Assembly: GCF_019396385.1 (NCBI RefSeq)
Contig: NZ_JAHKRN010000031.1
Span: 1-64,000, forward strand
Direction: 5' to 3'
Source: Nonomuraea harbinensis
GTDB lineage: Bacteria > Actinomycetota > Actinomycetes > Streptosporangiales > Streptosporangiaceae
DNA: 64,000 nt
Shown: positions 1 to 64,000 of the stretch, piece after piece
How the letters are laid out: each line of letters opens with the position of its first letter
How positions within the stretch are numbered: position 1 is the stretch's first letter
Program-made: the position numbers and the translations under genes
Notes under the pieces: model-generated
The model's input: only the letters and a program-made list of their open reading frames with translations
What the model was told of the DNA's origin: nothing
The model's database searches: none

Positions 1-72
1 TCCCGATCGCCCCGGCACGCCACCAGCGTGCCGGGGCGGCGTCGTCACTCGCACGGAGAGAGGACCTCCACC

Positions 73-558
73 ATGACCCTGGGCATCACCCACCTCGTCC
101 ACGCCAACGTGGTCTGCGCGGACTTCGACCGGTCGTTCGACTTCTACACCCGCGTGCTCGGCGCCCGCCTGATCGGGCAGGTCTTCGAGTTCGACGCCGC
201 CGCGGACTTCCAGGCGATCCTCGACGTCACGGGCTCGGTGCGCTGCAAGGCCGCGCTGCTCACCTGGAGCGACGACGACGCCGCGACCTACCTCGACCTG
301 CTGTGCTTCGCCGACGAACGCGGCGAGCCCGTCCCCCGTACGGCCAAGCAGCCCGGCCTGGCCCGGCTGGGCCTGCGCGTCCGCGACATGACGGCCACCC
401 TCGCCCGGATCCGCGAGCACGACGTGCCCGTGGTGGCCGGGCCGGTCACGCTCACCCCCATGCCGGGCCGGCACCGCCACGTGCTCACGATCCGCGACCC
501 GGACGGAACCATGCTGAACCTCATGGAGTTCCCGGAGCTCGGATCCGGCCGTGGTTAA
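73..558 (+). CDS. VOC (glyoxalase/bleomycin-resistance fold) family protein
   Basis: This 161-residue protein has the layout of a vicinal-oxygen-chelate domain. The N-terminus (THLVHANVVCADFDRSFDFY) is the usual first beta-alpha unit. A second half resumes near LGLRVRDM and ends with RDPDGTMLNLMEF, a typical VOC closing strand. The ATG at 73 is preferred because GGAGAGAGGAC lies just upstream; an open frame extends back to 28. The family covers glyoxalases, dioxygenases, epimerases and drug-binding proteins, so the substrate cannot be set. It sits directly before the Liv transporter and may belong to the same catabolic locus, which is inference. Confidence 0.8.
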   Translation: MTLGITHLVHANVVCADFDRSFDFYTRVLGARLIGQVFEFDAAADFQAILDVTGSVRCKAALLTWSDDDAATYLDLLCFADERGEPVPRTAKQPGLARLGLRVRDMTATLARIREHDVPVVAGPVTLTPMPGRHRHVLTIRDPDGTMLNLMEFPELGSGRG

Positions 559-590
559 CGCCCGTATCGGGACGTAACGGTGGCGTTAAC
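554..590. promoter_or_regulatory. inverted GTTAACG/CGTTAAC pair with a central GTAAC, upstream of the Liv operon
   Basis: GTTAACG (554-560) and CGTTAAC (584-590) form a perfect inverted pair, and GTAAC (574-578) lies between them. The first copy overlaps the stop codon of the VOC gene. The block lies about 85 bases before livH in otherwise GC-rich DNA. GTnAC-type repeats are bound by OmpR-family regulators such as GlnR and MtrA in actinobacteria; assigning this site to either is inference. Confidence 0.35.
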
Positions 591-674
591 GAGCTGACGG
601 AACGCTGGGCACCTATCTCGTCACACCGAAGTCAGCCTGGTCCCCCAAGGCTGTGAGAGGGAGCGGAGGATGGT

Positions 675-1547
675 GTGCAGCAGACCATTAACGGCTTGGC
701 CTTGGGAAGTACCTACGCCCTGCTGGGCGTAGGCGTCACCTTGGTGTGGGGTGTCCTCGGCATCCTGAATTTCGCGCATGCGCAGATCCTGACCTGGGGC
801 AGCTTCGCCGCCCTGGCGGCCCTGCACCTGGGAGTGCCGGTGCCGCTCGCCATCCTGGTGGGCATGGTGGCGGCCGGCGTGCTGTCGGTGCTCCTCGACC
901 TGGCCGTCCTCGCCCCGCTCCGGGCCCGCAAGGCGCCCGAGTTCTCCTTCGTCGTCGCGACGATCGGCGTCTCGCTCGTGCTCACCACGATCCTGCGCAC
1001 CTATACCGACGCGCAGACCGAGGCGTTCCCCCGGCAGGGCTTCCCGGTGGGTGCCTTCGAGGTGGCGGGGCAGAACGTGCCGCGGCTCCAGGTCGTCATG
1101 CTGGCGATCGCGATCGTGGCGATGGCCGGCCTCGCCTTCTGGCTGAACCGCACCAGGTCGGGGCGGGCGGTGCGGGCGGTCGCCCACAACCGGGAGACCG
1201 CCGAACTGCTCGGCGTGAACAGCCAGCTCGTCTTCTCGATCTGCTTCTTCGTCGCCGGCGGCCTCGCCGCCGTGGCCGGCATCTTCGTGGCGGCGTCGGC
1301 GGCTCAGGTGTCCTACTCATCGGGTGACGGCCTCCTGCTGGTCGCCTTCGCGGTGATCATCCTCGGCGGCATGGGCTCGGTGAAGGGCGCGATCGTCGGG
1401 GGCCTGGTGCTCGGCGTCATCGAGGTGTACGCGACCTCGTACGTGTCCAGCGTGTTCCGGGAGATCATCGCGTTCGCGACCATCCTCGCGGTGCTGGTCG
1501 CGCGGCCGTCCGGGTTCTTCGGCAAGAAGGAGGCCGCACGTGTTTGA
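675..1547 (+). CDS. livH: branched-chain amino acid-type ABC transporter permease (LivH-like)
   Basis: This 290-residue integral membrane protein begins LALGSTYALLGVGVTLVWGV and NFAHA, the LivH hallmark. It has about eight hydrophobic segments and the EAA-like loop FFVAGGLAAVAGI near residue 195. The GTG start at 675 follows GGGAGCGGAGGA. It is the first gene of a tight livH-M-G-F run. The family imports branched-chain amino acids, but related systems take aromatic acids, urea or short amides. The neighbouring acyl-CoA genes hint at a carboxylate substrate. No periplasmic binding protein is encoded in view. Confidence 0.93.
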   Translation: MQQTINGLALGSTYALLGVGVTLVWGVLGILNFAHAQILTWGSFAALAALHLGVPVPLAILVGMVAAGVLSVLLDLAVLAPLRARKAPEFSFVVATIGVSLVLTTILRTYTDAQTEAFPRQGFPVGAFEVAGQNVPRLQVVMLAIAIVAMAGLAFWLNRTRSGRAVRAVAHNRETAELLGVNSQLVFSICFFVAGGLAAVAGIFVAASAAQVSYSSGDGLLLVAFAVIILGGMGSVKGAIVGGLVLGVIEVYATSYVSSVFREIIAFATILAVLVARPSGFFGKKEAARV

Positions 1548-2448
1548 CTGGCTCGAACCGCTCCAGCTCTTCCGGCTGGACACCGCTCTCATCCTCACCC
1601 TGCTCGTGGTCAGCGTGCACGTCACGTTCCGGGTCGGCATCATGTCGCTGGCCCCGATGGGATTCGCCGCCGTCGGCGGCTACACGGCCGCCCTCGTCTC
1701 CACCAAGACCGAGCTGCCGTTCGCCGTCGGGCTCCTCGCCGCGACGCTGCTCGCCGGGGCGATCGGCGCGCTGTTCGCGCCGCCGGTGCTGCGGCTGCGC
1801 GGCATCTACATGGCGCTCGGGAGCCTCGCGCTCGCGCAGGCCATCGTCGTGCTGATCCGGATCAGCGACTTCACCAACGGGCCGAACGGCATCGCCGGCA
1901 TCCCGGTCGAGGTGAAAACGGAGTACCTCATCATCGCCCTGGCCGTGGCCTTCCTCGTGCTGGAGCTCGGTCACCGCTCCCACTTCGGCCGGGCCGCCAA
2001 GGCGGTGCGGCTGGACGAGCGCACCGCCGAGGGCCTGGGCATCAACGTGTTCCGGGTGCGGTTCGTGGCCTTCACCGCCGCCGGCGCGATCGCCGGCTGC
2101 GCGGGGGCGCTGGAGGCGCACCGGACCATGGTGATCAGCCCCGACCAGTACGGCTTCGCCACGCTGGTGATCGTGTTCACGTACGTGCTCGTCGGCGGCA
2201 ACGGGCACTGGGCAGGGCCGGTCCTGCTGACCTGGGGGCTGACGATCCTGCGCGACCTGTTGCAGGTCGCCGGCGGCCACTGGGAGGACATCGTCTACGG
2301 CGTGCTGCTCGTGGTGGTGCTGCTGGTGGCGCCGAACGGCCTGTCCGACCGGTCGCTCTACCGGGGGTTGCGACGACGATGGCGGGACCGTGGGAACCCG
2401 CCGTCTCCCAAGATCGACGAACCTGCGGAGAAGGTGGCGAGCCCATGA
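1540..2448 (+). CDS. livM: branched-chain amino acid-type ABC transporter permease (LivM-like)
   Basis: This 302-residue LivM-type permease overlaps livH by eight bases, implying translational coupling. Diagnostic stretches are GIMSLAPMGFAAVGGYTAAL, LRLRGIYMALGSLALAQA and TNGPNGIAGIP. The late YVLVGGNGHWAGPVLLTWGL matches the conserved GG-x-G permease loop. The C-terminal tail from about residue 275 is hydrophilic. With LivH it should form the membrane channel, powered by the two ATPases that follow. Confidence 0.93.
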   Translation: MFDWLEPLQLFRLDTALILTLLVVSVHVTFRVGIMSLAPMGFAAVGGYTAALVSTKTELPFAVGLLAATLLAGAIGALFAPPVLRLRGIYMALGSLALAQAIVVLIRISDFTNGPNGIAGIPVEVKTEYLIIALAVAFLVLELGHRSHFGRAAKAVRLDERTAEGLGINVFRVRFVAFTAAGAIAGCAGALEAHRTMVISPDQYGFATLVIVFTYVLVGGNGHWAGPVLLTWGLTILRDLLQVAGGHWEDIVYGVLLVVVLLVAPNGLSDRSLYRGLRRRWRDRGNPPSPKIDEPAEKVASP

Positions 2449-3219
2449 CCGCACTCCTGGAACTGTCCGGGGTCAGCAAGCACTTCGGCGGCATGAAGGC
2501 CGTGGACGACGTCTCGTTCACCGTGCGGCAGGGCGCCATCTGCGGCCTCATCGGGCCCAACGGCGCCGGCAAGACGACCGTCGTCAACCTCATCAGCGGC
2601 TATCTCAAGCCGACGACCGGGACCATCCGGCTCGCCGGGGCGGACGTGGCCGACCTGCGCCCGCACCGCCTCGCCGCCGCGGGCGTCGCCCGCACGTACC
2701 AGAACCTGCAGCTCTTCGAGGAGAGCACGGTCCTGGAGAACGTCCTCATCGGCCGTCACCTGTCCTTCAAGGGCCGCCGCTGGCAGATGGGCAGGACCCG
2801 CAGGCGGGAGGAGGCCGAGCAGCACGAGGTGGCCCGGCGGCTCATCGACCGCGTCGGACTCACCGGCGTGATCGACGCCGACGTGGCCGAGCTCTCCTAC
2901 GGCATGCGGCGGCGCGTCGAGATCGCCCGCGCGATGGCCACCGAACCCCGGCTGCTGCTGCTCGACGAGCCCACCGCCGGGATGAACCGCACCGAGTCCG
3001 ACGAGATCGGCGAGCTCATCCGCTCGATCAACGACGAGGGCGTGACCGTACTGCTCGTCGACCACAACGTCCGGCTCGTCACCGAGGTCTGCCACCGCGT
3101 CGTCGTGCTCGACTGGGGCCGCGTCCTCACCGAGGCCGGGCCCACCGAGGTGTGGCAGGACCAACGGGTCAAGACGGCCTATCTCGGCACCCACGACCGT
3201 AACGCAGTGGAGGCACCCG

Positions 3220-3233
<14 letters not shown>
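2445..3233 (+). CDS. livG: Liv-type ABC transporter ATPase (LivG-like)
   Basis: This 262-residue ATPase has Walker A GPNGAGKTT at residues 37-45 and a Q-loop region TYQNLQLF. The signature is degenerate (LSYGMRRRVEIA instead of LSGGQ), which is common in LivG. Walker B is LLLLDEPTAGM with a following switch His (VDHNV). The ATG at 2445 overlaps the livM stop in an ATGA junction, so it is preferred over longer in-frame starts from 2379. It energises uptake with LivF. Confidence 0.93.
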
Positions 3234-3915
<682 letters not shown>

Positions 3916-3940
3916 CGCGACCTCAGGTGGCCAGGTGGGA

Positions 3941-3977
3941 ACGGCCGGGCCGGCGGTGATCCCGCCGGCCCGGCCGT
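3941..3977. terminator. bidirectional hairpin terminator between livF and the thiolase gene
   Basis: A 16-base perfect inverted repeat (arms 3941-3956 and 3962-3977) surrounds a five-base loop. It lies between two convergent genes, so it can serve both strands. Only short T/A runs flank it, as is usual for high-GC actinobacterial terminators. Confidence 0.8.
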
Positions 3978-3995
3978 TTCGTTCCTCGCTCTGCC

Positions 3996-5144
3996 TCAGA
4001 GGCGTTCGATGATGGTGACGTTGGCCTGGCCGCCGCCCTCGCACATCGTCTGCAGGCCGTAGCGGCCGCCGGTGCGCTCCAGGTGGTTGAGCAGCGTCGT
4101 CATCAGCCGCGCGCCGGTCGCGCCGAGCGGGTGGCCCAGCGCGATCGCCCCGCCGTTGGGGTTGACCCTGGCCGGGTCGAAGCCGGTCTCCTTCAGCCAG
4201 GCGAGCACCACGGGCGCGAACGCCTCGTTGATCTCGACGGCGTCGATGTCGTCCGGCGTCATCTTGGCCCGCCGCAGCGCCCGCTCCGTCGCGGGGATCG
4301 GGGCGGACAGCATCATGATCGGATCGTCGGCCATCACGCTCATGTGGTGGATGCGCGCCCGGGGGGTCAGCCCGAGGTGCTTCACCGCGCGCTCGCCGGC
4401 GATCAGCAGAGCCGCGGAGCCGTCGCTGATCTGGCTCGCGCAGGCCGCGGTGATGCGCCCGCCGGGCAGCAGCGTGGGCAGCGACCTGATCTTCTCCCAG
4501 TTCGGCTCGCGCGGGCCGTCGTCGGCGCCGACGCCGTCGAGCGGCGCGATCTCCGGCTCGAAGAGCTTGTCAGCGTTCGCCCGCAGCGCCCGCTCGTGCG
4601 ACTCGACGGCGAACTCCTCCATCTGCTCGCGGGAGATGTCCCAGTGGGTGGCCATCATCTCCGCGCCACGGAACTGGCTGACCTCGCCGTCCCCGAACCG
4701 GCCGGTCCACGCCGGCGAGGTGGAGAACGGGTCGTCGAAGCCGAGCGCCCGGCCCGCGTTCGCCGCCGACATCAGCGGCACCATGCTCATGTTCTGCACG
4801 CCGCCGGCGACGACGAGGTCCATCGTGCCGCTCATCACGGCCTGCGCGGCGAAGTGCACGGCCTGCTGGGCCGATCCGCACTGCCGGTCGATCGTCACCC
4901 CCGGCACGTGCAGCGGGAACCCCGCCGCGAGCCAGCAGGTGCGGGCGATGTCGAACGACTGCGGACCCACCGAGTCCACGTTGCCGAACACGACGTCGTC
5001 GACGAGTCCCGGGTCGATCCCGGTCCGCTCGACCAGGGCGCGGATGCTGTGGGCGCCGAGGTCGGCGGGATGGACGGTGCTCAGCGGCCCGCCCCGCTTG
5101 GTCACCGGGGTACGGACGGCATCGATGATGAAAGCTTCAGCCAT
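3996..5144 (-). CDS. acetyl-CoA acetyltransferase family thiolase
   Basis: This 382-residue thiolase has the nucleophilic Cys in DRQCGSAQQAVHFAAQ (about residue 89). The active-site His is in GGAIALGHPLGATGAR, and a C-terminal CEGGGQAN occupies the position of the usual CxGxG. Length and order match degradative thiolases that cleave 3-ketoacyl-CoA to acetyl-CoA plus a shortened acyl-CoA. It is the last gene of the CoA-transferase/acyl-CoA dehydrogenase/thiolase set and probably supplies the final cleavage step. The substrate is unknown. Confidence 0.92.
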   Translation of the reverse strand: MAEAFIIDAVRTPVTKRGGPLSTVHPADLGAHSIRALVERTGIDPGLVDDVVFGNVDSVGPQSFDIARTCWLAAGFPLHVPGVTIDRQCGSAQQAVHFAAQAVMSGTMDLVVAGGVQNMSMVPLMSAANAGRALGFDDPFSTSPAWTGRFGDGEVSQFRGAEMMATHWDISREQMEEFAVESHERALRANADKLFEPEIAPLDGVGADDGPREPNWEKIRSLPTLLPGGRITAACASQISDGSAALLIAGERAVKHLGLTPRARIHHMSVMADDPIMMLSAPIPATERALRRAKMTPDDIDAVEINEAFAPVVLAWLKETGFDPARVNPNGGAIALGHPLGATGARLMTTLLNHLERTGGRYGLQTMCEGGGQANVTIIERL

Positions 5145-5225
5145 GCCGGGAGGCTACGAGCGCGGCGTTATCCCGGCGTGCGCCGGATGACGGCCCGGCG
5201 TTACCCGGCCCGTGCGACCCCGCCG

Positions 5226-6380
5226 TCAGAAGGGCAGGCCGCCGCGCTCGACGAGTTGCCGGGCGATGACGTCGCGCTGGATCTCGTTGGTGCCCTCGCC
5301 CACGATCATCAGCGGGGCGTCGCGGAAGTAGCGCTCGACGTCGAACTCGGTGGAGTAGCCGTAGCCGCCGTGCACCCGGATCGCGTTGAGGGCGATCTCC
5401 ATCGCGACCTCCGAGCAGAACAGCTTCGCCATGCCCGCCTCCATGTCGCTGCGCTCACCCGAGTCGTAGCGCTCGGCCGCGTACAGCAGCAGCCGTCGGG
5501 CGGCGGTCAGCTTGGTGCCCATCTCGGCGAGGTGGTTGCCGACGGCCTGGTGCCGCCAGATCGGCCTGCCGAACGACTCCCGCTGCTGGGCGTAGGCGAG
5601 CGCGTCGTCGAACGCGGCCCTGGCCACCCCGGTCGCCCGCGCCGCCACCTGGATGCGGCCGATCTCCAGGCCGCGCATCATCTGCGTGAACCCGGCGCCC
5701 TCCACGCCGCCGAGCAGCGCGTCCGCCGGGACCCGCGCGCCGTCGAAGACCACCTCACAGCTCTCCACGCCCTTGTAACCGAGCTTGGGCAGGTCGGCGG
5801 TGACGGTGACCCCCGGCACCTTCTCCACCAGCAGGACGGAGATGCCGCGGTGCCGGGGCTCGGCCGCGGGGTCGGTCTTGCACAGCAGCGCCACCAGACC
5901 CGACATGCGGGCGTTGCTGATCCAGGTCTTGGTGCCGTCGATCACGTACCCGTCGCCGTCACGCCTGGCCACGGTGCGCATCGCCTGCAGGTCGGAGCCG
6001 CCGCCGGGCTCGGTGAGCGCCATCGTGGCGCGCAGCTCGCCCGTCGCCATCCGCGGCAGGTAGCGGTCCTTCTGCTCCTGAGTGCCGTACGCGAGGATGA
6101 GCCTGGCCACCACGGTGTGCCCGCCCATGGCCCCGGCGAGGCTCATCCATCCACGTGCCAGCTCCTCGGTGATCATCGCGAAGCACGGGGTGGAGACCTG
6201 GACGTCGCCGTACGGCTCGGGGATGGCGAGACCGTAGACGCCCATCCGCTTCATCTGGTCGATGAGCTCGCCCGGATAGGCGTTGGCGTGCTCCAGTTCC
6301 CTCGCGACCGGCCGTACCTCGCGGTCGACGAAGTCGCGCACCGCCTCGACCATGGCCGTCTCTTCGGCGTTCAACGTCAT
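5226..6380 (-). CDS. acyl-CoA dehydrogenase
   Basis: This 384-residue flavoprotein has the standard three-domain acyl-CoA dehydrogenase layout. The N-terminal helical part is followed by MALTEPGGGSDLQAM and KTWISNARMSG (FAD/substrate loops). The C-terminal helical domain carries HGGYGYSTEFDVERYFRDA and GEGTNEIQRDVIARQL. The Glu of EGTNEIQ is at the usual catalytic-base position. It oxidises an acyl-CoA to the 2,3-enoyl-CoA and passes electrons to ETF. It lies 37 bases after the CoA transferase gene in the same operon. Confidence 0.94.
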   Translation of the reverse strand: MTLNAEETAMVEAVRDFVDREVRPVARELEHANAYPGELIDQMKRMGVYGLAIPEPYGDVQVSTPCFAMITEELARGWMSLAGAMGGHTVVARLILAYGTQEQKDRYLPRMATGELRATMALTEPGGGSDLQAMRTVARRDGDGYVIDGTKTWISNARMSGLVALLCKTDPAAEPRHRGISVLLVEKVPGVTVTADLPKLGYKGVESCEVVFDGARVPADALLGGVEGAGFTQMMRGLEIGRIQVAARATGVARAAFDDALAYAQQRESFGRPIWRHQAVGNHLAEMGTKLTAARRLLLYAAERYDSGERSDMEAGMAKLFCSEVAMEIALNAIRVHGGYGYSTEFDVERYFRDAPLMIVGEGTNEIQRDVIARQLVERGGLPF

Positions 6381-6417
6381 CGGTACTCCTTCGCTGATCT
6401 CGCGGTGCCGCCCCGCG

Positions 6418-7596
6418 TCAGATGATCTTCTCGTCGGCCAGGCAGGCGATCTCCCCCGGTGAGCGGCCCAGCTCGGCCAGGACGGCCGCGGTGTGCTCGC
6501 CGACGGCCGGCACCGGGTCCATCCGCGGCTCCTCGTCGCCGAGGGAGATCGGGGGGAGCAGCGCGCGGATGGCGCCGCCGGGGGTGTCGACGTCCCGCCA
6601 CCGCTTGCGCTCCCGCAGCACCGGGTGGTCCAGGAAGTCGCCGACCGTGTTGACGCCGGCGTTCGCGATCCCGGCCCGGTCGAGCAGGGCGGAGGCCTCG
6701 GCCGCGCCGAAAGCGGCGAAGCGGGCGTCCACGATCGCCTCCAGGGCGTCGCGGTTGGCCACGCGCAGCGTGTTGGTGGCGAAGCGCGGGTCGGTGGCGA
6801 GTTCGGGCGCGCCGAGGAACTCCGCGCAGAACCGCACCCACTCGGTCTCGTTCTGGATCGAGATCAGGACCGTGCGCCCGTCTCCCGCGGTGAACGGCCC
6901 GTACGGGGCGATGGTGGCGTGCCGGGCGCCCGCGCGCGGTTGCTGGCGGCCGCTCCCGGCGGTGTAGTAGGCCGGCTGGCCCATCCACTCGGCCAGGGCC
7001 TCGAACAGCGAGACCTCCAGGGTGGCGCCCTCGCCCGTGAGCCGCCGCTGGTAGAGGGCGGCGAGGACGGCGCTGAAGCCGTACATCCCGGCGGCGATGT
7101 CGGCGACCGAGATGCCGACCCGGGCGGGCTCGTCCGCCGACCCGGTGAGCGAGACCAGGCCGGCCTCGCACTGGGCGAGCAGGTCGTACGCCTTGCGGCC
7201 GGCCCACGGGCCGTCGCTGCCCCAGCCGGTGATGCCGAGCACGATCTTGCGGGGGTCCCGTGCCCGCACGGCGGCGGCCGACAGGCCGAGCCGGTCGGCC
7301 GCGCCCGGCCCGAGGTTCTGCACCAGCACGTCGGACCGGCCGACCAGCTCGTGCAGGATCTCCCGGCCGCGCGGCGACTTCACGTCCAGCGTCACCGACT
7401 CCTTGGAACGGTTGAGCCAGACGAAGTAGCTGGACTGTCCGTTGATCGACTCGTCGTAGCGCCGGGCGAAGTCGCCGGAGCCGGGCCGCTCGATCTTGAT
7501 CACCCGGGCGCCGAGGTCGGCGAGCTGGCGCGTCGCGAACGGCGCGGCCACCGCGTGTTCGAGCGCGACCACGGTGATCCCTGTAAGTGGCAGCAC
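6418..7596 (-). CDS. CaiB/BaiF family (class III) CoA transferase
   Basis: This 392-residue protein opens LPLTGITVVALEHAVAAPFA and includes RVIKIERPGSGDFAR and LVQNLGPGAADRLGL, all typical of class III CoA transferases. The expected catalytic Asp is D166 in SVADIAAGMYG. The family moves CoA between carboxylic acids without releasing CoA. As first gene of the operon it probably activates the imported acid for the dehydrogenase and thiolase. An AT-rich stretch and a CTCTATAGAG palindrome precede it, marking the promoter region. Confidence 0.92.
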   Translation of the reverse strand: MLPLTGITVVALEHAVAAPFATRQLADLGARVIKIERPGSGDFARRYDESINGQSSYFVWLNRSKESVTLDVKSPRGREILHELVGRSDVLVQNLGPGAADRLGLSAAAVRARDPRKIVLGITGWGSDGPWAGRKAYDLLAQCEAGLVSLTGSADEPARVGISVADIAAGMYGFSAVLAALYQRRLTGEGATLEVSLFEALAEWMGQPAYYTAGSGRQQPRAGARHATIAPYGPFTAGDGRTVLISIQNETEWVRFCAEFLGAPELATDPRFATNTLRVANRDALEAIVDARFAAFGAAEASALLDRAGIANAGVNTVGDFLDHPVLRERKRWRDVDTPGGAIRALLPPISLGDEEPRMDPVPAVGEHTAAVLAELGRSPGEIACLADEKII

Positions 7597-7706
7597 GTCT
7601 CCCCTTTCGTCCCGATATAAAATATATTATTTATGCTCGAATCGCCAGATGTCTCATGAATCTCGTAGCTGAGCAGGATTTCCCCCCGCACACGGGAGCG
7701 CGAAAC

Positions 7707-7717
7707 TCTATAGAGAC
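7707..7717. promoter_or_regulatory. candidate GntR operator upstream of the CoA-catabolic operon
   Basis: TCTATAGAGAC reads on this strand and sits inside the perfect palindrome CTCTATAGAG (7706-7715). It lies about 110 bases upstream of the CoA transferase start. The same 11 bases recur in reverse orientation at 8565-8575 upstream of the GntR gene. An AT-rich run (ATATAAAATATATTATTTAT, near 7615-7634) lies between this site and the operon. Confidence 0.45.
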
Positions 7718-7744
7718 CGGCCGGCACCTGGCTCCATGAACGGG

Positions 7745-8428
7745 CTACGCGGGGTCCTGCTCGCCCGCCGCGCGCTTGTCGAACTGCCTGGCCAGCAGAT
7801 CCCCGGCGTTGGCGATGTGATCGTGCATCGCCGCCCGCGCCGCCTCCGCGTCCCGGGCGCGCAGGCCCTCCAGGATCTTCGAATGGTCGTGCAGGGTGGC
7901 CTGCGGCCACCCCTCGATCTCCGAGTAGAAGCGGGTGGGGATGTACCGCCCGGTCAGGGTCAGCACCCACGTGATCTTGCGGGCGTCCGCGACCAGGTTG
8001 ATCAGGCGGTGGAAGGCGTGGTTCTTCTCCTCCAGCAGCGCCAGGTCCTTGCGGTACGCCGCCGCCAGCAGCTCGTGATGCAGGGCGTCGAGCTCGTCGA
8101 GCTCGTCAGGGGTCGCCCGGACCGCGGCCCGGGCGGCCAGCTCCCCCGAGATCAGCGCGTGCGCCTCGAACAGGTCGCGGATGTCCTGCCCCGTCAGCCG
8201 CGCCACCTGGAACCCACGCCGGGGCAGCAGCTCCAGGAAGCCCTCCACGCGCAGCACGTGCAGCGCCTCGCGGGCCGGGGTCGCGGAGATGCTCAGCGCC
8301 TGGCCGACCGCCTCCGGCCGGACGGAGTCGCCCGGACGCCACTGCCCCGACATGATCATGCTGCGCACGTAGGCGGCGGCGTCGTCGCTGAGCTGCGGCC
8401 GCCCCGCCTCTGCCGCCCTGGCGCCCAT
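7745..8428 (-). CDS. GntR family transcriptional regulator with FCD domain
   Basis: This 227-residue protein has an N-terminal winged helix (about 13-75, including [20 protein letters not shown] and [14 protein letters not shown]). It is followed by an all-helical FCD ligand domain (about 85-215) with metal-site-like DLFEAH, HAFHRLI and HDHIANAG segments. FCD regulators respond to carboxylic acids or acyl-CoAs and usually control adjacent catabolic operons. The gene is in line with, and 148 bases upstream of, the CoA transferase operon, the likely target. Autoregulation is suggested by a shared operator-like motif. Confidence 0.9.
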
Positions 8429-8564
8429 CGCACCACCTCTCGTCTCGGCTCCCCCGACGCGTGTCGCGCTGAAGATCCTAGACGCGCAGCGTCCCGCACG
8501 ACACCCCGATCGGCTATATTATCCGGCCGATCCGAGCGGATACGGTCGCCGTACCAGGGGTTTC

Positions 8565-8575
8565 GTCTCTATAGA
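8565..8575. promoter_or_regulatory. candidate GntR operator upstream of the regulator gene
   Basis: GTCTCTATAGA is the exact reverse complement of 7707-7717 and lies about 137 bases upstream of the GntR start. It also lies just past the 3' end of the sulfite-exporter gene. Its position before the regulator supports autoregulation, which is inference. Confidence 0.4.
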
Positions 8576-8614
8576 AGCAGCCACCCGGCGCCGGCGCCAG
8601 GGTGCTCCATCCGC

Positions 8615-9358
8615 CTACAGCGGCGCCTGCTGGACGAGGACGACGACGCCCGTCACCAGGACGAACCAGCCGAACCCGCTGCGCAGCCGGTCGGCGTCGA
8701 GGCGGCCCGCGAGGGCGCCGCCGACGAGCCCGCCGGCCACGGCCGCCGCGGTCACCGACAGCGCCAGGGACCAGTCGACGGGCGTGGAGTGCAGGTATCC
8801 GGCCAGGCCGGCCAGCGACTTCATGGCGATGACGACCAGTGAGGTGCCCACCGCCGCGCCCATGGGCAGGCCGCCGAGCAGCACCAGCGCGGGCACGACC
8901 AGGAAGCCGCCGCCCGCGCCGACGAGCCCGGTCACCAGGCCGACCACGGCGCCTTCGGCGACCACGTGCGGGACGGGCAGCTCTCGCGGGACCGCACGGG
9001 TGACACGACGGCCACGGATCATGGCGACGGCGGTGGCGAGCATCATGGCCGCGAAGGCCACCATGAGCAGCGTCTCGGGCAGGTGCGGGCCGATCAGGCC
9101 GCCCCCGTACGCGCCCGCCATGCCCGCGGCGCCGAAGATCAGCCCGGTGCGCCAGCGGACGCGCCCGGCCCTGGCGTGGCCGACGGCGCTGACGGCGCTG
9201 GTGACGGCCACGACGAACAGCGACATGGCGATGGCCTGCTTGACCGGGACACCCGCCAGGTAGACCAGCAGGGGAACGGTGAGGATGGACCCTCCGCCGC
9301 CGAAGAGTCCGAGCGTCATGCCCACCACGACGGCGGCGGCGAGAGTCAAGGCGATCAC
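8615..9358 (-). CDS. TauE/SafE family sulfite (organo-anion) exporter
   Basis: This 247-residue membrane protein has about eight hydrophobic helices. It shows the paired TauE/SafE repeats, [18 protein letters not shown] near the N-terminus and [20 protein letters not shown] near the middle. The family exports sulfite or sulfonates. Here it would remove sulfite made by the persulfide dioxygenase encoded upstream. The GTG at 9358 is chosen because the first helix begins there. The GGGGG of the adjacent operator would have to act as ribosome-binding site, so repressor and ribosome may compete. Confidence 0.88.
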
Positions 9359-9360
9359 AA

Positions 9361-9376
9361 ATACCCCCGGGGGTAT
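9361..9376. promoter_or_regulatory. CsoR/CstR-type operator at the sulfite exporter gene
   Basis: ATACCCCCGGGGGTAT is a perfect 16-base palindrome ending two bases from the exporter start codon. It matches the ATACCCC-GGGGTAT class bound by CsoR-family repressors. It is one of three such sites in 2.4 kb. Confidence 0.8.
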
Positions 9377-9401
9377 GTAAAGGACATGAGAAAGCGCCTG
9401 G

Positions 9402-9971
9402 TCAAGGGGCCGAAGGCCCGCGCAGACGGGCGACGGCGGCTTCGACGTCCACCTCGCCGGCGCGGTTGTAGGGCAGCTTGGCCAGCAGCATGCCCATGGC
9501 GCAGGTGTCGGTGAGCGCCGCGACCGTCAGGCCCGCGCCGACGAACGCGGCGACGAACACGGCGGCCGGGACCCACAGGCTGGTCACGGCCGAGACGAGC
9601 ACGATGCTCCCGGCGACGAGCCGGACCTGCCGCTCCAGCGGCCAGCGCGGCCGGCCGCGGTTGACGGGTGCTCCGGAGGCGATCCAGGCGTTCATGCCGC
9701 CGTCCAGCACCGCCACGCCGGGCAGTCCGGCCTCGCTGAGCGCTCTGCGGGCCCGCTCGGCCCGGCCGCCGGACTGGCAGACGAGCACCATGCGGCCGCC
9801 GGCGTCCTGGACGATGCGTCGCAGGTGGGCGTCCACCTGGTCGAGCGGCAGGTTGACGGCGCCGTCGATGTGGGCGGACTCGAACTCGGACGGGGTGCGG
9901 ACGTCCACGACGAGGACGCCGGGGTCGGTCGTGATCAGTGCGCGGGCGGTGGCGGTGTCGATGTGGGACAC
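9402..9971 (-). CDS. rhodanese domain protein with C-terminal DUF2892-like membrane hairpin
   Basis: This 189-residue protein starts with a rhodanese domain (residues 5-105) carrying VVDVRTPSEFESAHIDGAVN and the active-site loop VCQSGGRAERA with Cys65. From about residue 107, two hydrophobic segments (VRLVAGSIVLVSAVTSLW and AVFVAAFVGAGLTVAALTD) resemble the DUF2892 inner-membrane domain. Rhodaneses move sulfane sulfur, so the protein may handle persulfide or thiosulfate at the membrane. It begins at a GTG, 24 bases after the dioxygenase gene, and shares its transcript. Confidence 0.9.
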   Translation of the reverse strand: MSHIDTATARALITTDPGVLVVDVRTPSEFESAHIDGAVNLPLDQVDAHLRRIVQDAGGRMVLVCQSGGRAERARRALSEAGLPGVAVLDGGMNAWIASGAPVNRGRPRWPLERQVRLVAGSIVLVSAVTSLWVPAAVFVAAFVGAGLTVAALTDTCAMGMLLAKLPYNRAGEVDVEAAVARLRGPSAP

Positions 9972-9995
9972 GAAGGTTCTCTCCTGGGAAGGTTG

Positions 9996-11330
9996 TCAGG
10001 CGGTGTGGTGCTGGCGGAGGGCGTCGGCGACCTCGGCGATGCCCGCGCCGTTGAGCGCGACCGGCCGGTAGCCACGGCCGGCGAGGAAGCCGGCGGCGAT
10101 GGCCGCGCGGCGCCCGGAGGCGCAGGCGACGAGTACGGGTCGCTCCGGGTCGAGTTCGGCGGGCACGCCCTGGACGAACAGGTCGGGCAGGAAGCGCTCC
10201 ACCGTGCCCGGCAGCCGGACCTGCTCCCGCTCGCTGGGCATCCGGACATCCAGCAGTTGCGCGCGCGGCTGGGCGAGTCGCTTGACGAAGACGTCGAGCC
10301 CGGCGAGCTCGTAGGTCTGCGTGGCGTCCGGGCCGGGATGCCGGACGACGCCCCGCACGGTGTCGATGCCGATCTGGGCGAGCTGCGTGACGGCTTCGGT
10401 GACGTCCTGGCCGGGCTCGGCGACCAGCGTGATCGGCTCGGCGTACGGCAGCAGCCAGCCGGTCCAGCTGCCGAAGTCCTCGTCCAGCTCGATGCCGGTA
10501 GAGCCGGGCAGCATGCCGCGGGCCTGCACCCCGCGCGGGCGGATGTCCACGACGTGGGAGCCCTCCGGCGCGGCGTCGAGCTCGGGGACGCGCACGGCCG
10601 GCATGGGCGGGGCGCCGAGCGTGTTGGCCGGGCCCATGTGCCGGTAGAAGGCCGGGATGGGCATGGGAGCGGTGAGCATGGCGTCGGCGAACTCCTCCGG
10701 GTCGTCGATGGCCAGCATCGGGTTGCCCTCGCGCTCGGCTCCGATGGTGGACGTCAACCGGCCGGCGCCGCTGGCCGTGCAGAACGAGCCCTCGCCATGG
10801 GTCGGGTACAGCCCGACGCCGGGAGGCAGCGCGGCCAGGCGGTGCAGCGAGCCGTGCTGCAGGCGGGCCAGGGAGCGGGCGCGCTCGGGACCGAGCAGGT
10901 CGGGCCGGCCCGCCGAGGCGACCAGCAGGCTGCCGCCGGAGAAGAGCGCCACCGGCTCGCCGTCGACGAGCACCAGGTAGCTGGTGTGCTCGGGCGTGTG
11001 GCCGGGCGTGTGGATGGGCCGGAGGGTCAGGCCGGCGCCGCCGTCGATGTCCTCCAGGTGGAAGGCGGGCGTGTGCCGGTAGGCGGGCGTCGCGGCGGCC
11101 GGCAGCACCAGCTCGGCGCCGGTGCGCAGCGCGGCCTGCTCGCCGCCGGAGACGTAGTCGTTGTGGATGTGGGTTTCCAGCACGAACCGCAGCTCGACGT
11201 CGCGCTCGGCGGCGGCGTCCAGGAAGCGGCCGATGTCGCGCTGCGGGTCGACGAGGACGCCCTTGCCCTCGTACGTCAGCAGGTAGGTCTGGTCGCCCAG
11301 GCCGGGCGTCCGGAAAGAGGTGATGTCCAT
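9996..11330 (-). CDS. persulfide dioxygenase-like metallo-beta-lactamase fused to rhodanese domains
   Basis: This 444-residue protein combines a metallo-beta-lactamase domain (1-245) with two rhodanese-like domains. THIHNDYVSGG (53-63), HTPGHTPEHTSY and YPTHGEGSFC supply metal ligands as in ETHE1/BlhA-type persulfide dioxygenases. The first rhodanese domain lacks a catalytic Cys; the second has LVACASGRRA. Persulfide dioxygenases oxidise glutathione or mycothiol persulfide to sulfite, and rhodanese transfers sulfane sulfur. ATG 11330 is preferred over longer frames because a CsoR-type operator lies 21 bases upstream. Confidence 0.92.
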   Translation of the reverse strand: MDITSFRTPGLGDQTYLLTYEGKGVLVDPQRDIGRFLDAAAERDVELRFVLETHIHNDYVSGGEQAALRTGAELVLPAAATPAYRHTPAFHLEDIDGGAGLTLRPIHTPGHTPEHTSYLVLVDGEPVALFSGGSLLVASAGRPDLLGPERARSLARLQHGSLHRLAALPPGVGLYPTHGEGSFCTASGAGRLTSTIGAEREGNPMLAIDDPEEFADAMLTAPMPIPAFYRHMGPANTLGAPPMPAVRVPELDAAPEGSHVVDIRPRGVQARGMLPGSTGIELDEDFGSWTGWLLPYAEPITLVAEPGQDVTEAVTQLAQIGIDTVRGVVRHPGPDATQTYELAGLDVFVKRLAQPRAQLLDVRMPSEREQVRLPGTVERFLPDLFVQGVPAELDPERPVLVACASGRRAAIAAGFLAGRGYRPVALNGAGIAEVADALRQHHTA

Positions 11331-11350
11331 CGTGCGTCCATTCCCATTAA

Positions 11351-11366
11351 ATACCCCTGGGGGTAT
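11351..11366. promoter_or_regulatory. CsoR/CstR-type operator upstream of the persulfide dioxygenase operon
   Basis: ATACCCCTGGGGGTAT is palindromic except at the centre and lies 21 bases before the dioxygenase ATG. It is nearly identical to the sites at 9361 and 11687, implying one repressor controls all three transcripts. Confidence 0.82.
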
Positions 11367-11377
11367 AGGAGAGTCAG

Positions 11378-11403
11378 AAAAACGCGGCCACGACGTGGCC
11401 GCG
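11378..11403 (-). terminator. Rho-independent terminator after the CsoR-family gene
   Basis: Read on the minus strand, a 9-bp GC-rich stem (arms 11383-11391 and 11395-11403, 3-base loop) is followed by TTTTT (11378-11382). This canonical terminator separates the repressor transcript from the dioxygenase promoter. Confidence 0.88.
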
Positions 11404-11407
11404 GGTC

Positions 11408-11702
<295 letters not shown>

Positions 11703-11773
11703 CCTTCTCCGCAAATCGGGCTCGGGCACGTAGGTCCCGGGGTCCTGGGAATAGGTCATCGAGGCCGGACTGT

Positions 11774-11790
11774 GTGACCTTCGGCCCTGG
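11774..11790. promoter_or_regulatory. DosR/DevR-box-like sequence before the first P-type ATPase gene
   Basis: GTGACCTTCGGCCCTGG resembles the actinobacterial hypoxia box GGGAC-TTnGGCCCT, differing mainly at the second G. It lies 66 bases upstream of the preferred ATPase start. The mycobacterial orthologue-type gene ctpF is DosR-controlled. A single imperfect match is weak evidence. Confidence 0.3.
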
Positions 11791-11855
11791 CCACCCGACT
11801 GTGACCAGCGAAGATGAGGGAGAGGTCGTGCGAGCCGGGAGAGATGGGTGAACCG

Positions 11856-14369
11856 ATGACGCTGGCATCACCGGGGCTGACGTCGGAGGAGGCGGCCGTA
11901 CGGCTGGACCTCGACGGACCCAACCTGCTGCCCGCCAAGCCGCCCACGCCGCTGTGGCGGCGGGTGGCCGGGCAGCTCCGTGACCCGCTGATCGTCGTGC
12001 TGCTGGTGGCCACCGCGCTGACCGCGTTCACCGGCGACTGGACGGACATGACCGTCATCCTCCTGGTGATCGTCGTCAACACCGGCGTCGGCGTCACCCA
12101 GGAGGTGCGCGCCGACAGGGCCATAACCGCGCTGTCCACGCTCACCGCGCCCACGGCCCGGGTCGTCAGGGACGGCGCCCAGCGGGAGGTGCCCGCGGCC
12201 GAGGTCGTCCAGGGCGACGTGCTGGTGCTGGCCGAAGGCGACATCGTCCCGGCCGACGCCCGCCTGGGAGAGGCCGCGGCCCTGCTGATCGACGAGTCCG
12301 CGCTGACCGGCGAGTCGGTGCCGGTGGACAAGAACCCCGGTGACGAGATCGCCGCGGGCACGGTGGTGCTGCGCGGGCGCGGCCGGGGCGAGGTGAGCGC
12401 GACCGGCGCGGCCAGCGCGACCGGGCGGATCGCGGCGTTGATGGTGGCGGCGGCCGGGCTGACGCCCCTGCAGCGGCGGCTGGTCGGGGTGGGGCGGCTG
12501 CTGGCCGGGGTGACGGTGTTCCTGTGCGTGGTGGTCGGGGCGCTGGGCCTGGTGCGCGGGCAGCCGCTGGAGCTGATGGTGATCACCGCGATCAGCCTGG
12601 TGGTGGCGGCGGTGCCGGAGTCGCTGCCCGCCGTGGTCACTCTCAGCCTGGCGCTGGGTGCCCGGCGGATGGCCGCGCGGCGCGCCCTCGTACGCCGCCT
12701 GCACGCCGTCGAGACGCTCGGCTCGGTCACCGTCCTGGCCACCGACAAGACCGGCACCCTCACCGAGGGACAGATGGTCGTGCGCCGGCTGTGGACCCCC
12801 GCCGCGCGCGCGGCGCTCACCGGGACCGGCTACGGGCCGGACGGGGAGGTCGAGGGCGACGCGGCGCCCGAGGCGTTCGCCGGCCTGCTGACGGCCGCCG
12901 CGCTGTGCAACGACGCGCGGCTGATACGGGGCGACGGCGAGGAGTGGCGGGCCCTGGGCGACCCGACCGAGGCCGCGCTGCTGACCGCGGCCACCAAGCT
13001 CGGCCTGGACCGCGGCGAGCTGGACCGCCGTTACCCCCGCATCGCCGAACGGCCCTTCGACAGCGCCCGCAAGCGGATGAGCACCCTGCACCGGCTGCCC
13101 GAGGGCCGGTCGAAGGTGATCTGCAAGGGCGCGCCGGAGGTGCTGCTGCGCGCGCCGGTCCTCGCCGACGACCGTGCGCTCCTGGACGACGCCGCCGCCG
13201 AGGCGGCACGCCTCGCCCTCGAGGGTTACCGGGTCCTGGCCGTGGCCGAGGCCGACCTGCCCGGCATCCCCGAGGAGGTGCCGGAGGAAGGGCTGCGGCT
13301 CCTCGGCCTGGTCGCCATCCTCGACCCGCCCCGCCGGGCCGCCGCCGGCACCATGGCCGCCTGCCGGCGCGCCGGCATCCGGCCGATCCTGATCACCGGC
13401 GACCATCCGGGCACCGCCGGCGCCATCGCCACCGAACTCGGCATCATCGGACCCGGCGAGCCGGTCGTCGACTGCCGCGCCCTCGCCACCTCCGACGGAC
13501 ACTCCGGCGCCTCCGTGTACGCGCGCGCCACCCCCGAGCAGAAGCTCGCCCTCATCGAGGACATGCGGGCGGACGGCGAGGTGGTCGCGATGACCGGCGA
13601 CGGCGTCAACGACGGCCCCGCGCTGCGCCGCGCCGACATCGGCGTCGCCATGGGGGGACGCGGCACCGAGGTCGCCCGCCAGGCCGCGGATCTGGTCCTG
13701 GCCGACGACGACCTGGACACCGTGGTCGCCGCCGTCGACGAGGGCCGCCGCGTCTACGCCAACATCCGCCGCTTCCTGGTCTACGGCCTGTCCGGTGGCG
13801 CCACCGAGATCGCCGTCATGCTGATCGGCCCGGCGTTCGGGCTCGCGCTGCCGCTGCTGCCCGCCCAGATCCTCTGGGTCAACCTGCTCACCCACGGCCT
13901 GCCCGGCGTCGCGCTCGGCGGCGAGCCCGCCGAACCGGCCGCGATGCGCCGCCCGCCGCGCCCGCCGGACCAGAGCATCCTCGGCGCGGGCCTGTGGCAG
14001 CGGGTGATCCGCATCGCGGTCGTCCTGACCGTCGTCACGCTCGGCGTCGCCGTCTGGGCCCTGCACACCGGACGTCCCTGGCAGAGCATGGCGTTCTTCA
14101 CCCTGGGCGCCGTCCAGCTCGGCGTCGCGCTCGGGTCCCGCGCGCGCCCCGGCTCCCTCGCCAACCCGGCGCTGCTGGTCGCCGTGGCCGGAGCGCTGCT
14201 GCTGCAGCTCGCCGGCCTGTACGTGCCGCTGCTCCGCGACCTGCTCAGCACCGAACCCCTCGCCGCCGGAGACCTGCTCGTCGTGACCGCGCTGTCGGTC
14301 CTCGGTTACGCCGCCGCCCGGCTGGACCGCATCCTGCATCGCGAGCCCGTGCCCGAAGCCGTCCGCTGA
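11856..14369 (+). CDS. P-type cation-transporting ATPase (calcium-ATPase/CtpF-like)
   Basis: This protein of about 837 residues has every P-type ATPase block in order. These are the actuator motif [15 protein letters not shown], the [10 protein letters not shown] transmembrane motif, phosphorylation site [10 protein letters not shown] (Asp297 from this start), KGAPEVLL and [25 protein letters not shown] and the low number of cysteines point to the P2 (calcium/sodium-type) class rather than copper ATPases. Starts at 11814, 11844 and 11856 are possible; 11856 follows GGGTGA and matches where homology begins. A universal stress protein is encoded nearby, as next to mycobacterial ctpF. Confidence 0.92.
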
Positions 14370-14381
14370 CTGCCACCGGAG

Positions 14382-14500
14382 TCAGGGAAGGGCGAACCGC
14401 GCGGCGTGCCCGAAGGCGATGGCGGGCACCGTGTGGTGCGCGTCGTAGGGGCTCGGCCTGAGCGCCGCGTCGGAGAACGCCCGCGGCCGTCGCAGGACCT
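14382..14500 (-). pseudogene. possible C-terminal relic of an unidentified minus-strand gene
   Basis: The minus frame ending at 14382 has a protein-like tail (AALRPSPYDAHHTVPAIAFG and a final RFALP) with strong codon bias. Upstream of about 14500 the same frame is plainly the complement of another relic. I do not recognise the family. This may be chance, so it is listed only to account for the gap after the ATPase gene. Confidence 0.2.
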
Positions 14501-14501
14501 G

Positions 14502-15095
14502 CGCAGCGAGGAGCGCCAGGTGATCTACGGCAGCCTGATCCACAAGCTCAAGCCGTTCGAGCTGTTCGAGAACCAGTACCTGGGGTCGGAGCTGCTCCGG
14601 CAGATCTTCGACGTGGACGAGATGCTGTACTTCGTGGCCCCGGACTACTGGAGGCCCCGAACGGTCCCGCCGGTCCCGCCCGATCCCCCGGACCCTCCCC
14701 TGCCCACGAAGGACAGCGTCGGCGATCGATCCGCGCGGCCACGCCACCGACGAGTGGCGGGTCAACTACCTCATCACCGAGCAGACACAGCCCGCGCCCC
14801 TGGGGAGCTCACTCGGCTGGCTGATCCAGATCGACGGCGACGCCCGCCGCAACGAGTTCCTCAACGCCGCGTGGGCCAAGGCGGTCCTGCCCGTACGGCC
14901 AGGACGCGAGAGCGCCGCACTGGAGTGGCTCCGGCAGGCGAACGTCGAGGGAGAGGCGGCACTCGACCTCCCGTACGAGTTCCAGGAAGGCGACCCCCCG
15001 GCCTATCAGGGCAAGAAGGTGGGAGAAGTCCTGGACATCCTCGCGTCCCAGTTGCAGCAGTCCAACACGCTCATCGGCAGCTGTGACCGGCCGTG
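14502..15095 (+). pseudogene. frameshifted remnant of a large unidentified protein
   Basis: Two reading frames together look like one protein. The first (about 14505-14715) reads RQVIYGSLIHKLKPFELFEN and later YFVAPDYWRPR. The second, from about 14720 in another frame, reads TDEWRVNYLITEQTQPAPLG, FLNAAWAKAVLPVRPGRE and VGEVLDILASQLQQSNTL. No stop codon precedes the convergent stress-protein gene, so the 3' end is lost too. There is no start codon with a ribosome-binding site. I read this as the frameshifted, truncated C-terminal part of a large protein of unknown function. Confidence 0.6.
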
Positions 15096-15944
15096 TCACC
15101 TGTCGCCCGCCGCCGAGGGCCGGACGACCGCCACCGGGCAGGTGACGTGGTTCAGCACGCCGCGGCTCACCGAGCCGAGCACGGCCGAGGCGAAGCCGCC
15201 CATGCCACGCGAGCCCACCACGACCAGATCGGCCGTGGCCGAAGCCTTCATGAGGGCCGCGACGGGATGCTCGCACACCTGCTCGTCGGTGATCTCGACG
15301 TCCGGGTTCTCCTCCCGCCACGGCGTCACCGCTTCGCGGGCCTTGCGCTGCTGCTCCTCGAAGGCGCTGTCCAGGACACCGACGTAGGCGGCGGCGTACG
15401 GCACGGACATCGGCACCTGCCAGGCGAACACCGCGTGGACACGGGCCCGGCGGGCGCGCGCCTGCTCGATGGCGTACCTCATCGCCGTCCGGGAGCACTT
15501 CGAGCCGTCGTAGCCGACCACGACCCGCCCGTACGTCGCCTCGGCCCTGCCGCGCACGACGACGACGGGCACGGCGGCGTATCCCGCCACGGCCGCGCTG
15601 ACCGAGCCGAGCAACATCGCGGCGAAGCCGCCCCGTCCCCGGCTGCCCAGGACCACGCACTCGGCCGAGGCCGACTCGATGATCAGCTGCTCGACGACGT
15701 TGCCGCTCCGCACCTCCGTGGTCACCTCCACGTCTGACGCCACCTCGTGTGCCCGGGCGGCGGCGGCCCGCAGCGCATCGGCGCCGTACCGCGACTCGGC
15801 CTCGTCCAGGACGAGCGGCCAGTGCTCGTGCACGTGCACGAGGTGGAGCGAGCGCCCGCGGCGGTGCGCGTCGGCGGCCGCCCACTCGACGGCCGCGGTC
15901 GCCGGCACGGAACCGTCCACTCCGGCCATGATCTTTCCCGCCAT
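15096..15944 (-). CDS. universal stress protein, two tandem Usp domains
   Basis: This 282-residue protein contains two Usp domains. Each ends with the ATP-binding pattern, GSRGRGGFAAMLLGSVS in the first and GSRGMGGFASAVLGSVS in the second. The domain starts are IMAGVDGSVPATAAVEWA and VVVGYDGSKCSRTAM. Tandem-domain ATP-binding Usps in actinobacteria are induced by hypoxia, nitric oxide and starvation. It is divergent from the second P-type ATPase gene, and the 202-base spacer probably carries both promoters. Confidence 0.93.
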   Translation of the reverse strand: MAGKIMAGVDGSVPATAAVEWAAADAHRRGRSLHLVHVHEHWPLVLDEAESRYGADALRAAAARAHEVASDVEVTTEVRSGNVVEQLIIESASAECVVLGSRGRGGFAAMLLGSVSAAVAGYAAVPVVVVRGRAEATYGRVVVGYDGSKCSRTAMRYAIEQARARRARVHAVFAWQVPMSVPYAAAYVGVLDSAFEEQQRKAREAVTPWREENPDVEITDEQVCEHPVAALMKASATADLVVVGSRGMGGFASAVLGSVSRGVLNHVTCPVAVVRPSAAGDR

Positions 15945-16146
15945 GACACGCCCTCCCCTTCAGCCGGCCACCGTGCTGCCCCTCTCCGTATCTCCCCAGG
16001 TTGATGCGGTTGATTCCGTCCCAAGGGCCGCCCCGCGGATTGCCTTCTCCAGACCCCCGCCACGCACGTTCTGGGTATCAACCCATCTTCGCGGACCCCT
16101 GGAGGGAGCCGGGCAGGAAGGTGATCCAGTGCGGGGGATGTGATCG

Positions 16147-18870
16147 ATGAGCCAGGCGGAGCAGCCGGCCCAGGGCCGGGAGGTCGATCCGACTGAACGG
16201 CTGGAGCTGCTGCTGCGTGATCTGCGCAGCGCCCGGTCCGGTCTGACCTCGCGGGAGGCGGCGCGGCGGCTGGTCCAGTACGGCCCGAACGAGCTCCACC
16301 GCCGTGGTGGTCATCGGTGGCCTGGGGAGCTGGTGCGGCAGTTCACCCACCCGCTGGCGCTGCTGCTCTGGGCGGCCGCGGCTCTGGCGTGGGTGGCGGG
16401 GATCATCCCGGTGGCGGTGGCGATCGTGGTGGTGATCGTCATCAACGCGGCGTTCGCGTTCGTCCAGGAGTTGCAGGCCGAGCGGGCGGTCGAGGCGCTG
16501 GCCGCGTACCTGCCGGTGCAGGCGAAAGTGCTGCGCGACGGGCGTCCGGCGGTGGTGCCCGCCGCCGAGCTGGTGCCCGGCGACGTCCTGGTGATCGACG
16601 AGGGGGACCGGATCTCGGCGGACGCCCGGTTGGTCGAGGGCGGTGTCGAGATCGACCTGTCGATGCTGACCGGCGAGGCCATGCCGGTCTTCCGCTCAGC
16701 GGTGCTGCTGGATACCGGGGTGAGCCTGCTGCGGGCTCGCGACCTGGTGTTCTCCGGGACGATGTGCACCGAGGGCCGGGCTCGGGCGGTGGTGTTCGCC
16801 ACCGGGATGCGGACCGAGCTGGGGCGGATCGCGGCGCTGTCGGAACGCGTCCAGCGCGAGGAGAGCCCGCTGGAGCGGCAGGTCCGCAAGGTGGCGTGGC
16901 TGATCGCGGCGATCGCGGTGGTCACCGGGGCGGCCTTCGTCCCGCTGGCGACCTTCGGCGCGCACCTGCCGGTGCCGGAGGCCGCGGTGTTCGCCGTGGG
17001 GCTGCTGGTGGGCAACGTGCCGGAGGGCCTGCTGCCGGTGATCACCCTGGCGCTGGCCCTGGGCGTGCGCGACCTGGCGCGGCGGGGAGCGGTGGTCAAA
17101 CGGCTGAGCGCGGTGGAGACGCTGGGGGCGACGGGGGTGATCTGCACCGACAAGACCGGCACGCTCACGGAGAACCGCATGCGCGTCACCGTGATCTGGA
17201 CCGCCGCCGGGACCTACGAGCCGGAGGACGGCCCGGCGGCCGGGGACGCCCGGGACCCGGCGCTCGGAGGGCTGCTCTCCGTCATGGTGGCGTGCAACAA
17301 CGCCCAGCGCGACCTCGCCGGAACCCTGACGGGCGACCCGACCGAGATGGCGATGCTCGCCGCCGCCGACCGGCTCGGCCCACCCGGCCGGACCGGCGGG
17401 CGGCTGCGCCTGTTCCACTTCGACCCGGTGCTGAAGCGGATGTCGACCGTCGACGAACGTGACGGCGGCACGTGGGTGGACACCAAGGGAGCTCCCGAGA
17501 CGGTCCTGCCGCTCTGCACCGCGATCATGGAGGGCGGCGAGGTCCGGCCTTTCACCGCGGCCCGGCGCCACGACGTCGAACAGGTCGTGGACGCCCACGC
17601 CCGCCGGGGCCTGCGCGTGCTCGCCCTGGCCGCACGCCGCCTCGATCCGGCACGGCCCGCGCCCCAGGAGCGTGCGGACGCCGAACGCGAACTGACTCTG
17701 CTGGGCCTGGTGGCGATGCACGACCCGCCGCGGGCCGAAGTCGCCGAGGCCGTCGCGTACTGCCATGCCGCCGGCATCCGCATCATCGTGGTCACCGGTG
17801 ACCACGCGCTGACCGCGGCGGCGATCGCCCAGCAGGTGGGCATCGCCGGCGAGCACCCGGTGGTCGTCACCGGTGAGCGGCTCGACGCCATGAGCGAGCA
17901 CGACCTCGACGCGCTGCTGCGCGAGCACCGTCAGCTGATCTTCGCGCGCAGCTCGCCCGAGGCCAAGCTGCGGATCGCCGACGCGCTGCGCGCCGAGGGG
18001 CACGTGGTGGCGATGACCGGCGACGGGGTCAACGACGCGCCGGCGCTGCGCCGCGCCGACATCGGAGTCGCCATGGGGCGCTCGGGCACCGACGTGGCCA
18101 AGGAAGCCGCCACGATGGTGCTCACCGACGACAACTTCGCCACCATCGTGGCCGCCATCAGGTCAGGCCGGCAGGTCTACGACAACATCCGCAAGTTCAT
18201 CTGTTACATCTTCGCCCACACCACCCCCGAGATCGTCCCGTTTCTGGTGTTCGCCCTGGCGGGCGGGGCCGTCCCGCTTCCGCTCACGGTGCTGCAGCTG
18301 CTCGCCTTCGACGTCGGCACCGAGACCCTGCCCGCGCTCGCGCTCGGACGCGAACCCGCCGAGCCCGGTCTCATGCGGCGCCCGCCGCGCGAGCGCTCGG
18401 AGAGCGTGATCCGCACCTCGATGCTGCTGCGCGCCTGGCTGTTCCTCGGCGTGATCTGCGCCGTCCTGTCCATGTCCGGGTTCTTCTACGTACTCCTGAG
18501 AGCCGGTTGGCACCCGGGCGATCCGACCGGTCCCGGGAGCCCGTTGCACCATGCCTACCGGCAGGCGACCACCATGACCTTCCTCGGCATGATCACGTGC
18601 CAGATCGGCACCGCGTTCGCGGCCCGCACCGAACGCGCCTCCCTGCGCTCGGTCGGCGTCACCTCCAACCCTTTGCTGCTGTGGGGCATCGCCTTCGAGC
18701 TGGCCCTGGCCGCCGTGCTCATCTACACCCCGCCGTTCCAGGCGCTGCTGGGCACCGCCGCCCTGACAGTGGACATGCTCGCCTTCGTGGCCCCGTTCCC
18801 GTTGATCGTCTGGGGCGCCGACGAGATCCGCCGGTGGCTGCTGCGCCGCCGGGAGGCCCAGCAGCTGTGA
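16147..18870 (+). CDS. P-type cation-transporting ATPase (P2-type)
   Basis: This 907-residue ATPase has an N-terminal cation-ATPase domain ([18 protein letters not shown]), actuator motif [28 protein letters not shown], phosphorylation site [11 protein letters not shown] (Asp335), KGAPETVLP and [20 protein letters not shown]. About ten membrane helices are visible. PEGLLP with [17 protein letters not shown] places it in the P2 group (Ca2+ or Na+/K+-like), distinct from the first ATPase. The ATG at 16147 follows GCGGGGGA. A formate dehydrogenase gene follows after 92 bases. Confidence 0.92.
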
Positions 18871-18962
18871 TCGGTCTCGCGGCGGTTCCGTGAATGTGCC
18901 CTTGCCCAATGATGACCAGCGCCTTCGTAGGACAGTCACCGGCACGGGTTCATGATGGGAAT

Positions 18963-20633
18963 GTGGGTTCAACCAGCAGATTCGACGCTTTTCGCGCGCT
19001 GGCCGAGCGTCGCGGGCGTCCGCGGATGCTGGATTCCCTGTCCAAGGCGGCGAGAGCCGGACAAGGATCCGCCGAGGAGCGGGCGCCCGAAGTGGCCCGG
19101 CGACTCGGCCTGCCGGCCGCGGCGGGGCTCGGACCGGCCACCTTCTACGCCGATCTGGCCGCTCCCCGCGGTCGCCGTCACGTCCGGGTCTGCACCGCCG
19201 CCGCCTGCTTCGCGGCCGGGTCGGGCCGCCACGTCCAGGAGGTGGAGGAGGCGCTCGGCGTCGCGGCGGACCACGTGGACGCGCAGGCGCGGGTCTCGCT
19301 GCAGAGCGTCCGGTGCCTCGGCTACTGCTACGCGGGCCCGGCCTGCCTCGACGGCGACACGCCGTGCACCGGCCCGGAGCCGGCCGCCCAGCTCTCCGGC
19401 CGCGCGCGGGCCCACGCTCCCCCGATACCCGCCGCCGACGCCACCGGCGCTCCGGTGGTGCTGGCCGGCGTCGTCGGGAGAGAGGATCCCTGGGAGGTGT
19501 GGCCCCGCGTGGTGCGGACGCTCGCCCCGGACCGGGTCCTCGCCGAGGTGGCGGCCTCCGGGCTGCGCGGGCGCGGAGGAGCCGGTTTCCCGGTGGCCGC
19601 CAAGTGGGCCGCCGCCCAGGGCTCGCCCGACACCGTGGTGGTGGCCAACGGCGACGAGGGCGACCCGGGCTCGTACGCCGACCGGCTGCTGATGGAGGCC
19701 GATCCGGGACGGGTGCTGGAAGGGCTGGCGCTGGCTTGTCACGCGGCCGGAGGCCGCCGCGGCGTGGTGCTGGTCCGGTCGGAGTATCCGCGGGCGCTGG
19801 CCCGCATGCGGGCCGCGGTGGAGCGGGCACGCGCCGACGGGCATCTGGGACGGCGGATCCACGGCACCGGCGTCGATCTCGACATCGAGGTGGCCGAGGG
19901 CGCGGGCTCCTATGTCGCGGGCGAGGAGACCGCCCTCGTCGCGGGGCTCGAAGGCGGGCGTGGCTGCGCCCGGCCGCGCCCGCCGTACCCGACCAGGCAG
20001 GGCCTGTGGGACGCCCCGACCGTGGTGAACAACGTGGAGACGCTGGCCGCGGTCCCGTGGATCGTCCAGCGGGGCGGAGACGCCTACGCCGCGCGGGGCA
20101 CGTCCTCGGAGACCGGCACGAAGCTGGTCTGCCTGTCCGAGCGGTTCGCCCGGCCGGGCTGCTACGAGGTCGAACTCGGCACGTCCGTGCTCGCGATCGT
20201 CGAGGAACTGGGCGGCGGCCTGCGCGAGGGCTCGGAGCTGGCCGTGGTGCAGGTCGGCGGGCCTCTCGGCGGCTTCCTCGCCGCCGGCGAACTCGACGTG
20301 CCGCTGTCGGAGACGGCCCTGGCCGGTCGCGGCGCGGCGCTCGGACACGCCGGGCTCGTCGCCTTCGACCAGCACGTCGAGCCCGAGGACGTGCTGCGGC
20401 ACGTGTGGGAGTTCGCCGCCGCGGAGAGCTGCGGGGCGTGCTCGCCGTGCCGGGTGGGGTCCCGCCGGGGTCTGGAGATCGCCCGGACCGCCGCGCGGGC
20501 GGGCGACGAGTACGCGCGGCTGCTGCGCGTCATGGGCGAGGCCAGCCTGTGTGCTTTCGGACGTCGCGTGCCGGCGGCGGTGCGCAGCCTCGCCCGCGCC
20601 TACGGCGACCGGCTGGCGGGGTGGGACCGGTGA
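18963..20633 (+). CDS. NAD-dependent formate dehydrogenase flavoprotein subunit (NuoE-NuoF fusion-like)
   Basis: This protein of about 556 residues fuses a thioredoxin-like [2Fe-2S] domain (CTAAACFAAGS, CLGYCYAGPAC) to a NuoF-like domain. The NuoF part has the NADH loop LRGRGGAGFPVAAKW, the FMN loop NGDEGDPGSYADR and cluster motif ESCGACSPCRVGSRRG with a later Cys in ASLCAFGR. It should pass electrons from the catalytic subunit to NAD. GTG 18963 is tentative, and upstream in-frame starts reach 18894. The stop overlaps the next start (GTGA), so both subunits are co-translated. Confidence 0.9.
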   Translation: MGSTSRFDAFRALAERRGRPRMLDSLSKAARAGQGSAEERAPEVARRLGLPAAAGLGPATFYADLAAPRGRRHVRVCTAAACFAAGSGRHVQEVEEALGVAADHVDAQARVSLQSVRCLGYCYAGPACLDGDTPCTGPEPAAQLSGRARAHAPPIPAADATGAPVVLAGVVGREDPWEVWPRVVRTLAPDRVLAEVAASGLRGRGGAGFPVAAKWAAAQGSPDTVVVANGDEGDPGSYADRLLMEADPGRVLEGLALACHAAGGRRGVVLVRSEYPRALARMRAAVERARADGHLGRRIHGTGVDLDIEVAEGAGSYVAGEETALVAGLEGGRGCARPRPPYPTRQGLWDAPTVVNNVETLAAVPWIVQRGGDAYAARGTSSETGTKLVCLSERFARPGCYEVELGTSVLAIVEELGGGLREGSELAVVQVGGPLGGFLAAGELDVPLSETALAGRGAALGHAGLVAFDQHVEPEDVLRHVWEFAAAESCGACSPCRVGSRRGLEIARTAARAGDEYARLLRVMGEASLCAFGRRVPAAVRSLARAYGDRLAGWDR

Positions 20634-23326
20634 GGGTTCTGGTCGACGGGGTGACCGCGCACGTGGCGGACGGCGCCTCGATGCTCGACGCCGTGCGCGC
20701 GGCCGGCGGCGAGCTGCCCACGTTGTGCGACGACGACCGGCTGACCTCGGTGGGCTCCTGCCGCACCTGCCTGGTCAGATCCGGCGGCTCGGTGGTGGCC
20801 GCCTGCGTCACTCCGGCCGCCGACGGCGCCCGGATCGAGGTCGCCGCCGAGGATCTGCGGACGTCGCGCCGCGAGGCGGTCGAGCTGATCGTCTCGGCGC
20901 TGCCGCCGTACGCGCTCGACGGCGGCAGCGAGCTGGCCACACTCTGCCACTCGCTGGGGATAGCCGCGGACCTGGCCAGGGGAGCCGGCGGCCGGGGACA
21001 TGACGACAGCCACCCGTACGTCCACCTCGACCGCGACCTGTGCATCGCCTGCGGCCGGTGCGTGCGCATGTGCGCCGAGGTGCAGGGCACCTTCGCCCTC
21101 ACCCTGACCGGACGGGGTTCCGACACGGTGGTGGCGCCCGGCACGGGAGGGCCGTGGGCGGAGTCCGACTGCGTCTCCTGCGGCGGCTGCGTCGACACCT
21201 GTCCCACCGGGGCGCTCACCGAGCCCGGCCTGCCCGGCGGCGGCCGAGCGCCGGAGGCGGCCCGCACCCGCACCACGTGCGGCTACTGCGGGGTGGGCTG
21301 CTCGCTGGACGTGCTCACGCGCGACGGCGAGGTGATCGCGGTGTCGCCCGCCCACGACGGCCCGGTCAACCGCGGGCACGCGTGCGTCAAAGGACGGTTC
21401 GCCCACGGCTTCCTCCGCTCGCCCGAGCGTCTCACCGGGCCGCTGCTGCGCCGCGCCGGCCGGCTGCGGCCGGCGAGCTGGCGCGAGGCGCTCGACCACG
21501 TCGCCCGGGGGCTACGGGCCGCGGTCGCCGCGGGCGGCCCCGGCGCGGTGGCGGCGATCTCCTCGGCCAGGGCGACCAACGAGGAGAACTACCTGCTCCA
21601 GAAGTTCATGCGGGTCGTGATCGGCACCAGCAACGTCGACAACTGCTCAAGGCTGTGCCACTCCCCCTCGGCCGCCGGACTGACAGCGACGTTCGGCCTG
21701 TCCGGCGGCACCGACGGCTTCGACGACGTGGAGACCGCGGACTGCCTGCTGCTGGTGGGCGCCAACCCGGCCGAGGCGCATCCGGTGGTCGGCGCGCGGC
21801 TGCTCCAGCGGACCCTGCGCGGGGCACGGCTCGTCGTGGCGGACCCCCGGGCGGTCGGCCTGGCCCGCTACGCCGACGTGCACCTGCGGCCCCGGCCCGG
21901 CACCAACGTCGCGCTCTTCCACGGGCTGGCCCACGTCATGCTCGCCGAGGGCCTGGTCGACGAGGAGTTCCTGCGCCATCGGGCGAGCGGCCTGCCCGAG
22001 CTCACCGCGCTGCTGGAGGACTACTCGCCGGAGCGGGCCGCCGCCGTCACCGGCGTCCCCGCCGGCGACATCGTCGCGGCCGCCCGACTCTTCGGCCAGG
22101 CGGAGCGGCCGGCGATCGTCTACGGGCTGGGCGTCACCGAGCACCTGCACGGCACCGACGGCGTGCGCACCCTGTCCAACCTCGCGATCCTGCGCGGAGC
22201 GGTCGGGACCGGCCGCGGCTTCGGGGTGAACCCGCTGCGCGGCCAGAACAACGTCCAGGGCGCTTCCGACATGGGCGCGCTGCCGGACCTCCTGCCCGGG
22301 TACGGGAAGGTGACCGACCCCGCCGCGCGGGCCAGGGCCGAGGAGGTGTGGGGCGCCCCGGTTCCCCCGCGGCCGGGGCTGCGCATCCCGCAGATGTTCG
22401 CCGCCGCCCGGTCGGGAGAGCTCCGCGCGCTGTGGGTCATCGGCGAGGACGTCTGCGCCACCGATCCCGACAGCACCCTCGTCGCCAAGGCGCTCGACGC
22501 CTGCCCGCTCGTCGTCTGCAGCGAGCTGTTCCTGTCCGAGACCGCCCGCAGGGCCGACGTCGTGTTCCCGGTCGCGTCCTGGCTGGAGAAGGAAGGCACC
22601 TTCGTCAACTTCGACCGCCGCTTCCAGCGGGTGCGCGCCGCCCTCCGCCCGCCGGAAGGGGTGCTCACCGATTTCGAGGTCATCCACGCGCTGGCCGCGA
22701 CGCTCGGCGCCGACCTGGGGTGCCCCACCCCGGCTGACGCTCTGGACGAGTGCGCCCGCCTGGTCCCCGCCTTCGCGGGGCTGTCGCACGGACGGCTCGA
22801 CCGCGAAGGCGCCGTCTGCTGGCCGTGCCCGGACCCCGACCGGCCCGGCGAGTCCTCGCTCTACCGGGAACGGTTCGCGACCCCCGACGGGCTCGCCCAC
22901 CTCAGCGCCGCGCCCTATCTGCCGCCGGGCGAGCAGCCCGACGACCGTTACCCTCTGGTCCTGGTCACCGGACGGCGCTGGGCGCACTACAACTCCGGCG
23001 GGATGACCCGTCGTACGGACAATCTGCGGCTCGACCCCGTCGACCGGGTCGACGTCCATCCGGACGACGCGGCCCGGCACGGCCTGCGCGACGGCGACCG
23101 GGTCAGGGTGGAGAGCCGCCACGGCAGCGCCTCCCTGATCGCCCGCCTCAGCGACGACGTGGCTCCGGGCCAGGTGTTCTGCGCTTTCCACTTCCCCTCC
23201 AGCGGGGTCAACGCCCTCACCTCCGACCGGGCGGACACCGTGACCTCCTGCCCTGAATACAAGGTCACCGCCGTGCGGCTGACGGCGCTGACGAAGGACA
23301 CAGAACTTCTCCGGAGGCGGCGATGA
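20630..23326 (+). CDS. formate dehydrogenase catalytic subunit (molybdopterin, NuoG/FdhA-like)
   Basis: This 898-residue molybdoenzyme starts with a [2Fe-2S] ferredoxin domain (CDDDRLTSVGSCRTC), then CIACGRCVRMC and CVSCGGCVDTC [4Fe-4S] motifs, then TTCGYCGVGCSLDV opening the molybdopterin domain. The segment NVDNCSRLCHSPSAAGL places Cys343 at the molybdenum ligand position, where E. coli FdhF has selenocysteine. VNPLRGQNNVQGASDMG and the C-terminal GRRWAHYNSGGMTRRT are typical of formate dehydrogenases. Formate oxidation to CO2 with NAD reduction is the expected reaction. Confidence 0.93.
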   Translation: MRVLVDGVTAHVADGASMLDAVRAAGGELPTLCDDDRLTSVGSCRTCLVRSGGSVVAACVTPAADGARIEVAAEDLRTSRREAVELIVSALPPYALDGGSELATLCHSLGIAADLARGAGGRGHDDSHPYVHLDRDLCIACGRCVRMCAEVQGTFALTLTGRGSDTVVAPGTGGPWAESDCVSCGGCVDTCPTGALTEPGLPGGGRAPEAARTRTTCGYCGVGCSLDVLTRDGEVIAVSPAHDGPVNRGHACVKGRFAHGFLRSPERLTGPLLRRAGRLRPASWREALDHVARGLRAAVAAGGPGAVAAISSARATNEENYLLQKFMRVVIGTSNVDNCSRLCHSPSAAGLTATFGLSGGTDGFDDVETADCLLLVGANPAEAHPVVGARLLQRTLRGARLVVADPRAVGLARYADVHLRPRPGTNVALFHGLAHVMLAEGLVDEEFLRHRASGLPELTALLEDYSPERAAAVTGVPAGDIVAAARLFGQAERPAIVYGLGVTEHLHGTDGVRTLSNLAILRGAVGTGRGFGVNPLRGQNNVQGASDMGALPDLLPGYGKVTDPAARARAEEVWGAPVPPRPGLRIPQMFAAARSGELRALWVIGEDVCATDPDSTLVAKALDACPLVVCSELFLSETARRADVVFPVASWLEKEGTFVNFDRRFQRVRAALRPPEGVLTDFEVIHALAATLGADLGCPTPADALDECARLVPAFAGLSHGRLDREGAVCWPCPDPDRPGESSLYRERFATPDGLAHLSAAPYLPPGEQPDDRYPLVLVTGRRWAHYNSGGMTRRTDNLRLDPVDRVDVHPDDAARHGLRDGDRVRVESRHGSASLIARLSDDVAPGQVFCAFHFPSSGVNALTSDRADTVTSCPEYKVTAVRLTALTKDTELLRRRR

Positions 23327-24201
23327 GCGATGGATACGCCGGTCGGCCCGTACTGGTCGGCTACGACGACTCGCCGGGGAGCCACCAGGCGCTGAGCTGG
23401 GCGCTCGACGCGGCGCGCATCCGAGGGCTGCCGGTACTGGTCTGCCATGCCCTGCACTGGCCCTACGCCTTCCGGCCCGTCACCCACGAGATCATGGCGC
23501 AGATCGAGCACGTCGCCCTGACCATCGTGGAGGAGGGCGTCCGCCGTGCCCGGGAGCTGGCTCCCGACGTGAATGTCCTGCAACTGCTCGGCAAGGGCAC
23601 GCCGGCGGCGGTGATCCTGGAGGCCGGGCGCGACGCGGAGCTGACCGTGCTCGGGTCCCGCGGGCAGGGCGGGTTCGACAGCTTGCAGGTGGGGTCGGCC
23701 GCCGTGCAGGTGCCCGCGCACAGCGCGCGGCCGGTCGTCATCGTACGGCCCGTCCCGCCGCCGAGCAGCCCGGAGGTCCGGATCGTGGTCGGGCTCGACG
23801 GCTCGCCCCCGAGCCTGGCGGCCTTCGACTTCGCCCTGGACGAGGCAGCCCTGCGCGGCGGCACGGTGCAGGCCCTCTGCTGCTGGACCGAGTGCGGCTC
23901 GTCGGCCTGGCAGGATCCGCTGCCCTTCGTGGATTCGCACGCGCTGCGCAGGGGGGCGGAGGCCCGCTTCCGCGAGGTCGCGTCGGAGCTGGCCCGCAGG
24001 CACCCCGAGGTGCCGGTCATGACCGCTTTCGTGGCCGAGCGGCCCCAGCGCGCGCTGATCGAGACGGCCCAGGACGCGACGCTCCTCGTGCTGGGGAGCC
24101 GCGGCAACGAGTCACCCGCCTGCCTGCTGCTGGGACCGGTGACCCAGACCGCGCTGCGCGAGGCCAGGTGCCCGGTCGCGGTGGTCCCACCGGCCCCGTG
24201 A
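23323..24201 (+). CDS. universal stress protein, two tandem Usp domains
   Basis: This 292-residue protein has two Usp domains starting VLVGYDDSPGSHQALSWALD and IVVGLDGSPPSLAAFDFALD. The nucleotide motif of the first (GSRGQGGFDSLQVGS) is intact. The second (GSRGNESPACLLLGPVT) lacks the GG, so that domain may not bind ATP. The start overlaps the formate dehydrogenase stop (ATGA), so the stress protein belongs to the same operon. This ties the enzyme to stress or low-oxygen physiology. Confidence 0.92.
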   Translation: MSDGYAGRPVLVGYDDSPGSHQALSWALDAARIRGLPVLVCHALHWPYAFRPVTHEIMAQIEHVALTIVEEGVRRARELAPDVNVLQLLGKGTPAAVILEAGRDAELTVLGSRGQGGFDSLQVGSAAVQVPAHSARPVVIVRPVPPPSSPEVRIVVGLDGSPPSLAAFDFALDEAALRGGTVQALCCWTECGSSAWQDPLPFVDSHALRRGAEARFREVASELARRHPEVPVMTAFVAERPQRALIETAQDATLLVLGSRGNESPACLLLGPVTQTALREARCPVAVVPPAP

Positions 24202-24226
24202 CCCTGCCGTCACCTGGGGTATCTGT

Positions 24227-24241
24227 CAGGCACGCTGCCTG
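24227..24241. terminator. short hairpin between convergent genes
   Basis: CAGGCA-CGC-TGCCTG is a perfect 6-bp stem with a 3-base loop between the stress-protein stop and the convergent aminotransferase-like stop. There is no T-run, so terminator function is plausible but not strong. Confidence 0.4.
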
Positions 24242-24281
24242 GCCGTACGGCTCGCGCTGACGCCCTGACCTGCGGAGGCGT

Positions 24282-25592
24282 TCACCGAGGCCGGGTGACG
24301 AGGTCGCTCAGGGCCGCTGCCAGGCGGTCGACGTCGTCGGTGGAGGTGAACAGGGCGGGGGTGACCCTGACGGCGTCGCCGCCGCTCATGCCGCTGCGGG
24401 CGACCGTGAAGATCCGGTGCTTGGTCATGAGCTCGTCCGCGATCGCGACGTTGTCAGCTTCCGAGTCGCGGCCGGGCAGCCGGAACGCGGTGATGCCGCC
24501 GTACATGCCGGGCTCGTCCGGGGTGAGGACCCGCGCGCCGAGCTCGTGCGCCCGGCGGACCCAGCGGTCGCGCAGGAAACGCAGGCGGGCCTCCTTGGCC
24601 TTCGCGCCCAGGGTCTCGTGGAAGTCCAGGGCGGCGTCCGCGGTCAGGAACGGGGCCACGTTCATGGTGCCCGAGTGCACCCGTGAGCGGATGTCGGACG
24701 CCGGGTAGGTCTCGTCGTCGTACAGAAGATCGATGTCGGCCAGGCGATCCGCGCGGATGTAGAGGAACCCCGCGCCCAGCGGCACGCCCATCCACTTGTG
24801 CAGCGAGAACACCCCGAAGTCGGCGTCGAGGCCGGCGATGGTGAAGTCGAGCTGGCCCCAGGAGTGGGCGGCGTCCACGATCACGTCCACGCCGCGCTCA
24901 CGCGCCATGGCCATGATCTGGCGTACCGGGGTGACCAGGCCGGTGCGGTTGTTCATGTGGCTGAGCAGGAGGAGCCGCACCTTCGGGTGCAGGCGCAGGG
25001 CTCGCTCGTAGGTGTCGAGCACCGCCTGACGGGTGGCGGGCTCGGGCATGACGATGCGCTCGACGGTGACGCCGCGCCGGGCTCGCAGCCAGTTCATGGC
25101 GTACTGCCCGCTGTGGTAGTCGAGGTCGGCGTACATGACGGCGTCGCCCGGGCGCAGGCGGCGGTAGCCGGAGATCAGGTTCTGCAGGGCCTCGGTGCCG
25201 CCCCGGGTGAGCGCGATCTCGTTCCTCGTCACGCCGAGCAGGGCGGCGATCCGGTCGCGGACCTCGTCGGCTCTCGGCTTGTAGGTGGTCCGCAGCAGGT
25301 GGGAGCTGTGCTGGTTGAGGTGGTCGACGTTGTGGTGGTACGCCCGCCGGACCGGCTCCGGCATGACCCCGTAGTAGCCGTTCTCCAGGTTCACGAAGTC
25401 CGGGCTCACCCGGAACTGCCGCGCGACGGTCGCCCAGAAGCGCTCGTCACGCGCGAGCCGCTCCGGGGCGACGCCGGGCGGCACGGCCAGAGTCGCCGGC
25501 GCGTACGCGCGCTCCCGGTCATAGGGGCATGCCACGGCGGCGACCGCCATGGCGCCGAAGCCGGCGACGATCCGTCGTCTGGACAGGGCCAT
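24282..25592 (-). CDS. Tat-exported aminotransferase class V family protein (isopenicillin N epimerase-like)
   Basis: This 436-residue fold-type I PLP protein carries LENGYYGVMPEPVRRAYHHN, TRGGTEALQNLI, VDAAHSWGQLDF and the presumed PLP-Lys motif FSLHKWMGVPLGAGFLYIR. The N-terminus MALSRRRIVAGFGAMAVAAV has a twin-arginine start followed by a hydrophobic stretch, as in Tat-exported relatives of isopenicillin N epimerase and cysteine desulfurase. Export of a PLP enzyme folded with cofactor is consistent with Tat. The substrate is unknown. It converges on the stress-protein operon and is divergent from the His-rich membrane protein gene. Confidence 0.88.
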   Translation of the reverse strand: MALSRRRIVAGFGAMAVAAVACPYDRERAYAPATLAVPPGVAPERLARDERFWATVARQFRVSPDFVNLENGYYGVMPEPVRRAYHHNVDHLNQHSSHLLRTTYKPRADEVRDRIAALLGVTRNEIALTRGGTEALQNLISGYRRLRPGDAVMYADLDYHSGQYAMNWLRARRGVTVERIVMPEPATRQAVLDTYERALRLHPKVRLLLLSHMNNRTGLVTPVRQIMAMARERGVDVIVDAAHSWGQLDFTIAGLDADFGVFSLHKWMGVPLGAGFLYIRADRLADIDLLYDDETYPASDIRSRVHSGTMNVAPFLTADAALDFHETLGAKAKEARLRFLRDRWVRRAHELGARVLTPDEPGMYGGITAFRLPGRDSEADNVAIADELMTKHRIFTVARSGMSGGDAVRVTPALFTSTDDVDRLAAALSDLVTRPR

Positions 25593-25834
25593 GGCGCACT
25601 CCTGATATCAGCGGGAATTGACGGACGGCGGACGAGAAGGACCGCCGCGCTGTCCAGTGTGGCCGATATTCGGGTGGACAGGGCAAACCTTCGGCGCCGT
25701 GTCGCGCAGATAAGACGAATGACCGGTCGCTCTCGGCGAGAAAGCCCGCCATAACCTGTGACCGGCGGTAGCTTTACCGGAAAGTTTGCTCCTCCCGAGC
25801 GCGCCCGGCCGCCTTCCGGGCACTATTTCAGGTG

Positions 25835-26272
25835 ATGTCAGCGACACGGACGACCCTTTCGCGCCGCCCGGCCGGATCTCGCGCCGGGCGGCTCGTGTCG
25901 CACGCGCTGCTGGCGGTCGTCTGGCTGATCGTCGCGGTCTTCGCCCACGGCGGCGCCTGCGCCGCCCTGGAGCTGTCGGAGCAGGCCAGCCACAGCGCCC
26001 AGCTCGGCGACGGCGGTCACGCCGCGGACCAGGGGCACGTCGCCGCAGCTCAGCACCGTGCGCACTGCTGGCATCACCAGCTGCCCGAGAGACACAGGCA
26101 CAGCACGGAGCAGGACGGCTCGGCGACCCACCCGGCCGGCCCGCCGACCGGCGCGCCCATGCCGGCCGCGATCGTCGTCTCCCCTCCCGCCGCCGTGGGC
26201 GGCACGGCCCCGGCGGCCGTGGCGGGCCGCCCCACGTCCTGTCAGGAAGATCTCTGTGTGATGCGCATATAG
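25835..26272 (+). CDS. small His-rich membrane-anchored protein of unknown function
   Basis: This protein of about 145 residues has a basic N-terminus, one hydrophobic segment (LVSHALLAVVWLIVAVFAHG, about 21-40) and an extracytoplasmic part rich in His (AAQHRAHCWHHQLPERHRHS) and with paired late cysteines (SCQEDLC). The tail is Pro/Ala-rich. His/Cys content suggests metal binding. I do not recognise a characterised family; it may belong to an actinobacterial DUF with a single helix and a His-rich region. The next gene starts 56 bases on, probably in the same transcript. Confidence 0.6.
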   Translation: MSATRTTLSRRPAGSRAGRLVSHALLAVVWLIVAVFAHGGACAALELSEQASHSAQLGDGGHAADQGHVAAAQHRAHCWHHQLPERHRHSTEQDGSATHPAGPPTGAPMPAAIVVSPPAAVGGTAPAAVAGRPTSCQEDLCVMRI

Positions 26273-26328
26273 GACGCGCGGCCTTTTCATGAGCCGTCAA
26301 CCGTCCATTCATTTCGGGGATCTCCATC

Positions 26329-27420
26329 ATGTCATCGCAAGCTGTTTCCGCGCGCCTGAAAGAGGCGCCGTCCGGTAGATATTCGACGCTGCCGCTCTCG
26401 GTCGGCAATACGCCGTTGACTTTCATATCCGAGCCGTTCGTGCCGGGCGGCGGAGGATTCTGGGCCAAACTCGAAGGCTTCAACCCGGGCGGCATCAAGG
26501 ACCGCCCGGCGCTGCACATGGTGCGCCGGGCACGGGCGCGCGGCGACCTCCAGCCGGGCGCGACCGTCGTCGAGTCGACCAGCGGCACGCTCGGGCTCGG
26601 CCTGGCGCTGGCCGGCATCGTCTTCGGCCATCCGGTCGTGCTCGTGGCCGACCCCGGCATGGAGCCGCTCATGTGCCGGCTGCTGGCTTCCTACGGGGTA
26701 CGGCTGGAGATGGTCACCGAGCCCTGCGCCGTCGGCGGTTGGCAGCAGGCCCGCCGCGAACGGGTGCGGCAGCTCCTCGCGGAGAGCCCCGGCGCCTACT
26801 GTCCTGACCAGTACAACAACCCCGACAACGTGGACGCCTACGCCGGGCTGGCCCACGAGCTGCTGAACCAGGTGCCCCAGATCGACACGCTGGTGTGCTC
26901 GGTCGGCACGGGCGGGCACAGCGCGGGCATCTCCAGCGTGCTGCGCCGCCACTTCCCCGGCCTGAGCCTCGTCGGCGTGGACACCGTGGGCTCGACCATC
27001 TTCGGCCAGCCCGCCAGGCCGCGGCTGATGCGCGGGCTCGGCTCCAGCATCTACCCGCGCAACGTCGCCTACGACGCCTTCGACGAGGTCCACTGGGTCG
27101 CCCCGGCCGAAGCGGTCTGGGCCTGCCGCACGCTGGCCGCCCTGCACTACGTCTCCGGCGGCTGGAGCACCGGCGCCGTCGCCCTCGTGGCCCGGTGGCT
27201 GGCCCGCACGCAGCCCGGCCGGACCATCGTCGCGATCTTCCCGGACGGGCCGTGGCGTTACTGGGAGAGCATCTACGACGACGACTACTGCCGGGCCCAC
27301 GGCCTGCTCGGCGCCGTCCCGGCCGGCGAGCCGGACCTGCTGATCGCTCCGGACGAGCGGGAAGTCCTCCGCTGGACACGCTGCACAGGCGTGCGCGCCC
27401 CGCTGGCAGCCGGGCGATGA
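26329..27420 (+). CDS. cysteine synthase-fold PLP enzyme (fold type II)
   Basis: This 363-residue protein matches the cysteine synthase/cystathionine beta-synthase fold. Features are [13 protein letters not shown], the Schiff-base Lys in [30 protein letters not shown] for the substrate carboxylate, [12 protein letters not shown] and the phosphate loop [14 protein letters not shown]. Such enzymes make cysteine or, in SbnA- and PtnX-like branches, beta-substituted alanines for metallophores and antibiotics. The motif is STSGT rather than the TSGNTG of housekeeping CysK, so it is probably a specialised enzyme. Its stop overlaps the MFS start. Confidence 0.88.
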
Positions 27421-28682
27421 GGCGCACCCTGGCCGAGTTCCGCTCCTTCGACCGGCCCATCCAGCTGCTGCAGATCAACCAGGCGGGCATCAACCTCGGC
27501 TTCTACATGCTCATGCCCTACCTCGCCCAGCATCTGTCGACCGGCGCCGGTCTGGCCGCCTGGACGATCGGGCTCGTCCTGGGCCTGCGGAACCTGAGCC
27601 AGCAGGGCCTGTTCCTGATCGGCGGCACCCTGGCCGACCGGCTGGGCTACAAGCCGCTGATCATGCTGGGGTGCGCGCTCCGTACGATCGGGTTCGCCCT
27701 GTTCGGGCTGACCACGTCGCTGCCGTGGCTCCTCGTGGCGGCCGCCGTGACCGGGGTCGCCGGGGCGCTGTTCAACCCGGCGGCCCGCGCCTACCTGGCG
27801 TGCGAGGCGGGTGAGCGCAAGGTGGCCGCGTTCGCCGTGTTCAACGTGTTCTACCAGGGCGGCATCCTGCTCGGCCCGCTGGTCGGCATCGCCCTGCTGA
27901 ACGCCGGTTTCGCCGCCGTGTGCCTGTCCGCCGCGGGGGTCTTCGCGGTGCTGACCGTCATGCAGGGCCTGTGGCTGCCGGCCCGGAGCGGGCCCGCCGG
28001 TGAGCATCAGCCGGTGCTGAGCGACTGGCGGCGGGCGTTCGGCGACCGGGCCTTCGTCTCCTTCGCCGCCGCGATGATCGCCTCCTACGCGCTGTCGTTC
28101 CAGATGTACCTGGCGCTGCCGCTGGAGGTGGAGCGGGTCGGCGGCGGCGAGAGCGGCGTGATGGCGTTGTACGCGCTGTCGGCGCTGCTCGGCATCGCCG
28201 GGCAGGTACGGCTGACCGCCTGGTGCTCGGCCCGGTGGAGCCGGGGACAGGCGATCAGCCGGGGCCTGGCCCTCATGGGGATCGCGTTCCTGCCCCCGGC
28301 GGCGACGGCGCACCTGGCCCTGCCCCCGGGCTGGGCGCTGCTGCCTCTGGTGGCGTGCACGCTGCTGCTCACCCTGGGGACGCTGGCCGCCTTCCCGTTC
28401 GAGATGGCCACCATCGCCGACCTGGCGGGAGACCGGCTGATCGGCACCTACTACGGCGTGTACAACCTGCTGTCCGGCATCGGGATCCTGGCCGGCAACC
28501 TGCTGGCGGGCGCCCTGGTCGACGCGGGCCGCTCCAACGGCATGACAGCTCTGCCGTGGGCGCTGCTGGCCGCCGCGGGGCTGGCCTCCGCGGCGGCCGT
28601 CAGGCGGCTGGACAGGAGGGAGCGGCTACCGGTCGCCGGCCGGGTCCCCGCCGCCCACTCGTACGGCACCCGCAAGCGGTAG
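27417..28682 (+). CDS. MFS transporter
   Basis: This 421-residue protein has about twelve hydrophobic helices. The cytoplasmic loop [17 protein letters not shown] after helix 2 is the MFS motif. Helix pairs such as [19 protein letters not shown] and [19 protein letters not shown] fit the MdtH/DHA1 drug-export group. The ATG at 27417 overlaps the upstream PLP-enzyme stop (ATGA). Synthesis and export are thus translationally coupled, so the transporter probably exports the product of that enzyme, which is inference. Confidence 0.9.
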
Positions 28683-28692
28683 AAGGCGGGCG

Positions 28693-28708
28693 CACCCGCT
28701 CCCGGGTG
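28693..28708. terminator. hairpin between MFS and modC (convergent)
   Basis: CACCCG-CTCC-CGGGTG forms a 6-bp stem with a 4-base loop in the 39-base spacer between convergent genes. No T-run is present; a modest terminator candidate. Confidence 0.35.
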
Positions 28709-28721
28709 ATGCCGTGGTCGC

Positions 28722-29753
28722 TCATGCCGGGTAGGCGTGGGTCTCGGTGGCCTTGACCGAGGCCCAGATCCGCTGGCCCGGGGTCAGGTCCAGGTCGGCC
28801 ACGGCCGCGGGGGTGATGTCGGCGAACGCGGTGACGGGCCCGTCGAGGTGCACCCGGACGTTGTCGCCGTGCCGTTCGATGCCGTCGATGGTGGCCCGCC
28901 ACAGGTTGCGCGGGCTGCCGTCCGGGCGGGAGCGGTAGAGCGCCACGGCGGCGGGCGGGAAGGCGACGAACGCGGGCCCGTCGAACTGCTCGCAGGTGTG
29001 CAGCAGCAGCTCGCCGACCTTGACCCGGCCGCCGTCCGCGGTGCCGCGATACAGGTTGAGCCCGACCAGCCGGGCCACGTAGTCGGTGCGCGGGCGCCGG
29101 GCGACCTCGGCCGGCGCGCCCTGCTGGACGATCGCGCCGTGCTCGATCACGATCAGCCGGTCGGCCAGCACCATCGCGTCGAGCGGGTCGTGGGTGACCA
29201 GGACCGTCGCGCCGTCGAAGTCGGCCAGGTGGCGTCGGAGCCGGGAGCGGACCTCCAGCCGGGTGTGGGCGTCGAGCGCGGCCAGCGGCTCGTCCAGCAG
29301 CAGCAGCTCCGGCCGCACGGCCAGCGCCCGCGCCAGCGCGACCCGCTGGGCCTGCCCGCCGGACAGCTGCGCCGGTCTGGCGCTCGCTCGGCCGGCCAGG
29401 CCGACCCGCTCCAGCAGGGCGGCGGCGGCACGGCGCGACTCGGCCTTGGAGACGCCCTGGCAGCGCGGCCCGAAGGCGACGTTGTCCAGCGCCGACAGAT
29501 GAGGGAAGAGCAGGTAGTCCTGGAAGACCATGCCGATCGGGCGGCTCTCGGCAGGCAGGGTGTGCAGCGGCCGGCCGCGCAGGCTGATCTGCCCGCCGGA
29601 CATGCGGGTGAGCCCGGCCAGGGCGCGCAGCGCGGTGGTCTTGCCCGCGCCGTTGGGGCCGAGCAGCGCGACCACCTCCCCGGCGGCGACATGGAGGTCG
29701 AGGTCGAGGGTGAACGCGGGCCGGTTGACGACCAGGCGGGCGCGCAGGGTCAT
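28722..29753 (-). CDS. modC: molybdate ABC transporter ATP-binding protein
   Basis: This 343-residue protein is an ATPase with Walker A GPNGAGKTT, signature QLSGGQAQRVALARALA, Walker B LLLLDEPLAALD and switch VTHDPLDAM. A C-terminal TOBE/Mop domain (about 285-343, LWRATIDGIERHGDNVRVHL and IWASVKATETHAYPA) is characteristic of ModC. The start overlaps the modB stop (ATGA). It powers uptake of molybdate needed by the formate dehydrogenase and PaoABC enzymes in this window. Confidence 0.92.
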   Translation of the reverse strand: MTLRARLVVNRPAFTLDLDLHVAAGEVVALLGPNGAGKTTALRALAGLTRMSGGQISLRGRPLHTLPAESRPIGMVFQDYLLFPHLSALDNVAFGPRCQGVSKAESRRAAAALLERVGLAGRASARPAQLSGGQAQRVALARALAVRPELLLLDEPLAALDAHTRLEVRSRLRRHLADFDGATVLVTHDPLDAMVLADRLIVIEHGAIVQQGAPAEVARRPRTDYVARLVGLNLYRGTADGGRVKVGELLLHTCEQFDGPAFVAFPPAAVALYRSRPDGSPRNLWRATIDGIERHGDNVRVHLDGPVTAFADITPAAVADLDLTPGQRIWASVKATETHAYPA

Positions 29754-30583
29754 GGCGCGCTCACCCACCGGTCGCGCAGGCTGGCCAGGATGACCACGGA
29801 GACGGCCAGCAGCACGAGACTGAGCACGATCGCGGCCTCCGGCTCGGTCTCCAGGGCCAGGTAGACGGCCAGCGGCATGGTGCGGGTGGTGCCGGGGAAG
29901 TTGCCGGCGAACGTGATCGTCGCGCCGAACTCGCCCAGCGCCCGCGCCCAGCACAGCACCGCCCCGGCCACCACCCCCGGCATGACCATGGGCAGCGTCA
30001 CCCGCCGGAACACCGTCCAGCGGGAGGCGCCGAGCGTGGCGGCGGCCTCCTCGAAACGCCGGTCGGCGCCGCGCAACGCGCCCTCGACACTGATCACCAG
30101 GAACGGCATCGCGACGAACGCCTCGGCCACGATCACCCCCGCGGTGGTGAACGGCAGCGTGATCCCGAAGCTCGCCTCCAGCCACTGCCCGACCAGCCCG
30201 CGCCGCCCCAGCACCAGCAGCAACGCGACACCGCCGACCACCGGCGGCAGCACCAGCGGCACGGTGACCAGCGCCCGCACCAGCCTCCGGCCCGGGAACT
30301 CCACCCGGGCCAGCAGCCAGGCCAGCGGCACCCCGAGCAGCAGGCACACGACGGTGGCGACGGTGGCCGACACCAGCGACAGCCGCAGCGCCTCCAGCAC
30401 CTGCGGCTCGGCCAGCCGCTCCAGCAGCGTCGGCCACGGGGCACGGATCAGCAGCCCGGCCAGCGGCAGCACCAGGAAGACCAGCCCTGCCACGGCGGGC
30501 AGCACCAGCATCCACGGCAGCCGCCCGGAGACCTCACGGCGCGGGCCCGGCAGGTCGAGGCGCTCCGGCGCGGAAGAGCTCAT
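29750..30583 (-). CDS. modB: molybdate ABC transporter permease
   Basis: This 277-residue permease has five or six membrane segments. The EAA loop (EEAAATLGASRWTVFRRVTL followed by P) and RALGEFGATITFAGN are nearly invariant in ModB/CysT-like permeases. Near the N-terminus, PWPTLLERLAEPQVLEALRL resembles ModB. It lies between modA (6-base gap) and modC (ATGA overlap). Confidence 0.93.
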   Translation of the reverse strand: MSSSAPERLDLPGPRREVSGRLPWMLVLPAVAGLVFLVLPLAGLLIRAPWPTLLERLAEPQVLEALRLSLVSATVATVVCLLLGVPLAWLLARVEFPGRRLVRALVTVPLVLPPVVGGVALLLVLGRRGLVGQWLEASFGITLPFTTAGVIVAEAFVAMPFLVISVEGALRGADRRFEEAAATLGASRWTVFRRVTLPMVMPGVVAGAVLCWARALGEFGATITFAGNFPGTTRTMPLAVYLALETEPEAAIVLSLVLLAVSVVILASLRDRWVSAP

Positions 30584-30589
30584 CCTTGA

Positions 30590-31378
30590 TCAGGGCGCCT
30601 CGAAGCCGGCCTCGGTCAGCACGTCCCTGCCCTGCCGCGACAGCACCAGGTCGACGAACTGCCGGGCCGCCTCACCGGCCGGCGCCTTGGCCAGGGTGGC
30701 GATCGGATAGTCGTTGATCGCCTGGTCCGCTTCCGGGAACTCGATGCCGGTCACCTTGCCGTCCGAGGCGATCACGTCGGTCGCGTAGACCAGCGCCGCG
30801 TCCACCTCCCCCAGCCGCACCTTGGTCAGCGTGGCCTTGACGTCCTGCTCCAGGGTGACCGGGGTGACTTTCAGCCCGGCCGCGGCCAGCGCCCTGGCGG
30901 CCGCCGCCCCGCACGGCACCTGCTCGGCGCAGAGCGCCACCTTCACCTCGGGGTCGGCCAGGTCCTTGAGCTCGTCCACCTGCGCGGGGTTGTCGGCGGG
31001 GACGGCGATCCGCAGCTTGTTGCGTACGAACGTGACCGGCGCACCGGCCAGCGCGGCGTCGGTGACGGTCTTCATCGTGGCCGGGCTCGCCGCCGCGAAC
31101 ACGTCGGCCGGGGCGCCCTGGACGAGCTGCTGGGCCAGCGTGGCGCTGGAGCCGAAGTTGAACCGGACCGTCGTGCCCGGATGCGCGGCTTCGAAGGCCT
31201 TGCCCAGCTCGGTGAAGGTCCCGGTCAGCGACGCCGCCGCGAACACCGTCACCTCTTTCGCGTCGCCGCCGGACGCCGCCTCCGAAGCGGGGGACGTGGC
31301 GCCGGAGCCGCACCCCGACAACCCCAGCGCGAGCGCGACGGGCAGGGCGACCGCCCACCGGGAAAGACGAAAGACCAA
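30590..31378 (-). CDS. modA: molybdate-binding lipoprotein
   Basis: This 262-residue protein has a signal peptide ending in lipobox LSGC (Cys23). The mature protein begins with a linker and then VTVFAAASLTGTFTELGKAF, the ModA opening with the oxyanion-binding Ser. RFNFGSSATLAQQLVQGAPA and ALVYATDVIASDGKVTGIEF continue the ModA pattern. It captures molybdate or tungstate outside the membrane for ModBC. It is the first transporter gene, nine bases after the TOBE regulator gene. Confidence 0.94.
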   Translation of the reverse strand: MVFRLSRWAVALPVALALGLSGCGSGATSPASEAASGGDAKEVTVFAAASLTGTFTELGKAFEAAHPGTTVRFNFGSSATLAQQLVQGAPADVFAAASPATMKTVTDAALAGAPVTFVRNKLRIAVPADNPAQVDELKDLADPEVKVALCAEQVPCGAAAARALAAAGLKVTPVTLEQDVKATLTKVRLGEVDAALVYATDVIASDGKVTGIEFPEADQAINDYPIATLAKAPAGEAARQFVDLVLSRQGRDVLTEAGFEAP

Positions 31379-31387
31379 GGGGGCTCC

Positions 31388-31813
31388 TCACAGATGACTG
31401 GCCACGCGCTCGTGACCGGGGATCTCCACGACGACGTTGGTGGACTTGATCACGGCGACCGCCACCACCCCCGGCTCCAGGCCCAGCTCGTCGGCGGCCT
31501 GGCGGCTCATCAGCGACACCACCCGGAACGGCCCCGCGGCGATCTCCACCTGCGCCATCACCGCGTCGCGGATCACCTCGGTGACGATCCCGCGGAAACG
31601 GTTGCGCGCCGACGTGCGGCCGCCGTCGCCGACCGACTCGACCTGGGCGCGGGCGAAGGCGGCCAGGTCGGCGCCGTTGACCCGCCGGTGGCCGTGCTCG
31701 TCGCGCTCCGCGCGCAGCCGGCCCGCGTCCACCCATCGGCGGACCGTGTCGGAGCTGACCCCGAGCAGCGCCGCGGCCTCACTGATCCGGAACGTCGTCA
31801 CAGCCCTCACCAT
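31388..31813 (-). CDS. HTH (excisionase/MerR-like) plus TOBE domain molybdate-responsive regulator
   Basis: This 141-residue protein has an N-terminal DNA-binding domain (TTFRISEAAALLGVSSDTVR through GHRRVNGADLAAFA) and a C-terminal TOBE domain (about 70-137, VIRDAVMAQVEIAAGPFRVV and VVAVAVIKSTNVVVEI). TOBE domains bind molybdate, so this is probably the ModE-like switch for modABC, in line with its place at the head of the operon. ATG 31813 is favoured; GTG codons a few residues later are alternatives. Confidence 0.85.
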   Translation of the reverse strand: MVRAVTTFRISEAAALLGVSSDTVRRWVDAGRLRAERDEHGHRRVNGADLAAFARAQVESVGDGGRTSARNRFRGIVTEVIRDAVMAQVEIAAGPFRVVSLMSRQAADELGLEPGVVAVAVIKSTNVVVEIPGHERVASHL

Positions 31814-32019
31814 ACCCTTCGCACATGCCAACCTGAATACCGGTCTTCCACCGCAACAGCGGCGCTCTCTACGGATCTGCCATGGCATCCACGAGATCCG
31901 CGGCGTGACCGGGCCGGCGAGAACACCCGAGGAAGATCTGCCGCCCCTTGGCGAACCTCAGAGGCTGTCACGAACCCAACATGTCTACCTTGAGGGACAG
32001 ACAGGGAGAAAGGGCGGCC

Positions 32020-33849
32020 ATGACTGCTGGAGAACCCGGTCACTCAGGCGACTCCCGCTACCTGCCGATCGGAGACCACGGTCTCATCGGCGACCTGCGG
32101 ACGGTGGCGCTCGTGGGCACCAACGGCACCATCGACTGGTACTGCTGCCCGCGCTTCGACGCGCCCAGCGTGTTCGCCGCGATCCTCGACGCCGACCGGG
32201 GCGGCTCGTTCGAGCTGGCCGCCGACACCCCGGCCAGGACCAAACAGTTCTACTTCCCCGACACCAACGTCCTCATCACCCGCTTCTTCGCCGACGACGG
32301 GGTGGGCGAGATCCAGGACTTCATGCCCATCGCGGACGACTCGCGCGAGGCCGACCGGCACCGGATGATCCGCCGGGTGTCCTGCGTCCGCGGCTCGCTC
32401 CCGTTCCGCGCCCGGGTCGCGCCCCGCTTCGACTACGCGAGGCAGCCGCACACCGTGATCCCGCAGGAGGATCGCGTGCTGTTCGAGTCGGCGTCGCTGT
32501 CGCTGTCCCTGACCGCCAGCGTGCCGATGGAGACCGACGGGCAGGACGCGTGGGCGAAGTTCGAGCTCAGCGAGGGAGAGCAGGCGGTGTTCGCGCTCGA
32601 CCGGATCGGCGGCGACCTGGCGGCGCGCGGCTGCCCGATCGCGGAGGCCGAGGACGAGTTCACCGCCACGGTCCGCTACTGGCGGCGCTGGCTGTCGTCC
32701 TCGCGCTACCGTGGCCGGTGGCGCGAGGTGGTCCACCGCTCCGCGCTCACGCTCAAGCTGCTCACCTACGCCCCGACCGGCGGGATCGTCGCCGCGCCGA
32801 CGACCAGCCTGCCCGAGCAGCTCGGCGGCGAGCGCAACTGGGACTACCGCTACGTGTGGATCCGCGACGCCGCGTTCTGCGTGTACGCGCTGCTCAGGCT
32901 GGGCTTCACCAAGGAGGCGGAGGCCTTCATGGGCTTCCTGTCCACGCACGTGCCGCTCAGCAGCGACAGCGGCACCGGCCCGCTGCAGATCATGTACGGC
33001 ATCGACGGGCGCAGCGACCTGCCCGAGCACGAACTCGGCCATCTGGAGGGCTATCGGGGCTCCGCCCCGGTGCGGATCGGCAACGCCGCCGCCGACCAGC
33101 TCCAGCTCGACATCTACGGGGCGCTCATCGACTCCATCTACCTCTACAACAAGTGGGGCGACCCGATCGCCAGCGACCGCTGGGACGAGCTCTGCACCCT
33201 GGTCGACTGGGTCTGCCTGCACTGGGACCAGCCCGACGAGGGCATCTGGGAGACCCGCGGCGGCCGTAAGAACTTCGTCTACTCGCGGCTGATGTGCTGG
33301 GTGGCCATCGAGCGTGCCATGCGGGTGGCGATCCAGCGCGGGCTGCCCGCCGACATCCCGCGCTGGCGCGAGGCACGCGACGCGATCTACCAGGAGATCA
33401 TGCGGCGCGGCTGGTCGGCCAAGCTGCGGGCGTTCGTCCAGCACTTCGACGAGGACGTGCTGGACGCGTCCCTGCTGATGATGCCGCTGGCCAAGTTCGT
33501 CTCGCCGACCGACCCCAAGTGGCTGTCCACCCTCGACGTACTCGGCGACGGGCTGGTCTCCGACTCGCTGGTCTACCGCTACGACCCGGCGGTCAGCTCC
33601 GACGGGTTGCGGGGCTCGGAGGGCACGTTCTCCATCTGCTCCTTCTGGTACGTCGAGGCCCTGGCCCGCGCCGGCCGCGTCGACGAGGCCCGCCTGGCCT
33701 TCGAGAAGATGCTCACGTACGCCAACCATCTGGGCCTGTACGCCGAGGAGATCGGCCACACCGGCGAGCAGCTCGGCAACTTCCCGCAGGCCATCACCCA
33801 CCTCGCGCTCATCAGCGCGGCCTTCAACCTCGACCACGCCCTCGGCTGA
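32020..33849 (+). CDS. glycoside hydrolase family 15 protein (glucoamylase/trehalase type)
   Basis: This 609-residue cytosolic protein has an N-terminal beta-sandwich domain (YLPIGDHGLIGDLRTVALVG, GTIDWYCCPRFDAPSVF) and a GH15 alpha/alpha barrel. Motifs ERNWDYRYVWIRDAAF, QPDEGIWETRGGRKNFVYSR and the late EEIGHTGEQLGNFPQAITHL carry the paired catalytic glutamates. Mycobacterial relatives hydrolyse trehalose; others act on maltooligosaccharides, so both are possible. There is no signal peptide. ATG 32020 follows GGGAGAAAGGG; upstream in-frame starts at 31948 and 31981 are less well placed. Confidence 0.92.
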   Translation: MTAGEPGHSGDSRYLPIGDHGLIGDLRTVALVGTNGTIDWYCCPRFDAPSVFAAILDADRGGSFELAADTPARTKQFYFPDTNVLITRFFADDGVGEIQDFMPIADDSREADRHRMIRRVSCVRGSLPFRARVAPRFDYARQPHTVIPQEDRVLFESASLSLSLTASVPMETDGQDAWAKFELSEGEQAVFALDRIGGDLAARGCPIAEAEDEFTATVRYWRRWLSSSRYRGRWREVVHRSALTLKLLTYAPTGGIVAAPTTSLPEQLGGERNWDYRYVWIRDAAFCVYALLRLGFTKEAEAFMGFLSTHVPLSSDSGTGPLQIMYGIDGRSDLPEHELGHLEGYRGSAPVRIGNAAADQLQLDIYGALIDSIYLYNKWGDPIASDRWDELCTLVDWVCLHWDQPDEGIWETRGGRKNFVYSRLMCWVAIERAMRVAIQRGLPADIPRWREARDAIYQEIMRRGWSAKLRAFVQHFDEDVLDASLLMMPLAKFVSPTDPKWLSTLDVLGDGLVSDSLVYRYDPAVSSDGLRGSEGTFSICSFWYVEALARAGRVDEARLAFEKMLTYANHLGLYAEEIGHTGEQLGNFPQAITHLALISAAFNLDHALG

Positions 33850-33857
33850 CGGCGAAA

Positions 33858-34448
33858 TCAGGCGAGCCGGCGGTCTTCGAGGGGGTTGGCGGCGATCCGC
33901 CCCGCGACGTCGTTCCCGACCGACGCGGCGGTGGCGCCGTCCGGCTTGCGCCTCGCCTGGTCCTCGAAGCACGCCAGGAACTCCGCGCCGAATCCCAGCC
34001 GGGGATGGCGGGCGAGCATCTCCGCCCGGGCCTCCGGCGAGAACTCCTCCGGCCGCCGTCCCACCACCTCCCAGCTGGTGGCGACCTGCAGCAGGTGGGA
34101 CTCCGGGTCGGTGGCCGGGGACACGTCGTCGCGCATGTGCAGCACGATGATCTCGCCGACCCTGGCGGCCCGCTCCGCCGGCCAGCCGGCTGCCACGCCG
34201 AAGACCCAGGCCAGATGTCCTCCGGCCTCCTCGAACGGCGCCCTGTGGCTGTCGAAAGGCTCCGTCAGCCCGATGTCGTGGAGCAGGGCCGAGACGTAGT
34301 AGAGCTCGTCGTCGAAGGCGATCCCGTGCGCCGTGCCGTACATCGTCCCCCAGAGGTAGGAGCGGACGCGGTGGTTGAACAGCGCGGGCGAGTAGAAACG
34401 CCTGGCCACCGACAGCGCCGCCGCGGCGGCGGGAGTCTCCGGGAACAT
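33858..34448 (-). CDS. HD-domain metal-dependent phosphohydrolase-like protein
   Basis: This 196-residue protein carries the HD pattern: His26 in FNHRVRSYLWG, His57-Asp58 in SALLHDIGL, then EEAGGHLAWVFG and IIVLHMRDD. The order and spacing resemble the cyanamide hydratase/small HD hydrolase group (a compact single domain). The substrate is unknown. It converges on the GH15 gene with eight bases between stops. Confidence 0.82.
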   Translation of the reverse strand: MFPETPAAAAALSVARRFYSPALFNHRVRSYLWGTMYGTAHGIAFDDELYYVSALLHDIGLTEPFDSHRAPFEEAGGHLAWVFGVAAGWPAERAARVGEIIVLHMRDDVSPATDPESHLLQVATSWEVVGRRPEEFSPEARAEMLARHPRLGFGAEFLACFEDQARRKPDGATAASVGNDVAGRIAANPLEDRRLA

Positions 34449-34559
34449 GGGCCCAGCTTGTCATCCGGTCGCCAGGTCGCCGAGGTCCGGATTCGGCCGC
34501 ATGCGGCGGTCGGTACGCGATGCGGGGACCGCGCTGACCGAGCCCGCGCGGCCGATGGC

Positions 34560-35009
34560 CTATCTTGGCGGGTCGTCGACCTTGAGCTTGTCTCCCGTGT
34601 CGGAGACGAAGACGACCAGCAGCTTCGCCGGCCGCGTCCGGCTGGTGTTCTCCGTGAGCACATGGTGGGCGCCCGGCGGCTCGACCCAGTTCTCGCCCCG
34701 GCGGTACGCACGCACCGGCTCGCCGCCGAGCCGGCTGCGCACGGTGCCCTCGAGTACGTACGCGTAGACGAAAGCCTGGCCGTGCCGATGCGGCGCCGCG
34801 CGTGCGGCGGGCGGGAAGCTCACGATCGCCGAGGTGAACGTCTTGCCCTCGACGTTCGGCAGCGGCTGCTCCAGGAGGGGCGACAGCGTCTCGGACGGCG
34901 GCCGCGAAACCGTGGCGGCCACCGGCGGCTGGGCGGTCGCGCGCTCCACCGCGGGCGCGCACGCGACGGACGCGGCCAGAAGCCCACCGGCGGACAGTAC
35001 GCGGATCAT
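34560..35009 (-). CDS. cupin-domain lipoprotein
   Basis: This 149-residue protein begins MIRVLSAGGLLAASVACAPA, a signal peptide with a likely lipobox Cys. It then forms a single cupin barrel: PHRHGQAFVYAYVLEGTV supplies the His pair, GENWVEPPGAHHVLTEN the second motif, and KLLVVFVSDTG the closing strand. AGGAGAG precedes ATG 35009, so the longer frame from 35099 is rejected. It is a small metal-binding protein outside the membrane; the ligand is unknown. The IS605-type element lies just upstream. Confidence 0.85.
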   Translation of the reverse strand: MIRVLSAGGLLAASVACAPAVERATAQPPVAATVSRPPSETLSPLLEQPLPNVEGKTFTSAIVSFPPAARAAPHRHGQAFVYAYVLEGTVRSRLGGEPVRAYRRGENWVEPPGAHHVLTENTSRTRPAKLLVVFVSDTGDKLKVDDPPR

Positions 35010-35059
35010 CACGGCTCTCCTGTCCTGCTTCGCACGTACGAAGCGGGGATCGGGCAGGA

Positions 35060-36290
35060 GGATTGACATCCTCCCCCGCCTGAAGGCGTGGGATTCCAAC
35101 CCGTCTCACGCTGAGAGGAGACAGGTTGAGGTTCGCGGTTCACCGGCTCGCCCAACGGCAAGCCTCCCCGCGCAGCAACGGCATGCCCTGCCGCGTGTGC
35201 GATGTTTCTGGCCGCGTTCACATCGGCGTTGCCAGCGTATCCGCAGGACCGGCACCGGTAGCGCGCTTGGCTCTCACGCGCCGCCCGGTCCACGATCCCG
35301 CACGCCGAGCACCGCTGGCTCGTACACGCGGGGTTGATCTTCTGGACGCGGCCGGGAGCCTTATGCTCCAGCCGCGCCACGGCCGGCCCCACCCGTTGGC
35401 GAGGATGCCCCGGTTCAGGCCCGCTTTCTGGCGGACGTTGCGGCCCGGCGCTTCGAGGGTGCCGGACGCCGACCGGGTCATGTTACGGATCTTCAGGTCT
35501 TCGACGGCGATCACGTCGAACCTGCGGGCCAGGTCCGTGCTGGTCTTCTCCACCCAGTTCTTGCGCCGGTCAGTCTCACGCCCCTTCAGCTTCGCGATCG
35601 CCGCCTTCACCTGGTCGCGCCGGTTCGACCCGCGTTTGGCCCGCGCCAACTTCCGCAGCAGACGCGCCAGCCGCCTCTGCTCGGTATGGGGATCGCGGCG
35701 AACGCCACATGCCAGCGCCCGACGCGGTCGCGGGTCACCCGGAACGACTTGACGCCCTCGGGGACGGTGCGGGACCAGCGGAACCGCACCCAGCCCACCT
35801 TGGGGATCTTGACCTCGCCGACGTGGCGGGACAGGCGGCGCACGTCACCCGCTTTGACGGCGACGATCCGGAAGCCTTCCCCCTGCCCGCGTTTGCGCCA
35901 CGTCGGGCGCCGGTGGGTTCCGCCGAAGTAGTTCGCCATGGCTCGGGCGAAGTCCTTGAGCGCCTGCTGCTGGACGATGGTCGACCCGGCACGGAGCCAC
36001 GCGCAGGCCGCCCGCGCCTGGGTGAGCTGGCGGCACTGCTCGGCGAAACCGGGCGCACTCTTACGCCCTGGCTTCCAGTGGGCGTGCTGCTCGACCGCCA
36101 GGTTCCACACGTATCGGGCGTGCCCGCAGTGCTCCAGCAGCGCCTGCTCCTGGGCAGGCCTGGGCTGGAGTCGGTAGCGGGACACGCCGATCACACTACT
36201 GACTGTCACCGACAATAATTCAGGGGACAGAAGTGTCCGGCTGTTCCGCGTTTCCTCCCCGCCCTGAAGGAGGGGGCATCCACGCTGTAG
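35060..36290 (-). mobile_element. IS605/IS1341-type element carrying only a decayed tnpB
   Basis: The element is bounded by near-identical 18-base motifs, TCCTCCCCCGCCTGAAGG (35069-35086) and TCCTCCCCGCCCTGAAGG (36253-36270), matching at 16 of 18 positions in the same orientation. Each lies in a small hairpin typical of IS200/IS605-family ends. Between them is only a tnpB relic on the minus strand. No tnpA is present, so movement would need a TnpA in trans. Exact ends are estimated. Confidence 0.7.
35063..36194 (-). pseudogene. tnpB: tnpB (IS605-family RNA-guided nuclease), internally deleted and frameshifted
   Basis: Segment 1 (from GTG 36194 to about 35690) reads RYRLQPRPAQEQALLEHCGH through VGRWHVAFAAIPIP. 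Segment 2 (about 35689-35420, another frame) reads KLARAKRGSNRRDQVKAAIA and VIAVEDLKIRNM. Segment 3 (about 35390-35070, a further frame) reads LEHKAPGRVQKINPACTSQR, CSACG, CRSCG and GNADVNAARN. The join between segments 1 and 2 removes roughly 40-50 residues, including the first RuvC aspartate. The second RuvC acid, zinc finger and last acid survive. The protein cannot be a functional nuclease. Confidence 0.88.
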
Positions 36291-36309
36291 GTGTTTGGTG
36301 ACGGCCCGG

Positions 36310-37047
36310 TTATCCGCCTTCCGTGACCCGGATGATCGTCTTGCCGGAGACGCGCTGGGTCGGCGCGAACGCGGAGGGCGCCTCGGCGAGCGTCCGCACG
36401 GCCCCGACGATCGGGCGGAGCCGTCCGTCCCGGACCCGCCGCGCCAGGTCCGCCAGCCGGGCACGATCGGCCTCGACGACGAAGAAGATCGCCCGCCCGC
36501 CGGGAGGCCGGACGGCGGGCGGGGAGACGATGGTGACGAGCGTGCCGCGCGCGAGTTGCGCCGCGACAGAGCCGACACCGCCCGCGACGCCGTGGATCAG
36601 GACGGTCTGGCCGGCGACCAGACGGCCGTGGTCGAACAGGCCCTGCCACGCGGTCAGTCCTGAGATCGGCAGCGCGGCGGCCACGGTGTGGTCGACACCG
36701 GCCGGCAGCGGCGCGAGGTTGCGGGCCTCCACCGCGACGTACTCGGCCAGCGAGCCGTTGCGGGCCCAGTCGGTCAGCCCGAACACCCGCTGGCCGACGG
36801 TCAGGCCGGTCGTCCCGTATCCCAGCTCGGCGACCACACCCGACACCTCGTGCCCGGGCACACTGGGCGTCCGGTCGCGGCCGGCGCGATCGGACCACGT
36901 CGCCGGCCAGTCGAGCTCGCCGCGGGTGAACCCCGCGGCATGCACCCGGACGACGACGTCGTTCTCGGCGGCGTGCGGGTACGGCTCTTCCGTCAGGGAA
37001 AGCCCGGCCAGACCGGCGGCGCGGTCTCGAACGGTGATGGCCCGCAT
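36310..37047 (-). CDS. zinc-independent alcohol dehydrogenase/quinone reductase (MDR) with internal deletion
   Basis: This 245-residue reading frame has the GroES-like half (VRVHAAGFTRGELDWPATWS, VPGHEVSGVVAELGYG) and the start of the Rossmann half (VLIHGVAGGVGSVAAQLARG). It then jumps to TLVTIVSPPAVRPPGG and RAIFFVVEADRARLADLARR. Family members are about 305-310 residues. About 60 residues of NADPH-binding fold are missing at 36541-36552 without breaking the frame. The product is probably non-functional. The dead IS605-type element lies next to its 3' end. Confidence 0.8.
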   Translation of the reverse strand: MRAITVRDRAAGLAGLSLTEEPYPHAAENDVVVRVHAAGFTRGELDWPATWSDRAGRDRTPSVPGHEVSGVVAELGYGTTGLTVGQRVFGLTDWARNGSLAEYVAVEARNLAPLPAGVDHTVAAALPISGLTAWQGLFDHGRLVAGQTVLIHGVAGGVGSVAAQLARGTLVTIVSPPAVRPPGGRAIFFVVEADRARLADLARRVRDGRLRPIVGAVRTLAEAPSAFAPTQRVSGKTIIRVTEGG

Positions 37048-37269
37048 GACGGCTCCTCGCTCGTGGTGGAGACATCGAACAGGACGAACGTACAGGCGTT
37101 ACCCTCCCGGACCCGGCCCCGCCACGACGTGCCGCGCGGATCCGCGCGCGATGGCTCCGGACCCCCTCCGCTCGACAGGCACTCCCGGCCGGTCGGTACA
37201 GTGAGAGGAGGTGCGCCGGGAAGTCTGGTCGGCAAATGACCGACTCGTACCCGAATCCCGGAGCGCCTC

Positions 37270-38586
37270 ATGACCAACCCTGTCCCGCCCCGCAAGCCTG
37301 CCCTGCTCGGCCGGGGGTCCTGGGGCGAGACACTGAGGATCGGCGCCATCCTCCGCAAGGAGACCGTCGGCGGGGCGTTGCTCCTGGTCGGCGCGGTGGT
37401 GGCGATGGTCTGGGCCAACTCCCCCTGGGCGGACGCCTACGAGACGCTGCGCGGCGTCACGTTCGGGCCCGAAGCACTCCATCTGAACCTGAGCCTGGCC
37501 ACCTGGGCCGCCGACGGCCTGCTGGCGATCTTCTTCTTCGTGGCCGGGCTGGAGCTCAAACGCGAGTTCGTCGCCGGTGACCTGCGCGACGCCCGGCGGG
37601 CCGCGGTCCCGATCGCTGCCGCGCTGGGCGGGGTGATCGTCCCCGCTCTGCTGTATCTGCTCTTCGCCGGGGGCGTGGAAGGCGCGGCCCGCGGCTGGGC
37701 GATCCCGACGGCCACCGACATCGCCTTCGCCCTGGCCGTGCTGGCGGTCATCGGCCGGTTCCTGCCCACGGCGCTGCGCACCTTCCTGCTCACCCTGGCC
37801 GTGGTCGACGACCTGGTGGCCATCGTCATCATCGCGCTGTTCTACACCGACCACCTCTCGCCGGTCCCGCTGCTGGCGGCGCTGGCGCCGCTGGCGCTGT
37901 TCACCGTGCTGGTGCAGCGTCGCGTGCGCTCCTGGTGGCTGCTGCTGCCGCTGGCCGCCATCACGTGGGCGCTGGTGCACGCCTCGGGCGTGCACGCCAC
38001 CGTCGCCGGCGTCCTGCTCGGCTTCGCCGTACCCGTCCTGCGCAGCCACTACGCCGGCGGCCCGGACGCGGGCCCCGGCCTGGCCGAGCACTTCGAACAC
38101 CGCTTCCGTCCCCTCTCGGCCGGGGTGGCTGTGCCCGTGTTCGCGTTCCTGTCCGCGGGAGTGACCCTCGGCGGAGCGGACGGCCTGATGAGCGCCTTCC
38201 GCGACCCGGTGGTGCTGGGCGTCGTCGTGGGCCTGATCGTAGGCAAGCCGATCGGCATCATGACGGCCACCTGGCTCATGGCCCGCTTCACCCACGCCGA
38301 CCTGGACGAGAACCTTTCCTGGGTCGACATGCTGGGACTGTCGCTGCTGGCCGGGATCGGGTTCACCGTCTCCCTGCTGATCGGCGAACTGGCCTTCGGC
38401 GTGGGTGACGACGCGCACGTCAAGGTGGCGGTGCTGGCCGCATCGGTCACCGCCGCGCTCCTGGCGACCGTGGTCCTGCGCCTGCGCAACCGCGCCTACC
38501 GGCGCATCCACGAGATCGAGACCGCCGACCTTGACCAGGACGGCGTCCCGGACGTGTACGAGCCCGACCAGGCCCGGCAGAACTGA
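37270..38586 (+). CDS. nhaA: Na+/H+ antiporter NhaA
   Basis: This 438-residue NhaA exchanges sodium for protons at the inner membrane. Recognised segments are [33 protein letters not shown], the unwound-helix region [18 protein letters not shown], and [20 protein letters not shown] with the paired aspartates of the cation site. About twelve helices are present. GGAG precedes ATG 37270. The C-terminal tail adds an acidic [15 protein letters not shown], like a calcium-binding type-3 repeat, which is not part of standard NhaA. Confidence 0.94.
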
Positions 38587-38592
38587 CCGCCG

Positions 38593-39036
38593 TCACGCGG
38601 CGAGGGTCCCCTCCAGCAGGGTGTTGAGCGTGAGCGCGCCCAGGAGACGGCCCCCTTCCACGACCGCGACCAGCGGGCTGCGCGTGCGCGTCATCAGGAC
38701 CGCCAGTTGCAGCGTGGTGGTGTCGGGGCCGCAGATCGGCAGATTCCCGGGGCGGGCGGAAAGGCAGTCGCGCAGGGCCCGGCCGCTCATCCGATGCGGG
38801 AAATCGTCAGAGCCCGCCTCGTCCACCACCCGGACCAGGTTCGGATCAACCTGGAAGTGGTGAGGGACGGCCAGCCGCAGAACCTCGGTGCCCGGCAGGA
38901 CCGTGTACGGCGATCCGTCGTCGCCCACCACGACGAGTCCGGGCAGATCCCGCTCGGCGAGCAGCCGCACGGCGTCGCCGACGGATGCGTTCAGGCCGAG
39001 CACGGGAAGGTCGATGATCAGGTCACGAGCGCGCAC
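38593..39036 (-). CDS. CBS-domain protein
   Basis: This 147-residue protein contains two CBS motifs. The first is VGDAVRLLAERDLPGLVVVG with DGSPYTVLPGTEVL, and the second is TTLQLAVLMTRTRSPLVAVV with EGGRLLGALTLNTLLE. Paired CBS motifs bind adenine nucleotides and often regulate ion transporters. Here the gene converges on nhaA with only six bases between stops, so a role in ion homeostasis is possible. The start is GTG 39036. Confidence 0.85.
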   Translation of the reverse strand: MRARDLIIDLPVLGLNASVGDAVRLLAERDLPGLVVVGDDGSPYTVLPGTEVLRLAVPHHFQVDPNLVRVVDEAGSDDFPHRMSGRALRDCLSARPGNLPICGPDTTTLQLAVLMTRTRSPLVAVVEGGRLLGALTLNTLLEGTLAA

Positions 39037-39158
39037 AGTGCATCCTCAAGCCTCGACAGCATGACGCGCCGACCAGACTTCCCGGCTCACCTGAGACGAC
39101 CCTATCCGCAAATTCGCCGAGCTGTACCCCTGGACGTAACGGATCGACGGGCGCACGA

Positions 39159-39189
39159 CTTCGTTCACGAGCACGTCCCGTGAACGAAG
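39159..39189. repeat. perfect 11-bp inverted repeat with 9-base spacer
   Basis: CTTCGTTCACG (39159-39169) and CGTGAACGAAG (39179-39189) are exact complements. The repeat is at the edge of the TetR relic, with no T-run. It may be an operator, a recombination scar or a terminator for the CBS-side transcripts. Confidence 0.55.
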
Positions 39190-39370
39190 GGAGGTTCCGG
39201 CGCGCCCAGCAGGACGGCGTGGTGGCCGCCGACGCCGACCTGGACGTGCTGATCGACCTGATGGCCGGCGCGGTGACGTACCGCGACCCGCAGCCGGACC
39301 CGCCGACGCCGCCGAGATGCTGCGCTACCTCACCGCCAGGCCGGCACCGGCGCCCGCGAGTCGACGGAAC
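39180..39370 (+). pseudogene. C-terminal remnant of a TetR-family regulator
   Basis: The frame from 39180 reads RFRRAQQDGVVAADADLDVL then IDLMAGAVTYR, typical of the TetR ligand-domain C-terminus. After about 39300 the sequence continues in another frame with a DAAEMLRYLTARPA-like end. There is no DNA-binding half. It is a short relic; the rest of 39037-39596 holds no convincing gene apart from an operator near its end. Confidence 0.55.
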
Positions 39371-39543
39371 CACGAGCCCCACGTCCCTCCGCGATGACGG
39401 CGATCTGACGTAGCCCAGAGCGCGGAACCGCCCAGCACCGGGTCGCGGTGGACGAGGTGGAGCGCGAGATCGGCGGATCACCGATGGTCGCCATCTCCCC
39501 GTCGATCGCGGCTACGTGGGCCCAGGAAATCAGCTCGTACGAG

Positions 39544-39570
39544 ACCGTACTATACGGTATGGTACGGTGT
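39544..39570. promoter_or_regulatory. operator-like repeat upstream of the DoxX gene
   Basis: The block contains the inverted repeat ACCGTA-CTA-TACGGT (39544-39558) followed by ATGGTACGGT. Over 27 bases it matches 39973-39999, upstream of the TetR gene, at 21 positions. It lies 27 bases before the DoxX start, in a promoter position. Confidence 0.6.
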
Positions 39571-39596
39571 AGGTATCCATCGACCGAGGGGCAGAC

Positions 39597-39956
39597 GTGT
39601 CAGCATTGCCCGATCCGGTCTGGCCGGTCGTCGTCCTGGCGATCATCCAGGCCGGGGACGCCGTCATGTGCGTCAAGCCCGTTCCGTTCATCGCCCGGTG
39701 CTTCGAGGACGTGAACTGGCCGCGGCGCTACTGGTGGATCATGCCGCCGCTGAAGTTCGCCGCCGCGGCGGGGCTGATCCTGGGCATCTGGCTGCCGTAC
39801 CTCGCCGCCGTGACCTGTGCCGCGCTCGTCCTCTACTTCTTGGTCGCCATCGCGATGCACATCGCGGCCCGGGACTTCGGCCGCAACCTCTTCCTCAACG
39901 CCACCGCCATGCTGCTGATCTGCGTCGCGGTTGGCGTCTACAGCTTCATGACGTGA
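39597..39956 (+). CDS. DoxX-like small membrane protein
   Basis: This 119-residue protein has four hydrophobic helices with RYWWIMPPLKFAAAAGLILG and a following AAVTCAALVLYFLVAIAMHI. The pattern fits the DoxX/DoxD-like family of small integral membrane proteins, many of which respond to redox or drug stress and are controlled by an adjacent TetR. The GTG start 39597 follows GAGGGGCAGAC. The TetR gene follows 47 bases downstream. Confidence 0.78.
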   Translation: MSALPDPVWPVVVLAIIQAGDAVMCVKPVPFIARCFEDVNWPRRYWWIMPPLKFAAAAGLILGIWLPYLAAVTCAALVLYFLVAIAMHIAARDFGRNLFLNATAMLLICVAVGVYSFMT

Positions 39957-39972
39957 ATCTCGGCGAGCGCGG

Positions 39973-39999
39973 ACCGTTCCATACCGGATGGTACGTTGA
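39973..39999. promoter_or_regulatory. operator-like repeat upstream of the TetR gene
   Basis: This block ends four bases before the TetR start codon and matches the DoxX upstream block at 21 of 27 positions, including an identical ATGGTACG core. Paired sites before both genes indicate TetR control of DoxX and of itself. Confidence 0.6.
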
Positions 40000-40003
40000 T
40001 CCG

Positions 40004-40564
40004 ATGAGCACGGCACGAGACCGGTGGCTGGACGAAGGCCTGAAGATCCTCGCAGAAGAAGGTGCGGCGGGGATTCGCATCGACCGGATCGCCGCTCGGC
40101 TCAACCTGTCGAAAGGGTCGTTCCACCATCACTTCGATGGCGCCGAGGGATACAAGAAGGCGCTTCTCGCCCATTTCGAGCGCCTGTCGGTCGAAGCGCT
40201 CAACAGTGCGATCTCCGAGATCGGGGAATCGGCCGGTGCCCGGGCGATCCTCACCCGGCTGACGGAGCTCGTCCGCCCCGGGAACACGGGGCTCTATCGG
40301 CCGGAGATCGACACCGCCCTGCGGGCGTGGGCGACGTGGGACGCGGATGTGCGGGTCGTGCAGACCCGCCTGGACGAGGCCAGACTGTCCGCACTCCAGC
40401 GGGTGTGGCGATCAGCCGTCGCCAGCGACGAGGAGGCCCGGACCGCGGCCCTGTTGCCCTACCTGCTCGCGGTCGGAGCGAGCGTCGTCTACCCTCCTGT
40501 CGACGCCGACCGGCTTCGCGAGCTCTACGAGATCCTCCTGCCCCTCGTACCGGACGGCACGTGA
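40004..40564 (+). CDS. TetR family transcriptional regulator
   Basis: This 186-residue protein has an N-terminal TetR helix-turn-helix (GLKILAEEGAAGIRIDRIAA, then LNLSKGSFHHHF) and a helical ligand domain with SEIGESAGARAILTRLTELV and ATWDADVRVVQ. ATG 40004 is immediately preceded by an operator-like repeat, and the start is consistent with family length. It probably represses the upstream DoxX gene and itself; the inducer is unknown. Confidence 0.9.
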   Translation: MSTARDRWLDEGLKILAEEGAAGIRIDRIAARLNLSKGSFHHHFDGAEGYKKALLAHFERLSVEALNSAISEIGESAGARAILTRLTELVRPGNTGLYRPEIDTALRAWATWDADVRVVQTRLDEARLSALQRVWRSAVASDEEARTAALLPYLLAVGASVVYPPVDADRLRELYEILLPLVPDGT

Positions 40565-40586
40565 CCGGGACGCATCGGCCGGGATG

Positions 40587-41756
40587 TCAGGAACAGAAGT
40601 CCGTGATGGTGGCGGTGAGGATGCGGGTGAGACGGTCCAGCGAGGCCAGATCCGCCCACTCGCGGGCCGCGTGCGCGCCCTCGCCGTCGGCGCCGAACAG
40701 CAGACAGGGGATGCCGGCGCGGTCCAGCAGGGCCGCGTCCGTCCAGAAGGGCTCCCCGCGCACCACCGGCGGACGCCCGAGGACCGCCTCCGCATGGCGG
40801 GTCAGCGTACGGACGATCCGCGCCTCCGGGTCGGCCTGGAACGGTTCGCGGTGCAGTCCTCGCGTGAGGCGGTAGCGGAAGCCGGGCACAGCGGCGGCCA
40901 GGCGATCCAGCACGGCCGTCAGCTCCGCCTCCACTGTGTCGGCGTTCTCCCCCGGTACGGTGCGCCGCTCCAGGGTGATGCGGCAGCGCGCCGGGTAGGT
41001 GGAGGGCTCCTGGCCTCCGGCGATGACCGAGGCGTGCACGGTGCCGGTGCCGAGCAGGGGGTGCGCCGGGCCCTGAGCGAGACGCGTCCCCAGCTCCTCC
41101 AGCGCGACCAGGAAGTGCCCGGCCTTGGCGATGGCGTCCACGCCCAGGTCGGGCCTCGAACCATGGGCCGCACGACCCTCGATCACCACGTCGAACCAGG
41201 CGAAGCCCTTGTGCGCCAGGGTGACTTCGAGATGACTCGGCTCGGTGACGATCGCCGCGTCCGCGGTGAAGGACTCCAGCACCTCCTCCGTACCGGTGCT
41301 GCCGTGCTCCTCGTCCGCGACGCAGGCGAGGACCACATCGCCGCGCAGCGGCCCGGCGGCCGTGGCCCGGACGGCGGCGATCATCATGGCCGCGAGGCCG
41401 CCTTTCATGTCGAAGGACCCGCGGCCGTACATCCGCCCGTCACGGATCTCCGGACCGAACGGGTCACCGTCGTAGCCGGCCACGCCCACCGTGTCCAGAT
41501 GACCGTTGAGCATCAGCGACCGGCCGCCACCGGCCCCGCGAGCGACCGCGACCACCGACGGCCGGGCGCCGCGCTTGTCCAGACGGTGCACCTCGAAACC
41601 GCGGGCGGCCAGCCACTCGCCGCAGAAACCGGCGATGGCGCTCTCGCCCGCGCCGTCGGCCGCGAGGTCCGGGTTGACGGAGTCGATGGCGATCAGCCTG
41701 GCCAGCAGGCCGCGGGGGTCGAGGGGGTCAGGGGCGGAGGGAGGGGCAGGGGGCAT
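40587..41756 (-). CDS. M20-family metallopeptidase (ArgE/DapE/ACY1/CPG2 type)
   Basis: This 389-residue hydrolase has metal-ligand motifs LNGHLDTVG, GRGSFDMKGGLAAMM, ADEEHGSTGTEE (catalytic Glu) and TEPSHLEVTL. The late His is likely in EGAHAAREW. The lid-domain segment HGSRPDLGVDAIAKAG is also conserved. The family removes acyl or amino-acid groups from peptides and N-acyl amino acids. ATG 41756 follows GGAAGG and sits where homology begins; a longer in-frame start at 41861 is possible. The specific substrate is unknown. Confidence 0.9.
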   Translation of the reverse strand: MPPAPPSAPDPLDPRGLLARLIAIDSVNPDLAADGAGESAIAGFCGEWLAARGFEVHRLDKRGARPSVVAVARGAGGGRSLMLNGHLDTVGVAGYDGDPFGPEIRDGRMYGRGSFDMKGGLAAMMIAAVRATAAGPLRGDVVLACVADEEHGSTGTEEVLESFTADAAIVTEPSHLEVTLAHKGFAWFDVVIEGRAAHGSRPDLGVDAIAKAGHFLVALEELGTRLAQGPAHPLLGTGTVHASVIAGGQEPSTYPARCRITLERRTVPGENADTVEAELTAVLDRLAAAVPGFRYRLTRGLHREPFQADPEARIVRTLTRHAEAVLGRPPVVRGEPFWTDAALLDRAGIPCLLFGADGEGAHAAREWADLASLDRLTRILTATITDFCS

Positions 41757-41869
41757 GCGGACCTTCCGAAGGCCGGTGCGGTGGATCGACCCTTCGATTA
41801 TCGACGTCTCCGGCGTCTCGGGGATCTTCGTGGGAGGCGTCAGGCGGGCTCCGGCGATCACACGGGCGC

Positions 41870-42769
41870 TCAGGCCGCCTGGAAGGAACGCCGCGACAGG
41901 CCGACGCCGTAGCCGTCGAGTGTGGTCACCACCGGGGCGGTGGGGTCGGTGGCCGCGCCGAGGGCGACGAACAGCGGGGTGAAGTGCTCGACGGTCGGGT
42001 GCGCGTACGGCATGCCGGGGGCGGCGGTGCGGAAGCGGGCGAGCTCGGCGACGTCACCGCGGGCCAGCGCGTCGGCGGCCCAGGCGTCGAAGTCGGACGA
42101 CCAGCCGGGCACCTTGTTCTCCAGGAACATCTCCCTGGTCAGGAACGGCAGGCCGTGCGTCATGTGCCCCGAGCCGATCACCAGCACGCCCTGCTCGCGC
42201 AGCGGCCGCAGCCGCTCGCCGATGGACAGCAGCCGATCGGGGTCCTCGGTGGGCAGGCTCAGCTGCAGCACCGGGATGTCGGCGGCCGGATACATGATCT
42301 TCAACGGGACCCAGGCGCCGTGGTCCAGCCCGCGGCTGGTGTGCCGGTGCACCTGACCGGTGTCCGGCATGACCCCCACGACCTGCCGCGCCAGCTCCCC
42401 GGCGTCGGGCGTGTCGTAGCGGAAGGTGTAGTACAACGCGTCGAAGCCGCCGAAGTCGTACACCAGCTCGCTGGGTCGTTCGGCGCTCACCGACAGCGGC
42501 GCGGACTCCCAGTGCGCGGAGACGACCAGGATCGCCTTCGGCTTGGGCAGGGCCCGGGCCCAGTCGTGCAGCGGAGTGAGCCAGTCGGGGCTCTCGAAGG
42601 GCATGGGTCCGCCGCCGTGGGACAGGTAGAGGCTGGGCAGCGGCCCGTCCTGGGCCGTCCACGGCCGGTGCGGTTCGGCGGCCTCGAGGGCGGCGGCGCG
42701 CTTCAGGTGCGTGGCGAACGGGTGCGCGGCGGGTATGCGGGCGTCGGCGGCGGTCGTGGTGGTGGTCAT
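41870..42769 (-). CDS. LigB-type extradiol ring-cleavage dioxygenase (DODA/YgiD-like)
   Basis: This 299-residue protein belongs to the class III extradiol family. Metal-ligand motifs are LPSLYLSHGGGPMPFE, AILVVSAHWESAPLSV and VLVIGSGHMTHGL. GLDHGAWVPLKIMYPAADIP is a further family hallmark. YgiD-like members open catecholic rings such as DOPA. It is followed, in transcription direction, by the M20 gene and preceded by the F420-reductase-like gene. The same set often answers to an adjacent MarR. Confidence 0.9.
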   Translation of the reverse strand: MTTTTTAADARIPAAHPFATHLKRAAALEAAEPHRPWTAQDGPLPSLYLSHGGGPMPFESPDWLTPLHDWARALPKPKAILVVSAHWESAPLSVSAERPSELVYDFGGFDALYYTFRYDTPDAGELARQVVGVMPDTGQVHRHTSRGLDHGAWVPLKIMYPAADIPVLQLSLPTEDPDRLLSIGERLRPLREQGVLVIGSGHMTHGLPFLTREMFLENKVPGWSSDFDAWAADALARGDVAELARFRTAAPGMPYAHPTVEHFTPLFVALGAATDPTAPVVTTLDGYGVGLSRRSFQAA

Positions 42770-42867
42770 CGGGGCTCCTCGTCGGGGAGATCATGGGTGT
42801 CTCATCGGGCCGAGGGCCGCCGGGGGCGCGGCCGTCGGTCATCCCGCGCGGGGTCGCGGGGCGGCTG

Positions 42868-43443
42868 TCAGGCGACGACGGCGAACCCGCCGGTCCAGGC
42901 GATCTTCTCGCCGGCCGCGAGGCCGATCTGCAGGAAGCCGAGGGCCTCCAGCTCGCGGGCCCGGCTCAGCGGGCCGGTGTCGACGGCGCGCAGGCCAGCG
43001 TCGGTGACGATCTGGGCGAGCGCGGCCTTGGCGCCGGCGTCGTCGCCGGCGATCAGCACGGTCGTGGGCTGCTCGCCGACGCTGCCCTGGGACAGGGTGG
43101 CGGCGAAGTTGGTGTTGAACGCCTTGACCACCTGGGAGCGGGGCAGCGCCTCGGCGATCTCGGCGGTGGCCGAGCCGTCGGCCGCGACCGTCAGGGAGTC
43201 CATCGTGGAGAAGTCCACCGGGTTGGTGATGTCGACGACGACCTTGCCGTCGAACTGTCCTTCGCGCTGGGCGATGACGCCGGCCACCCCTCCGTACGGG
43301 ACGGCGAGGACGACGATGTCACCGGTGACGGGCTTGCCTGTGTCGTCCCGGCCGAGAAGTTCGACGGTGTTGCCGCTTCTGCGGACCAGGTCGGCGATGG
43401 CCGAACCCATGGCGCCGGGGCCGATGATGCTCACCTGTGTCAT
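42868..43443 (-). CDS. NADPH-dependent F420 reductase-like NAD(P)-binding protein
   Basis: This 191-residue protein starts MTQVSIIGPGAMGSAIADLV, a Rossmann GxGxxG-type motif. It continues with DIVVLAVPYGGVAGV, VVDITNPVDFST, SQVVKAFNTNFAATL, and ends LEALGFLQIGLAAGEKIAW, the pattern of the F420H2:NADP oxidoreductase/NADP-binding family. ATG 43443 is preferred over 43485 because the Rossmann strand begins directly after it. It is divergent from the MarR gene. Whether it uses F420 is not shown by sequence. Confidence 0.87.
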   Translation of the reverse strand: MTQVSIIGPGAMGSAIADLVRRSGNTVELLGRDDTGKPVTGDIVVLAVPYGGVAGVIAQREGQFDGKVVVDITNPVDFSTMDSLTVAADGSATAEIAEALPRSQVVKAFNTNFAATLSQGSVGEQPTTVLIAGDDAGAKAALAQIVTDAGLRAVDTGPLSRARELEALGFLQIGLAAGEKIAWTGGFAVVA

Positions 43444-43495
43444 GTCGGTGCTCCTTGTGGTGGTCGTTGCACGACTGGTACCCATGAGAGCAAAC

Positions 43496-43507
43496 TTGTC
43501 GCTACAA
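43496..43507. promoter_or_regulatory. possible MarR operator in the divergent spacer
   Basis: TTGTCGCTACAA is a TTGT-N4-ACAA inverted repeat. It lies 26 bases before the MarR start and 53 bases before the divergent gene. Position and symmetry fit a MarR site, but arms are only four bases. Confidence 0.35.
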
Positions 43508-43532
43508 CTATTCCTGGACGAGGGACCTGACC

Positions 43533-44102
43533 GTGGACACTCCGTGGCTCGACCGGCGGCAGCTACGCGCCTGGATCCGCCTGCGGGCGGTGCTCGAACT
43601 GCTCCCCGGGGTCCTGGACGCGCAACTCCGCCGTGACTCCGGGCTGACCGAGTTCGAGTACTACACGCTGGCGATGCTGTCCGAGGCGCCCGGCCGGACC
43701 CTGCGCATGACCGAGCTGGCCCAGCAGACCAACGCGACGCTCCCCCGGCTTTCGCACGTGGTGACCCGCCTGGAGGGCCGCGGCCTGCTGGAGCGCGTCC
43801 CCTGCCCGGAGGACCGCCGGGCGATCAACGCCCGGCTCACCGACCACGGGTGGGCGAAGGTGCGGCAGGCGGCGCCCGGGCACGTGGCCACCGTCCGGCA
43901 CCACATCGTCGACGTGCTCACCGACGAGCAGCTCGACCAGGTCACCGCCATCAGCGACGCCATCCTGGCCGAGCTGGACCCGTCGCGGGCCGTGGCCGCG
44001 CTCTACACCCGCTACGACGAGGCCTCAGACGGGGACGACGGCTCACCGGACGACGCCGAAGCGCGGCGCCGCGACGGCAGGACGGACAGCTCACAGGCGT
44101 AG
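43533..44102 (+). CDS. MarR family transcriptional regulator
   Basis: This 189-residue protein has the MarR winged helix: LTEFEYYTLAMLSEAPGRTL, LAQQTNATLPRLSHVVTRLE and the wing GLLERVPCPEDRRAINARLT. A long acidic C-terminal tail follows the dimerisation helices. The GTG start at 43533 is used. It is divergent from the F420-reductase-like and dioxygenase genes and probably represses them in response to a phenolic or oxidant. Confidence 0.9.
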   Translation: MDTPWLDRRQLRAWIRLRAVLELLPGVLDAQLRRDSGLTEFEYYTLAMLSEAPGRTLRMTELAQQTNATLPRLSHVVTRLEGRGLLERVPCPEDRRAINARLTDHGWAKVRQAAPGHVATVRHHIVDVLTDEQLDQVTAISDAILAELDPSRAVAALYTRYDEASDGDDGSPDDAEARRRDGRTDSSQA

Positions 44103-44171
44103 GAATCGGCCGGCCCGTCCAGCCGTCCGACATCGCGCCCCGCCGAACGGGAACGGGTCGTCGAGGGCCGG

Positions 44172-45326
44172 TTACCAGGCCGCCTCGATCACCGGGCGGG
44201 ACCCCAAGAGCTCGGGATCGGGAGATCCGGGGTGGACCAAGGACGTGACGCGTCCCTCGTCGACTCTGCTCAGTGGATGGAAGTTGCCCGCGAGCAGGAG
44301 GTGGCGCCCGGTGCCGTCGTAACGGATCAGGTTCCAGCGCGCGATGCTCTCGCCCTCGTGGTCCCTGCTCAACAGGGTGCGGATCTTGCGTCCGTCTGTG
44401 ACGGAGTACTCGTCCACGGTGTAGCGGTGCGGTCGCCGGCCGTCGGACAGCCGGCTGTGGCCGATCAGCATGCTGCGGCCGTCCGGGTTGATCGTCGAGG
44501 CCGTGACCTCCTGCCCTGGCGCTACGACGCGACTGGCCGCGAGTGTGGTGCCGGAGGCGGCCGTGTCCAGGACCCGGGCCTCGGATCCGACCACGAGACC
44601 GAGGGTGCGGCGATCGGCCGCCCATGACAGGCTCTCGATCTGTCCCGCGACGTTCGTCGTCCACGTGCGTGTCGTACCCGTGGGCAGATCGACGACCGTG
44701 AGCTGGGCCCCGGGGCAGAAGCGCAACGTCTTCCCCTTACCGCACACCTCGCCGTCGAGGCTGTAGGAGAGCCGGGTGCCGTCGCCGGTGACAGCAAGGG
44801 AGCTCGCCGTCGTACCGAGCACCTTGGGGATCACGTCGTGAACCAGCTCGGCCGGCCTCCCTTGTCCGTCGACCCGCGCTCGGTGGAACCTTGTGCTGCT
44901 CACCTGCGTCTCGCGCGACTGCACGCTCTGCGCGATGTAGAAGGTCTCACCGTCGCCGGCGCCCGCGAGCAGATATCCACCGGGCTCCTGGAAGCTTCCC
45001 TCAGGGGTGGGGGGCAGCCCGAGCCGGCTCGTGACCTTCCCGGTACCGGCGTCGTGGACCGTCACGCCGTCAGCGCTCGCCATCAGCAGGAAACGCGGGC
45101 CGGTGAGAGCGTGCGTCGCGGGCGCGGTGGGCGCGCCTCCTGTCCCGGCCACCATGGCGGCGACCGCGCCGATGACCACGACGACGAGCGCGGCCGCGAG
45201 CGGGACCGCCAGGGCGAGCCGGCGCGCGGGAAGGGCCCGCGCCGCCGGGCGCAGGGTTTCCGGGCGGATCCGCTCGGCGTCGGCGGTGAGGGTGTCCTTG
45301 AGCTGGTCTTCGAGCCATGACGTCAT
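44172..45326 (-). CDS. membrane-anchored beta-propeller-like protein linked to an ECF sigma factor
   Basis: This 384-residue protein has a cytoplasmic N-terminus ([20 protein letters not shown]), one membrane helix (RLALAVPLAAALVVVVIGAV, about residues 36-58) and a long extracytoplasmic region with repeated beta motifs (LTGPRFLLMASADGVTVHD, SLSWAADRRTLGLVV). The start overlaps the sigma-factor stop (ATGA). Such proteins are common partners of SigE-type ECF factors in actinobacteria, and the N-terminus may act as an anti-sigma region; no classical zinc anti-sigma motif is seen. Confidence 0.8.
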   Translation of the reverse strand: MTSWLEDQLKDTLTADAERIRPETLRPAARALPARRLALAVPLAAALVVVVIGAVAAMVAGTGGAPTAPATHALTGPRFLLMASADGVTVHDAGTGKVTSRLGLPPTPEGSFQEPGGYLLAGAGDGETFYIAQSVQSRETQVSSTRFHRARVDGQGRPAELVHDVIPKVLGTTASSLAVTGDGTRLSYSLDGEVCGKGKTLRFCPGAQLTVVDLPTGTTRTWTTNVAGQIESLSWAADRRTLGLVVGSEARVLDTAASGTTLAASRVVAPGQEVTASTINPDGRSMLIGHSRLSDGRRPHRYTVDEYSVTDGRKIRTLLSRDHEGESIARWNLIRYDGTGRHLLLAGNFHPLSRVDEGRVTSLVHPGSPDPELLGSRPVIEAAW

Positions 45327-45868
45327 CGGTTTCCCTCCAGTTTGACGGTGAGTGCCTTCAGGGCTCGGGAGACGGTCGATTTCACCGTTCCGCGGCTGAC
45401 TCCCATGGCTTCGGCGATCTCGGCCTCGGACAGGTCGAGGTAGTAGCGCAACACCACGGCTTCTCGCTGGCGGCGGGGTAAGGCGCGTACCGCGTCGGAC
45501 ACCTCGCGGCGCGTCTCCCCCAGCAGCGTGACAGCCTCCGCCGACCGGAACGGCTTCTGCCGATCGCCGGTGAACCTGCTCGTGATGGACCGGCGGCGGT
45601 GGACCATGCGGCATCCGTTCACCACACTCGCCCGCAGGTAGGGCAGCGCCCGATCACGGTCGGTCAACCGGCTCCATCGGCGGTGCAGCGCCGCGAAGGC
45701 GTCCTGGACGACGTCCTCGGCCGTCTCCTGATCGCCCACCAGCAAGTACGCCAACCGGACCAGGCCCAGCCGCTGAGTCAGGAAGAGTTCGGCCACGACA
45801 GCCTCGTCCATGGCCGGGGCAGGCGGTGGCTCCGGCTCCTCCACCGTTCGTTGAATCGCGAATCGCAT
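45323..45868 (-). CDS. ECF RNA polymerase sigma factor, SigE family
   Basis: This 181-residue factor has region 2 ([20 protein letters not shown]) and region 4 ([20 protein letters not shown] and [19 protein letters not shown]). These match the SigE-family ECF41-like actinobacterial sigma factors that lack a long C-terminal extension. ATG 45868 follows GGAAGAGG; GTG 45883 is an alternative. The next gene overlaps by four bases and encodes a membrane protein that probably tunes its activity. Confidence 0.9.
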
Positions 45869-45983
45869 ACCTCTTCCATGCACAGTCGCCGTCCAGGTTG
45901 CCTCGTGAGACGGAAGTCACCATCATGCGCCCCGGGCGAAATCCGGATGAGTGTGGCGCCTCAAGGCTGCTAACGTGGCCGTC

Positions 45984-46028
45984 ATGGCACGAGGTATCTG
46001 GTCGCAGAAGATCCGCTCCGCCCGCTGA
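45984..46028 (+). CDS. 14-residue leader peptide upstream of ABC-F gene
   Basis: ATG 45984 to TGA 46026-46028 encodes [24 protein letters not shown] sequence, like an extended -10 box, ends at 45976, so the transcript may start at or next to the ATG and be translated leaderless. The stop codon lies inside the 5' arm of the first attenuator hairpin. Leader peptides of this type sense ribosome-stalling antibiotics upstream of ABC-F resistance genes; that role is inferred here. Confidence 0.5.
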
Positions 46029-46104
46029 CGGCGGCGCCTTCTTCCTGCTGAATCCGCGCTCGCCGTCCCGGTTCCCGCCGGGCGGCCCTTTGCTGTTGCC
46101 CGGC
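46027..46104 (+). promoter_or_regulatory. attenuator-like set of competing hairpins before the ABC-F gene
   Basis: Stem A pairs GACGGCG (46027-46033, overlapping the leader stop) with CGCCGTC (46061-46067). Stem B pairs CCCGG (46067-46071) with CCGGG (46078-46082). Stem C pairs GCCGGGC (46077-46083) with GCCCGGC (46098-46104). A and B touch at base 46067 and B excludes C, so a ribosome stalled in the leader could switch the fold. There is no clear T-run after C, so translational control is as likely as termination. Confidence 0.5.
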
Positions 46105-46155
46105 TCCACTGCGAGCTGCGGAGCACCGTTGAACCTCATCCCCACTACCGAAACC

Positions 46156-47784
<1,629 letters not shown>

Positions 47785-47809
47785 CGAGGGTGCCGCCGGG
47801 CCGCGGTGC

Positions 47810-47972
47810 TCAGAGAAGATCGTCGATCGTGATGGGCACGGAGCGGATGCGCCTGCCCGTGGCGTGGAAGACGGCGTTGGCGATGGCGGCGGCCATCCCG
47901 ACGAGCCCGATCTCGCCGACGCCCTTCACCCCGACCGGGTTGTACGCGTCCGGGACCCCGACGAAGGTCACG
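47810..47972 (-). pseudogene. C-terminal relic of a molybdenum hydroxylase large subunit
   Basis: The minus-strand end reads DAYNPVGVKGVGEIGLVGMA, then AAIANAVFHATGRRIRSVPI and TIDDLL. This matches the C-terminus of xanthine dehydrogenase/aldehyde oxidoreductase catalytic subunits, including the GEIG region that carries the catalytic Glu. Upstream of about 47972 the frame no longer resembles the family. It is a relic of about 55 codons. Confidence 0.75.
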
Positions 47973-47974
47973 TC

Positions 47975-48301
47975 GAGGCCTACGCGGACCCCCTTCTCTA
48001 CGCCCCGGGGGGCGAATCCCTGGAGGGCTACGAGGTTCACGGCAAGACGGTCGAGGCCGTACGCGCCGAAGTGCACCGACGCGGATTGAAGGTCGGCTAT
48101 CGCCTGCTGTGGGACCTTGCCGAGGGCGGCTTCTTCGATCAGCCGGTCTCCGCGGATCGGGTCGAGGATGACTGGATCGTCAACGGATCGCGCGACCACA
48201 GCTCCGACACCGTCGACCTCTACGTCATCCCCGGATCCGGTACCGCCCCCGATCCCCTGGAGGTCGCCACACCCAAGTGGTATGAGGACCAGCCAGGTTG
48301 A
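47975..48301 (+). pseudogene. C-terminal relic of an unidentified plus-strand gene
   Basis: The frame reads EAYADPLLYAPGGESLEGYE, VEAVRAEVHRRGLKVGYRLL, VEDDWIVNGSRDHSSDTVDL and ends PKWYEDQPG with a stop at 48301. It looks like the soluble C-terminal domain found in actinobacterial anti-sigma-like or membrane-anchored proteins. The 5' part is missing: the frame joins the XDH-family relic. A distinct short gene starting within it cannot be excluded. Confidence 0.5.
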
Positions 48302-48333
48302 TCGTCAGTCCGAGGCGTTCGGCAGGTCTGTGC

Positions 48334-48674
48334 CTAGCTCACCTGGCGCCAGCCGGGTGGAGGGTCCTCTCCGGCCCGGCCGTCGACCGCCTCGCGCAGG
48401 AGGTCGGCGTGGCCGGTGTGCCGGCCGTACTCCTCGATCAGGTCGCAGACCAGGCGGCGCAGGCTCGCGTGCCGTCCGTCGGGGGTGGAGACGTGGGCGA
48501 GCTGGTCGAGACCGCCGTCGGCCAGCGCGGCGGCGAGCGTGGCGCGGGAGCGGGCGACTCCTCGTCCAGGCCGTCGGCCTTCCAGCGGAAGGTGGTGCGC
48601 AGCCGATCGAGCGCGCCGAGCAGGTGGGCGCTCTCGTCACCGGCCAGCGGCGGTTCCCATGGCGTATCGGTCAT
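48334..48674 (-). pseudogene. DinB/DUF664-family protein, internally deleted and frameshifted
   Basis: The first frame reads MTDTPWEPPLAGDESAHLLG then ALDRLRTTFRWKADGLDEE. After a frame change near 48558 the second frame continues RATLAAALADGGLDQLAHVS, RRLVCDLIEEYGRHTGHADL and ends EDPPPGWRQVS. DUF664 proteins are about 165-175 residues; the central part, with the middle metal-binding His, is missing. The remaining EEYGRHTGHADLLRE is the family's last metal-ligand helix. Confidence 0.75.
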
Positions 48675-48760
48675 GTCGTAACCCTGGCATGGGATCGAGG
48701 GCGGTCAGCCGCCCGGTCGTACGCGATAAATCCGGCGATGTCGGTAGTCATCCCGAGATA

Positions 48761-49498
48761 ATGGCCGGTGTGGAGGAGGTCGAGGTCGTCGTCGCCCATC
48801 AGGAGCGCGCGACCCTGCGCGTCGGCGACGTGTTCCTGAAGATCGACGCTGATCGGACGCGCGCCGACGTCGAGGTCGAGGCGATGGCCATCGCGCCGAT
48901 CCCCACCCCGGAGGTCCTGTGGCGGAAGCCGCCCGTGCTCGCCCTCGCCGCCCTGCCGGGGACGGCGCTCGGCCGCCTCGGCGAACCGTCGACCGCGTCG
49001 TCGGCGGCGTGGGCCGCGGCGGGTGCCGCCGCACGCACGCTGCACGACGCGCCGCCGCCGCCCTGGCCCGGCCGGAGCCTCGACGAGGTCGCATCGCGCC
49101 TCGACGGCGAATGCGCGTGGCTCGTCGCGAACGGCGTCCTCCCCGCCGGCGTGGTCACGCGGAACCGCCGGGTCGCCGAGGCCGCGCTCCGGCCGTGGAC
49201 ACCGGTGTTCACGCACGGCGACCTGCAGGTCACCCACGTGTTCGCCGACGGTGACGAGATCACCGGCGTGATCGACTGGTCCGAGGCGGGGCCGGGTGAC
49301 GCCCTGTTCGACCTCGCCACCTTGACGCTCGGGCACGAGGAGCGCCTCGGCGACGTCGTCGCCGGCTACGGCACCGACGTCGACCTCGACGTGATCCGCG
49401 CGTGGTGGTCCTTACGGAGCCTGCGGGCGGTCCGCTGGCTGATCGAGCACGGCTTCGACCCGTGGCCCGAGGTCGCCGTGCTGAACTCCCGGCTGTGA
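48761..49498 (+). CDS. aminoglycoside phosphotransferase (APH)-family kinase-like protein
   Basis: This 245-residue protein has the APH kinase core FTHGDLQVTHVFADGDEITG with VIDWSEAGPGDALFDLATLT, corresponding to the catalytic HGD loop and the metal-binding D. The small N-lobe is short (VGDVFLKIDADRTRADVEVE supplies the Lys). The family phosphorylates aminoglycosides, homoserine, choline and many small molecules. The ATG at 48761 has no strong ribosome-binding site. No resistance claim is warranted from sequence alone. Confidence 0.85.
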   Translation: MAGVEEVEVVVAHQERATLRVGDVFLKIDADRTRADVEVEAMAIAPIPTPEVLWRKPPVLALAALPGTALGRLGEPSTASSAAWAAAGAAARTLHDAPPPPWPGRSLDEVASRLDGECAWLVANGVLPAGVVTRNRRVAEAALRPWTPVFTHGDLQVTHVFADGDEITGVIDWSEAGPGDALFDLATLTLGHEERLGDVVAGYGTDVDLDVIRAWWSLRSLRAVRWLIEHGFDPWPEVAVLNSRL

Positions 49499-49667
49499 GG
49501 CCGCACGAGACCGACGACTACGCCATGTCCTGACGCGAGCGGCGCACACCCAGGTGAAAGTTTCAGTCTCGACGTGCGCGGACGCCTGCCCGCGCCCTCG
49601 GCGCTGGTCGGCCCGGCCTGCCCGGTTCTATGGTGACGATCCCGAACCTCCTTGCGAGAGGGACACC

Positions 49668-50213
49668 ATGGCACTCAGCGCTCGTCGTCCTGCCCAGGTT
49701 CTGCGCCTCGCCCTCGTCCTCGCCCTGACGCTGACCGCCGGCGCGGTGCTGTCCGCTCCCGCCGCGCTCGCCGCCGCCTACCGCTCGGCCACCTCCTCGG
49801 GCTGGGGCCCCAGCCCGGCGGCGGGAAAGGCGGCCGCCGAGGCCAACGCCCGCGCCGCGCTGAACCAGCAGGCCGCCGCGGCCGGCGAGGTCTGCTCGGG
49901 CGTGTCTGTCACCACCAGGCACCTCTACACCGCGCCCGACGGTTCGGCGTGGATCTACGAGGCGACCGCGTCAGGCAATTGCGAGGTCCCGCCGCCGGTG
50001 TCGTACACCGTCCCGCGCACCGAGACCCGTCAGGCCGGCGGCACGAGCCCGAACGCCGCCGTCGAGAACGGCGCGCAGGCCGCCCGCGCGGCGCTCCTGG
50101 CGGCGGGCCAGGCGTGCACGGGCTACGCCACGACGTCGTCCCTGGTCTACACCGCGCCCGGCGGCGCGTGGTGGATCTACGACGTCACCGTCTCGGCCAC
50201 CTGCACCCACTGA
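49668..50213 (+). CDS. secreted protein with two internal repeats
   Basis: This 181-residue protein has a Sec signal peptide (RPAQVLRLALVLALTLTAGA, cleavage near ALAAA). The mature part consists of two related units, each ending in a similar sheet: RHLYTAPDGSAWIYEATASG with Cys, then SLVYTAPGGAWWIYDVTVSA with Cys. Each unit has two cysteines that could pair. CTTGCGAGAGGGACACC precedes ATG 49668. No enzyme motif is visible; this is a small extracellular protein of unknown function. The 169 bases upstream show no gene. Confidence 0.8.
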   Translation: MALSARRPAQVLRLALVLALTLTAGAVLSAPAALAAAYRSATSSGWGPSPAAGKAAAEANARAALNQQAAAAGEVCSGVSVTTRHLYTAPDGSAWIYEATASGNCEVPPPVSYTVPRTETRQAGGTSPNAAVENGAQAARAALLAAGQACTGYATTSSLVYTAPGGAWWIYDVTVSATCTH

Positions 50214-50284
50214 CACCGGCACCACGAAAGAAAACGGCCGACCACTCTTCGTATTCATACCGTCGCCCTGAGTAACATGCGTCC

Positions 50285-50797
50285 ATGACGAGACCGTTCC
50301 GCAGCTTGACCGTGCTGTTCACCGCCGCACTGGCCCTCACGGCGGCCCCACACCCCGCCTCCGCGTCCTCGCAGAACCCTCCCCGCGGCTGCGCCATGAA
50401 GGAGATCACCTCCGGCAACTACTCCGCCAGGGCCACGATCTGCCTCACCGAGGCGTGGAAGACCCACACCTTCGGCGAACGCACCCTGGAGCCGACCAAC
50501 ACGCTCACCCTGGAGTGCTGGCACGGCGTCGCCCTGTGGTCCAACTCCGACTGCTCGATGAGCTCGAAGCTGTCCCTGTCGAAGGACGGCGTCCCCGCCT
50601 GGACCGAGTCGCGCAGCAACAGCGTGTACATCGCCCGTTCCGGCAACACCAGCACCTACACCGACCACTACGCGTGCCGCGGACAGGGCGAGTACGAGCT
50701 GCGGTTCGAAGGCGGCACGGTCCACGTCACCCCGCATTCCAGCAGCGCCGGCCTGACCATCCCGGCCTTCTCCGTGAAGGCGCGCGGCTGCGCCTGA
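50285..50797 (+). CDS. secreted Cys-rich protein of unknown function
   Basis: This 170-residue protein begins MTRPFRSLTVLFTAALALTA with a predicted Sec signal ending near ASA. The mature part has six cysteines (for example CAMKEITS, CLTEAW, LECWHG, SDCSMSS, YACRGQ, ARGCA), suggesting disulfide stabilisation. A cluster of Ser/Thr and Tyr in SYN-like strands implies a beta-rich fold. No family assigned. A strong hairpin follows its stop. Confidence 0.78.
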   Translation: MTRPFRSLTVLFTAALALTAAPHPASASSQNPPRGCAMKEITSGNYSARATICLTEAWKTHTFGERTLEPTNTLTLECWHGVALWSNSDCSMSSKLSLSKDGVPAWTESRSNSVYIARSGNTSTYTDHYACRGQGEYELRFEGGTVHVTPHSSSAGLTIPAFSVKARGCA

Positions 50798-50812
50798 ACG
50801 CCGACCGCAGGT

Positions 50813-50845
50813 GAGGGGCTCCCCCGGACGACGGGGCAGCCCCTC
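50813..50845. terminator. hairpin terminator between convergent genes
   Basis: GAGGGGCT (50813-50820) pairs with AGCCCCTC (50838-50845), extended inside by CCCC/GGGG. It follows the secreted-protein stop and is followed by ATTCAT. It can serve the plus-strand gene, with the HxlR gene converging. Confidence 0.75.
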
Positions 50846-50899
50846 ATTCATGTCGGTGGCGCCGAACGACGTGACGGCCAGCTACCGAAGCCGGGAAGG

Positions 50900-51394
50900 T
50901 CAGGGCGGGGCCGTTCCGTCACTCGCGGCACAGGCGGCGTCGAGGCGCTCGAACGGCCCCGGACCGTCGTGCGGCTTCGGCGGGGCCCCGAGGTGGCGGA
51001 CGCGAAGCTCGTCCATCAGCTCCTCGACGAACGCCGGGCCCTCATCGCGCATGAGCCGCTGCCGGCTCCGGAGCTCGTCGCCGCCCGGCCGCCAGTCGAG
51101 GCCCCAGTTGCCGAGGGCGTAAATGATCGGAAGGGTCTGGATACCGGCTTCGGTGAGGCTGTAGCGGGCGCGCTGCCCCCGCACGGCGGTGCCGCGGGTG
51201 AGGATCCCCGCCTCGACGAGCCGTACGAGACGGTCGGCGAGGATGTTCGAGGCGATGCCCTCGATCGACCCGGTGAGCAGCGCCCGGAAGTGGCGGCGGT
51301 CGCCGAAGATGACGTCGCGCAGCACGAGCAGCGACCAGCGATCTCCGAGCACCTCGACGGCGGCGTTGATCGGACACCCGGACCGTGGTTCCAC
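50900..51394 (-). CDS. HxlR family transcriptional regulator
   Basis: This 164-residue protein has the HxlR winged helix: SGCPINAAVEVLGDRWSLLV, LRDVIFGDRRHFRALL, SNILADRLVRLVEAGIL and GQRARYSLTEAG. The Cys in SGCP is the conserved redox/aldehyde-sensing residue of the family. AAGGAGG lies just before GTG 51394, so the longer frame from 51481 is rejected. It is divergent from the RibD-like reductase gene and a perfect palindrome lies between them. Confidence 0.9.
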   Translation of the reverse strand: MEPRSGCPINAAVEVLGDRWSLLVLRDVIFGDRRHFRALLTGSIEGIASNILADRLVRLVEAGILTRGTAVRGQRARYSLTEAGIQTLPIIYALGNWGLDWRPGGDELRSRQRLMRDEGPAFVEELMDELRVRHLGAPPKPHDGPGPFERLDAACAASDGTAPP

Positions 51395-51433
51395 TTGTTC
51401 CTCCTTGACAGGTATTTCGCCCCCCATATAGTA

Positions 51434-51448
51434 GTTGCACACTGCAAC
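51434..51448. promoter_or_regulatory. perfect palindrome, candidate HxlR operator
   Basis: GTTGCA-CAC-TGCAAC is a perfect 6-bp inverted repeat with a 3-base centre in the 73-base divergent spacer. It lies 20 bases before the reductase ATG and 40 bases before the regulator GTG. Confidence 0.6.
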
Positions 51449-51467
51449 CACTTTGGAAGAGGAGCTG

Positions 51468-52064
51468 ATGGGTCGCTTCATCTACTCGATGCAGGTATCC
51501 CTCGACCTGCGGATCGAGCAGGTTCCGGGGGACAACGGCGCCGGCGAGTGGCTGCGCGTCGACGAGGAGCTGCACCGCGAGGCCAACGCGCGGACGCGGG
51601 CGCTCGCGCTCATGGTCCACGGCCGGGTCTACTACGAAGCCATGGAGGAATACTGGCCGCGGTCAAGCGAGGACGCGTCGCTGCCGGACGTCATGCGCGA
51701 GTACGGTGAGATCTGGACCGCCAAGCCCAAGGTGCTCGTCTCCCGCACCCGCCGCAGCGCCGGCCACAACACCCGGATCATCGGCGGGGACGACGCGATC
51801 GAGCGGCTCGCCGCCCTGCGGGCCGAGACCGACGGCAGCATCAGCGTGGGCGGCGCGGCGCTCGCGACGCAGCTGCTCCGGGCGGGGCTTCTTGACGAGT
51901 TGCTGCTCTTCACCCATCCCTCGATCCTCGGCTTCGGCAGGCCGCTGTTCGACGACTACGACCTGCCGATCGATCTCGACCTGCTGGAGCAGCGATCGTT
52001 CGAGCAGGGCGTCACGATGCATCACTACGCCGTCCGGGACGCGAAGGAGACGAGCTCGTGCTGA
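51468..52064 (+). CDS. dihydrofolate reductase/RibD C-terminal-like reductase
   Basis: This 198-residue protein starts MGRFIYSMQVSLDLRIEQVP, the RibD_C-like opening. It continues with ARTRALALMVHGRVYYEAME, KPKVLVSRTRRS, GSISVGGAALATQLLRAGLL and DELLLFTHPSILGFGRPLFD. GGAAGAGGAGCTG precedes the ATG. The family reduces pyrimidine or pterin-like substrates with NADPH, though many members are uncharacterised. It is divergent from HxlR and overlaps the MBL gene by seven bases. Confidence 0.87.
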   Translation: MGRFIYSMQVSLDLRIEQVPGDNGAGEWLRVDEELHREANARTRALALMVHGRVYYEAMEEYWPRSSEDASLPDVMREYGEIWTAKPKVLVSRTRRSAGHNTRIIGGDDAIERLAALRAETDGSISVGGAALATQLLRAGLLDELLLFTHPSILGFGRPLFDDYDLPIDLDLLEQRSFEQGVTMHHYAVRDAKETSSC

Positions 52065-52894
52065 GGCAGGTCGCGGAGGGTGTGCTCGTCCATCAGAGCG
52101 AGCTGCTCCAGAACAACACCGTCGTCGTGCGGGGCCGGGCCGGCGTGATGCTCATCGACGCCGGGATAACGGGCGACGAAATGGCGTGCCTCGCGAACGA
52201 CCTTCGCGAGCTGGGCCGGCCTGTGGTGGCAGGCTTCTCGACGCATCCTGACTGGGATCACGTGCTCTGGCACGCCGAGCTGGGCGACGCGCCCCGTTAC
52301 GGTACGGCCCGCTGTGCGGCTTCCATGCGAGATCTGCGCTCGAACCCGGATTGGAAAGACCGCGTCGCCGAAGGGCTGCCGCCGGAGATCGCCGACGAGA
52401 CACCGCTGGACCTGTTCGGCCTCATCACCGCTCTGCCTGCCGGAACCACCCGGATTCCGTGGGATGGCCCTCAAGTCCGGATCATCGAGCATCCGGCTCA
52501 TTCCCCGGGCCACGCGGCGCTGTTGATCGAGGAACGCGGGGTTCTCGTCGCCGGCGACATGCTGTCCGACGTCCTGGTTCCGATGCTCGACGACTTCAAC
52601 GGCACCAACGACCCGGTCGAGGAGTACCTCGCCGGGCTGCGACTGCTTGAGGACGTGGCGGGCGACGCCGATGTCCTCGTCCCCGGTCACGGGTCCGTCG
52701 GCGGAGCCGACCAGGTACGCGCGCGGATCGAACTGGACCGCGCGTACGTGCACGCCTTGCGTGACGGCCGTACTCCCGACGACCCACGACTCGGCCCGTC
52801 GGCCCAGCCCGGCTGGGAATGGGTGAGCGACATACACGCGGGCCAAGCCCAGAGCCTCGCCCGGAGAAGCGAGCGCGACGGGACGCCCGGCTAG
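52058..52894 (+). CDS. metallo-beta-lactamase-fold hydrolase
   Basis: This 278-residue protein has the MBL pattern. FSTHPDWDHVLWHAELG is the HxxDH-type motif, HSPGHAALLIEERGVLVAGD the third His and the bridging Asp, and VLVPGHGSVGGADQ the last His. GTG 52058 overlaps the reductase stop, so the two genes are co-translated. The substrate is unknown; thioester or lactone hydrolysis is typical of the fold. Confidence 0.87.
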   Translation: MLRQVAEGVLVHQSELLQNNTVVVRGRAGVMLIDAGITGDEMACLANDLRELGRPVVAGFSTHPDWDHVLWHAELGDAPRYGTARCAASMRDLRSNPDWKDRVAEGLPPEIADETPLDLFGLITALPAGTTRIPWDGPQVRIIEHPAHSPGHAALLIEERGVLVAGDMLSDVLVPMLDDFNGTNDPVEEYLAGLRLLEDVAGDADVLVPGHGSVGGADQVRARIELDRAYVHALRDGRTPDDPRLGPSAQPGWEWVSDIHAGQAQSLARRSERDGTPG

Positions 52895-52958
52895 TTCTCG
52901 GCGTGCGGCACAGCCGGTACGCGCGAACGCGAGGACGTTCCGGCGGCCTGGGGGACGC

Positions 52959-53679
52959 TCAGGTGGTCCACCAGCCCCGCAGCGTGTCGAGCGCCGGCGT
53001 GGACAGCCAGTTGACGACGAAGCCGAGCAGGAAGGCCAGGACCAGGCAGACCACCTGCTGCACGAGCTGCGCCCTGGCCTGGCCGACCAGATGCTTGCCG
53101 ATGACGACGTCCACCATCCTGGTCTGCTCCTCCGTCAGCTGGACTTCCTTGCGCACCGCTTCGAGACGGGCGGTGAGCTCGGTGAGCCGGGCGAGCTTCT
53201 CCGCGATCTCCCGGTCGAGGTCCTCCGACACGCTCGCCGATTCGCGCACCACGTCCTGGACGGCCTTGGCCCTGCTCTCCAGCACGATCGCGTGCCGGTC
53301 CGCCCGCTCCTCTCGCCGCTCCAGCAGGCGGAGTATCCCCCAGCCGCCGCCCCCGACCAGGACCGCGAGGCCCGGCAGGCCGTAGTACACCGGCTCGAAG
53401 TAGTCGTCGAAGAACTTGTCCAGCTCGGGGGTCTTCGGGTCCATGGCCGAGCAGCGCGCCGACGAGTCCGAGGATGAGGCCCACGACGATCGCCCACCCG
53501 AACATGACGGCGAGCACGACACTCGCACCGGCGGCGAACCCCTTGAGGAGCTCCGGCCCCCACGCGAAAAGCGTCTCGGCCGGCGGCCGGTTCTGCTCGC
53601 CCCGCCCGGGGTCACCCTCAGAAGACGGAGATGCCTGCACTCCATCAGGGCTCGTCCGGATCACCGAACGCGAGCTCAT
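52959..53679 (-). pseudogene. two-part membrane/coiled-coil protein split by a frameshift
   Basis: The start at ATG 53679 overlaps the upstream gene's stop (ATGA). The frame reads MSSRSVIRTSPDGV, then a helix LLKGFAAGASVVLAVMFGWA and IVVGLILGLVGALL. Near 53450 the likely continuation moves to another frame: MDPKTPELDKFFDDYFEPVY, a helix, a coiled coil EIAEKLARLTELTARLEAVR and a final helix VCLVLAFLLGFVVNWLSTPA. The second part (52959-53444, 161 residues) could be a separate gene. Translational coupling of the first part favours one gene with a frameshift or sequencing error. Confidence 0.6.
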
Positions 53680-54224
53680 CGGCGAGTTCGCCAGGTGCCG
53701 GAGGTGAGCAGGACGCCCACGACGAGCCAGTAGAGGCCGGCGATCAGCCCGCCGCCGAGCTGGGCGAGGATGATCTCGCACGCCCAGAGGGCCGGAAGGG
53801 CCGCCGCCACGGCGCGAGGCACCTGCCCGGCTCGCCACAGCGACACCGCCATCATGATCGCCCCCACGAGCATGCCGAGGTTCGCCGGTACGGCCACGAA
53901 GGGGAACCACGCGTAGTCCTCGCCGCGCAGGTTCGACGACGTGGCGCCGAACGCCAGCAGGACGTGGCCGGCCGAGACCACGACGGCCCCCACGAGGGCG
54001 GTACGGCCGCCGTGGCGGGCGAGCGCGACGAGGCCGGGGACGAGGAGGATCAGCGAGGCCGCGAAGAGGCCGAGCATGAGGTGCTCCTCACCGAGCACGC
54101 GAGGATCATCGTCCATGGGCCGCATCGCCTGCATCACGCCCGTGACGGCCATGGCCAGCCCGCCGGCGGACGCCGCCAGCCCCGCCGCCACCCGCCCGCT
54201 CTGCGCCGTTTCGTTGATGGTCAC
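53676..54224 (-). CDS. multi-pass membrane protein of unknown function
   Basis: This 182-residue protein has about five hydrophobic segments (VAAGLAASAGGLAMAVTGVM, HLMLGLFAASLILLVPGLVA, ALVGAVVVSAGHVLLAFGA, FVAVPANLGMLVGAIMMAVS and LGGGLIAGLYWLVVGVLLT). The start is GTG 54224. No catalytic motif is visible and I do not recognise the family. Its stop overlaps the next start, so it is co-translated with the split membrane gene. The 168 bases upstream hold no evident gene. Confidence 0.72.
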   Translation of the reverse strand: MTINETAQSGRVAAGLAASAGGLAMAVTGVMQAMRPMDDDPRVLGEEHLMLGLFAASLILLVPGLVALARHGGRTALVGAVVVSAGHVLLAFGATSSNLRGEDYAWFPFVAVPANLGMLVGAIMMAVSLWRAGQVPRAVAAALPALWACEIILAQLGGGLIAGLYWLVVGVLLTSGTWRTRR

Positions 54225-54392
54225 GGCGTCACGGTAGGAAGCGGCGGCGGCCGGGCGCGTCCACCACGGGAGCGCCACCTTCGTACGACCGGAGGCTGAT
54301 GCGACTACGCCGCACGGCTGACGCCCTCGGACCGGCGGTGGGGTATCCCGGCGCAAGGGGGCCGTCACGGTGAGCGGATCAGCGTGCCGAGG

Positions 54393-55508
54393 TCAGCGAC
54401 CTGCCTCTTTACGGGGCCGGCGGGCGGCCACCTCGACCTGGAGGAACAGGGCGGCCAGCACGGCCAGCACGGCCGACGGGGCCAGGAGCCACAGCCAGCG
54501 CTGGGCCCACCAGCCGGCGGTGGGCTCCACCGACAGGGTGCCGCCCAGCCCTTCATAGGCCCACAGCACCACCAGGTAGGCGGTCATGTGCCAGAGAAAG
54601 ATGGTCAACGCGGCCACGTTGAGGGCCACCACCGGCTTCCAGGCAGCCGGCCGGCGCAGCAGGCGCTCGGCGGCCGGCGTGATCAGGGCCAGCAGCCCGA
54701 GTTGGAAGACGGCCAGGGCGGCGATGGCGGCGTTGGTCGGGAAGATGTTGGATTCGGCGCCGGTGGTGCCCACCATCGAGAGGGGGTAGCCCGCGCCCAC
54801 GGTCAGCCCGGCCAGCCCGGCCAGCCCGATCCCGGCGACCGCCAGCCGTTGCGCCGGCGGCCGCCGCCCCAGCTCCCAGCCGCGCCAGGCGTAGCCGAGC
54901 TGGTGGCAGAACAGCCACACCAGGGCGGCGGTCACCCAGCCCGCCCAGGCCAGGCCGGCGCCGCGGTTCGCCACGCTGCCGAGAGCGATCAGCAGCACGA
55001 GCGCCGCCAGGACTCCGGCTCCGTAGCGGTCGTGCAGGCTCGCGGTGATCGGCACCACGGCGATCAGCAGGCCGTACACGCCCAGGAACCACAGCGGCGT
55101 CAGGTAACCGGGGAACCACTCCCACATCCACCGGTGCGGGCCGGGCAGGGCGGCGGCGATCAGCTCGCCGGCGAGCCAGACCAGGGCCCAGACGGCGGTC
55201 GGCCACAGCAGCCGGCGCAACCGGCCCCGGACGAACTGGCCGGCGGTCGTCCCGCGTGCCTGGGCCCGCTGCCGGCCGACCAGGTTGGCGTACCCGCCGA
55301 CCAGGAAGAACACCGGCATGATCTGCAGCACCCAGGTGGCCAGCCAGCCACCGGGCACGGCATCGATCGGGTTGGGCATGGCCAGGCTGCCGTCGGCGGT
55401 GCGATGGTTGACCGACAAGGTCCAGTGCCAGAGGGTGACGACCACGATGCACAGCGCGCGGGCGGCGTCGACCACCCGGTCACGGGACGCCGGCGTGTCC
55501 GCCACCAT
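54393..55508 (-). CDS. acyltransferase family 3 membrane protein
   Basis: This 371-residue protein has about ten membrane helices with the OafA/acyltransferase-3 layout. It starts SRDRVVDAARALCIVVVTLW with the active-site-like His (HWTLS), followed by QIMPVFFLVGGYANL and later LWFLGVYGLLIAVVP and FLWHMTAYLVVLW. The family O-acetylates sugars or lipids at the membrane. It lies 62 bases after the CoA-ligase gene in transcription direction, so the two may form an operon. Confidence 0.85.
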   Translation of the reverse strand: MVADTPASRDRVVDAARALCIVVVTLWHWTLSVNHRTADGSLAMPNPIDAVPGGWLATWVLQIMPVFFLVGGYANLVGRQRAQARGTTAGQFVRGRLRRLLWPTAVWALVWLAGELIAAALPGPHRWMWEWFPGYLTPLWFLGVYGLLIAVVPITASLHDRYGAGVLAALVLLIALGSVANRGAGLAWAGWVTAALVWLFCHQLGYAWRGWELGRRPPAQRLAVAGIGLAGLAGLTVGAGYPLSMVGTTGAESNIFPTNAAIAALAVFQLGLLALITPAAERLLRRPAAWKPVVALNVAALTIFLWHMTAYLVVLWAYEGLGGTLSVEPTAGWWAQRWLWLLAPSAVLAVLAALFLQVEVAARRPRKEAGR

Positions 55509-55570
55509 CCGGTCCAGCGTCGATCGCCTGCCCGCGACGCGGCCGGTCTGCCGGTCCTGGCGTCCGGCGC

Positions 55571-57364
55571 TCAGCGGTACAGCTCCTCGATGTCCGCCGC
55601 GAAGTCCTTGTGGACCAAGGAACGCTTGACCTTCAGGGCCGGGGTCAGATAACCGTTCTGCTCGGTCAGGTCGACCGCGAGGATCCGGAACCTGCGGATC
55701 GACTCGGCCCTGCTCACCGCCCTGTTGGCCTCGTCCACGGCCGTCTGCAGCCTGGACAGCAGATCCGGATCGTCACGGAGCTCGGCCGGGCCGGCGTGCT
55801 CGGGCCTGCCGGCTGCCCGCTTCCATGACGCCAGCGCCTCGGCGTCCAGGGTGATCAGCGCGGCGGTGTACGGCCGACGGTCGCCGACGACCACCGCCTG
55901 ACTGATGAGCCGGTGGGTGCGCAGGCGGTCCTCGATCGGCTCCGGGGCGAGGTTCTTGCCGCCGGCGGTGACGATGATCTCCTTCTTGCGGCCCGAGATC
56001 GTCAGGAACCCGTCCTCGTCCAGGGCGCCGAGGTCGCCGGTGAGCAGCCGGCCATCGGCGGTCTGACTCTCCCTGGTCTTCTGTTCGTCGCGCCAATAGC
56101 CCTGGAACAGGATCGGGCCCCTGATCAGAATCTCCCCGTCGTCGTCGATCCGGACCTCGACCCCGGGGAGGGGCGGCCCGACCGTGCCGATCTTCTGCGC
56201 GTGGGGCAGATTGACGGTCGCGGCGGCACTGGTCTCGGTCAGCCCGTAGCCTTCCAGCACGGTGATGCCGATTCCTCGGAAGAAGTGGCCCAGCCGTGCG
56301 CCCAGCGGCGCCCCGCCGGAGATGGCGAAGCCGACCCGGCCGCCGAGCGCGGCCCGCAGCCGTCCGTACACCAGCCGGTCGGACAGGCGGTGTGCCAGCC
56401 GCAGGCGCCAGCCCGGCCGCCCGTCGTCCAGCGCCTGGCTGTAGGCCACGGCGGTCCGCTCGGCCCAGTCGAAGATCCTGCCCTTGCCCTCGGCCTGGGC
56501 CCGCTGCTGAGCACTGTTGTGGACCCGCTCGAACACTCTGGGCGCCGCCAGCAGGAACGTCGGTCGCAGGGCGGCCAGGTCCTCGGTCAGCCTGGCCCGG
56601 TCGGCGCTGTGCGCCAGGCACACACCCCGTTCCACGCAGGCCACCTGGATCACCCGCGCGAACACGTGGGCCAGTGGGAGGAACAGCAGGGTCGAGGCGT
56701 CCCGGCCGAAGATCCGCTCCAGGCTGTCGATCGCGACGCGCGCCTCGTACAGCAGGTTGCCGTGACTCAGCATGCAGCCCTTCGGGCGGCCCGTGGTGCC
56801 CGAGGTGTAGATGATCGTCGCCAGGTCGTCGGCCGACACCGCCCGGCGGCGCTCACGCAGCCGGGCCTCGTCCACGGCCAGCCCGTCCTCGCGGAGACGG
56901 TCCAGCCCGCCGTCGTCGATCTGCCACACCCGCGGCCGCCCGGGCAGGCCCTCGGCCGCGTCCTCGACCAAGCGGCGATGCGTCTCGTGCTCGACCACCG
57001 CCGCGACCGGGCCGGCGTCCTCCAGCACCCAGCGGACCTGCTCGGCCGAGGAGGTCTCGTAGATGGGAACCGGCAGCGCCGCCACCGCCCACAGGGCGTA
57101 GTCCACCAGCGTCCACTCGTAGCTGGTGGCGGCCAGCAGCGCGACCCGGTCGCCGGGCTGTATCCCGGCAGCGAGGAAACCGGCCGCCAAACTGCGGACG
57201 TCGGCCGCGAACTGCCCGGCCGTCACCGGACGCCAGCCGCCGGCCGAGCGGCGCCGGAACAGGACCATGTCGCCGTCGACCCGGTCGTCGGCGAACACCA
57301 CGTCGGCGAGCTGGGCGTCGGGGGCAACGATCATCGGGGCCGGGACTTCACGGACACGCATCAT
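55571..57364 (-). CDS. long-chain fatty acid-CoA ligase (AMP-binding family)
   Basis: This protein of about 597 residues has the AMP-binding P-loop IIYTSGTTGRPKGCMLSHG, LFLPLAHVFARV, YGLTETSAAATVNLP, then LTGDLGALDEDGFLTISGRK with KEIIV. The C-terminal domain has NGYLTPALKVKRSLV. It matches FadD15/ACSL-type bacterial ligases of about 600 residues. AGGAGGACGG precedes ATG 57364; ATG 57361 follows directly. It makes acyl-CoA from free fatty acids with ATP. Confidence 0.92.
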   Translation of the reverse strand: MMRVREVPAPMIVAPDAQLADVVFADDRVDGDMVLFRRRSAGGWRPVTAGQFAADVRSLAAGFLAAGIQPGDRVALLAATSYEWTLVDYALWAVAALPVPIYETSSAEQVRWVLEDAGPVAAVVEHETHRRLVEDAAEGLPGRPRVWQIDDGGLDRLREDGLAVDEARLRERRRAVSADDLATIIYTSGTTGRPKGCMLSHGNLLYEARVAIDSLERIFGRDASTLLFLPLAHVFARVIQVACVERGVCLAHSADRARLTEDLAALRPTFLLAAPRVFERVHNSAQQRAQAEGKGRIFDWAERTAVAYSQALDDGRPGWRLRLAHRLSDRLVYGRLRAALGGRVGFAISGGAPLGARLGHFFRGIGITVLEGYGLTETSAAATVNLPHAQKIGTVGPPLPGVEVRIDDDGEILIRGPILFQGYWRDEQKTRESQTADGRLLTGDLGALDEDGFLTISGRKKEIIVTAGGKNLAPEPIEDRLRTHRLISQAVVVGDRRPYTAALITLDAEALASWKRAAGRPEHAGPAELRDDPDLLSRLQTAVDEANRAVSRAESIRRFRILAVDLTEQNGYLTPALKVKRSLVHKDFAADIEELYR

Positions 57365-57645
57365 CCGTCCTCCTGTGCAGAAGGGGCGAAGCAATTAGCC
57401 TGCTTCCCCAGGTCACCGGGCACACACGTGACAGCCGTCGCCGACCGTGGACCTGGTGAGCCGGCTCGCCCATCCCACCGACGCCGACATCGCCGCGGTC
57501 GACGCGTGGTGGGCCCCGGGCACCGGCGTCCCATCGACGCCTTCGGGCGGGGCCGCTGTGTCCGGTGAATGTCCTCAGGGTGTCCTGGGCTGATCTATAC
57601 GTACCGCATGAGGATGAAGCCCAGAACTGACAGTCAGGAGGACTG

Positions 57646-58140
57646 ATGGGAACTCGCAGCATTCCCAGCCCCAGGCGCGCGCTCAGGGCACTTGTCATGC
57701 TCATCGGGTTGGCACTGGTGGTGCCGACCATGATCGTCGCGTCGACGACGTCGGCGACGGCCACATCGACGGCCATCGCGACCGCGGCCTGGACCCCTCG
57801 GGTCGTTCCGCTCTACTCCGGCGAGCCCCGCATGGACCTGAGTTTCCCTGAGATGCGGGAGGAGTTCCTGGATATCTGCGAGACCGAGCAATTCAATGGT
57901 TACGCATGCATCACCGTGGGAGACGGCGACGGAACGCACACCGGCTTCCCCATGTTCAAGTGCGGCTGGCGGAAGGTCTACAACTTCATCAACGCGGGCG
58001 CTGTCGTGAACAACCAGTACGGCGGCGCGAGGGTGCGGCTCTACAACGCCTCACAGGCGGAGATCGCGTCCTACGGAAACGGCAGGCACGGCATCCCCAA
58101 CGAAATCCTGTACGCGACGGAGTGGATCAGCGTCTGCTGA
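57646..58140 (+). CDS. small secreted protein of unknown function
   Basis: This 164-residue protein has a Sec-type signal (RALRALVMLIGLALVVPTMI). The mature part has four cysteines (DICETEQF, YACITVGDG, FKCGWRK and terminal SVC) and aromatic-rich strands (VYNFINAGAVVNNQYGGARV). GTCAGGAGGACTG precedes ATG 57646. Function unknown. The 281 bases between the ligase start and this gene hold no convincing gene; a weak frame reading DLVSRLAHPTDADIAAVDAW is seen at about 57450-57505. Confidence 0.78.
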   Translation: MGTRSIPSPRRALRALVMLIGLALVVPTMIVASTTSATATSTAIATAAWTPRVVPLYSGEPRMDLSFPEMREEFLDICETEQFNGYACITVGDGDGTHTGFPMFKCGWRKVYNFINAGAVVNNQYGGARVRLYNASQAEIASYGNGRHGIPNEILYATEWISVC

Positions 58141-58165
58141 ACCAGCCTCCTTGGAACGACGACGT

Positions 58166-58195
58166 ACGCCCCCGCCCGTCACCAGGTGGGGGCGT
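58166..58195. terminator. hairpin terminator between convergent genes
   Basis: ACGCCCCC (58166-58173) pairs with GGGGGCGT (58188-58195) around a 14-base loop, followed by CTTCGTCTTCTC. It ends the small secreted-protein gene and faces the pentapeptide gene. Confidence 0.75.
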
Positions 58196-58212
58196 CTTCG
58201 TCTTCTCGAGGG

Positions 58213-59047
58213 TTAACCGTCCCGCCTCAATACCGCGCCGCCGCGCCCGTACTCCAGACGCCATCCCGGCGGCCATGTGCTCCCAGGATTCGGGTGCGTC
58301 ACCCGGACGTCTGTGCAGGTGACGCGGCCGGCGAACGTCGCCTTGTCGAACGAGACAGTGCCGCTGAAGGTCGCCTGATCGAAAGAGGTGGCGCCCTTGA
58401 AGGTCGCGCCCCGGAACGCGGTGTAGTCGGTGAAGGCCGCCCCGCCGAAGTCGGCGTGGCCGGTGAAGGTCGCGCTGTGAAACGAGGCATAGCCGGTGAA
58501 CGAGGCGCCGCCGACGAAGGTCGCGCGGCTGAACGAGGTGCGGCCGATGAAGGTCGCCCCGTGGAAGTCCGCGTGAAGGACACGGCAGTTGGCGAGACCG
58601 AAGTCGAGCAAGGTGGCGTAGGACAGGTCGAGGCGCATGCCCGGCCAGAAGCGCGGGTTGACCGAGGTGGGGCGCTGCCACCAGCGGCGTTCGCACCAGG
58701 CCAGGTGGTCGGCGAGAAGGCGCTGGGCGGCGCGGATCCGCTGCTGCCGGTCCTCCTCGCGCGGCGGAGTCCACGGCATCCGGAGATACGCGCAGATCAC
58801 GTCCACGACTGTCTGCCTCAGCCTCGGGTTGTTCTGCGCGAGCTGTTCGAGCGCGTACAGGCCACCGAGCCGGACCGGGGCCGGACCGGGGCCGGACCGG
58901 GGCCGGGCCGCCGCCGAGCTGTTCGACCGCCTTGCTGAAGCGGTCGGTGTCATGGCCGCGCTCGCCGAGCCGGAAGGTGCGCCGCGCGGTGTCGGCGTTG
59001 CGCGCGGTGTAGAACACCGCCAGCAACGCGGCCAGGCCGGTGGCCAC
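58213..59047 (-). pseudogene. pentapeptide-repeat protein gene split by tandem-repeat expansion
   Basis: The 5' frame reads NVLAVATGLAALLAVFYTAR, RRTFRLGERGHDTDRF and SKAVEQLGGG. The 3' frame reads PVRLGGLYALEQLAQNNPRL, TVVDVICAYLRMPW, then repeats such as GATFIGRTSFSRATFVGGAS and GHADFGGAAFTDYTAFRGAT. These are the membrane helix, the conserved AVEQLG-LGGLYALE segment and pentapeptide repeats of one actinobacterial family. An 11-bp repeat (58870-58902) lies exactly at the frame change. The start is uncertain; 59047 is a GTG. Confidence 0.8.
58870..58902. repeat. three tandem copies of an 11-bp unit (CCGGACCGGGG)
   Basis: The unit is repeated exactly three times (58870-58880, 58881-58891, 58892-58902) with a partial fourth. 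One unit would leave the pentapeptide gene in a single frame (AVEQLGGGPAPVRLGGLYAL). The two extra units add 22 bases and shift the frame. Confidence 0.9.
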
Positions 59048-59269
59048 GGCCAGGACGTTGCCGCGAACGGCCGCGACGGCGGCGGCCCAGTCGGTGCCGG
59101 TCAGCTCGTTCGAGCACCAGCACCGCCACGGTGATCGACGAAGGCTTCACCGTCCGGACTGCCGCTTCGCGTTCTTCTTGGCCATGGGCTTGATGATGCT
59201 CAAGCGGCCGGGACGCCGGAGGTCGCGTGACAAGATCGTGTACCCCTCGGGGAAGGCCGCGCCATATCG

Positions 59270-59318
59270 CCGTTAACACTTTTCCGTTAGCGCCTCTTGA
59301 CCGCATCATCGTTAACGA
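59270..59318. promoter_or_regulatory. three CGTTA repeats in an AT-richer block upstream of the aldehyde oxidoreductase operon
   Basis: CCGTTAAC (59270-59277), CCGTTAGC (59284-59291) and CGTTAACGA (59310-59318) lie in an unusually AT-rich stretch of the 377-base gap 59048-59424. CGTTAACGA is also found at 584-592 upstream of the Liv operon. The rest of the gap holds no convincing gene. Confidence 0.3.
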
Positions 59319-59424
59319 AATACTGTTGCCATCGATTACATGTCATCCGGTCACCGGCCGGAAGGCTCTCCCGGGACCAGGGACCGGGCCCTGTCGCAGA
59401 GCCGGTTCCGTACGGAGAAGGAGC

Positions 59425-60105
59425 ATGATGATCTTCCACGGCAGCGGATCCACCTCCGAACCGGACGTGCCACCGGAACAACGGACGAAAGCCCTCGACA
59501 CGCCCGCGCCCAGCCGCCGTGCGGTGCTCAAGGCCGCCGCGGCGGGCACGGCCGTGGCCGCCACGGGCGTCGCCGCTCCCGCCGCCGCGACTCCCCCGGC
59601 CGCCACCGCTCAGGCGTACGCCGTCGCCCCGGGGGCGTCGGTGGAGGTCGCCATGACGGTCAACGGGCGGCTGCGCAAGGTCGTCCTGGAGCCGCGGGTG
59701 ACGCTGCTGGACACGTTAAGGGAGCGGCTCGGCCTGACCGGCACCAAGAAGGGCTGCGACCGGGGCGAGTGCGGGGCGTGCACGGTGCTGGCCGACGGCG
59801 AGCGGGTCAAGTCGTGCCTGACGCTGGCGGTGATGCGGCAGGGGGCCGAGATCACCACGGTGGAAGGGCTGGCGCGGGGAGAGGAGCTGCACCCCGTACA
59901 GGAGGCGTTCATCCGGAACGACGCCTTCCAGTGCGGCGCGTGCACTCCCGGTCAGATCATGTCCGCCGTGGCCTGCATCGACGAGGGGCATGCGGGCTCG
60001 GAGGCGGAGATCCGCGAGTGGATGAGCGGCAACCTGTGCCGGTGCGCGGCGTACCAGAACATCGTCGCCGCCGTCGCCGACGCCGCGAAGGAGGTGCGGC
60101 GATGA
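59425..60105 (+). CDS. paoA: Tat-exported [2Fe-2S] subunit of aldehyde oxidoreductase (PaoA-like)
   Basis: This 226-residue protein has a Tat signal (PSRRAVLKAAAAGTAVAATG, residues 29-48) followed by a ferredoxin domain with CDRGECGACTVLADGE and a second helical cluster motif CGACTPGQIMSAV...LCRCAAY. It matches the small subunit of the xanthine oxidase family, closest in layout to E. coli PaoA (YagT). GAGAAGGAGC precedes ATG 59425. The Tat signal should carry the assembled complex across the membrane. It is the first of three overlapping genes. Confidence 0.92.
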   Translation: MMIFHGSGSTSEPDVPPEQRTKALDTPAPSRRAVLKAAAAGTAVAATGVAAPAAATPPAATAQAYAVAPGASVEVAMTVNGRLRKVVLEPRVTLLDTLRERLGLTGTKKGCDRGECGACTVLADGERVKSCLTLAVMRQGAEITTVEGLARGEELHPVQEAFIRNDAFQCGACTPGQIMSAVACIDEGHAGSEAEIREWMSGNLCRCAAYQNIVAAVADAAKEVRR

Positions 60106-61085
60106 GGGCCTTCGGTTACACGGTCGCGCGCGATCCGGCCGAGGCGGTGCGGCTGGCCGCGACCACCCCCGGCTCGACGTTCGTGGCAGGCGGCACGGAC
60201 CTGCTGAACCTGATGCGCGACGGCGCGGAGACGCACGACCACCTCGTCGACGTCAACCGGCTGGACCTCGGCGGGATCACCGTCGGCTCCGGCGCGTTGC
60301 GGATGGGCGGGGCGGCCCGGATGCGGCAGGTCGCCGAGCACCCCGGAGTGCGGCGGGAGTTCCCGATGCTGTCCGAGGCGCTGCTGGCCTCGGCGTCCCC
60401 GCAGATCCGCACCATGGCCTCGATCGGCGGGAACCTGTTGCAGCGCACCCGGTGCGGGTACTTCCGCGACGCGGCCTCCCCCTGCGCCAAGCGGGTACCG
60501 GGCAGCGGCTGCCCTGCGATCACCGGGCAGAACCGGGGACACGCGATCCTGGGAGGCAGCGAGCACTGCATCGCCACGCACCCGTCGGACCTGGCGGTGG
60601 CGCTGACCGCCCTGGACGCGACCGTGCGCCTGCTCGGTCCCGGCGGCGAGCGCGCCGTCCCCATCGCCGGCTTCTACCTCCTCCCCGGGTCCACGCCGGA
60701 CCGGGAGACCGCGATGCGCCCGGGCGAGCTGATCACCAGGGTGGACGTGCCGCGCACCGCCCTGGCCGGGCAGTCGCGCTACCTGAAGCTGCGCGACCGG
60801 GCCACGTTCGAGTTCGCGGTGGTGTCGGTGGCGGCCGCGCTGCGGACGAGGGGCAATGTCGTACGGGACGTACGGCTGGCTTTCGGCGGCGTGGGCACCC
60901 GCCCGTGGCGGGACACCCGCGTCGAGGCGGCGCTGCGGGGCCGGCCCCTCACCCCGCAGGCGATCGACGAGGCGGGCCGGATCCTGGTCAGGGACGCCAA
61001 GCCGTACGAGGGGAACAGGTTCAAGGTCGAGCTCGTCCAGCGGGCGCTGGTGAGCGTTCTCGGCGAGCTGGGAGGGCTCCGATGA
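60102..61085 (+). CDS. paoB: FAD-binding subunit of aldehyde oxidoreductase (PaoB-like)
   Basis: This 327-residue subunit has FAD motifs FVAGGTDLLNLMRDG and TMASIGGNLLQRTRCG. The loop CGYFRDAASPCAKRVPGSGC and EHCIATHPSDLAVAL supply four cysteines, the extra [4Fe-4S] loop of PaoB and 4-hydroxybenzoyl-CoA reductase rather than plain xanthine oxidase. The start overlaps the small-subunit stop (ATGA) and its own stop overlaps the large-subunit start. Confidence 0.93.
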   Translation: MRAFGYTVARDPAEAVRLAATTPGSTFVAGGTDLLNLMRDGAETHDHLVDVNRLDLGGITVGSGALRMGGAARMRQVAEHPGVRREFPMLSEALLASASPQIRTMASIGGNLLQRTRCGYFRDAASPCAKRVPGSGCPAITGQNRGHAILGGSEHCIATHPSDLAVALTALDATVRLLGPGGERAVPIAGFYLLPGSTPDRETAMRPGELITRVDVPRTALAGQSRYLKLRDRATFEFAVVSVAAALRTRGNVVRDVRLAFGGVGTRPWRDTRVEAALRGRPLTPQAIDEAGRILVRDAKPYEGNRFKVELVQRALVSVLGELGGLR

Positions 61086-63259
61086 GCGGGCTGGTGGGGC
61101 AGGGCGTGGCGCGGGTGGACGGCCGGGCGAAGGTCACCGGCGCGGCCCGCTACGCCGCGGACCAGGAGGTGCCCGGTGTGCTGCACGGCGCCCTGGTGAT
61201 GAGCACGATCGCCCGCGGCGAGGTCCTGGAGATCGACCGCAGGGCGGCGCTCGCGCGTCCCGGCGTCGTCGCGGTCCACACCCACGCCGACATGCCGCGG
61301 CTGAACCTGCCGAACTTCCCGTACAACAGGCCTTTCATCCCCATGCAGGACACGCGGGTGCACCACCACGGGCAGCCCGTCGCGTACGTCGTGGCCCAGA
61401 CCCTGGAGCAGGCGCAGGAGGCCGCCGGCCTGGTGAAGGTCCGCTATCGGGCGGAGGATCCGGTCGCGCGGATGGCCGACGTGCTCGACGAGGCGTTCCT
61501 GCCGGACGATTTCCGCGACCGGCCCAACGAGTACAGCCGCGGCGATGCCGCCGCGGCGCTCGGACAGGCCGCGGTACGCGTCGACCGGACCTACAGCAGC
61601 CCGATGCAGCACCACAACCCGATCGAGCCGCACACCACCACCGCCGTCTGGGAGGACGACGGCACGCTGATCCTGTACGAGAGCACCCAGGGCGTGGTCT
61701 TCGCCCGCAACACCGTCCAGATCGCGTTCGGGATGCCCGAGGGGAGCGTCAGGGTCGTCTCCCCCTACCTGGGCGGTGGTTTCGGCGCCAAGGGCCCCAC
61801 CTATCCGCACACGTTGCTCACCGCGGCGGCGGCGCGACTCTGCGGCCGGCCGGTGAAGCTGGTGCTGACGCGCGCGCAGATGTACACCTCCAACGGTCAC
61901 CGCGCCGAGTACCGCCACCACCTCCGGCTCGGCGCCACCCGGCAGGGCGCGCTGACCGCCGTCGTCAGCACCTCGACGGCTCAGGTGACCCGCGTCGACG
62001 AGAACGTCTACAACGGCGGTGACTCCACGGTGCGCCTGTACGCCTGCCCGAACGTCCACGTACGGCAGCTGGGTGTGCGGCTGGACCTGCCGACGTCGAG
62101 CTACATGCGCTCGCCGGAGACGACCGCTCACTTCGGCCTCGAGACCGCCATGGACGAGCTGAGCTACGAGCTCGGCATCGACCCGGTGGAGCTCCGGATA
62201 CGCAACCACACCGAGGTCGACCAGCAGCCCGATCCTCCCGTGCCGTACGCCGACAAGCGGCTGCTGGAGTGCTACCGGGCCGCGGCCGAGGCGTTCGGCT
62301 GGGCCCGGCGCAGCCCCAGGCCGGGGACCACCAGGGACGGAGACGAGTACGTCGGCTGGGGCATGGCCACCGAGACCCACACGCACACCGTCATCCCGTC
62401 CCGGGCTCGCCTCACCATCGGCCCCGACGGGCGCGCGACCCTGCGGGCCGCCACCCAGGAGATCGGCACCGGCACCTACACCGTGCTCACCCAGATCGTC
62501 TGCGAAGGGCTCGGCATGCCGCTCGACCAGGTCACGACGCTGCTGGGCGACACCGCCTACCCCGACGCGTCCTTGTCAGCGGGGTCGTCCACCATGCCCA
62601 GCGTGGCCGCCCCGGCGGCCGAGGCGGCGGCGAAGGCGCGGAACGCCGTGATCGCGCTCGCCGTCGCCGACCCGCGCTCCCCGCTGCACGGCGTGCCCGC
62701 TGAGGAGGTCGTGGCCCGGGACGGCCGGCTGTCCGCCGGGGGCGACCGCGTGGACACCTACCGCGCGGTCATGACCCGCCACGGCCGCTCCGTCGAGGTG
62801 ACCGGCGACAAGCGGAACAGCACGCCCGGACACTCGTTCGGCGCGGTGTTCCTGGAGGTGCGGATCCAGCCGAGGCTGGGCAGGTTGCGCGTGACCCGGG
62901 TGGTGACCGCGCACGACCTGGGGCGGGTGCTCAACCACCGGACCGCGCGCGGGCAGGTCATCGGCGGTGTGATGTGGGGGCTCGGCTTCGCGCTGATGGA
63001 GCACACGATGGTGGACCCGGCCACCGCCCGGGTCGTCAACCCGAACCTGTCCACCTACCTGGTCCCGGTCTGCGCGGACGCGCCGTCGGTGGAGGCGTTG
63101 TTCGTGGACCGGCCGGAACCGGACGCCGAACTGGCCGGAATCCGCGGATTCGGCGAGACGCCCGGGACCGGCGTGCCCGCGGCCATCGGCAACGCGATCT
63201 ACCACGCCATCGGCCGGCGCCTCAGGGACGTCCCCTTCACCCAGGACAAACTGCTCTGA
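61082..63259 (+). CDS. paoC: molybdenum-binding catalytic subunit of aldehyde oxidoreductase (PaoC-like)
   Basis: This 725-residue subunit starts with the aldehyde oxidase a/b hammerhead domain (RVDGRAKVTGAARYAADQEV). It has molybdopterin motifs YLGGGFGAKGPTYPHTL, SYMRSPETTAHFGLETAMDE and GTGTYTVLTQIVCEGLGM. The catalytic Glu is in GIRGFGETPGTGVPAAIGNA. It hydroxylates aldehydes to acids. Only the small subunit has a Tat signal, so the complex is likely exported piggy-back. Molybdate would come from the ModABC system in the window. Confidence 0.93.
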   Translation: MSGLVGQGVARVDGRAKVTGAARYAADQEVPGVLHGALVMSTIARGEVLEIDRRAALARPGVVAVHTHADMPRLNLPNFPYNRPFIPMQDTRVHHHGQPVAYVVAQTLEQAQEAAGLVKVRYRAEDPVARMADVLDEAFLPDDFRDRPNEYSRGDAAAALGQAAVRVDRTYSSPMQHHNPIEPHTTTAVWEDDGTLILYESTQGVVFARNTVQIAFGMPEGSVRVVSPYLGGGFGAKGPTYPHTLLTAAAARLCGRPVKLVLTRAQMYTSNGHRAEYRHHLRLGATRQGALTAVVSTSTAQVTRVDENVYNGGDSTVRLYACPNVHVRQLGVRLDLPTSSYMRSPETTAHFGLETAMDELSYELGIDPVELRIRNHTEVDQQPDPPVPYADKRLLECYRAAAEAFGWARRSPRPGTTRDGDEYVGWGMATETHTHTVIPSRARLTIGPDGRATLRAATQEIGTGTYTVLTQIVCEGLGMPLDQVTTLLGDTAYPDASLSAGSSTMPSVAAPAAEAAAKARNAVIALAVADPRSPLHGVPAEEVVARDGRLSAGGDRVDTYRAVMTRHGRSVEVTGDKRNSTPGHSFGAVFLEVRIQPRLGRLRVTRVVTAHDLGRVLNHRTARGQVIGGVMWGLGFALMEHTMVDPATARVVNPNLSTYLVPVCADAPSVEALFVDRPEPDAELAGIRGFGETPGTGVPAAIGNAIYHAIGRRLRDVPFTQDKLL

Positions 63260-63339
63260 CCCCTGCGCGCGGGAGTCAGCGGCTCTGTCGAGGAGCTCGT
63301 CCGTGGGCCCGCCGTACATGGGTGTCCTACGCCGTCGTT

Positions 63340-64000
63340 TCAGCCGAGCGGGGTGAGGATGCCGGCCAGTTCGCCGGGCTTGGAGAGAAAAGGCGAGTGG
63401 GAGGCGTCGAGCGTGACGACGGAGGTCGGGTTGTCCGGGAACGCGGCGTCGGCCTCCGCGACGAACTTCGCCTGCAGGCCCGGCCGGATGGCCATGTCCC
63501 GCGTACAGACGATGTACGTGCGCGGCACCGACCCCCAGCCGTCGCGGGTCAGGGTGGTGGCGCCCAGCATGACGCCGATCGGGCCGTCGGGTGTCAGCAG
63601 GCCGGTGGCGGCGTCGGCGAGGACCGGGTCCACGTCTCCGTAGAACGCCTCGCGAAGCCCCTGCCGGTAGACCGCGTCGTCCGTGGCGAAGTCGAGCCGC
63701 AGCGCGCCTATGGCGGCCGGGTCACCCTGCAGCAACGGCGCGACCCGGTCGTCGGCGGCCTCGGGAAGCCGCGTGTACGCCGCCGCGGACACGCCCGACG
63801 CCGGCATGTACGCGGTGAGGTACACGGCGTGCGCCACCAGTTCGGGTGTCCGCTGGGCCGTTCGGGTCAGTACGGGACCGGCCGCGCTGTGGGCGACCAC
63901 CGTGACCGGCTCGCCACCGCCGATCCGCTTGATCTGCGAGGTCAACAACTCGGCCGCGTCGTCGAGAGTCACGTCCGCCACGGGCGAGACCTCGGTGCCG
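63340..64000 (-). CDS. alpha/beta hydrolase (partial, runs off the window)
   Basis: At least 220 residues are visible. The nucleophile elbow is VVAHSAAGPVLTRTAQ and the C-terminal His is in LDASHSPFLSKPGELAGIL. VPRTYIVCTRDMAIRPGLQA carries the usual acid-containing strand. The pattern fits the small esterase/hydroxynitrile-lyase-like group. The frame remains open to the window end, so the N-terminus lies outside. It converges on the aldehyde oxidoreductase operon. Confidence 0.85.
   Translation of the reverse strand, partial: GTEVSPVADVTLDDAAELLTSQIKRIGGGEPVTVVAHSAAGPVLTRTAQRTPELVAHAVYLTAYMPASGVSAAAYTRLPEAADDRVAPLLQGDPAAIGALRLDFATDDAVYRQGLREAFYGDVDPVLADAATGLLTPDGPIGVMLGATTLTRDGWGSVPRTYIVCTRDMAIRPGLQAKFVAEADAAFPDNPTSVVTLDASHSPFLSKPGELAGILTPLG

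Follow-up and report, generated by a model that had tools for sequence, protein, structure and literature searches.

A conserved leader ORF with alternative RNA helices as a candidate ribosome-mediated translational attenuator of an actinobacterial ABC-F gene

Introduction

In the ErmC attenuator, four RNA segments alternate between an off state, in which 1 pairs with 2 and 3 with 4, and an on state, in which 2 pairs with 3, the ribosome-binding site being located in segment 4. Leader peptides are likewise found ahead of genes for ABC-F proteins, to which MsrA and MsrC belong. According to Table 3 of PMC4335068, S-M-[RK]-L-[RK] or A-M-R-L-R occurs in Firmicute leaders that precede mef, msr, and erm genes, and this source also gives erm(K) as regulated transcriptionally. 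For ErmDL, PMC8298421 describes a ribosome that stalls when the central residue of R-L-R occupies the P site, the +x+ motif being needed for telithromycin and Ser4 and Met5 mattering for erythromycin arrest. In Actinobacteria, the uORFs of tiaA and are5sc encode MVGDDDISG and MLV, on whose start codons the ribosome stalls with lincosamides, streptogramin A, and pleuromutilins, and not with erythromycin in the experiments of PMC12421871 drawn on here, which also indicate that tiaA seems to be controlled at translation. MsrDL (MYLIFM), which is short and hydrophobic, has been described as stalling at its stop codon and as acting transcriptionally (PMC10314930).

Here, we analyzed the region upstream of an ABC-F ATPase gene of Nonomuraea harbinensis (genome of 9.39 Mb) within a stretch of 64,000 nt, hereafter the window. 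The names class I, II, and III as well as the segment letters a–f were coined in this analysis, GIWSQ being the selection criterion for class I, to which the window leader belongs (table 1). The S-x-[RK]-x-R core is common to class I leaders and to ErmDL and ErmKL of Bacillus (MTHSMRLR...), from which class I differs in having MARGIW before the serine, Gln in the place of Met5, and K-I/V-R in the place of R-L-R, and in being probably leaderless. The N-terminal MT[AH][SA]M of the ErmDL-type +x+ leaders is absent, with MARGIWSQ found instead; class I may therefore work like these leaders, yet it is not filed among them. Mef(E)L (MTASMRLR), Msr(A)L (MTASMRLK), and Msr(C)L (MTASMKLR) exhibit the same motif as the window leader when the peptides are compared (PMC4335068), and class II actinobacterial leaders (MYSGIASMKLRSAR) are nearer to these three than the window leader is; mef(E), on the other hand, differs by its Rho-independent terminator. 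At the RNA level, the likeness is with ErmC, whose four-segment logic is shared, whereas here the d:e hairpin lies inside the equivalent of 3:4 and the stop codon falls in the loop of 1:2. The ErmC leader peptide is unrelated to that of the window. A conserved peptide ORF, mutually exclusive helices sequestering the ribosome-binding site, and a stall position predicted to free this site were all found, the last of them by folding only and with partial release. As uORF-controlled ABC-F genes of Actinobacteria, lmrC, tiaA, and are5sc are also comparable, and so is MsrDL as an erythromycin-sensing leader of an ABC-F gene, although its likeness is to the leaders that precede paralogues of the window gene and not to the window leader. 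The mechanism proposed below is of a known kind, and its distinguishing features are the peptide, the leaderless WblC-type promoter, and the strict ruler from arrest codon to stop codon.

Table 1. Coordinates of the features of the leader region and of the ABC-F gene in the window
Feature	Coordinates	Strand	Basis or remark
GAAATC, match to the WblC/WhiB7 box GAAAWY	45938..45943	+	sequence, published consensus, class I conservation
-35-like ATGAGT	45947..45952	+	3/4 defined positions of TKGMNN; 3 nt after box; 18 nt before -10
-10 box TAACGT, TGC just before	45971..45976	+	transcript start expected at about 45983-45984
Leader ORF, 14 codons	45984..46028	+	sequence, conservation, promoter position
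K-I-R, codons 9-11	46008..46016	+	codon 10 is the expected P-site codon of a stalled ribosome
Segment a, final leader codons	46008..46025	+	pairs b; at equilibrium also f
Segment b	46027..46044	+	pairs a (off) or c (on; 46027-46037 with 46056-46067)
Segment c	46053..46071	+	pairs b (on) or f (off; 46053-46063 with 46111-46122)
d:e hairpin, 10 bp	46077..46104	+	46077-46086 with 46095-46104; present in both states
Segment f, including the ribosome-binding site GGAG 46120-46123	46111..46125	+	fold, covariation
ABC-F ATPase gene	46129..47784	+	proposed TTG start; alternative start ATG 46156

Results

Distribution and Conservation of the Leader Region

A protein scan with the ABC-F sequence was performed, and the best 80 of 156 relatives were used. 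By pattern, 62 of these best 80 together with L007 and the window constituted 64 attenuator loci (L029 being added by hand), among which 61 are distinct, namely 34 of class I and 27 outside it, the latter corresponding to 30 further loci before deduplication. Loci L107–L109 and L111 are not in the 61, and L005 and L006, which on reading repeat L068 and L070, were not counted either. In the tree of the best 80 of 156 relatives and the window, in which the midpoint root serves for drawing only, class I fell in a clade that has 36 rows and is supported at 100/100. Besides the window, this clade harbors members of Streptomyces, Micromonospora, Actinomadura, Pseudonocardia, Sphaerisporangium, and Streptosporangium. 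A class I leader or a near variant was present in 34 of the 35 clade members with upstream sequence (L059 has none), L060 being the clade member for which no attenuator match was obtained at E 0.1. On the same side of the tree, 29 other rows exhibit the same RNA architecture with other leaders, and the 16 remaining rows do not show this architecture. Among the best 80 of 156, the rows lacking the attenuator are L059, L060, L105, and 15 whose leaders are of another type. At 79–92% best-segment identity (best 80 of 156), the range of families represented suggests transfer between genera.

Within the genus, a relative reached E 1e-100 or better in 23 of the 54 genomes surveyed, the own genome included. 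Of these relatives, the window alone has its leader, three (L005, L006, and L007) combine this attenuator with a different peptide, and short leaders of another kind precede the other 19; the attenuator stretch of L007 is identical to that of L078 from Nonomuraea terrae. The paralogues L008–L026, L080, L088, L090, L091, L094–L096, L098–L104, and L106 encode ABC-F proteins 57–61% identical, and their leaders have 6–8 residues (e.g., MHLYFL, MQYLFFL, and MNLPLYL, each followed by a stop codon), as observed in 19/19 genus loci and in 15 of the best 80. In L105, a Nesterenkonia ABC-F locus, the leader ends in R-L-R-P-V-L before TGACGGC, which puts the motif in the same place, and there is no attenuator match.

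The Leader Peptide and the Position of Its Motif

The class I peptide has the consensus MARGIWSQ[KR][VIL]R(SAR), from which some loci deviate at residues 1, 3, 12, 13, and 14. Because class I was chosen via GIWSQ, the invariance of these five residues is given by definition; [KR]-[VIL]-R, which was not part of the selection, directly follows them in 34/34 class I loci, so that S-Q-[KR]-[VIL]-R, with its serine two positions before the +x+ motif, is found in every class I leader. Across the 34 distinct class I loci, codons 4, 10, and 11 exhibit mostly silent variation, and residues change in codons 12–14, past the expected arrest point. The DNA of codons 5–8 is invariant, with no silent changes either, and for this reason peptide-level selection is visible at codons 4, 10, and 11 only. 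Relatives outside class I have GIASM[KR]LR or [KR]PW leaders, among others, and S-M-R-L-R itself is present in leaders of relatives.

In 50 of the 61 distinct loci, the stop lies five codons after the middle (P-site) codon of [RK]-x-[RK], and a distance of six to twelve codons occurs in none. Nine of the other 11 have [KR]-P-W with K/R at the same position, in L076 the motif is shifted by one codon toward the stop, and L066 has neither; an additional +x+ three codons before the stop occurs in 10/61. The leading edge of a ribosome lies 15 nt from the first base of its P-site codon. With the motif five codons before the stop, a stalled ribosome would therefore end at the stop codon.

The first-pass annotation of this DNA had proposed a 14-codon ORF upstream of the ABC-F gene and had named conservation of its peptide in relatives as a check, and both the ORF and the conservation were recovered, as the clade described above illustrates. 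Its view that the peptide is of an unrecognized kind has to be revised, since its S-Q-K-I-R core agrees with [RK]-x-[RK], the motif of macrolide/ketolide arrest presented in PMC8298421; the peptide appears to be a variant of a sensor type already known, and the window leader may sense macrolides or ketolides. MARGIWSQK was not found in the open-licence PMC literature searched.

Promoter Geometry and the Start of the ABC-F Gene

A scan with the sigma-70 consensus yielded no promoter, and the promoter was instead assessed by the WblC rule and by the conserved position of short elements across loci. TAACGT lies within TGCTAACGT, with 7 nt between the box and the leader ATG, and a TANNNT ending 6–7 nt before the leader start is present in 33 of the 34 class I loci; for a 5–9 nt window, the same 33/34 stand against a control mean of 0.0 and a maximum of 1. 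An exact GAAAWY was in place in 14/34 class I loci and one with up to one mismatch in 25/34 (control means of 0.0 and 0.8, respectively), and the strict test of spacing between this box and the -10 was passed by just 4 of the 27 non-class-I loci. WblC-activated promoters of S. coelicolor are reported to carry GAAAWY 3 nt before a -35 element that is spaced by 16–19 bp, most of their transcripts starting 7 or 8 bp past the -10 (PMC7157823). The layout in the window, with GAAATC, 3 nt, ATGAGT (3/4 bases), 18 nt, and TAACGT, fits this arrangement. Taken together, the placement of the -10, the conservation of the WblC box, and the published rules indicate that the class I leader is probably leaderless, as the first-pass annotation had suggested, and that it is probably under WblC control in many loci.

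Downstream, the GGAG of segment f precedes TTG 46129 by 5 nt, and a start codon in the equivalent position, 5–6 nt after GGAG, was found in all 34 class I loci (TTG in 30, GTG in 4), whereas the ATG equivalent to 46156, nine codons on, was found in 16/34. Three annotated plasmid relatives (of 21 records) also have the gene start at the same place, as TTG, ATG, and GTG. The ABC-F frame thus probably starts at TTG 46129 rather than at ATG 46156, in which case the untranslated region ends 27 nt short of position 46155, to which the annotation had extended it. The protein resembles resistance ABC-F proteins below the curated cut-offs of the nearest NCBIfam families: it scored 311 bits against the 800 of NF000171 (TlrC/CarA/OleB/SrmB ABC-F), and, from the ATG 46156 frame, 309 bits against the 380 of NF000355 (ribosomal protection-like ABC-F). 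It may protect the ribosome. The product of the divergent gene upstream (45323-45883, minus strand) is a sigma-70-type factor that contains regions 2 and 4.

Alternative Pairings and Their Covariation

Among the six segments, the pairings a:b, b:c, c:f, and d:e are possible, e:f and a:f being less clear, and folding yielded downstream pairings that are mutually exclusive. The 179-nt leader had a z of -2.29 relative to dinucleotide shuffles, 5 of 200 shuffles being at least as stable. Its first hairpin, CCGCC 46018-46022 with GGCGG 46030-46034, holds the leader stop codon in the loop. Three further proposals of the annotation are in agreement with these data, namely a leader stop overlapping the first hairpin, overlapping alternative stems (for which a:b and c:f covariation adds to the folding), and the ABC-F gene as the target, with which leader and hairpins travel. 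Rfam gave no match at the gathering score in the 64,000-nt window, the best weak match in 45900-46200 having an E of 4.4.

Partner-swap analysis of the 27 non-class-I loci gave pronounced signals for a:b (z -6.7) and c:f (z -4.6), with 0/2000 swaps as good for each, followed by e:f (z -3.1; 3/2000 as good). The value for d:e in the same loci (z -2.1) was no stronger than the top controls, d:f with z -2.2 in all 61 and a:d with z -1.9 in class I, and the control swaps b:d, a:c, a:e, and b:f gave no signal in the 27. Within class I, the a:b swap was weak (z -1.8), and c:f and e:f, two helices that hardly vary there, gave none. The a:f pairing received little support (z -2.3 in non-class-I and z -0.7 in class I). 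For b:c, no signal was seen in non-class-I loci (z -0.4) and z was -4.5 over all 61; this helix, a competitor of both a:b and c:f, is nearly invariant, being 93.9% paired with two-sided changes in 2/11 pairs.

The covariation score of c:f and d:e together exceeded all 500 shuffles in the 61 loci, with 88.4% of the cells paired and 32 two-sided cells versus 9.2 in the shuffles. Taken individually, the c:f helix is 80.1% paired with two-sided changes in 7/11 pairs, two of its pairs being unpaired in 33/61 and 24/61 loci; a slide of c:f by +2 gave 28 two-sided cells, though with 47.7% paired. Helices a:b and c:f are thereby supported. At equilibrium in class I, the ribosome-binding site pairs with a at 0.64 versus 0.12 with c.

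Predicted Accessibility of the Ribosome-Binding Site

The switch was modeled by folding the RNA downstream of the ribosome only, the first free base being stepped along the leader in an equilibrium model that ignores kinetics. With the T of the stop codon as the first free base, the ribosome-binding site was predicted to be unpaired at a mean of 0.30 over the 61 loci, versus 0.14–0.16 at -42 to -12 and 0.18–0.19 at +6 to +21. The peak exceeded the baseline in 51/61 loci, and the maximum within -42 to +21 was at 0 or -3 in 33/61; the native window peak was reached by 0/120 shuffles, positions +24 to +45 not being counted in the baseline. Values of 0.22–0.25 at +24 to +30 precede a second rise at +39 to +45 (0.28–0.30), where c would be covered. 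Pairing of the site with a or c amounted to 0.76 in class I and 0.72 in the others for the full leader, to 0.68 and 0.56 at +12, and to 0.09 and 0.10 at the stop codon. The predicted release is partial (mean 0.30, window 0.37), the remainder being weak local pairing or pairing with e.

The Attenuator at Other Genes and on Plasmids

A search model of the attenuator, R1, was used, and the bits given here are R1 scores. R1 matched upstream of ABC-F genes on Streptomyces fungicidicus plasmid p1 (133 bits, with a class I leader), on Micrococcus plasmid pLMA7 (120.3 bits), and on pRErm46 (78.7 bits; gene 64% identical and about 1.2 kb upstream of erm(46)). It also matched at 51.2 bits before the Erm gene of L111, whose protein is above the NF000499 cut-off and whose leader, MCASIRKRPCL, has R-K-R at the matching position. 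The match before erm(46) itself was weak (17.9 bits), the chance level being illustrated by two stretches elsewhere in the window with 15.5 and 14.1 bits. Of 17 Erm-like loci compared with R1, L126, the same place as L111, was strong, L121 was weak (18.0 bits), and the rest had 13.7 bits or less. Across the phylum, matches at E 0.01 or better were obtained in at least 4 of 396 genomes, the own genome included, a count that is no measure of spread since only eight candidates were scored per genome. Upon reading, L112, L113, and L115–L117, from the phylum and own-genome matches, appeared to be chance matches, L113 and L117 having been read on one strand.

Some neighboring features of these loci are recorded here. 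On pRErm46, erm(46) comes with a leader-like ORF of its own, the end of which lies in a hairpin, and with a d:e-like hairpin as well (L109:7557-7816). The Erm gene of L129, above the NF000499 cut-off, has a short upstream ORF, MAGIASMRLRTP followed by a stop codon, with the class II motif and no R1 match. On pLMA7 (L108:4965-7846), the ABC-F gene overlaps the next gene, that of an MFS transporter, so the two may form an operon. Finally, a weak R1 match of 27.3 bits in the own genome (L114, C101:15126-15276, minus strand) lies before an MFS transporter gene; it contains a possible leaderless ORF, MSGASCAAVCAAVTRTLR followed by a stop codon, with a -10-like TAGCAT ending 7 nt before the ATG and with no +x+ five codons before the stop.

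Discussion

The comparison of loci and the folding together support a conserved device upstream of the ABC-F gene through the conservation of the leader, the position of its motif, the promoter geometry, the covarying helices, and the predicted release, and we regard the attenuator as real and conserved and, on these sequence grounds, as very probably functional. Our preferred reading, to which we assign a probability of about two in three, is a ribosome-mediated translational attenuator of ErmC topology that senses a macrolide or ketolide and controls the ABC-F gene; in this reading the stalling, the drug, the translational level of control, and ribosome protection by the ABC-F protein are the parts that we infer. 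A WblC/WhiB7-type promoter would give a transcript starting at the leader ATG or one base before it. With no drug present, ribosomes would traverse the 14 codons of the leader, a:b would form with the stop codon in its loop, and the ribosome-binding site in f would be held by c, with d:e inside, or by a. A macrolide or ketolide in the ribosome would stall it within K-x-R, the P site being occupied by codon 10 (Ile/Val) while Arg11 waits. Ending at the stop codon, the stalled ribosome would cover a, so that b could pair with c and f would be freed from both partners, allowing ABC-F translation from TTG 46129.

The level at which the leader acts is the point where the best-placed alternative departs from this mechanism. 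In a transcriptional attenuator, polymerase would stop in the leader, by an intrinsic or a Rho-dependent terminator, and the stalled ribosome would prevent this, as in lmrC and msrD. For many of the ABC-F leaders studied so far, Streptomyces lmrC and are5sc among them, action on transcription is described (PMC8546547, PMC12421871). In the window, one terminator-like element was scored where 0.1 would be expected, a short hairpin at 46023-46036 with CCTTCTTCCT behind it, and 5 or 6 T occur in some 8-nt window after b in 14/61 loci. Against this, a U tract is not conserved: at most 3 T in 8 nt follow d:e in 61/61 loci, which disfavors an intrinsic terminator there, and 3 or fewer T follow f in 58/61. 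The lack of a conserved U tract speaks for translational control, and the ribosome-binding site is itself inside the covarying helix c:f. We consider control by transcription unlikely.

Ranked next, and likewise improbable in our estimate, is a translational attenuator that answers another inducer, be it lincosamides, streptogramin A, pleuromutilins, or another drug. The are5sc and tiaA leaders respond to these drugs and not to erythromycin in the experiments reported in PMC12421871, and class I has no Met5, on which the erythromycin arrest of ErmDL leans. Those two leaders, however, stall the ribosome at the start codon, whereas here the +x+ motif occupies residues 9–11 at a fixed distance from the stop in 34/34 class I and 50/61 loci overall. 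Plain translational coupling, with the leader as a landing site for reinitiation at the ABC-F start and hairpins that add stability, draws on the proposal that leader genes raise translation through reinitiation (PMC4833913), but we judge it very improbable as it leaves unexplained the arrest motif at constant stop distance, the alternative covarying partners, and the accessibility peak.

Returning to the macrolide- or ketolide-sensing translational attenuator, a broader and more tentative proposal, to which we give somewhat less than even odds, is that it constitutes a portable leaderless module of Actinobacteria in which transcription is gated by WblC and translation by the ribosome. One RNA chassis would then accommodate swapped peptides (GIWSQKVR, GIASM[KR]LR, and [KR]PW) and swapped genes (ABC-F, Erm, and perhaps an MFS exporter), with the arrest codon kept five codons before a stop in the hairpin loop, and clades might tune the drug via the peptide while the RNA covaries.

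If the preferred reading holds, +x+ macrolide-sensing leaders would extend from Firmicutes to a large group of actinobacterial ABC-F genes, for which drug-inducible expression is predicted and a corrected start codon is suggested. The distance from the arrest codon to the hairpin would also serve as an explicit ruler that can be tested, and one type of RNA switch would link ABC-F and Erm genes of Actinobacteria, a resistance plasmid included.
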